From a virus: a DNA stretch of 22,040 nt. Positions 1-22,040 of the stretch are shown here, piece after piece (the first letter of the stretch is position 1; each line of letters begins with the position of its first letter). The translations under genes were made by a program, and so were the position numbers. The notes below the pieces were generated by a model that was given only the letters and a program-made list of their open reading frames with translations, was not told the DNA's origin and made no database searches. The stretch spans positions 1-22,040 of the IMG/VR virus record IMGVR_UViG_3300033553_000174, one strand, 5' to 3'.

Positions 1-1819
1 CGGCAGGATTGCCGCCGCTCGCTTTCATGCCGCCTTCCCAGGCTTTGACCGCAGAATAATATCCGCTGATCGTGGCCTCGGCGATCGCCGCGCCCTGGCC
101 GATCTTGAACAGCTTTGAATTGCCCGATTGCATCAGGCTGGCCAGATCCCCAAAGGCGCCCGCATAGGCCTGCATTCTGGAGGCCCGCGCCGAGCGTTCA
201 ATCTCGGCCAGCTTTTCCTCATGCTCTTGTTTGGCCTGCGCCTCCAGGCTGTTAAACTCATCCTCTGTCAGCAGCTTGGCCTCGCGGAACTCTGCCAGCT
301 TGGCCAGCCGCTCCTCGCGCTGCTCGGCCAGCAGCTCCTCCTCAGTCGCGAACTGCTCGCGCATCCGGTCCAGCTCCACTTGCAGCCGATCATCTGCATT
401 CCCGCCGCCGCCGCGCTTACCGCCGCCGCCGCCGCCAGTGCTCTTGCCGGAATCGCCCAGATCCATAGGCCGGATTTGCGGGCGCGCGGAACTTGTCGGC
501 GCGCGCGGATCGATCGGCGCCTCGGGCGGACCGATAAAGCCGTCATCCGTCGCCGTGGCGCGCGCCAGATCCTGCGCGGCAACAACCGTTTCGAGCAGCT
601 TGGCCTTGAGCTGATCAAGGGCACCCATCGCGCCGCCGAACGCGACCCCGTTAATGCCTTCAAACGTGGTGATGAGATAGCGCGCGCGCTCTTCAATTTT
701 CTCAATCTCGGCCTTGAACTCCTCGCCAGATGTCGCGCCATCGTCAAATGCCTGGCGGGCCGCGTCCAGCTCGCCGACATAGCCGCGCAGGACATCTGCC
801 GCCGCCGCCTCGCCTGCCCGATCGAGCGCCGCCGCAAAGCCGTCCATGCCATAATATGCTTGCTTGGCCGCCGCTGTCAGATAGTCAAACTGGCTCGACA
901 GGATATCAAGATTATCGGCATTCTCGACCAGGGCATGCGGATCGCCCATGAGCTTGCCAAATACGTCATCGCCCAGGACCGTCCGCGCGTTTTCAAGCGT
1001 GCCGAAAAATTCCTCTAGCGTTGTCTTATAGCCAGTGATGGCGCCGGTCATATTCAGGATGCTATCCGCGACCTTGACGATCGCAGGCGCAAAGATCACC
1101 GCCAGCCGATTGCCCACGCCCTCGGCGGCCATGCCCATGCGGCCCATCGCATCATTTGCCGCTTCGATTTGCTGCGCGTCGAAATCCGATACCGTGATGC
1201 CGAATTTTGCCTGCAATTCGCTGGCGCGATCGACGGCTGCGCCATAGTCATCCATCATTAGAATTGCTTGCGATCCGCTCTTGCCGAAAATATCGATCGC
1301 CGTGGCCGTCTTTTCGGCAGGATCTTTAATGCTGCCCATCGCCTCGGCGATGATTTTAAACTGCTCATCAGCGCCTTTGCCCTGGATCTGATCCATCGAC
1401 ACGCCCAGGCGATCAAACGCCAAGGCCTGAGTGGATAGCCCGTCGCCAAACGCCGTGATGTTTTCTTGCATTTTCACCAGCAGCTTGCCGAACTTTTCGC
1501 CCTCGATCCCGCTTTCCTTGGCGACGTGCGACATCGCCTGAAACTGCCCGACCGTGATCCCGATCGCGCGGGCCTGCTTTGACAGCGCGTCGATATTTTC
1601 CAGCGATCGCTTTGTCAGCGCCGCCAGGGCCGCGCCCGCGATCACCGCCGAGGCCGCCAGGGCAGCGCCGCCAGCCGCAAAGGCCCGCATCGCGCCATCA
1701 TTGTTTTTCGCCGAGCGCCCGAACCGATCAACGGATCCAGAGGCTTTATTCATATCGCGCACCAGAGGCCCGATATCAGCGCCGACTTTGATTGCGATAT
1801 CGCCTACCACTTTTGACAT
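1..1819 (-). CDS. Tail tape measure protein (partial, C-terminus outside window)
   Basis: The frame is open for 606 codons from the ATG at 1819 to the left edge, so the C-terminus is missing. Tape measure proteins set tail length and help DNA enter the cell. The N-terminus (about residues 1-75) has the usual start of siphoviral tape measures: a short beta region, then an Ala/Gly-rich hydrophobic helix. Long helical segments follow. A Gly-rich linker with two runs of Gly around GKRGG lies near residues 460-473, and a charged Glu/Lys/Arg coiled coil near 475-545. A GAGGG ribosome site precedes the ATG by about 8 nt, and the stop of the chaperone frameshift frame lies 3 nt upstream. Position after the tail chaperone is the classic place for this gene. 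The family call is by architecture and synteny. Confidence 0.88.
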   Translation of the reverse strand, partial: MSKVVGDIAIKVGADIGPLVRDMNKASGSVDRFGRSAKNNDGAMRAFAAGGAALAASAVIAGAALAALTKRSLENIDALSKQARAIGITVGQFQAMSHVAKESGIEGEKFGKLLVKMQENITAFGDGLSTQALAFDRLGVSMDQIQGKGADEQFKIIAEAMGSIKDPAEKTATAIDIFGKSGSQAILMMDDYGAAVDRASELQAKFGITVSDFDAQQIEAANDAMGRMGMAAEGVGNRLAVIFAPAIVKVADSILNMTGAITGYKTTLEEFFGTLENARTVLGDDVFGKLMGDPHALVENADNLDILSSQFDYLTAAAKQAYYGMDGFAAALDRAGEAAAADVLRGYVGELDAARQAFDDGATSGEEFKAEIEKIEERARYLITTFEGINGVAFGGAMGALDQLKAKLLETVVAAQDLARATATDDGFIGPPEAPIDPRAPTSSARPQIRPMDLGDSGKSTGGGGGGKRGGGGNADDRLQVELDRMREQFATEEELLAEQREERLAKLAEFREAKLLTEDEFNSLEAQAKQEHEEKLAEIERSARASRMQAYAGAFGDLASLMQSGNSKLFKIGQGAAIAEATISGYYSAVKAWEGGMKASGGNPA

Positions 1820-1822
1820 AAA

Positions 1823-1999
1823 TTAGCCCTCTTGCAGTAGCTGATACATTGGCTCGAAATCAGACGTGGATTGCGGCGCGTGCGCCTCGATTAGCCACCA
1901 GATTTCACCGGGAGGCATTGCCCAAAACTCGGACGGACTTAGCCATTTTTGCCCGACCGCTGCCTGGTAGAGCGTTTTGACGAACCCGCCCGCCGGGCC
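1823..1999 (-). CDS. -1 frame extension of tail chaperone (gpGT-like T domain)
   Basis: This 58-codon open frame lies in the -1 frame relative to the chaperone and has no ATG, GTG or TTG at its beginning. It encodes a sequence with SPSEFWAMPPGEIWWLIEA, the Trp-rich FW-x-M-(T/P)-P-x-E signature of the small tail assembly chaperone family found in gene transfer agents and related phages (TIGR02216-like, from memory). It ends 3 nt before the tape measure ATG. Read as a -1 frameshift fusion, the combined protein would be 190 aa: 132 zero-frame codons plus 58. In lambda the corresponding T domain recruits the major tail protein. A conserved domain without its own start codon is the main reason to annotate a frameshift product. 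An independent start on a rare codon is the alternative. Confidence 0.72.
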   Translation of the reverse strand, partial: GPAGGFVKTLYQAAVGQKWLSPSEFWAMPPGEIWWLIEAHAPQSTSDFEPMYQLLQEG

Positions 2000-2394
2000 T
2001 TTTTTTCGGCGGGATCCTCCGCGCCCGCGCCGGTAAGGGCACGGCTCGCAGGCGGCGAGATAATGGCGAGAATTGAGGTGATGATATCGTGCGATTGGCG
2101 CACTTTTTCCTCGCCGGATTTGTTCGCCAGATCCTCCTGGATGCTCAGATAAATCTCGGCATCCGTCACCTCTGCCCCGGCGTAGCGCAGCGCCGCCCCG
2201 AGCGTGAAGGCCAGGCGCGTCGCGGGAACACCGCCCCGGCGAAACAGAACTTGCAGCGGCGGCTCATGCTCACCCGTCGCCAGATTGAGCGAAAGGTGAT
2301 GCTCGACCTTGGCGACCAGCATCATCAGCTTTGCGGCTGGCACGGTATAATCCGCGCCAGCCCAAGAAAGCGTCACGTCCTCGAAGCCGTGCAT
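1939..2394 (-). CDS. Tail assembly chaperone (lambda gpG-like, zero-frame product)
   Basis: This 151-aa protein lies between the major tail protein and the tape measure, the conserved slot for tail assembly chaperones, which coat the tape measure during tail building. The ATG at 2394 overlaps the major tail stop by one base (TAATG), so that start is preferred to one five codons upstream. Residues 1-110 look folded (starts MHGFEDVTLSWAGADYTVP). The last 40 residues are basic, low-complexity Lys/Arg/Ser/Ala, as expected when the biologically important C-terminal part is read in another frame. The sequence resembles gene-transfer-agent-family tail chaperones. A slippery A-AAA-AAG lies at codons 131-132. 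Confidence 0.75.
   Translation of the reverse strand: MHGFEDVTLSWAGADYTVPAAKLMMLVAKVEHHLSLNLATGEHEPPLQVLFRRGGVPATRLAFTLGAALRYAGAEVTDAEIYLSIQEDLANKSGEEKVRQSHDIITSILAIISPPASRALTGAGAEDPAEKKARRAGSSKRSTRQRSGKNG
1999..2005 (-). promoter_or_regulatory. Programmed -1 ribosomal slippery heptamer A-AAA-AAG
   Basis: Read on the minus strand in the chaperone frame, the codons are GAA AAA AAG, giving an exact A-AAA-AAG heptamer within a run of seven A. This is the sequence used by E. coli dnaX for -1 slippage. A -1 slip here enters the 58-codon frame that carries the conserved tail-chaperone motif. The sequence just downstream (GGCCCGGCGGGCGGG) is very GC-rich and could supply a stimulatory structure. 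Confidence 0.7.
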
Positions 2395-2792
2395 TATGCG
2401 ACGGCCCAAGTGCCCGAGGAGGTGAACGACGCCGAGAATGTCGCGGCCTCTTTATAGTCGTTGCCCTCTTTATAATTGAGCATGAAAAAATTTCCGCTCA
2501 CCGTTGCCGACCCGACGCCGCCATCGGCAAAGGCAAATGTCAGATCCGTTAGGAGCTGGCTTGTCGCGGGATCCATTGCGATATCGCGCAGGATTGGATC
2601 CTTATAAACGCCCTCGATATCAAACGTCATCACGCCGAGGCCGTAATCGGCGAGCAATTCTTGCAGGCCCGCGCTGTCATTGTCGGTGACATCGATCGGC
2701 GTGTAATCGACTTGAATATTCGTGACGCGCACGCCGCCGATCAGAACGGCGTTTTTCTTGAGTGTGGCCAGGCGGCCGGCTGCTTTTGCCAT
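2394..2792 (-). CDS. Major tail protein (TP901-1 / Phage_tail_2 type)
   Basis: This 132-aa protein would form the tail tube. Its sequence (AVLIGGVRVTNIQVDYTPID near the N-terminus, DLTFAFADGGVGSATVSGNF in the middle, TFSASFTSSGTW at the end) has the beta-rich pattern and C-terminal SxxFxSSG of TP901-1-type major tail proteins. The start at 2792 (MAKAAG) is chosen because GGAG lies 9 nt upstream; the in-frame ATG at 2807 has no ribosome site and itself forms part of the ATGGAG leader element. Length is typical for the family. It is preceded by a leader also found before the major capsid gene, which fits its expected high expression. Confidence 0.85.
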   Translation of the reverse strand: MAKAAGRLATLKKNAVLIGGVRVTNIQVDYTPIDVTDNDSAGLQELLADYGLGVMTFDIEGVYKDPILRDIAMDPATSQLLTDLTFAFADGGVGSATVSGNFFMLNYKEGNDYKEAATFSASFTSSGTWAVA

Positions 2793-2801
2793 TTTGAAAG
2801 G

Positions 2802-2873
2802 CTCCATTTATTAGGGAAACGCACCGCCATGCAGCGGACCGTCCAAGCGCTTGCCCAAGGCGCAGGAAGGGCA
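2802..2873 (-). repeat. Leader repeat copy A, upstream of major tail gene
   Basis: This ~72-bp segment upstream of the major tail protein matches a 68-bp segment upstream of the major capsid gene (6120-6187). Shared blocks in order on the minus strand are TGCCCTT, GCC(C)TTGGGCAAG, TGGAC, CGCnGCATGGCG, GCGT, CCC and ATGGAG, the last serving as the ribosome site. The other ORFs in the late operon nearly touch; only these two genes have such a leader. A CGC...GCG stem around GCAT is conserved in both copies, which suggests a role in the RNA. Confidence 0.7.
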
Positions 2874-2883
2874 GACGCCGCCG

Positions 2884-3282
2884 CTAGGCCGCGTTTTCGA
2901 TAAGCCCGCGATATTCGCAGACCCCATGAAACGATCCATCTGACACCTTATCCACAAAGGATGCCTCGCGATCGATCTGGATAAAATTGTAGCCGGTGAC
3001 AGCCAGCGCGCCGCGATGCAGGCGATCATAAATCTGGCCCTGGATCAGCTTGGCCTCTTGCATGCTGCCCGATCGGCTGCGCGTGTGAAGGCGCGCGACA
3101 AAATCAAAACCGCGCTCGCTATTCGTATCGAACTCAGCCAGCACCACCGCCCCGACCTCGACATAAGGAAACACGGCAGCGTTGCCGCCGTCCGCCGCTT
3201 GCGGCGCGGCATCATAGACGCGCAAGCCGAGCGGCGTCAGCGCATTATAAAGTGCTACCTGCACCGCCCATTCACCGCTCAT
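2884..3282 (-). CDS. Tail terminator / completion protein (DUF3168 family)
   Basis: This 132-aa protein begins MSGEWAVQVALYNAL and contains FPYVEVGAVVLAEFDTNSER, followed by ARLHTRSRSGSMQEAKLIQGQ. This is the DUF3168 pattern: an N-terminal helix, then P-Y-V-x-(I/V)-G, then the H-x-(W/R)-S-R strand-helix. Members cap the finished tail tube and join it to the head. The ATG overlaps the stop of the upstream gp10-like gene by ATGA, so the two are translationally coupled. It lies just before the major tail protein, its usual place. Motif, length and position all agree. Confidence 0.85.
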   Translation of the reverse strand: MSGEWAVQVALYNALTPLGLRVYDAAPQAADGGNAAVFPYVEVGAVVLAEFDTNSERGFDFVARLHTRSRSGSMQEAKLIQGQIYDRLHRGALAVTGYNFIQIDREASFVDKVSDGSFHGVCEYRGLIENAA

Positions 3283-3680
3283 AAAACCACCCTCTTGCGC
3301 TCGCGCGCCAGCCGCGCCTCTAGCTTTTTAACGAACGCCTCTAGATAAAGGCGGTCCATATCGGATCGCATTGCCTGGAGCGCCTTGAGCATAAAGGCAT
3401 GCTCGACCCCATCCGGCCCGTCTCCATATTCCAGATATCGCCAATAGAACGCCGCGATCCGAACGCTGCTTTCCAAATGGTCGCGATCGCCGCGCTCGCG
3501 CTTTGCCTTGATGCCTTTTCTCAGATCACCGTCCGCAGTCGGCGCATTGCCCTTGCCCGATTTGGCCAACTGGCCCGCGACATCCTGGACCGTCGCGCGC
3601 ATGAGGTTTTTCGCCTCGCGCGGCGCGATCGCCCCGAGCACGCGGTTTATGTCCGCGATGCCCTCGATATCCATTTTCAT
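3279..3680 (-). CDS. HK97 gp10-like neck / tail-joining protein
   Basis: This 133-aa protein has the HK97-gp10 pattern: an N-terminal helix with IADINRVLGAIAPREAKNLM, a small-residue segment GNAPTADGDLRKGIKAKRER with the P-x-x-x-G-x-L core of the family, then AFYWRYLEYG (the usual aromatic strand ending in G) and a C-terminal helix rich in Arg and Lys. The family sits in the neck between head and tail. It overlaps both neighbours by ATGA (stop of the head closure gene at 3677 and start of the tail terminator at 3282), so it belongs to a coupled run of connector genes. A short start (M3) is possible. Confidence 0.83.
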   Translation of the reverse strand: MKMDIEGIADINRVLGAIAPREAKNLMRATVQDVAGQLAKSGKGNAPTADGDLRKGIKAKRERGDRDHLESSVRIAAFYWRYLEYGDGPDGVEHAFMLKALQAMRSDMDRLYLEAFVKKLEARLARERKRVVL

Positions 3681-3994
3681 TGCGCGACGCCCCGCTCGGC
3701 CTCGATCACCAGGCGCAGATCCCGCCCGCCCTCGCGGCGAATGCCTTGGATATTATAAGCGACGCCATCCCAAATAATCCGATCCGTTTCAGTCAGATCC
3801 GCGCGATTATAGATTGTGAACAGCACAACAAAGGCCGCGCTTGTCCGGCCTTCATCCATAGCCTCGCGCCCGGCCTTGGCCTTGACGCTGGCCCATACGC
3901 GCGGATCGATCGGCAAAGGTGCCCAAGTATAGACCTCGCCGCCGCCGCCGTCCGCCGTTGCCGCCTTGCGCTCCAGGGCGATCGGCTGATCCAT
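3677..3994 (-). CDS. Head closure / head-tail joining protein (Phage_H_T_join type)
   Basis: This 105-aa protein starts MDQPIALERKAATADGGGGE, the common beginning of head-tail joining proteins (basic strand, then a Gly-rich D/G loop, then a W and an A-x-V/I strand, here RVWASVKAKAGREAMDEGR). It ends with a strand pair containing IIWDGVAYNIQGIRREGGRD. Members plug the connector after DNA packaging. The start at 3994 is chosen because AAGG lies 8 nt upstream and the conserved fold begins there; an ATG at 4012 would add six residues and overlaps nothing. The stop overlaps the next ATG by ATGA. Confidence 0.82.
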   Translation of the reverse strand: MDQPIALERKAATADGGGGEVYTWAPLPIDPRVWASVKAKAGREAMDEGRTSAAFVVLFTIYNRADLTETDRIIWDGVAYNIQGIRREGGRDLRLVIEAERGVAQ

Positions 3995-4004
3995 CGCGCC
4001 CGCC

Positions 4005-4565
4005 TTACCCATACCAGCCGGTCCGATGCAGGCCCAGAAGGTATTCAAGGGCTCGCGGAATCTCCTTTACCGCGCTTTCACTGGTGGCCTCGCGGTTTTC
4101 ATACCAGTGCCCCACCATCATTTTCAGCGCGTGAATGATGCCCGGCGGCGTATCATCCGACCCTACATCATATTGAAGGATCACGGCATCGGGCCGATCA
4201 TATGTTGCGGGCCAGGCATCGGACCGCACAAAGGCCCAATCCTCCGAGGCGTAAAACTCGAAATCGCCCAGATCCGCAGACTGCAAGACATTGGCCGCGT
4301 CGTAATAGTCGACGCTCACCAAAGCCTGCGCAGGCGGCACACTTAGATAAGTGTCGCGCGTCGGATATTGCAGCGCCTCGCGCATTGTTTGCGGCGCGAT
4401 CGCCCGCCCAAGCTCGCCCGATACACTGGCGACGGCGGCATCGATCAAGCCCTGGATCTGCCGATCCTCCATCGTGTGAGTGACGCGCAGATGCTCTTTC
4501 ATTTCCGCCAGGGACACCGGCGAGGCACTTGCAGCAACCGCGACAGAGACAATGCGCCCGCGCAT
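4005..4565 (-). CDS. Head-tail connector protein (gp6-like, Phage_connect_1 type)
   Basis: This 186-aa protein has near its start SPVSLAEMKEHLRVTHTMED, the strong signature of HK97 gp6-like connectors (P-V-(S/T)-L-x-x-x-K-x-H-L-R-V), followed by a helix ending in GRAIAPQTM. The C-terminal part has PPGIIHALKMMVGHWYENRE, another family landmark. Members form the ring under the portal. The ATG at 4565 shares one base with the stop of the preceding small gene (TGATG); a GTG at 4568 would add one residue. It is followed after about 10 nt by the head closure gene. Confidence 0.86.
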   Translation of the reverse strand: MRGRIVSVAVAASASPVSLAEMKEHLRVTHTMEDRQIQGLIDAAVASVSGELGRAIAPQTMREALQYPTRDTYLSVPPAQALVSVDYYDAANVLQSADLGDFEFYASEDWAFVRSDAWPATYDRPDAVILQYDVGSDDTPPGIIHALKMMVGHWYENREATSESAVKEIPRALEYLLGLHRTGWYG

Positions 4566-4750
4566 CACTTGGCCGCCTTTTCCGCCTTGGCGGCAGGGAC
4601 GGCTTTCTCGGCAGACTTACCGCTGCGCACAAGCTCGGCCTGCTCGGCAGCGATCATGCGCTCGCCCTCGGCGGCGGTCACCTCGATTATATCGCCCCGG
4701 TTTTCACCGCCCGCCAACGTGGCGCGCGCCATCAATAGTTTCACTTTCAT
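4565..4750 (-). CDS. Small protein between capsid and connector genes
   Basis: This 61-aa protein starts MKVKLLMARATLAGGENRGD, preceded by a strong GGAGG site 8 nt upstream; the in-frame ATG at 4765 is rejected because it lies on top of that site. The first ~45 residues look like a compact alpha/beta fold with the pattern of small phage head proteins (basic strand, G-x-x-x-x-G-D-x-I/V-E-V, then E-A-E-x-x-I-x-A-x-x-A-E). The tail is a Lys/Ala-rich low-complexity helix ending KAEKAAK. Its function is not known to me. A head-decoration or completion role is a guess from its position after the major capsid gene. Confidence 0.7.
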   Translation of the reverse strand: MKVKLLMARATLAGGENRGDIIEVTAAEGERMIAAEQAELVRSGKSAEKAVPAAKAEKAAK

Positions 4751-4776
4751 TTTATAGTCCTCCATCGCGTTAGTGA

Positions 4777-4799
4777 GGCGGCGAGATACCCCCGCCGCC
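4777..4799 (-). other. GC-rich hairpin downstream of the major capsid gene
   Basis: A six-base inverted repeat (GGCGGC ... GCCGCC, 11-nt loop) lies between the capsid stop and the next gene. There is no run of U after it, so it is not a standard terminator. It could act as an RNA stability or attenuation element that separates the high capsid expression from that of the connector genes. Such a short GC stem can occur by chance in DNA of this composition. Confidence 0.35.
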
Positions 4800-4829
4800 C
4801 TGCTAGCCCGACGTTGCCGCCGTGCCGGT

Positions 4830-6110
4830 TTAGGCCGTGATCAGATGCTTGACTGCGCCAGCATCGGCCAGCTCACCATCGAAACGGATATACCCGGCGA
4901 TACCGAAGCCTGGCCAAAAGTCCTTATCCTGGATGGCCCCGATCAGAGGCTGGCCAACCTTGCGAACGAAATACTTGCCGAAGTCACCGAACAGCATAAC
5001 CTTTTTGCCGGTCGCCAGGCTGTCCATCGCCTGATTGATCGAATAAGGGCGGCCATTGAACGTGCCGGGAATGCCCGCCTGGACATTGCCCATCTGCCAC
5101 AGATAGTTGCCGTCGCCATCTTTCAACTTGCGCAGCGCCTTGAGCGTTGTGTCGTTGAACATATAGCGCACTTTCGGCCCCATGCGATAAGCAGGATCGA
5201 CCGAATGCTCCAGATCGATGACCTCATCCCAAGTGATCGCCGCGAGCGCAACGGCAGTTGTGCCAAGCGTCGATGCCGTCACAATACCATTTGGATCGCC
5301 AACGCCGTCGCCGACTGTCAGCTCCAGGTTAGCTTTGCGCCCAAGCCGCTCGCCGAGCAGATCGCCCAGGATTTTCTCCATTGCAAAAATGGAATCGTCG
5401 GCCAGCTCTTTCGACACCCGCAGCCATTCCGTATTAAATGCATACGCATTCAGCACTTTCTCGCCAAAGACCGCATCGGATCCGCCGTCATCCGTCAACG
5501 TGACGCCCTCTGCCGTCTTGACCGCAGGCTTACCCGTGTCATCGATCGTTGGCATCGGGATAGACCCGCCGCCGACTGTCTCAAGCTCCGTCACGATGTC
5601 GGGATCATACATCGGACCCCAGGCCAGCATCGACTTGACCAGGATATTTGCCAGCTCAGTCGGGACGGTATAGCCGCCCGCCGCCGCAGTTGTGGTTTGC
5701 GCGCGATGCTCGACCGCCTCGAAACCCGCCTCTAGCAGTGCGCGGGCCTCGGGATCCATATCGCCCTTGACGCCTTGCGAGCGCAGATAAGCCTGGAATG
5801 CCGTCCGATAATCCAAGGCGCCGCCGCCTTTGGATGCCGAACCAGTATCACTGCCAGGGCGGCGCGATTCGCGCTGGCGGCGTTCCTCGGCCTCGGCAGC
5901 CTGGGCGCCGCGCTGCTCGATTTCTTCCATTTTGGCCAGGCGTTCCGCCTTGGCGGCCAGGCCATCATATTCGGCCATGGCGCTATCGTGCTGCGTCTCC
6001 AGCTCAGTCGCGCGGGCGGCGTCCGTTTCGGCAGACGCTTGATCGAGAAGGGAGCGGGCGTTAGTGGCGGCAGTCGCCATCTGTTCCCGCAGGTTTTTGA
6101 GATCGACCAT
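4830..6110 (-). CDS. Major capsid protein, HK97 fold
   Basis: This 426-aa protein is the shell subunit. Residues 1 to about 95 form a charged coiled coil (delta or scaffold domain) that the prohead protease is expected to remove; it ends in a Ser/Gly-rich linker (GSDTGSASKGGG). The mature part carries family landmarks: TTTAAAGGYTVPTELANILV at its N-terminus, the E-loop/P-domain segment SIPMPTIDDTGKPAVKTAEG, FNTEWLRVSKELADDS (spine helix start), a GDGVGDPNGI loop and near the end MLFGDFGKYFVRKVGQPLI. The start at 6110 is chosen for the GGAG 9 nt upstream. It follows the protease gene and a leader also seen before the major tail gene. Confidence 0.95.
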   Translation of the reverse strand: MVDLKNLREQMATAATNARSLLDQASAETDAARATELETQHDSAMAEYDGLAAKAERLAKMEEIEQRGAQAAEAEERRQRESRRPGSDTGSASKGGGALDYRTAFQAYLRSQGVKGDMDPEARALLEAGFEAVEHRAQTTTAAAGGYTVPTELANILVKSMLAWGPMYDPDIVTELETVGGGSIPMPTIDDTGKPAVKTAEGVTLTDDGGSDAVFGEKVLNAYAFNTEWLRVSKELADDSIFAMEKILGDLLGERLGRKANLELTVGDGVGDPNGIVTASTLGTTAVALAAITWDEVIDLEHSVDPAYRMGPKVRYMFNDTTLKALRKLKDGDGNYLWQMGNVQAGIPGTFNGRPYSINQAMDSLATGKKVMLFGDFGKYFVRKVGQPLIGAIQDKDFWPGFGIAGYIRFDGELADAGAVKHLITA

Positions 6111-6119
6111 ATATATGGA

Positions 6120-6187
6120 CTCCATCTAAAGGGACGCGACGCCATGCGGCGCGCGGTCCAGACCTTGCCCAAGGGCCGAAAAGGGCA
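6120..6187 (-). repeat. Leader repeat copy B, upstream of major capsid gene
   Basis: This 68-bp copy matches the leader at 2802-2873. Blocks conserved between the copies are TGCCCTT, CTTGGGCAAG, TGGAC, GCATGGCG and ATGGAG, with small gaps between. In this copy CGCC-GCAT-GGCG can form a perfect four-base stem and GGTC-TG-GACC another weak one. An AT-rich stretch (ATATAT) separates the ribosome site from the start codon. A promoter, an RNA-protection stem-loop or a translation enhancer are all possible; no good -10/-35 pair was seen. Confidence 0.7.
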
Positions 6188-6190
6188 TTC

Positions 6191-6207
6191 AACTGCGGAA
6201 AGCAGTT
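6191..6207 (-). other. Hairpin between protease and capsid genes
   Basis: AACTGC-TTTCC-GCAGTT is a perfect six-base stem with a 5-nt loop that begins at the protease stop codon. It lies just before leader repeat B. Minus-strand sequence after it (GAATGCCCTTTTC) has only a weak U tract, so it may be a partial terminator or a 5' end stabiliser for a processed capsid message. The hairpin is not present before leader repeat A. Confidence 0.4.
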
Positions 6208-6772
6208 AAAGGATGCCGCGCAGCTTCATTGCGAGGGCGCGGCGTTTGTTCGGGATTGCGGACCGAGGCGCGATTTTGCGCGAGGCCGCAAGGCTGCGCA
6301 GGCCGATTTCAGTCCCGTCATAGGCTGGCTGAGTAACGATCGAGACATCGGCCAGAGTGGCCTTTTTGATCGTGCGCAAGGGCGTTTCGCCCTCCTCATC
6401 CCACTCCTGAATTTCGGCAAAAAATGCAAAGCTCATCTTGTCCAAGTCGCCGCGCTTCATTTTGCCGACGATCGATTTCACGTCTGGATCCTCGGGATCT
6501 AGATCGGTTTCGATCTTGAGGCCGTGATCATCCTCGGACAGTTTCAGCGTGCCCGAGCGCGTGCGCGCCAAGGGCAGGCCAGCGTGATTGATCAGAAACA
6601 CGACATCATCGCGCCCGATCGATTCCTTAAATGCGCCGCGCTCGATCACCTCGACAAACATGCCGCCGATGTCCGTCTCCTGCCCGAATACTGCGGCGTA
6701 TCCCTCGACCTTGATGCCATCGGCATCGGCCCTGATTTCAGCGGGAATGCCCGCCCGAATTTCACGCTCCAT
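6206..6772 (-). CDS. Prohead protease (HK97 gp4 / U35 family)
   Basis: This 188-aa protein is the serine protease that trims the capsid subunit during maturation. Visible landmarks are GYAAVFG (residues 24-30), ERGAFKESI (44-52), FLINHAG with the likely catalytic His63, the SGTLKLSEDDHGL strand, and KMSFAF with the likely nucleophile Ser114. The Ser-His pattern is that of the herpesvirus-assemblin-like fold. The start at 6772 has an ideal AGGAGG 8 nt upstream; the frame upstream of it is only an extension inside the portal gene. It overlaps the end of the portal gene by 11 nt and is followed by the capsid gene, as expected. Confidence 0.92.
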   Translation of the reverse strand: MEREIRAGIPAEIRADADGIKVEGYAAVFGQETDIGGMFVEVIERGAFKESIGRDDVVFLINHAGLPLARTRSGTLKLSEDDHGLKIETDLDPEDPDVKSIVGKMKRGDLDKMSFAFFAEIQEWDEEGETPLRTIKKATLADVSIVTQPAYDGTEIGLRSLAASRKIAPRSAIPNKRRALAMKLRGIL

Positions 6773-7994
6773 TATCTGCGCCTCCTGTTGCCGGTGCGTC
6801 ACCGGTTTGCGTTGCCAGCGGCACAGTCGCGCCCTGTATGAAAAGCCGATCACCGCCAGCCAGCGGCAGCCGGTTATCCTGGTCGCGCGCCTCGTTTGGC
6901 GTCAGTTGGCCAGTGTTGATTGCCTGGGCGTTGCCCGTCATGCGCGTTGCGTAATCGCCGCGCAGCAGCCCATCCAGGTTGAATTCGACCACGCGATTTG
7001 ATCCGCGCGGGAATAGCTTTAAATTCATTTCGGCCTCTAGCTGCTCCACCCACCGCTTGACGGTATGTTTGACCAAATGCAGATCCTGTTGCTCGGCATT
7101 GCTAAAGGTGGCGCGCGAGAGATCCTGAAGGAATGTCGGCGGCAAGGAATAGATGCGGGCGACCTCGACCACCGCAAACTCCTGGCTTTTAACAAGCTGC
7201 ATCTCCTCGGGATTTGATCCGAGCGATTTCAGCTCATGCCCCAGGGGGATCGCCAGGACGTTGCCACCCTTGCGCGCCGCCTCTTTGGTCGCCTCGGCGA
7301 TGTTATCGCCTGCGCGCACTGCGGATTTTTCCGAGCTAAATGGACCTTGCAAAGCGAACGCTGGCAGGCCGCCATTTTTAAACAGCTTTGATCCATAGGC
7401 ATTGGCATGCACGGCCTTGCCGATCGCGACCGCGCACTGGCGCAACGGGCTGCGATGCGTCAGGCGATCGGCCTTGAGCAAAAACGGCACGTCCAAAATG
7501 TCGCCCTGGTCATAGGTTTGAGGCTTGCCACCATCCTTGCTGGTGTATTTTTTGCGCCCGTCCGCACCGCGCTTGACAGTGAAATCCAGCAGCGGAAACA
7601 GATTGATCGCCTGGCCGCGCTCATCGCGTTCAATATACGTGACGCCGCGCCCCTCGGTCAGAACGTCGACCATCAGATCAAAGCGCCATTGAAACGACGA
7701 AAGCCCCTCGTTTGGCGCGTCATGCAGCACCGCCACGATCGGATTTGCCTTAGTCGCTTTCACCCGGCGCTTGCCCGCATTGGTTTTGTCGTAAACGTGC
7801 AGCGGCAGACCGGCGATCGTGCCTGGAATAAAATTGACAGCGGCCCAGACAGCCGGAACGCCTAGCGCCTCCTCCATTGAAACCGCCGCGGATCCGGTGA
7901 TGCCGAACAGCTCCAGGAAATTTGCGGCAGATTGCTTGATCCCTTGCACACCATCGGCGCGCTTTTCGGGAGTTTTTCTTTTGAAAAGGCCCAT
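6762..7994 (-). CDS. Portal protein, HK97 family
   Basis: This 410-aa protein forms the dodecameric ring at one capsid vertex through which DNA is packaged. It starts MGLFKRKTPEKRA and has the family patterns GVPAVWAAVNFIPGTIAGLPLHVYD in the N-terminal part, HDAPNEGLSSFQWRFDLMVD, and DVPFLLKADRLTHRSPLRQC (the usual hinge before the stem). Near the end are AEMNLKLFPRGSNRVVEFNLDGLLRGDYATR and TPNEARDQDNRLPLAGGD, highly typical of this family. The ATG follows the terminase stop directly with no spacer, so translation is probably coupled. Length is normal. Confidence 0.95.
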   Translation of the reverse strand: MGLFKRKTPEKRADGVQGIKQSAANFLELFGITGSAAVSMEEALGVPAVWAAVNFIPGTIAGLPLHVYDKTNAGKRRVKATKANPIVAVLHDAPNEGLSSFQWRFDLMVDVLTEGRGVTYIERDERGQAINLFPLLDFTVKRGADGRKKYTSKDGGKPQTYDQGDILDVPFLLKADRLTHRSPLRQCAVAIGKAVHANAYGSKLFKNGGLPAFALQGPFSSEKSAVRAGDNIAEATKEAARKGGNVLAIPLGHELKSLGSNPEEMQLVKSQEFAVVEVARIYSLPPTFLQDLSRATFSNAEQQDLHLVKHTVKRWVEQLEAEMNLKLFPRGSNRVVEFNLDGLLRGDYATRMTGNAQAINTGQLTPNEARDQDNRLPLAGGDRLFIQGATVPLATQTGDAPATGGADNGA

Positions 7995-9788
7995 CTAGTC
8001 CACCACTAATTTGTAATTTTCATCATCCCAAGGCGAAGTCATCGGCACCTCATCCTCGATCACTGTGCCGAACGGCCAGAGCGCATTTATCAGAGCGTCG
8101 ATGCCATCGATCTTGTCCTCGGGCGCCAGCTTAGTCGGGAAAATGTAATCGCCGCCGGGAACCTGTTTTAGCAAAGTGTTGCTGGCCATCCAGGTCAGGA
8201 CCGGATTGCCATCGTTAATCAGGCGCCGGTCATCGACCGCCGCTATCAGTCTGTTGAAAGGCTCGTTTGTATTGGCCGCCCGCTTGCGCAGCTCGACCGC
8301 CTCGATCCCTGCCTCGACCCATGTTGCGGCCATTTGCTGCGCGAATTGCGCGTCATAAACGACCATATCGACATCGAGCACCGGCAGATCCCGCCAGCCC
8401 CATTCGTTATCAGGATCATGCGCGCCGCCGTGCCCGGCCAGATGCATGATCAGCGCCTCGACGATCCGCAGATCCAGCTCCGCGCCAGGCGTTGTCAGAA
8501 TGTGGCCCTTGCTGTGCCACCCCCACAGATGCTCATTGCCAGGCGTGTCGATCACTTTTTGCGGCAGAAAATGCCAGCTAAAGACGGCCAGCGGACCCTT
8601 TGCCGGGTTTGCACAATCGGGGAAAACGATCGTAACGCTTGATGGATCGTGGCGCGTTGCCAGGTCAACGCCGACATAGCAGCGGCGGCCTTCAAAATCC
8701 TCCAGCCGCATTGTGGTATTTTCACTACCGCGCCAGGCGTCCATATCGATCGCCGAGGCGCCAACACTGGTCCAGATGTCCAGATGTTTGCGCAGAAATT
8801 CACCCATGGCCGCCGGGCTGGCCGCCGCCTTGCGCCATTCGTCCTGCATATATTGCAGCGACTTGGCCGCGCCGAGCGATGGATTGGCCTTGGCCCAGGT
8901 CGCCTCATCGCCAGGATCGTCGCCCTCATCGGCCTCAAAGATCAGGCCAAAATAACTTTCATCCTCGAACACGCCCTCTAGGATCCGCTGCAAATACTTG
9001 CGCTGTTCGTAGCAAATCCCGCCCGTATTATAACCGGCAGTTGTGATCGCTATGAGCAGCGGCTGCTCGCGCGCGCCAAGCGCCGAGGCCATCGAATCCC
9101 AAACGTCTCGCTTTTCGTGCTCGTGCAATTCGTCCACGATCGCGCAGTGCGGATTTTTGCCGTCTTTCGATTTGGTTTGGCTCGCGATCGGCTGGAATAC
9201 CGCCGCCGGATCCGCCGTCTTAATCTTGTGCTCCTCGACATGCAGCCCTAGCAGCTCATCCAGCGGCATCCCCTCGGCGCGGCCCGATATGGCCATCACG
9301 CGCGCCACGTCAAAAACGATCCGCGCCTGGTGCGTCGAGGCCGCCGCCGAGTAAACCTTTGCGCCTGGCTCGCCATCCGGCCCGAGGAAATACAGACCGA
9401 CACCGGCCAGCAGCGTCGACTTGCCATTTTTGCGCGGCACCTCGACATAAGCCGTGCGGAACCGGCGCACGCCGGTGATCATATGCCGCCAGCCGCCGAT
9501 CTGGCTTATCATGAACGCCTGCCAGCCGAGAAGCGTCAGCGTTTCATTGCGCGACGCCCAGGCACCCTCAATATGCGGCAGCGCTTCAATGAAGGCGCAC
9601 ATATGCTCGGCAGATTCCAGATCGAACACATAGGGAGACTGATCTGTGCCCGCGCGCTTCAGGTCATTGCGAAACCGTTTGCAGGCTTGCTTGATCCGCT
9701 TACAGCTCGCCAGTTTATTCGACAGAATGCCGTCGACCCAATCAAGCGCGCGTTGCGTGATCGGCGTCTCGACCGAACCATCCAGCAT
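7995..9788 (-). CDS. Terminase large subunit (Terminase_1 / HK97 gp2 type)
   Basis: This 597-aa packaging motor has an N-terminal ATPase and a C-terminal nuclease. A deviant Walker A, VPRKNGKST, lies at residues 117-125 and a Walker B, CAIVDE, at 215-220, followed by LHEH (221-224), the usual end of this block. The nuclease part begins near CYVGVDLATRHDPSSV, with its first acidic residue in the GVDLA strand, and continues with DMVVYDAQFAQQM. LNSN-like ends are absent, but DKIDGIDALINALW near the C-terminus is typical. It starts 3 nt after the small terminase stop and is adjacent to the portal, so the packaging genes form a unit. Confidence 0.95.
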   Translation of the reverse strand: MLDGSVETPITQRALDWVDGILSNKLASCKRIKQACKRFRNDLKRAGTDQSPYVFDLESAEHMCAFIEALPHIEGAWASRNETLTLLGWQAFMISQIGGWRHMITGVRRFRTAYVEVPRKNGKSTLLAGVGLYFLGPDGEPGAKVYSAAASTHQARIVFDVARVMAISGRAEGMPLDELLGLHVEEHKIKTADPAAVFQPIASQTKSKDGKNPHCAIVDELHEHEKRDVWDSMASALGAREQPLLIAITTAGYNTGGICYEQRKYLQRILEGVFEDESYFGLIFEADEGDDPGDEATWAKANPSLGAAKSLQYMQDEWRKAAASPAAMGEFLRKHLDIWTSVGASAIDMDAWRGSENTTMRLEDFEGRRCYVGVDLATRHDPSSVTIVFPDCANPAKGPLAVFSWHFLPQKVIDTPGNEHLWGWHSKGHILTTPGAELDLRIVEALIMHLAGHGGAHDPDNEWGWRDLPVLDVDMVVYDAQFAQQMAATWVEAGIEAVELRKRAANTNEPFNRLIAAVDDRRLINDGNPVLTWMASNTLLKQVPGGDYIFPTKLAPEDKIDGIDALINALWPFGTVIEDEVPMTSPWDDENYKLVVD

Positions 9789-9791
9789 ATT

Positions 9792-10256
9792 CTAGCTGCG
9801 CGTTTTTCGGGCCATTGGCCGGAAGGGCGTCACCTTGCCCGCGCCGCCATCCACGATCGGCGCGGCGTCGAGCTGATCCATGAAATCGGTCTGGACCGAA
9901 ACGCCGCTTTTTGCGCGGACGTAAGGCGTCGCCAGCAATTCGCGCTCCAGCGTCAGCAGCTTGTTTTCGTGGAACGCCCGGCTTTGCTCTTTGCCCGAGA
10001 GGTAGCTTGTCGCCGTCGCCTGGAAAGCATCATCGGCGAGCGCATCCTTGGCGATTTCCGCAGACAGTTTGTCATAGGCGGACCGGTGCGCGGCATAGCG
10101 AACCACGATACCGAATACCGCCTCATCCAGAACGCGCGCGCGGCGCAGAACGGCCAGGAGGCTTTCCCCATGCTGCCGCGCCGAGGCGTCGAAATGCTCG
10201 GGCCAGCCGCCGGGGAGCGCGACCAGCTTTGCCGTCTGCGATACTTCATCACTCAT
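9792..10256 (-). CDS. Terminase small subunit (P27 family, probable)
   Basis: This 154-aa protein directly precedes the large terminase. Its N-terminal part (LVALPGGWPEHFDASARQHG then LLAVLRRARVLDEAVFGIVVRYA) is like the P27 family, where a P-x-x-W-P motif leads into helices that bind DNA at the packaging site. It also has SAYDKLSAEI and ENKLLTLERELLATPYVRAK, matching the helical core in order. The start MSDEVS at 10256 is preceded by a run of ten G on the coding strand, which may act as a loose ribosome site. It is the first gene of the packaging block. Confidence 0.75.
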   Translation of the reverse strand: MSDEVSQTAKLVALPGGWPEHFDASARQHGESLLAVLRRARVLDEAVFGIVVRYAAHRSAYDKLSAEIAKDALADDAFQATATSYLSGKEQSRAFHENKLLTLERELLATPYVRAKSGVSVQTDFMDQLDAAPIVDGGAGKVTPFRPMARKTRS

Positions 10257-10517
10257 CAGACACCCCCCCCCCTAAACTAATACGCGAATAAATCAGGCTA
10301 CCCTCACCGGTCCCTGGCGATTTGCCTTTTAGAGATCTACCCACCCCCTGCCCGCTCAGATTGTCACCATCTGCATGCAAGAAATGATTTCACACCGCGC
10401 CAGGCCTGCCGATCGGCCTGGCCCTTGGGCTGCGCCATGGCTTGCGCCTTAAATTGCTGGCGCATATCCTACGATTTTTGCGGCACGGTGCCGTTTCACT
10501 TGCAAAGGATTGAACCC
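10257..10517. other. 261-bp intergenic region between terminase and lipoprotein genes
   Basis: No gene is seen here. It separates divergent genes (small terminase on minus, lipoprotein on plus). It contains the G10 tract, an inverted repeat at 10400-10421 (CCAGGCC, 8-nt loop, GGCCTGG) and, right after it, GGCCCTTGGGC, the same 11 bases found in leader repeat B. A weak plus-strand promoter candidate is TTGCGC, 17 nt, TATCCT near 10442-10470. The region could hold a packaging (cos/pac) site because it flanks the small terminase, but nothing in it shows that directly. Confidence 0.45.
10263..10272 (-). promoter_or_regulatory. Homopolymer tract (G10 on coding strand) 6 nt before small terminase
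   Basis: Ten consecutive C on the plus strand (G10 on the coding strand) lie 6 nt upstream of the small terminase ATG, where a ribosome site should be. Poly-G tracts of this length are prone to slippage in replication and could vary translation of the terminase genes. No other homopolymer of this length was noticed in the window. It may also be where an assembly has miscounted. Confidence 0.5.
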
Positions 10518-10850
10518 ATGCGATTTATGATTGCCCTACTGCCCGCCGCCCTGGCCGCTTGCGCAGGCCTGGCCCCGATCGACCAATCCAATCCCGCGCC
10601 CTTGACGGCAGACCAGATCGGCACCGTGCGCGCCACGATCACCCGCGACCACTTCGATCCGGCTGCCGCTCAATTCCGCAACCTGCGCGCCGCCGATGTC
10701 ACACTGGCAGACGGCACCACCGTGCGCCGCGTCTGCGGCGAGGTGAACGGCAAGAACCGCCTGGGCGGTTACGTTGGATTTGAAATGTTTGGCGGCGTGA
10801 TGACCGGCCGGCACTTTAAGCGCCAAGACTTCTTTGGCCCTTGCGAGTGA
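10518..10850 (+). CDS. Predicted lipoprotein, moron-like
   Basis: This 110-aa protein starts MRFMIALLPAALAACAG: a short basic head, a hydrophobic stretch and a lipobox LAAC with Cys15 as the likely lipidation site. The remainder is soluble and envelope-facing, with VCGEVNGKNRLGGYVGFEMF, a motif I associate with small phage and proteobacterial lipoproteins of unknown role. It is the only plus-strand gene among the left-hand minus genes, has its own AAAGGA ribosome site, and ends 7 nt from the end of the convergent HNH gene. This is the profile of a moron expressed from the prophage that changes the host surface (for example by blocking superinfection). That role is a guess. Confidence 0.78.
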   Translation: MRFMIALLPAALAACAGLAPIDQSNPAPLTADQIGTVRATITRDHFDPAAAQFRNLRAADVTLADGTTVRRVCGEVNGKNRLGGYVGFEMFGGVMTGRHFKRQDFFGPCE

Positions 10851-10857
10851 TGATCAC

Positions 10858-11805
10858 CTATCCGGCCTGGGCCTTCCACCAATCTGTTGCCGCCCTGATC
10901 ATTCGCTCCTGCTGACCAGCGCGAGATTGATCTGCCAAGATGCGGCGTTTACATTCCTCCAGCGGGATATCCAACACCACCAGATCACCGCCCAGCATGC
11001 CATGCCAATGCCGACGATCGGACGCCGCAGGCGCAGACACTATGAACCAGGCCCGGCGGTCCGATCTGTCACTGGCCAAGCTGTCAAGAATACCGTTGCG
11101 CCGCTCCAGTGCCTGCCGCAGCCCGGCCTTACCAGTGTGGTGCACCGGCTTTCCGGTGATGTCCTGCATGATTGCGTCCAGATCGATCACCAGATCGCCG
11201 ACTGCGGCCCTTTCGTCTACATAGGTACTCTTGCCGCTCGCAGGCGGACCGCACACAATTGTCAACGGAATGCGTGAACGCCCCAACCCTGTTGGCAATC
11301 GGCGCGCCTCATAATCATCGGGAAGCGCATCTGTCCAGCCGCGACGCTCCATCCGCTGTTTCTTGCTATCGTGGCACAGCTTGCAGAGCGATTGCAGCTC
11401 ACCAAACCAAAACAGCGCATGATCGCCCCGATGCGGGATAACGTGATCCGCCACCGTCGCAGCCTGCTTAGACCACTCGGGACACATACGGCAGACCGGC
11501 TCTAGCGCCAACTGTCTCAGCCTGCGGCCATTCTTCCCATGCCAGGCCGTGCGCTTATACCACTTGCGCGCCTCGCTTGACGTGCGCCCGGCATCCGAAC
11601 TGGCCGCCCTGGCCGCTTGGTTTATGCGCTCATGCCCTGCGCAGTAGGATTGCCCTACCGACACCAGGCGATTGCACCCCGAGGATCCGCACGGCTTTTT
11701 AGGCACCAGCCCATCCCCTTTGCGAATAGCTAAACCCGCACCGCTTTGATGCGATGCGGGCCTGCCGAGATCCGGCCTTATGTCTTTGATTGAGTGCCGC
11801 GCCAT
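10858..11805 (-). CDS. HNH endonuclease fused to P-loop kinase-like domain
   Basis: This 315-aa protein joins three parts. Residues 39-58 form a Cys-rich knuckle (C39, C44, C55, H58). Residues 100-155 form an HNH nuclease: VCRMC (C105, C108), ADHVIPHRGD (D120, H121, H125) and SLCKLCHDSKK (C141, C144, H145). Residues 180-315 are a P-loop domain: CGPPASGKST (Walker A, 185-194) and VIDLDA (D208, D210) in a short AAA_33 or polynucleotide-kinase-like arrangement with lid arginines near the end. HNH proteins next to terminases take part in packaging in HK97-like phages, so the nuclease may do that. The kinase could phosphorylate ends or another substrate. No clear ribosome site is seen before the ATG. 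Confidence 0.85.
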   Translation of the reverse strand: MARHSIKDIRPDLGRPASHQSGAGLAIRKGDGLVPKKPCGSSGCNRLVSVGQSYCAGHERINQAARAASSDAGRTSSEARKWYKRTAWHGKNGRRLRQLALEPVCRMCPEWSKQAATVADHVIPHRGDHALFWFGELQSLCKLCHDSKKQRMERRGWTDALPDDYEARRLPTGLGRSRIPLTIVCGPPASGKSTYVDERAAVGDLVIDLDAIMQDITGKPVHHTGKAGLRQALERRNGILDSLASDRSDRRAWFIVSAPAASDRRHWHGMLGGDLVVLDIPLEECKRRILADQSRAGQQERMIRAATDWWKAQAG

Positions 11806-11895
11806 TGCGTTGCAAATTAGCCAAGGTTTATTTCACCTCGACCCGTTGTGCCACGACCGCCGATAGAGGGCTGGTGCGAGCGATGATGCGGCCAC

Positions 11896-11923
11896 CATAT
11901 ACAGACCTCAAATAATAACGCAA
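11896..11923 (-). promoter_or_regulatory. Candidate promoter before the HNH-kinase gene
   Basis: On the minus strand TTGCGT is followed after 16 nt by TATATG within an AT-rich patch in the 120-bp gap after the NusG-like gene. It is a moderate match to a housekeeping-type promoter. The same gap holds a 21-codon ORF (11833-11898) with a GAGG site, too short to call. A late promoter here would be well placed for the packaging genes, or the gap could hold an antitermination site used by the NusG-like protein. Confidence 0.3.
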
Positions 11924-11925
11924 GC

Positions 11926-12534
11926 CTACTCAGCGGCCCGCACAGCGAGCGGATCAACGTCCATGGTGATGACACTGCCCATCATATCCGCCTCGACCCG
12001 TATCTTGGGATACATATCGCCAGGCCGCTCGACCATCTTTTTAAAGCGCATGAGCGTATCGGCAAAGCCGCCCTCCAGATATCGCAGCTCCTGGCCTAGC
12101 GCGTATTCTGAAACCAGATCTTGATTATCTTTTATGCGGCACGCCCTGGCATATTCACCGTCGACAGCCTCGCGGAACTGGCGCAGGCCGGTGACGGCTG
12201 GCACCATATCCCCCGATCGCGCCCGGTGACGCTCGACGCCGTTAATGTCCCGATCGGTCAAAACCAGCAGCGTCGGCGCCAAATGCTTGACCGCCAGCGC
12301 CTTAAAGAACAGATCGGCAGGGATATCGGCAAAGATATAATTCAGCAGATAGGGACTTTCCTGCGGCTCGGGCCGCCGCTGCTTGCCTGTTCGCTTAAAC
12401 TCCATACGCCGCCCGCACCAGCAATCGAGGCCAAGCGCGCGCAGATCCCGCTCGACTATAAACTCATTGAACTCCCAACGGTTTGCACCCGCTACCCTGC
12501 TTTTGCCGCCGTGCACGTATCCAAGATACCACAT
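11926..12534 (-). CDS. NusG-like transcription antitermination factor
   Basis: This 202-aa protein has the two-part layout of the NusG/RfaH family. The N-terminal part (about 1-115) begins MWYLGYVHGG, has NEFIVERDLRALGLDCWCG and ESPYLLNYIFADIP (59-72), the strand that in NusG reads P-L-x-P-x-Y-(V/I)-F. Residues 146-198 read like a KOW domain: LGQELRYLEGGFADTLMRFK followed by a KIRVEADMMGSVITMDVDPL strand pair. NusG-type proteins ride on RNA polymerase and suppress termination. The ATG at 12534 has GGGG 8 nt upstream. It lies early in the operon that leads into the packaging genes, so a role in late read-through, like lambda Q, is a reasonable inference. The family call is from pattern. Confidence 0.72.
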   Translation of the reverse strand: MWYLGYVHGGKSRVAGANRWEFNEFIVERDLRALGLDCWCGRRMEFKRTGKQRRPEPQESPYLLNYIFADIPADLFFKALAVKHLAPTLLVLTDRDINGVERHRARSGDMVPAVTGLRQFREAVDGEYARACRIKDNQDLVSEYALGQELRYLEGGFADTLMRFKKMVERPGDMYPKIRVEADMMGSVITMDVDPLAVRAAE

Positions 12535-12536
12535 GA

Positions 12537-12635
12537 TCACCGCCCCTTTAGTCTGTATTGGATGGACGATTTTGCTGCCCCACCGCTGATTTCATTTGCC
12601 TTGGTCTGCCTGGCGGGATCCGCGCCGCCCATCAT
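12537..12635 (-). CDS. Predicted 32-aa small protein
   Basis: This 32-codon ORF fills the gap between two genes exactly: its ATG overlaps the upstream stop (ATGA) and its stop lies 2 nt before the NusG-like ATG. It starts MMGGADPARQTKANEISGG and ends basic (YRLKGR). The coding sequence also contains the ribosome site of the NusG-like gene, so it may be a coupling or leader peptide for it. No known family. The fit of both ends is the main evidence. Confidence 0.42.
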   Translation of the reverse strand: MMGGADPARQTKANEISGGAAKSSIQYRLKGR

Positions 12636-13219
12636 GCGCCGCCATCCATCAAGCTGCGCACATGGGCCTCGCGTGCCCGGTAGTGCGCCAGCCAGGCACG
12701 CTCGCTTTCCATCGGACTGCCGCCCCGTCGCACCTGGTCCTCGATCAACGTGGCGCGCTGTCTATTCTCGGCGGCCCTGCTCGCCACCAATCGCATATGG
12801 CCAGGCAGATAAGGCGGCGAGTGATGCTTGCACCACCAGCCATATTCCTCGACCAGACGCCCCTGCAATTCTGCCTGCGCACCGGCTGCCGATCGAAACC
12901 AACTCAAAAGGCCGGGCACCTCATCGATCGGGCGCGGCTGCGCCACTTGCGCAAATGACATGATCGTGGCCAGCGTCGGCCAATTGTTCAGCCGCGGGCC
13001 GGTGCCCTTTGTCTGCATCACCGCCCGCAGCCGTGCAAAGTTATGATCTGTCAGATATCCCAGCCCGTCCGCCAGCTTTACCAGCAGCGCATCATGCGCC
13101 TCCTGCTTAACGCTCGGAGGCTTGCGCCAGCCGTGCTCGATCATCGGCGTGATAAACAGCCTGCGCACGCGGTCCCGCTTTGTCTCTGCGGCTGTTAGCG
13201 TTTCACTATCCATCTGCAT
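12632..13219 (-). CDS. Phage protein of unknown function, after the origin region
   Basis: This 195-aa soluble, helical protein is rich in Arg, Ala and Trp (for example RLNNWPTLATIMSFAQ near the middle and LVEEYGWWCKHH later). It matches no family I recognise. Two starts are possible: 13219 with AAGG 6 nt upstream, or 13213 with GAGG 7 nt upstream. It is the first gene after the candidate origin and lies two genes from a DUF1376-like replication protein, the place where lambdoid phages carry a helicase loader. That is a positional suggestion only; no Walker A is present. Confidence 0.7.
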   Translation of the reverse strand: MQMDSETLTAAETKRDRVRRLFITPMIEHGWRKPPSVKQEAHDALLVKLADGLGYLTDHNFARLRAVMQTKGTGPRLNNWPTLATIMSFAQVAQPRPIDEVPGLLSWFRSAAGAQAELQGRLVEEYGWWCKHHSPPYLPGHMRLVASRAAENRQRATLIEDQVRRGGSPMESERAWLAHYRAREAHVRSLMDGGA

Positions 13220-13229
13220 CCCTCACCTT

Positions 13230-13427
13230 CTCAGCCATTCCAACTTATCCACACAGCGCCACGTCTGATCGTCCTGCGAACCGTCTCTGTCTTTATCTTT
13301 GTCTCTGTCTTTGTCTCTATGGAGCGCGACACTTTAGAAACGAGTTATAAGCATCTGTAATTAAACAACTCCCTCCAAAGAGTGTCCTCTTTATCCACAG
13401 CCGACACTTGCGGACACTGTCGGACAG
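13230..13427. other. Candidate phage replication origin
   Basis: This 198-bp non-coding stretch holds two perfect DnaA boxes (TTATCCACA) in the same orientation at 13245-13253 and 13391-13399. It has four copies of GACACT (13328, 13403 and 13413 on plus, 13381 on minus) clustered around the second box, and a tandem 18-bp polypyrimidine repeat at 13283-13318. The segment between the boxes includes an AT-rich patch (about 13335-13369), rare in this GC-rich genome. It directly follows the DUF1376-like replication gene. Origins with DnaA boxes, iterons and AT-rich unwinding elements have this arrangement. Function is inferred. Confidence 0.65.
13283..13318 (+). repeat. Tandem 18-bp polypyrimidine repeat (two copies)
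   Basis: Copy one is GTCTCTGTCTTTATCTTT and copy two differs at two positions. The strand is purely C/T with spaced G, so the minus-strand transcript is almost pure purine. It lies 64 nt upstream of the minus-strand gene starting at 13219. It may belong to the origin as an iteron, or to the leader of that transcript as a protein-binding RNA site. Confidence 0.6.
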
Positions 13428-14057
13428 TCACGAGCGAACCCGATTGTGGGACAGATCGACCCAATGCTTTGACCAAGCCATCATCGCGCGCTCTACCCAT
13501 GTGGTGCTGCGATATTGACATCCCTCCTCCAGCAGCCAGTCGTCGATCCAGCGCACCGCGGCATCGTTCTTGGCCAAGTCGATCTGCAAACCAGCAATTG
13601 TCTCCCGCAGCCGCTGGATACGCTTAGCGCGGTTGGCCTGTTCGGTACGCGCCCGGTTGTCCTCCTTGCGCGCTATGGCGTTGGTCAGCACCTTATAGAC
13701 AAAGCTATGGGTCAGTCTGACATCACCGTCGCAGCGGCAACGAAACCAGTTGTGCAACGGGCCGTAGTCCATTTTGCACAGCGCCTCAAAATGCCCGCGC
13801 TCGACCATCAGCAACTTGGCCAGCATTTCCCTGTCATCAGGCAGCGTGCCGATCGGCTGCTGGTCATAGCATATATTGATCAGGTCGAAGTAGAGAGCGC
13901 GGCACTCCGGCGTGCCCTTGAGGCGCATATCGCTGTTCAGCCAACGCCGCCGCTCCCATGCGACGAAGTAATGGCTATCCAGCCGCTCAGCACCGTCCAG
14001 CGGGTATTCGGGCAGATCGGCTATATCGACGGGGCGCAGACTGGCGACATGGGTCAT
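13428..14057 (-). CDS. Replication protein, DUF1376 / YdaU-like
   Basis: This 209-aa protein has the DUF1376-like pattern in its first ~120 residues: HYFVAWERRRWLNSDMRLKG, then CRALYFDLINICYDQQPIGTLPDD (Y-x-x-L-x-x-x-x-x-x-x-x-G-x-(L/I)-P-D-D), which is a winged-helix arrangement seen in many phage replication initiators. A charged helical segment follows (about 125-170: RARTEQANRAKRIQRLRETI) and then a Trp-rich tail. The downstream flank contains the candidate origin. Its ATG overlaps the stop of the 30-aa membrane peptide by ATGA. The role in initiation is inferred from family and position. Confidence 0.7.
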   Translation of the reverse strand: MTHVASLRPVDIADLPEYPLDGAERLDSHYFVAWERRRWLNSDMRLKGTPECRALYFDLINICYDQQPIGTLPDDREMLAKLLMVERGHFEALCKMDYGPLHNWFRCRCDGDVRLTHSFVYKVLTNAIARKEDNRARTEQANRAKRIQRLRETIAGLQIDLAKNDAAVRWIDDWLLEEGCQYRSTTWVERAMMAWSKHWVDLSHNRVRS

Positions 14058-14146
14058 ATCAGCCCCGCCTCCGTCAGCTTCTTGATGGCCAGCATCAACA
14101 GGCCAAAGCCCCCACCGATCAGCGCAATTTGCATCCAGTCAGACAT
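14054..14146 (-). CDS. 30-aa single-span membrane peptide
   Basis: This small ORF sits in the space between the methylase and the replication gene. An ATG at 14149 overlaps the methylase stop (ATGA) and the next ATG, at 14146, has AGAGG 7 nt upstream and is preferred. Its stop overlaps the replication gene ATG by ATGA. The peptide (SDWMQIALIGGGFGLLMLAI, then KKLTEAGLI) has an N-terminal Trp, a glycine-rich hydrophobic span of about 16 residues and a basic flank, so it should insert in the inner membrane. The ends fit both neighbours exactly, which supports it as real. Function unknown. Confidence 0.62.
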   Translation of the reverse strand: MSDWMQIALIGGGFGLLMLAIKKLTEAGLI

Positions 14147-14775
14147 CATGCCACCTCTCCCAATTTTCCGACCTCATTGCCCCAGACGGACCATCCGGCC
14201 CGATTGGTGCGCGAAAACAACTCAAGCCGCTTTGCCCCTGGTATCAACGCCTCGCAGGCTTCATATCCGGCTTCGGGCTTTTGCGAATGTGCCCGCCGCT
14301 CGCCGTCGATTGTGAATATGTTTGTCGGCCAATGATCGCCCAGGCCATCATCGGGCCCAGACACCAGCGCCGAGCGCGTCGAGCGCGTTGTGCGAGGCTT
14401 GCCCATGGTGCCGATCAGAAATGGCTCGTTTGAGCTGCGCAGAATGTAGCCAGTGCCGAAACCGATCTTGCCGTGGCGCGTGCGCTTTATCCAGGTTCCG
14501 GCAGTCTTAAACGTGAACCCCCAGGCCCGCAGAACGTCGATCGCCTCGGGCAGCATTGGATTGGTGGCCCAAAGCCAAAGCAAACAGTCAGGCGCCGCCA
14601 GCGCGGCGACCGGCAGGCCGCAGATCCACTCCAGCGGCGTGCAATCATAGGCGGCCTTGGCATTCTTCGCTTCGCCGACCGCCGACCAGTTATCGAATGA
14701 CCAGGGCGGATCAGCCATGATCAACTGGAAGCCACCAGCAGGGCGCAGATCGACAAACTCGGCCATCACGCTCAT
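14146..14775 (-). CDS. MT-A70 family adenine-N6 methyltransferase
   Basis: This 209-aa protein has the catalytic motif DPPW near residues 22-25 (FQLIMADPPWSFDNWSAVG), a SAM-binding layout of the permuted class, and LLWLWATNPMLPEAIDVLRAWGFTFKTAGTWIK, which is the core of MT-A70 phage methylases. GRTGYILRSSNEPFLIG-like and HSQKPEAGYEA (the family's K-P motif) are also present. It transfers methyl groups to adenine in DNA, probably to protect phage DNA or alter regulation. No restriction partner is nearby. The start at 14775 overlaps the upstream stop by ATGA and has GGAG about 7 nt upstream. Target sequence unknown. Confidence 0.9.
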   Translation of the reverse strand: MSVMAEFVDLRPAGGFQLIMADPPWSFDNWSAVGEAKNAKAAYDCTPLEWICGLPVAALAAPDCLLWLWATNPMLPEAIDVLRAWGFTFKTAGTWIKRTRHGKIGFGTGYILRSSNEPFLIGTMGKPRTTRSTRSALVSGPDDGLGDHWPTNIFTIDGERRAHSQKPEAGYEACEALIPGAKRLELFSRTNRAGWSVWGNEVGKLGEVA

Positions 14776-15011
14776 GACGCACTCCAATCCGTCAGACGGT
14801 CAGGCCCATGGGCATCCATCCAGCCGCATTGCTGGATGCGCGACCGTCCGGCACGCAGACGCGTGATCCATCCCTTGCGGCCAATGATCGTGCCGCAGCG
14901 CTGCACCGACACGTCGAGAGCCTGCGCAATCTCATCGACCGACACGTCCCAGCCCTTCGGATCGGCATAGCCCCAGATGCGATAGGCCAGCGCCTCGCTA
15001 CGCGGGGTCAT
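14772..15011 (-). CDS. Small winged-helix-like DNA-binding protein
   Basis: This 79-aa protein starts at 15011, where the ATG overlaps the upstream stop (ATGA); a longer frame beginning at 15179 only runs inside the neighbour. The middle reads WDVSVDEIAQALDVSVQRCG and then TIIGRKGWITRLRAGR, which is a helix-turn-helix pattern of the winged type. It may bind DNA in replication or control of the early block. No specific family is recognised. Confidence 0.65.
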   Translation of the reverse strand: MTPRSEALAYRIWGYADPKGWDVSVDEIAQALDVSVQRCGTIIGRKGWITRLRAGRSRIQQCGWMDAHGPDRLTDWSAS

Positions 15012-15238
15012 AGCTCGTCCCCCAGCTTTCTCAGCGCGTTGCGGACCGACGGAACGCTGCACCCCAGCGCGCGAGCCACAAAGCCCAGCGTGTAGCCGCT
15101 GCCGATATAGGGCACGACGCGCTCCGCAATATTCTTGTGATAAGTGCGGGCTGTTGTGCTGTGAGCGGGTGCACCCCACGTTTTGCGCGCTGCCTCATTT
15201 TCTCGACGGGCCAAGTCGACCATTGCTGCAATGCTCAT
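15008..15238 (-). CDS. Small helix-turn-helix protein
   Basis: This 76-aa protein has a C-terminal HTH, TLGFVARALGCSVPSVRNAL, after a basic helical N-terminus. Both ends overlap neighbours by ATGA (starts in the stop of the gene before, ends in the ATG of the gene after). It is probably a DNA-binding factor of the early operon. The family is not identified. Confidence 0.68.
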   Translation of the reverse strand: MSIAAMVDLARRENEAARKTWGAPAHSTTARTYHKNIAERVVPYIGSGYTLGFVARALGCSVPSVRNALRKLGDEL

Positions 15239-15462
15239 GACGCCACCTCAAGCGATGCGTCGTAAGCGCGCGCCGCTAAAATGGGCGACACCCGTATAAG
15301 CACCAGGCGCCGCCCCAAAGTGACAGACAGAAAAGGGGCTTCCTGCGCGCCACCCGCGCCCCCAAATTTGCAGGCGGAAAGGGACTGACACGGCCCAGAC
15401 GCGCGGAATAGTGAAAATAGGCGACGCGCGACAAACCGCACCGGATCCGCCGCCGCGCTCAT
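15235..15462 (-). CDS. Small basic protein of unknown function
   Basis: This 75-aa Arg-rich protein (starts MSAAADPVRFVARRLFSLFR) has no recognised domain. It is accepted because both ends form ATGA overlaps with neighbours, which a chance frame would rarely do. An overlapping frame at 15248-15472 in another phase lacks such junctions. The sequence looks less folded than its neighbours, so expression is uncertain. Confidence 0.5.
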   Translation of the reverse strand: MSAAADPVRFVARRLFSLFRASGPCQSLSACKFGGAGGAQEAPFLSVTLGRRLVLIRVSPILAARAYDASLEVAS

Positions 15463-15827
15463 GCCGCATCATCCTTATGCGCCGCCGCGTATTCCCGCAG
15501 CCGCGTCGGATGATCCATAATTTCTTTTAGCACCTTATCACCTGTCGGACGCGATACACCGCCCAGCCAGTTGCACGCGGTCTGGAAGGTAACCCCGAAT
15601 TCTTCTGCGATATGCTCAGGGCGACGATAAAAGTCGCGCAGATATCCAGACCACAATTCAGGGAACCTCGCCCGCATCAGATAGGGATCCATCGGCCTTG
15701 GCGCTTCAACGGCAACAGGAACCGCTTCAAAAGTATTATCCAAAGACTTTTGAGGCGATCCCGCCTTATCACGGACCTGTGAGGGCGGAGCGGAGGGAAC
15801 AATGGACGGGATAAAACGGCGTGTCAT
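15459..15827 (-). CDS. HTH regulator, possible CII-like
   Basis: This 122-aa protein has a disordered N-terminal half rich in Pro and Ser, then a HTH: FYRRPEHIAEEFGVTFQTAC followed by NWLGGVSRPTGDKV. The arrangement IAEEFGVTxQTAxNW is that of Cro/CI-type DNA-binding domains. It is the second gene of the left operon, the place where a CII-like regulator sits in lambdoid phages. Its ATG overlaps the stop of the Cro-like gene and its stop overlaps the next ATG. Role is inferred from position. Confidence 0.65.
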   Translation of the reverse strand: MTRRFIPSIVPSAPPSQVRDKAGSPQKSLDNTFEAVPVAVEAPRPMDPYLMRARFPELWSGYLRDFYRRPEHIAEEFGVTFQTACNWLGGVSRPTGDKVLKEIMDHPTRLREYAAAHKDDAA

Positions 15828-16075
15828 GCGGCACCCCTTCGAACAAAATGGTGAGCCTGTGCGAGCAAATCCGCCGTCACGGGATACCCGCGCTGCGCCG
15901 CTGCTTGAATCAAACTGAAATGGAAGCGCGCTGGAATGGACTCACTCGCCGCCCACTTGTGAACCTGCGCGACCGATACGCTGCGATCAGCGCAAATGCC
16001 CGACAGGTCCGCAGCGAGGTCCGCTCGGCGTGGCCACAGGTTAATCACATCTGGAATGGTTTCGATCTTGCTCAT
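15824..16075 (-). CDS. Cro-like / carph-isopro-type HTH regulator
   Basis: This 83-aa protein is the first gene of the left operon. From MSKIETIPDVINLWPRRADL it runs through a HTH where VSVAQVHKWAASESIPARFH has the V-x-x-W-x-x-x-x-x-I-P pattern of small phage regulators that face a CI gene (known in these phages as carph-isopro HTH). The start at 16075 has no ribosome site and lies at the predicted transcription start, so the message is probably leaderless; an ATG at 16084 is the alternative. It is divergent from the repressor gene with operators O1 and O2 in between, the expected arrangement for Cro. Confidence 0.72.
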   Translation of the reverse strand: MSKIETIPDVINLWPRRADLAADLSGICADRSVSVAQVHKWAASESIPARFHFSLIQAAAQRGYPVTADLLAQAHHFVRRGAA

Positions 16076-16082
16076 GCTGGGC

Positions 16083-16111
16083 ATAAAATGGACGAATCGT
16101 CCATAAGTCAA
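16083..16111 (-). promoter_or_regulatory. Leftward early promoter (PL-like), overlapping operator O1
   Basis: On the minus strand TTGACT (-35, 16111-16106) and TTTTAT (-10, 16088-16083) are separated by exactly 17 nt. The 17-bp operator O1 fills the space between. Transcription would start at about 16076, next to the ATG of the Cro-like gene. A repressor bound to O1 would block polymerase directly. Confidence 0.65.
16088..16104. promoter_or_regulatory. Operator O1
   Basis: ATGGACGAATCGTCCAT is a perfect palindrome with 8-bp arms around a central base. It is the most symmetric of four similar 17-bp sites that surround the repressor gene, and lies within the leftward promoter. Confidence 0.8.
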
Positions 16112-16128
16112 GGATGGAAATATCTTTT

Positions 16129-16145
16129 ATGGACGATTCTTCTAT
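16129..16145. promoter_or_regulatory. Operator O2
   Basis: ATGGACGATTCTTCTAT matches the operator consensus with a conserved left arm and a degenerate right arm. It lies 20 nt before the repressor start codon, so repressor binding there would affect its own expression. A run of T follows, as at O3. Confidence 0.72.
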
Positions 16146-16164
16146 TTTTTTGTCTGGTCGAAAC

Positions 16165-16458
16165 ATGAACCACGATAAAAAAACTACGGCGATCGACTTG
16201 GCAGGTGTTGGCCAGAGAGTGAAAGCGGTTCGCGTTTCATCCGGCATGATTGCGCGAGACTTCGCCCATACAGTCGATATTGATGCCTCATCCTACTCCA
16301 AGATTGAGGCAGGCAAAAAGGCGTTGAACGCAGATATGGGGTTTAGAATTGCGCAAACTTGGGGCGTGACGATGGACTTCCTTTATCGGGGCCGCCTTAC
16401 AGACACGCCAGAAAAAGTAGTTCTCAGCCTGCGCAAAATTGAGAACGCAACAGACTGA
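16165..16458 (+). CDS. Phage repressor, XRE-family HTH (short, no peptidase domain)
   Basis: This 97-aa protein (from MNHDKKTTAIDLAG) is an XRE/CI-type DNA-binding domain: VGQRVKAVRVSSG, ARDFAHTVDIDASSYSKIEA (helix-turn-helix, 30-49) and NADMGFRIAQTWGVTMDFLY (C-terminal helices). It has no LexA/S24 peptidase domain, unlike lambda CI. It lies between four operators and opposite a Cro-like gene, so it is the likely immunity repressor. The start is uncertain because no ribosome site is seen; ATGs at 16129 or 16114 would place operator O2 inside the gene. Induction would need something other than RecA-stimulated self-cleavage. Confidence 0.78.
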   Translation: MNHDKKTTAIDLAGVGQRVKAVRVSSGMIARDFAHTVDIDASSYSKIEAGKKALNADMGFRIAQTWGVTMDFLYRGRLTDTPEKVVLSLRKIENATD

Positions 16459-16604
16459 TACGCGCGATCCACACTGCAACCAGTGACATCGCAGCAAACA
16501 AATAGCAGTCGATCAATAAAATCATATTTCGGCACAAAGACCCCCATCACCCATCAATGTTCGCAACATGTTCTCCCGGTCACGCTAACGTCAAGCAAAT
16601 TTAA
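16459..16604. other. Intergenic spacer after the repressor
   Basis: No gene is seen in this 146-bp stretch. It is less GC-rich than the rest. It has only weak symmetries (CACTG-CAAC-CAGTG at 16472-16485 and AACATGTT at 16566-16573) and no convincing terminator for the repressor transcript, so the repressor may be transcribed on into the right operon. Operators O3 and O4 follow. Confidence 0.5.
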
Positions 16605-16621
16605 ATGGACGTTTCTTCTAT
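16605..16621. promoter_or_regulatory. Operator O3
   Basis: ATGGACGTTTCTTCTAT is the third operator match, followed by a T tract like that after O2. O2 and O3 share nearly 25 bases with two or three differences, which suggests they arose by duplication. It lies 30 bp upstream of O4, about three helical turns, which would allow cooperative repressor binding. Confidence 0.72.
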
Positions 16622-16628
16622 TTTTTGA

Positions 16629-16658
16629 TTGACGATGGACGTTTCTTCCATTTATGCC
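16629..16658 (+). promoter_or_regulatory. Rightward early promoter (PR-like), overlapping operator O4
   Basis: TTGACG (-35, 16629-16634) is followed by exactly the 17-bp operator O4, then TTATGC or, with one extra base, TATGCC as -10 (16652-16658). The -10 is weak but the geometry mirrors that of the leftward promoter. Transcription would begin near 16665, about 30 nt before the first ORF. Confidence 0.58.
16635..16651. promoter_or_regulatory. Operator O4
   Basis: ATGGACGTTTCTTCCAT, the fourth operator, sits between the -35 and -10 of the rightward promoter. Its arms ATGGA and TCCAT are symmetric. Confidence 0.76.
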
Positions 16659-16694
16659 TAGCCCTACAGCAAACCGCTATAGGGAGCCGAACCG

Positions 16695-16847
16695 ATGACA
16701 TTCACTGATAACGCGCTCCACCTATCAGCGGACGACTGTGCACGCAACGTTTCCTTGTGCGATTTCAGCAAGTTACAACTTGTGCGCGAATTCGACACCC
16801 GTTTCGTCACGTCCAATATTCCCCCTCTTTTCGCGTTGGGGTTGTGA
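16695..16847 (+). CDS. Small 50-aa protein, first ORF of the right operon
   Basis: This 50-aa ORF starts MTFTDNALHLSADDCARNVS after an AGGGAG ribosome site at 8 nt. It ends with FALGL and its stop is one base from the next ATG. No known family. It overlaps in another phase with a longer frame that continues into the next gene, but that frame has no ribosome site. Being the first ORF after the rightward promoter supports its expression; it could also be a leader peptide. Confidence 0.5.
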   Translation: MTFTDNALHLSADDCARNVSLCDFSKLQLVREFDTRFVTSNIPPLFALGL

Positions 16848-16848
16848 A

Positions 16849-17013
16849 ATGGCCCAAATCAAATTCACCCCGAAAACCGTGATCCAGACGAAAACGCGCC
16901 TCGTTTTGCGCGACGAAACCGCATCCCAACTCACACTGGTGATGCCCAATACAGCCTGCGCCAAGGTCGTTTTCGCGGCGCTAATGCACAACCTGAAAGA
17001 AGGTGAAACATGA
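16849..17013 (+). CDS. Small 54-aa protein
   Basis: This 54-aa protein (MAQIKFTPKTVIQTKTRLVL, then RDETASQLTLVMPN) is probably a beta-rich small protein with an amphipathic C-terminal helix. The start at 16849 is one base after the previous stop; an in-frame extension upstream to 16738 lacks a ribosome site. It ends with an ATGA overlap into the next gene. Function unknown. Confidence 0.6.
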   Translation: MAQIKFTPKTVIQTKTRLVLRDETASQLTLVMPNTACAKVVFAALMHNLKEGET

Positions 17014-17363
17014 CCAATACGCCCCAGAGCAACACTGATGCCGCCCGCGATGTCGTCTTGAACCCGGTGCAGTTTGCCGATCAGCCCGCCCTGCGCGAGA
17101 ATGCGTGGCGCACCTTGGTTGAGGAGCGTGGCGGATATTTCGCAGCCCGTAACCTACCGGTGATGACCCACGCCCAGCCCGGACGCCCGGCACGCGGCGT
17201 TGCGGCACAGATCACCCGCGATATGGCCCCTGACCGCGCCACCATCATTCGCCCCAGCCTCGCCGATTGCGTGGCCGATGCCCTGCCCGCCACCCGCGCC
17301 GCAATCGCCCGCCGCCGAGCACTCGATCGCACCTGGCCCGATGATGGCGGAGCAGCGGCATGA
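17010..17363 (+). CDS. Hypothetical 117-aa protein
   Basis: The start overlaps the previous stop (ATGA) and the stop overlaps the next ATG. Sequence is Ala/Arg-rich (starts MTNTPQSNTDAARDVVLNPV) with a central AAQITRDMAPDRATIIRPSL. No recognised domain. It belongs to the small-gene block after the rightward promoter. Confidence 0.65.
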   Translation: MTNTPQSNTDAARDVVLNPVQFADQPALRENAWRTLVEERGGYFAARNLPVMTHAQPGRPARGVAAQITRDMAPDRATIIRPSLADCVADALPATRAAIARRRALDRTWPDDGGAAA

Positions 17364-17638
17364 CCCGCGCCGCCTCCGCCGCCATCGCCGAGCGCGCCGC
17401 AATCGCCCTGGCCTTTGAGACGATGACGGACGCCGCGCTGAACCTAGCCGCGCAGGCCGCCGTGATCGACCATGGCGGCACCCTCACACAGCCGCGCGGC
17501 ACATGGGGACCAGTAGAGACGGAAATATCGCTGCTCGGCATATCTGGATCCGGCGACGATATCGCAGATGCGGCCCGCAGATGGACCAAACACTGCCTGC
17601 GGAGCTGGGCGGCGATGACCGAGGAGGCAGCGGCATGA
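17360..17638 (+). CDS. Hypothetical 92-aa protein
   Basis: An alanine-rich soluble protein (starts MTRAASAAIAERAAIALAFE) with a Gly-rich middle, coupled to both neighbours by ATGA overlaps. No family recognised. Confidence 0.62.
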   Translation: MTRAASAAIAERAAIALAFETMTDAALNLAAQAAVIDHGGTLTQPRGTWGPVETEISLLGISGSGDDIADAARRWTKHCLRSWAAMTEEAAA

Positions 17639-17781
17639 CCGATCGCCCCACGCTCATCATCACCGCCGAGGATGAAGGTGATCAGGGCAATCTGTGGATC
17701 GTGCGGATCACATGGGGCGCGATCGCCCTCGCAGTTGTCATTTTCTGGGCCGCGATGATCGCGCTGGCCTTCAACCAATGA
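17635..17781 (+). CDS. 48-aa single-span membrane protein
   Basis: This short protein begins MTDRPTLIITAEDEGDQGN and then has a hydrophobic span about residues 22-46 (VRITWGAIALAVVIFWAAMI then ALAFNQ). The N-terminus is acidic. The ATG overlaps the previous stop and has GGAGG 7 nt upstream. A longer frame beginning at 17503 is rejected because it only reads inside the previous gene. Function unknown; small inner-membrane proteins in early phage operons may interfere with the host. Confidence 0.68.
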   Translation: MTDRPTLIITAEDEGDQGNLWIVRITWGAIALAVVIFWAAMIALAFNQ

Positions 17782-17795
17782 AAGGAGAGAACCCA

Positions 17796-18101
17796 ATGAC
17801 CGCCACACTCGCAGACGGGGCCATGCAGGACCGCGCCCACAGCCTGATCAATCGCGGCCTGATCGCGCTGATCCGGCAGATGCTGGGCCGCAACACCCCC
17901 ACAGGCGTCATCATCGCCGATTTCACCGCCGCAGGCCTCATGCACGTGCAGCGCGATGGCGGCACCAATATTCTGGCGATGGATGGCCTCAGCGGCCACG
18001 GCACGACGCTGCGCCTCGCGCTGCAAGATTGGCTGGCAAAGGCCGAGGCGCACCACAACGCCCATCCTTCGCCCGAAGTCGCCACGGCGCGCCTGCAATG
18101 A
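17796..18101 (+). CDS. Hypothetical 101-aa protein
   Basis: Start chosen at 17796 after AAAGGAGAG; the frame upstream overlaps the membrane protein gene and is not used. Sequence MTATLADGAMQDRAHSLINR, then a middle part with PTGVIIADFTAAGLM, looks folded, helix-strand mixed. Family unknown. It ends with an ATGA overlap into the next small gene. Confidence 0.66.
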   Translation: MTATLADGAMQDRAHSLINRGLIALIRQMLGRNTPTGVIIADFTAAGLMHVQRDGGTNILAMDGLSGHGTTLRLALQDWLAKAEAHHNAHPSPEVATARLQ

Positions 18102-18217
18102 CCAGGCACCGCACATCCCGCCCCATTGCAGTCGCATTCTGGCTGCCCTTCCTGATCGTCGTCGCCGCCATGGTGATCGTGACGATCCTCGCCGTCACCA
18201 TCGCCGGAGGTTCCTGA
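18098..18217 (+). CDS. 39-aa single-span membrane protein
   Basis: MTRHRTSRPIAVAFWLPFLI followed by VVAAMVIVTILAVTIAGGS: a basic head, then a hydrophobic segment of about 25 residues. The ATG overlaps the previous stop. It is the second small membrane protein within 500 bp, with a third on the other side of the immunity region. The longer frame from 18029 is a shadow. A holin-like role cannot be excluded, but early position argues against it. Confidence 0.62.
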   Translation: MTRHRTSRPIAVAFWLPFLIVVAAMVIVTILAVTIAGGS

Positions 18218-18218
18218 T

Positions 18219-18470
18219 ATGAGCAATCGCCTATCAGATTTGAACGATCACCTTTTCTCGCAGATCGACCGTCTCACGCGCGACGACATGGACGCCGATC
18301 AGGTCGACACCGAGGTCAAGCGCACCCAGTCGATCGTTTCACTGGCCAATCAGATCGTCGGAAATGCCGACCTGCAATTGAAGGCAGCAAAGCTATTTGC
18401 CGAACACGGCAAGGGCATCCTGCCCATGCTGCCCCAGATCGGCAGCGACAAAAGCGAGCCCTCCGAATGA
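18219..18470 (+). CDS. Small helical phage protein
   Basis: This 83-aa protein (LSDLNDHLFSQIDRLTRDDM, then VKRTQSIVSLANQIVGNADL) belongs in pattern to a class of small proteins found beside HNH genes in many phages: an N-terminal H-L-F-x-(Q/T)-(I/L)-(D/E)-R-L motif and a helix with K-R-(A/T)-x-(A/S)-(I/V). Preceded by GGAGG. No function known. It is joined to the HNH gene by an ATGA overlap. Confidence 0.72.
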   Translation: MSNRLSDLNDHLFSQIDRLTRDDMDADQVDTEVKRTQSIVSLANQIVGNADLQLKAAKLFAEHGKGILPMLPQIGSDKSEPSE

Positions 18471-19105
18471 AGGGTTGCGGCATACCATATTCTGAGGCCG
18501 AACTGGCATGGATCGAGGCGCATAAAGCACAGCCCCGCGCACAGCTTCATGCAAGGTTCTGCGCCAAGTTTGGCCGCACTGATGTGTCGCGCCAAAACCT
18601 CAAAGCACTTTGCACCCGCAAAGGATGGGCGACAGGTCGGACTGGATGTTTTGCGCCCGGACAGACCCCCGCCAACAAGGGCAAGAAAATGCCCTTCAAC
18701 GCGAACAGGGCACGCACCCAGTTTAAAAAGGGGCGCCTGCCCCACAACACCCATTATCTCGGCCACGAGCGCGTCAGCAAAGACGGCTATGTCGAGATCA
18801 GCATCGATGAGCGCAATCCTCATACCGGATACGAGCGCCGCTACGTGCTCAAGCATCGCCACCTTTGGGAGCAGGCCAACGGCCCTGTGCCAGAGGGATG
18901 CTGCCTGAAATCGCGCGACGGCGACAAGACAAACACGGACCCCGCCAACTGGAAGGCAATTCCACGCGCGCTGATGCCCAGCCTGGTCGGAGGGCGCTGG
19001 AAAAAGCCAATCGACGACTATGAGCCTGAACTGCGCCCCACCGTGCTGGCAATCGCAGAGGCCGAACATGCGAGCCGCGAGAAGATGAAGAAAGGTTGCA
19101 AATGA
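18467..19105 (+). CDS. HNH endonuclease (HNH_3 type)
   Basis: This 212-aa protein has an N-terminal DNA-binding part (SEAELAWIEAHKAQPRAQLH, then RTDVSRQNLKALCTRKGWAT, a HTH-like pattern) and a FAPGQTPANKGKKMPFN linker of the type seen in phage homing nucleases. The HNH part lies near residues 125-165: RYVLKHRHLWEQANGPVPEG and GDKTNTDPANWKAIPRAL, with H130, H132, N156 and N161. In other HNH_3 proteins a His follows the beta strand where this one has K148-S149, so metal binding should be checked. Homologs in phage early regions often keep this variation. Function: site-specific nicking or cutting. Confidence 0.85.
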   Translation: MKGCGIPYSEAELAWIEAHKAQPRAQLHARFCAKFGRTDVSRQNLKALCTRKGWATGRTGCFAPGQTPANKGKKMPFNANRARTQFKKGRLPHNTHYLGHERVSKDGYVEISIDERNPHTGYERRYVLKHRHLWEQANGPVPEGCCLKSRDGDKTNTDPANWKAIPRALMPSLVGGRWKKPIDDYEPELRPTVLAIAEAEHASREKMKKGCK

Positions 19106-19395
19106 CTGCCCTCAAAGCCTTCGCGCCAGCCCAGCAGGCCGGGATCCTCTGCAATGATCCCAATTTTCAGCGCTTTGCCGCCACGCGCAGCGGCCTACCG
19201 CAAACCTCATTCAACGCCAGCGCGGCGGCAGAATACCTGCGCGAATGTTGCCAGATCGAAAGCCGACGCCAGCTAAACGACGACGCGGGCGCCCGCGATC
19301 ACTTCGACCGCCTGCGCACCGAATTTGACGCCTGGCGCGGCCGCATTGCCCGCCAGGAGACAAGCGACGATCGCAGGCCGCGCGAGCGCCACTAA
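19102..19395 (+). CDS. Small phage protein beside nuclease genes
   Basis: This 97-aa protein starts at 19102, overlapping the HNH stop by ATGA, with AAAGG upstream. It contains AGILCNDPNFQRFAATRSGL and then an AAAEYLRECCQIESRRQLND segment, a pattern that recurs in small proteins of phage recombination regions. Function unknown. Confidence 0.68.
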   Translation: MTALKAFAPAQQAGILCNDPNFQRFAATRSGLPQTSFNASAAAEYLRECCQIESRRQLNDDAGARDHFDRLRTEFDAWRGRIARQETSDDRRPRERH

Positions 19396-19435
19396 CAGAC
19401 AACCCCATGCAACTAACCGATGGAGCGATAATGTG

Positions 19436-19858
19436 ATGACCAATAAAAAACCGCTGACGGAACTCGCAAAAGTAGCGACGCACGATCCCTATAAAATGCG
19501 ATCTCTGGAGCAAATCCTGGCCCTTTTCGACAGCGGCGATTTCTTGGCCGAATTGCTGGAGGGCCATAAGCAATTGCAGCTCGACCTAATGGAGCACAAA
19601 GACGAACACGGCACCAAAGGCTGCCAGGGCAGCATGACCCTGCAAGTCAACTATGCCCTCGGCAAGTCCGGCGATGTCGCCATGGGCGCAACCGTTGCAT
19701 TCAAAGCGCCCAAGAAACCGCCGAGCAGCGCCGCCGCCTTCATAAATGATGATGGCGAGCTAACGCTTTACAGCCCGTTCATGGCTCGGATGCATCAGCC
19801 CGTCCGCGACATACCAGACCACGATCCAGAAACCGGCGAAATCCGCGACATCGACTGA
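19436..19858 (+). CDS. Hypothetical 140-aa protein upstream of DUF2303
   Basis: Start chosen at 19436 (MTNKKPLTELAKVATHD) with GGAG 10 nt upstream; a longer frame from 19325 is a shadow of the previous gene. Acidic helical N-terminal half (LEQILALFDSGDFLAELLEG), then a beta segment (SMTLQVNYALGKSGDVAMGA) and a Pro/Asp-rich tail. Proteins like this precede DUF2303 in related phages, which suggests a shared pathway. No activity is known. Confidence 0.65.
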   Translation: MTNKKPLTELAKVATHDPYKMRSLEQILALFDSGDFLAELLEGHKQLQLDLMEHKDEHGTKGCQGSMTLQVNYALGKSGDVAMGATVAFKAPKKPPSSAAAFINDDGELTLYSPFMARMHQPVRDIPDHDPETGEIRDID

Positions 19859-19901
19859 CGCGCGCCGCCCTATTCCATTTTTCAGAAAACGAGGAACCAC
19901 G

Positions 19902-20918
19902 ATGACCGACAATAAATATACACCCTACGACGAAAAACCGGCCCGCGAGCTGCGCGAGAATGTCGCCCAGACCGTGCGCGATCTTATGGCCGATCTAGGG
20001 CATCACGACGAAATCGAGCGGCCCGGCGATATGGACTTTAATCGGGCGCACCTGGTCACCGTGCCAGCCAAGCGCAAAGTCGAGGATCTAACTGCGCAGC
20101 ACCGCACCGCCGCCGAGTTTTTGAAACCGGCCAGGCGCAAAGGCACGGCGCATTTTTCCGACTTGGAAAGCCTCACCGCCTGGTCAAACCGCTTTAAGGG
20201 CGACACCTCGGCGCTGTTCGCTAAAGCTGACATGCGCGCGCCGACGCTGACATGCGTTGCCGACTACCATGCAGAAGGCGCCGCCGACCCGCTGAACCGC
20301 CAGGGCGATCCCACCGCTCGGCATTGCCACCACCGAGCGATTTATGATTTTCCACTATCGGACGAATGGAAAGCCTGGATGGCCGTATCTGGCAAGGGAC
20401 TTGAGAAAGACGAGCTTGGCGAGTTTATCGAGGCGCAGGCAAAAGACATCATGGATCCATCGCCCGCGATTATTGCTGGCAAGCACAGCGACAAAAACCA
20501 GCCTTGGGAAAATCGCCTGATCGAGACAGCGCGGCAGATCGAGGGCAAATTCGGCCAGCTCGGGCAGCTCCTCGCGATGTCTAAACGCTTTCAGGTTTTT
20601 GAAACCAGCGATCTAAAAGTCGCCACCAACCGCGACACCGGCGAGGCCGAAATCCAATTCCTAAACGAGCATAAGGATGCCGATGGAAAGCCCCTGAATA
20701 TTCCAAATCTGATCATCATCACAATTCCGGTTTTCCTCGGCGGCGCGCCCTACCGCATGGCCGTGCGATTCCGTTACCGCAAATCAGGCGCCGCCGTCAA
20801 ATTCATCCTAACGATCTACAACCCAGAAAAGGCATTCGAGGCCGCCTTTAAGGAAGCCGTCGCCGAGGCGACAGATCAGACCGGCCTGCCAACCTTTATG
20901 GGCACGCCCGAGGCCTGA
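19902..20918 (+). CDS. DUF2303 family protein
   Basis: This 338-aa protein shows the DUF2303 pattern: a long N-terminal helix region, then SLTAWSNRFKGDTSALFAK, TCVADYHAEGAADP, CHHRAIYDFPLSDEWKAWMA (the family hallmark), a middle helix with EFIEAQAKDI and the C-terminal beta segment IPVFLGGAPYRMAVRFRYRK. DUF2303 proteins occur next to recombination or replication genes in phages; their biochemical role is not established to my knowledge. An AACGAGGAACC ribosome site precedes the start. Length agrees with the family. Confidence 0.85.
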   Translation: MTDNKYTPYDEKPARELRENVAQTVRDLMADLGHHDEIERPGDMDFNRAHLVTVPAKRKVEDLTAQHRTAAEFLKPARRKGTAHFSDLESLTAWSNRFKGDTSALFAKADMRAPTLTCVADYHAEGAADPLNRQGDPTARHCHHRAIYDFPLSDEWKAWMAVSGKGLEKDELGEFIEAQAKDIMDPSPAIIAGKHSDKNQPWENRLIETARQIEGKFGQLGQLLAMSKRFQVFETSDLKVATNRDTGEAEIQFLNEHKDADGKPLNIPNLIIITIPVFLGGAPYRMAVRFRYRKSGAAVKFILTIYNPEKAFEAAFKEAVAEATDQTGLPTFMGTPEA

Positions 20919-20927
20919 AATCTCTTT

Positions 20928-20952
20928 CTGCCGCCCTGCAAATGGGCGGCAG
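20928..20952 (+). terminator. Strong hairpin after DUF2303 (possible attenuator)
   Basis: CTGCCGCCC-TGCAAAT-GGGCGGCAG is a perfect 9-bp GC-rich stem with a 7-nt loop, located between the DUF2303 stop and the next ribosome site. There is no T tract behind it, so full termination is unlikely without a factor, but it could be an attenuator or a stabiliser of the upstream message. Confidence 0.5.
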
Positions 20953-20986
20953 CGACGGATATCACCGCAGGAAAGGACAAACCCCG

Positions 20987-21211
20987 ATGACCACCCCCAG
21001 AAACCTTGAACGGCTCCAGCCGCGCACCACTGCCACCAGCGCCGATATGCCCCTGGTCGAGCTACTGCGCCCGCTATCCGCCAAGGCTTTGCCGAGCAGC
21101 GCAATGACCGGCAAGCATGGCGACGACATCACCGAGGCCGAGGCCCGCGCCCGCGCCCTAATCTGCCACAAACGGAACGCCAAAGGGCGCAGAACAGGCG
21201 GCATCGCATGA
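20987..21211 (+). CDS. Hypothetical 74-aa protein
   Basis: Start at 20987 (MTTPRNLERLQPRTTATSAD) after AGGAAAGGAC; the frame upstream covers the hairpin. The C-terminal half is helical with ITEAEARARALICHKRNAKG and a basic end. No known family. It ends with an ATGA overlap into the next gene. Confidence 0.62.
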   Translation: MTTPRNLERLQPRTTATSADMPLVELLRPLSAKALPSSAMTGKHGDDITEAEARARALICHKRNAKGRRTGGIA

Positions 21212-22040
21212 CCGATCAAAAAGACCCGCGCGAGCTGGTGGCGCGCCTCGCCGGATTTACGCCTGGCCCCTGGGCATTAAGCCGCACCCGCATATTGGCC
21301 CTATTCAAAAGCGCAGGGATCAGCCCGTATTATTGGGAAATAGCCAACGCCGCAGAAACGTGTTTTCCGTCAGACTCGGGAAAAATGCACTATGCGGGCG
21401 GCACGCCCGAGGCTAACGCCGAATTGATCGCCGCCGCGCCGGATCTTCACGCCGCGCTCGCCGACGCCCTGGCAGAGAATGAACGCCTGGCCGATGCTTT
21501 AGGCGATGCGATCGTCGCGGATACGATTTTTAAGATCGAAAACGCACCCAATCCGGCCCCCACCGACCCCGGCGCCGATGACGTTTATTCCGGCTTTGTC
21601 TGCAAGGGAGCATGGCAACTCGGCACCGCCTGCGGCATCTGCGAACGATGCCAGGCGACGCGGCCACCGCCAACCCAGGCCGCGCCGCAAGCGCCAGAAA
21701 CAGACCCGCGCGCCCTGGTGCAAATGTTACTAAAATTTAACCGAATGATCCGAGAGAGCGAAAGCTACGCCGGATTTCACAAATCTTGGCGCGCCGAACT
21801 TTGGGGGGATCCCGCCGCTATTCCAGCCGACGCGGCAGATGCCCTCGCCGACGCCCTCGATCAGATCGACCACCTAACCACAGAACGCGACACCGCGCTC
21901 GAATTGGCGCGCGAGGTGCATGGCGCACCAAAGCCGGGAGTTATGCGCAGGCGATTGGCCGAGATAAAATGCCGAGATATGGACGCGCGCCAGGCGGAAG
22001 CCTGGGCGGATACCTTGACAGCCTCGATCGAGAGAATAGA
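21208..22040 (+). CDS. Ea22-like phage protein (partial, C-terminus outside window)
   Basis: At least 277 residues are open from the ATG at 21208 to the right edge. Near the N-terminus are GFTPGPWALSR and ANAELIAAAPDLHAALADAL, the T-P-G-P-W and N-A-x-L-I-A-A-A-P-D-L signature of Ead/Ea22-like proteins. A Cys cluster follows (C132, C142, C145, C148: TACGICERC), possibly zinc-binding. The later part repeats a helical motif (ALADALDQIDHLTTERDTAL) similar to residues 83-98, with the phrase DPR-A/E-LV recurring at both starts, so the gene may be built from two related halves. Function unknown. Confidence 0.72.
   Translation, partial: MTDQKDPRELVARLAGFTPGPWALSRTRILALFKSAGISPYYWEIANAAETCFPSDSGKMHYAGGTPEANAELIAAAPDLHAALADALAENERLADALGDAIVADTIFKIENAPNPAPTDPGADDVYSGFVCKGAWQLGTACGICERCQATRPPPTQAAPQAPETDPRALVQMLLKFNRMIRESESYAGFHKSWRAELWGDPAAIPADAADALADALDQIDHLTTERDTALELAREVHGAPKPGVMRRRLAEIKCRDMDARQAEAWADTLTASIERI

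Follow-up and report, generated by a model that had tools for sequence, protein, structure and literature searches.

The window, by which we mean the whole 22,040-nucleotide stretch of virus DNA that was analysed (IMG/VR record IMGVR_UViG_3300033553_000174, positions 1 to 22,040), carries a late operon on the minus strand. PHROGs assigned its genes to TerL, portal, protease, major capsid protein (MCP), connectors, tail terminator, and major tail protein (MTP). The MCP gene (4830-6110, minus strand, phrog_10) and the MTP gene (2394-2792, minus strand, phrog_1407) each have two starts in frame and were re-started at 6110 and 2792, respectively. The ORF-finder starts, 6125 for MCP and 2807 for MTP, are in-frame ATGs within an ATGGAG block, and the starts that agree with relatives, 6110 and 2792, are the probable ones. 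The ATGGAG block is the Shine-Dalgarno region, and the probable start codons lie downstream of it.

The leaders of the MCP and MTP genes, both on the minus strand, can be aligned across about 70 nt. Their local alignment score was 42, compared to a best score of 27 among 300 random window segments. A covariance model, built from 30 leaders that included both window copies, matched the window at 6110-6189 (minus strand, 68 bits) and 2792-2875 (minus strand, 64 bits), and with filters off no match above 10.7 bits was found in the rest of the window. The two leaders had been proposed to be homologous on the basis of shared sequence blocks, and this was borne out, since the named blocks align and the model picks exactly these two window sites. 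Two further claims did not survive. An 11-mer at 10420-10430, which reads GGCCCTTGGGCTG, had been put forward as a possible third, degenerate copy; it lacks the conserved GGGCAA and an S2 partner (see below), gave no model match above 10.7 bits, and is not a copy of the element. Also, long leaders had been said to be confined to the MCP and MTP genes, but the gap between the MCP stop at 4830 and a small ORF at 4565-4765 is long as well, at 64 nt. That gap is without the leader element.

Structure of the leader element

In order, the element consists of a hairpin of free sequence (H1), a 21-nt core, an optional GNRA-like hairpin (H3), a strong Shine-Dalgarno sequence, and the AUG. The core follows the pattern GCCY-L1(3-8)-NNNN-NNU-XGGC-A(A/G/C)-N'N'N'N', with the outer stem, S2, fully complementary, and both window copies fit it. 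Its usual form is GCCY-L1-NNNN-CUU-XGGC-AA-N'N'N'N'. Outside the stems the core letters C-Y-U and AA are nearly invariant, and L1 varies in length (3-8 nt) and in sequence. The MCP leader core, a likely pseudoknot on the core pattern and pairing counts, lies at 6161-6186 (minus strand). Its stem S1 joins 5' GCCC (6183-6186) with 3' GGGC (6167-6170), with TTTTC as L1; its S2 joins 5' GGCC (6174-6177), which is followed by CTT, with 3' GGTC (6161-6164), which comes after AA. On the core pattern, pairing counts, and model match, the MTP leader core is likewise a likely pseudoknot, at 2847-2872 (minus strand). There, S1 joins 5' GCCC (2869-2872) with 3' GGGC (2853-2856), L1 is TTCCT, and S2 joins 5' GCGC (2860-2863), again followed by CTT, with 3' GCGC (2847-2850) after AA.

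The searches did not force S2 to pair. It was fully complementary in 135 of the 145 distinct leaders, compared to a mean of 68 and a maximum of 87 upon permutation; three of the 145 distinct leader cores are chance matches. All 108 search-pattern matches listed before virion genes were S2-complementary, where the pattern permitted 16 combinations. The S2 types include GCGC/GCGC, GGCC/GGCC, GACC/GGUC, GCAC/GUGC, GGAC/GUCC, GCGG/CCGC, and GCCG/CGGC. When S2 and H3 were counted together, 96.2% of positions were paired, compared to 22-45% for slid partners. The pseudoknot pair count, made on distinct cores with L1 removed, gave 94.9% paired and 39 double-change cells, compared to 12.2 in shuffles (0/500). 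All these counts treat kin sequences as independent and, therefore, overstate the exact significance; the variety of S2 and H3 pair types is the stronger argument. The RNA structure of the leader element is well supported.

S1 is less certain than S2. The GGGC strand sits in the S2 loop and is complementary to the upstream GCCC. GCC was found 3-9 nt upstream in every S2-paired leader core except two (L099 and L059, the latter probably a chance match), and GCC was not required in this count. The constancy of the GGC strand, on the other hand, is not evidence for S1 because GGC was fixed by the search pattern. At the fourth S1 pair, the free set contained U.G (27), C-G (23), U-A (4), A-U (3), and G-C (1). 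A directed scan for GCCU...CGGC was first meant as an S1 mismatch control, but 16 of its 22 matches were real leaders, with a recurrent U.C at the fourth pair, and our claim for this pair was lowered accordingly. GCCC...AGGC occurred in one real leader (L384), which places C.A at the fourth pair, and GCCC...CGGC in one distinct leader (L391/L396), which places C.C there. In our reading, S1 has three constant G-C pairs and a fourth position that is mostly paired. S1 is bridged by only two nucleotides (AA), which is tight for a classical H-type pseudoknot, and, therefore, hairpins that alternate between S1 and S2 remain possible. We consider it likely that the core pseudoknot forms; that both stems form simultaneously is an inference.

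The H3 module follows the core. In the MCP leader it spans 6131-6160 (minus strand; minimum-energy fold and H3 covariation in relatives), with the hairpin GCGCC-GCAT-GGCGT (6139-6152), an outer GGAC...GTCC stem, and then UCCC. In the MTP leader it spans 2814-2846 (minus strand; fold and comparison with relatives), with CCGCT-GCAT-GGCGG (2824-2837), an outer GGACG...CGTTTCC stem, and then UCCC. The hairpin covaries among leaders (ACGCU/AGCGU, GCGUC/GACGC, CCGCU/AGCGG, UCGCU/AGCGA). Its loop is GCAU in both window copies, and other leaders have GUGA, the usual loop, GCGA, or GGAU. H3 co-occurs with the fixed UCCC ahead of the Shine-Dalgarno sequence and is optional, as some leaders have the core without H3 and others H3 without the core. 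The spacing from core to start is bimodal, at about 16-27 nt without the H3 module or 44-54 nt with it. The stem around GCAT that had been predicted as conserved is H3, and its usual loop is not GCAT. The main core, the CUUGGGCAAG region, which is likely a pseudoknot, had gone unrecognised. A first IMG/VR pattern, GGAC...GCATGG, returned 15 chance matches, from which it was clear that the GCAT loop of the window copies is not what is conserved. The module is followed by the Shine-Dalgarno ATGGAG, at 6120-6125 for MCP (minus strand; end of the model alignment and relatives with AAGGAGCC or ATGGAGGCC) and at 2802-2807 for MTP (minus strand; end of the model alignment), and by the probable ATG start codons at 6108-6110 and 2790-2792 (both minus strand).

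H1 of the MCP leader is the hairpin AACTGC-TTTCC-GCAGTT at 6191-6207 (minus strand), identified from its sequence, and its 5' arm starts within the TAA stop codon of the protease gene. Among relatives, 89% of the MCP leaders have a perfect hairpin of at least 5 bp ending 0-5 nt before S1, as do 68% of the MTP leaders, compared to 20% of shuffled sequences, and the H1 sequences are unrelated between MCP and MTP leaders. H1 lies where the upstream gene ends and the core where the following gene begins, and the two resemble the flanks of a cleavage point. One possible, if somewhat unlikely, explanation is an RNA processing or stability site, which would be one specific form of the expression leader proposed below. 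An endonuclease would cut near H1 and L1, and the core would then protect the resulting 5' end or stop a 5'-3' exonuclease (RNase J, for instance), giving rise to separate, stable MCP and MTP mRNAs. This would account for the position inside operons and the independence from the gene served, but no cleavage motif was recognised, neither the length nor the sequence of L1 is constant, and there are no 5'-end data.

Conservation and genes served

Across 80 IMG/VR loci with MCP relatives, many lineages show strong conservation of the leader. In these relatives, H1 starts within the stop codon of the preceding gene. It is followed by GCC(C/T), 3-8 nt, four bases, CUU, GGGC, AA, four bases that complement the earlier four, often H3 (for example, ACGCU-GUGA-AGCGU), UCCC, and AAGGAGCC or AUGGAGGCC. 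Across 712 kb, made up of the window, the MCP loci, and four named phages, the covariance model gave 73 matches, two of them in the window. The other 71 comprise 48 before MCP, 22 before MTP, and one before a gene cut off by the contig end. The match before this truncated gene is a tail leader. Both copies, before MCP and before MTP, were found in 19 loci. Near portal, TerL, protease, or connector genes, none of 81 core-like matches combined GCC with a paired S2. The covariance search places the element before the same two genes in many relatives, and its stems covary; the check proposed at the outset, conservation in relatives, is thereby satisfied. Rhizobium phage 16-3, RHph_Y3_1, RHph_TM3_3_14B, and Labrenzia phage V1 share the gene order and lack the element; these four close relatives have other leaders or no structured leader, which indicates that the element is replaceable.

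Some relatives without the core (L028, L041, L053, L089) have terminator-like hairpins before MCP, and L104 has the core plus a terminator-like hairpin with T6. These could point to an element acting at the level of transcription, as a promoter, a pause, or a site of anti-termination or attenuation. We regard this as very unlikely. Promoter-like sites in the window were at chance (2 found, 1.8 expected) with none inside either leader, neither window leader contains an intrinsic terminator or attenuator (GC stem and U-tract) or a T-run after its stems, and RNA covariation is unexpected for a promoter.

IMG/VR was also scanned, without regard to genes, for exact matches to the core alone (GCCCN{4,8}GSSCCTTGGGCAAGSSC), and at least 120 stretches were found. 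A scrambled core with TTC for CTT gave a single match. With about half a dozen exceptions, the matches listed are followed by a start codon and, in nearly all cases, have a Shine-Dalgarno sequence as well; the exceptions without a start codon, among the matches listed, are L107, L115, L120, L121, L148, and L149, and L160 ends at a contig edge. Among the matches listed, the core precedes MCP phrogs 10, 29 (lambda-E type), 264, and 1005, tail phrogs 1407/13196, 158, 807, and 290, the tail sheath phrog_23, and the scaffold-annotated phrog_3927. Weaker or H3-type model matches on the same contigs lie before the MCP phrog_247 (L206) and the scaffold-annotated phrog_673 (L113). The families served are unrelated in sequence, and all are high-copy virion or assembly proteins. 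In the matches listed and the MCP loci, there was no case of the core ahead of a portal, terminase, or protease gene. Its location at gene boundaries before unrelated genes would also fit a DNA linker or recombination boundary that is copied between phage modules and has no RNA function. This is hardly tenable given the compensatory changes in S2 and H3, the fixed orientation to the start codon, and the restriction to high-copy genes.

In a scan of GTDB, strong matches were mostly in alphaproteobacteria (Rhodobacteraceae, Euryhalocaulis, Methylovirgula, Acetobacteraceae, Hansschlegelia, Ruegeria, Rubritepida), with weaker matches in Xanthobacter, Methylobacterium, and Tritonibacter. One strong match (57 bits) was in a MAG binned as Chloroflexia (L322), which is possibly a stray phage contig. 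A covariance survey of 289 genomes from the class of Euryhalocaulis found one new strong match (48.5 bits), before a tail gene. The same kind of survey in 274 genomes from the class of Achromobacter gave a best match of no more than 28 bits, which was taken as the genome-wide noise floor. Three deposited phages, Pseudanabaena phage Pan4 and Microcystis phages Mae-JY02 and Mel-JY03, carry the element before the major tail gene. Among cultured strains, Xanthobacter autotrophicus DSM 432 (L330), Euryhalocaulis caribicus (L251), and Tritonibacter scottomollicae (L323) have it.

Proposed function

The restriction to high-copy genes, the independence from the protein encoded, the fixed orientation and spacing, and the frequent double use per operon suggest a cis-acting expression leader. 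We think it reasonably probable that the window leaders belong to a previously unnamed leader RNA family of alphaproteobacterial phages, which acts in cis, as a portable leader, to raise or insulate the expression of high-copy virion genes. The original prediction of an RNA element that raises or stabilises expression is supported by the conservation, the covarying stems, and the occurrence before high-copy genes of unrelated phages. The increase in expression and the step affected, initiation or decay, are inferred, as there are no RNA or protein data. Within the polycistronic late mRNA, the element sits only ahead of genes for proteins that are required by the hundred, and it most likely acts in cis whichever gene it serves. 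Its stacked structure may wall off the start region from the upstream coding RNA and its ribosomes, and could keep the Shine-Dalgarno sequence accessible for frequent, independent initiation, protect the downstream mRNA segment from decay, or both. Capsid, tail-tube, sheath, and scaffold proteins could thereby outrun those proteins of the same operon that are needed in one to dozens of copies.

Structure ahead of a start codon can reduce expression just as it can increase it. The leader might be a translational operator, with a protein from the phage or the host binding the core to repress or time capsid and tail synthesis. The nearly invariant core letters outside the stems are as expected of a binding site, the weak UCCC...GGA pairing could mask the Shine-Dalgarno sequence, and the T4 gene 32 pseudoknot, which is bound as an operator by gp32, is a precedent (PMC3014915). 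However, the proteins encoded downstream belong to several MCP, tail, sheath, and scaffold families that share no sequence relationship, which makes simple self-regulation by the product unlikely, and in core-only leaders the start follows after only about 16-27 nt with the Shine-Dalgarno sequence open. We consider such an operator unlikely. Conceivable, if rather improbable, is a more specific portable module: the pseudoknot would stop host RNases or attract a host factor in alphaproteobacteria, and phages would have moved it repeatedly to high-copy virion genes, so that it sets the stoichiometry of virion proteins within one late transcript. These explanations overlap, and initiation, mRNA decay, and a bound factor cannot be distinguished from sequence.

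It has long been asked how one late operon yields hundreds of capsid and tail-tube subunits and only a few portals, and answers have usually come from individual cases. With a single, recognisable RNA marking such high-copy genes in unrelated phages, this copy-number question becomes directly testable. The element also allows high-copy structural genes to be predicted from sequence in phages that lack annotation, and could serve as an expression part for alphaproteobacteria.

Comparison with known leaders

Like the cis-regulatory and phage RNA families of Rfam, the element is a short structured RNA in 5' leaders. No Rfam family (release 15, 4227 models; E values up to 1-5) matched the window leaders, nine MCP relatives, or seven diverse carriers, and a description of the element was not found in the open-access literature. 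The T7 gene 10 leader is similar in being the leader of a strongly made major capsid protein, and it supports very high synthesis of that protein. It is not known to be part of a conserved pseudoknot family or to be common to tail genes. H3, with its usual GUGA or GCGA loop, resembles the GNRA tetraloop hairpins near start codons, but it is optional, occurs together with the fixed UCCC before the Shine-Dalgarno sequence, and has GCAU loops in the window.

The gene 32 leader of T4, T2, and RB69 has, as is likely for the element, an H-type pseudoknot upstream of the start in the 5' leader of a phage mRNA (PMC3014915, PMC535899), and a review states that the T4 operator is possibly the only viral pseudoknot used for translational autoregulation (PMC3014915). 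The gene 32 leader is one operator bound by its own product, whereas copies of the element stand before many virion genes that are not related to each other, and a genome often has two. The two leaders also differ in loop lengths and sequence, and the element is found mostly in alphaproteobacterial hosts. Gene 32 has A+U-rich UUAA(A) repeats between the pseudoknot and the ribosome site; UUAA repeats are absent between the core and the ribosome site of the element, where there is H3/UCCC or a short linker. A structured cis-acting mRNA leader is a known kind of element; what appears to be new is this particular family and the way it recurs ahead of high-copy virion genes.

Start codons and a further gap in the late operon

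The starts given by the ORF finder for the major capsid (MCP) and major tail genes, 6125 and 2807, fall within the ATGGAG Shine-Dalgarno block. The probable true starts lie 15 nt 3' of these positions with the reading frame unchanged, and comparable mis-starts are likely in the annotations of relatives. A third long intergenic gap of the operon (window 4766-4829, minus strand) runs from the MCP stop to a small ORF at 4565-4765 and carries a hairpin, GGCGGCG...CGCCGCC, and a GGAGG site of its own. This gap does not match the leader element.

Multiple copies and recorded hosts

Copies or partial copies of the element were seen before three genes of the 90.9-kb contig IMGVR_UViG_3300005532_000006 (loci L113 and L201): a sheath-like gene, MCP, where a second H3-like hairpin follows the core, and a small scaffold/decoration-like gene. 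On the single contig that holds loci L361 and L384, the core precedes each of two adjacent phrog_290-like tail genes, with stem S1 reading GCCT/AGGC in one and GCCC/AGGC in the other. The element is also present in the phages L334 (ON968455) and L335 (PP395635), which have GTA-like tail genes and cyanobacteria as their recorded hosts. The leader that they carry is otherwise mainly alphaproteobacterial, and checking these host records may be worthwhile.

Other structures upstream of structural genes

Terminator-like hairpins with T-runs stand immediately upstream of MCP in four loci (L028, L041, L053 and L089). In locus L104, one such hairpin and T-run lies after the core and before a tail gene (minus strand, ~2446-2528 in reverse-complement coordinates). 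The Rhizobium phages L218, L219 and L220 have a different structured leader in the element's usual place upstream of MCP, with CCGGC/GCCGG flanked by the arms GGCAGGACG... and ...CGAGTCCTGCC, suggesting that analogous leaders from other families can occupy this position.
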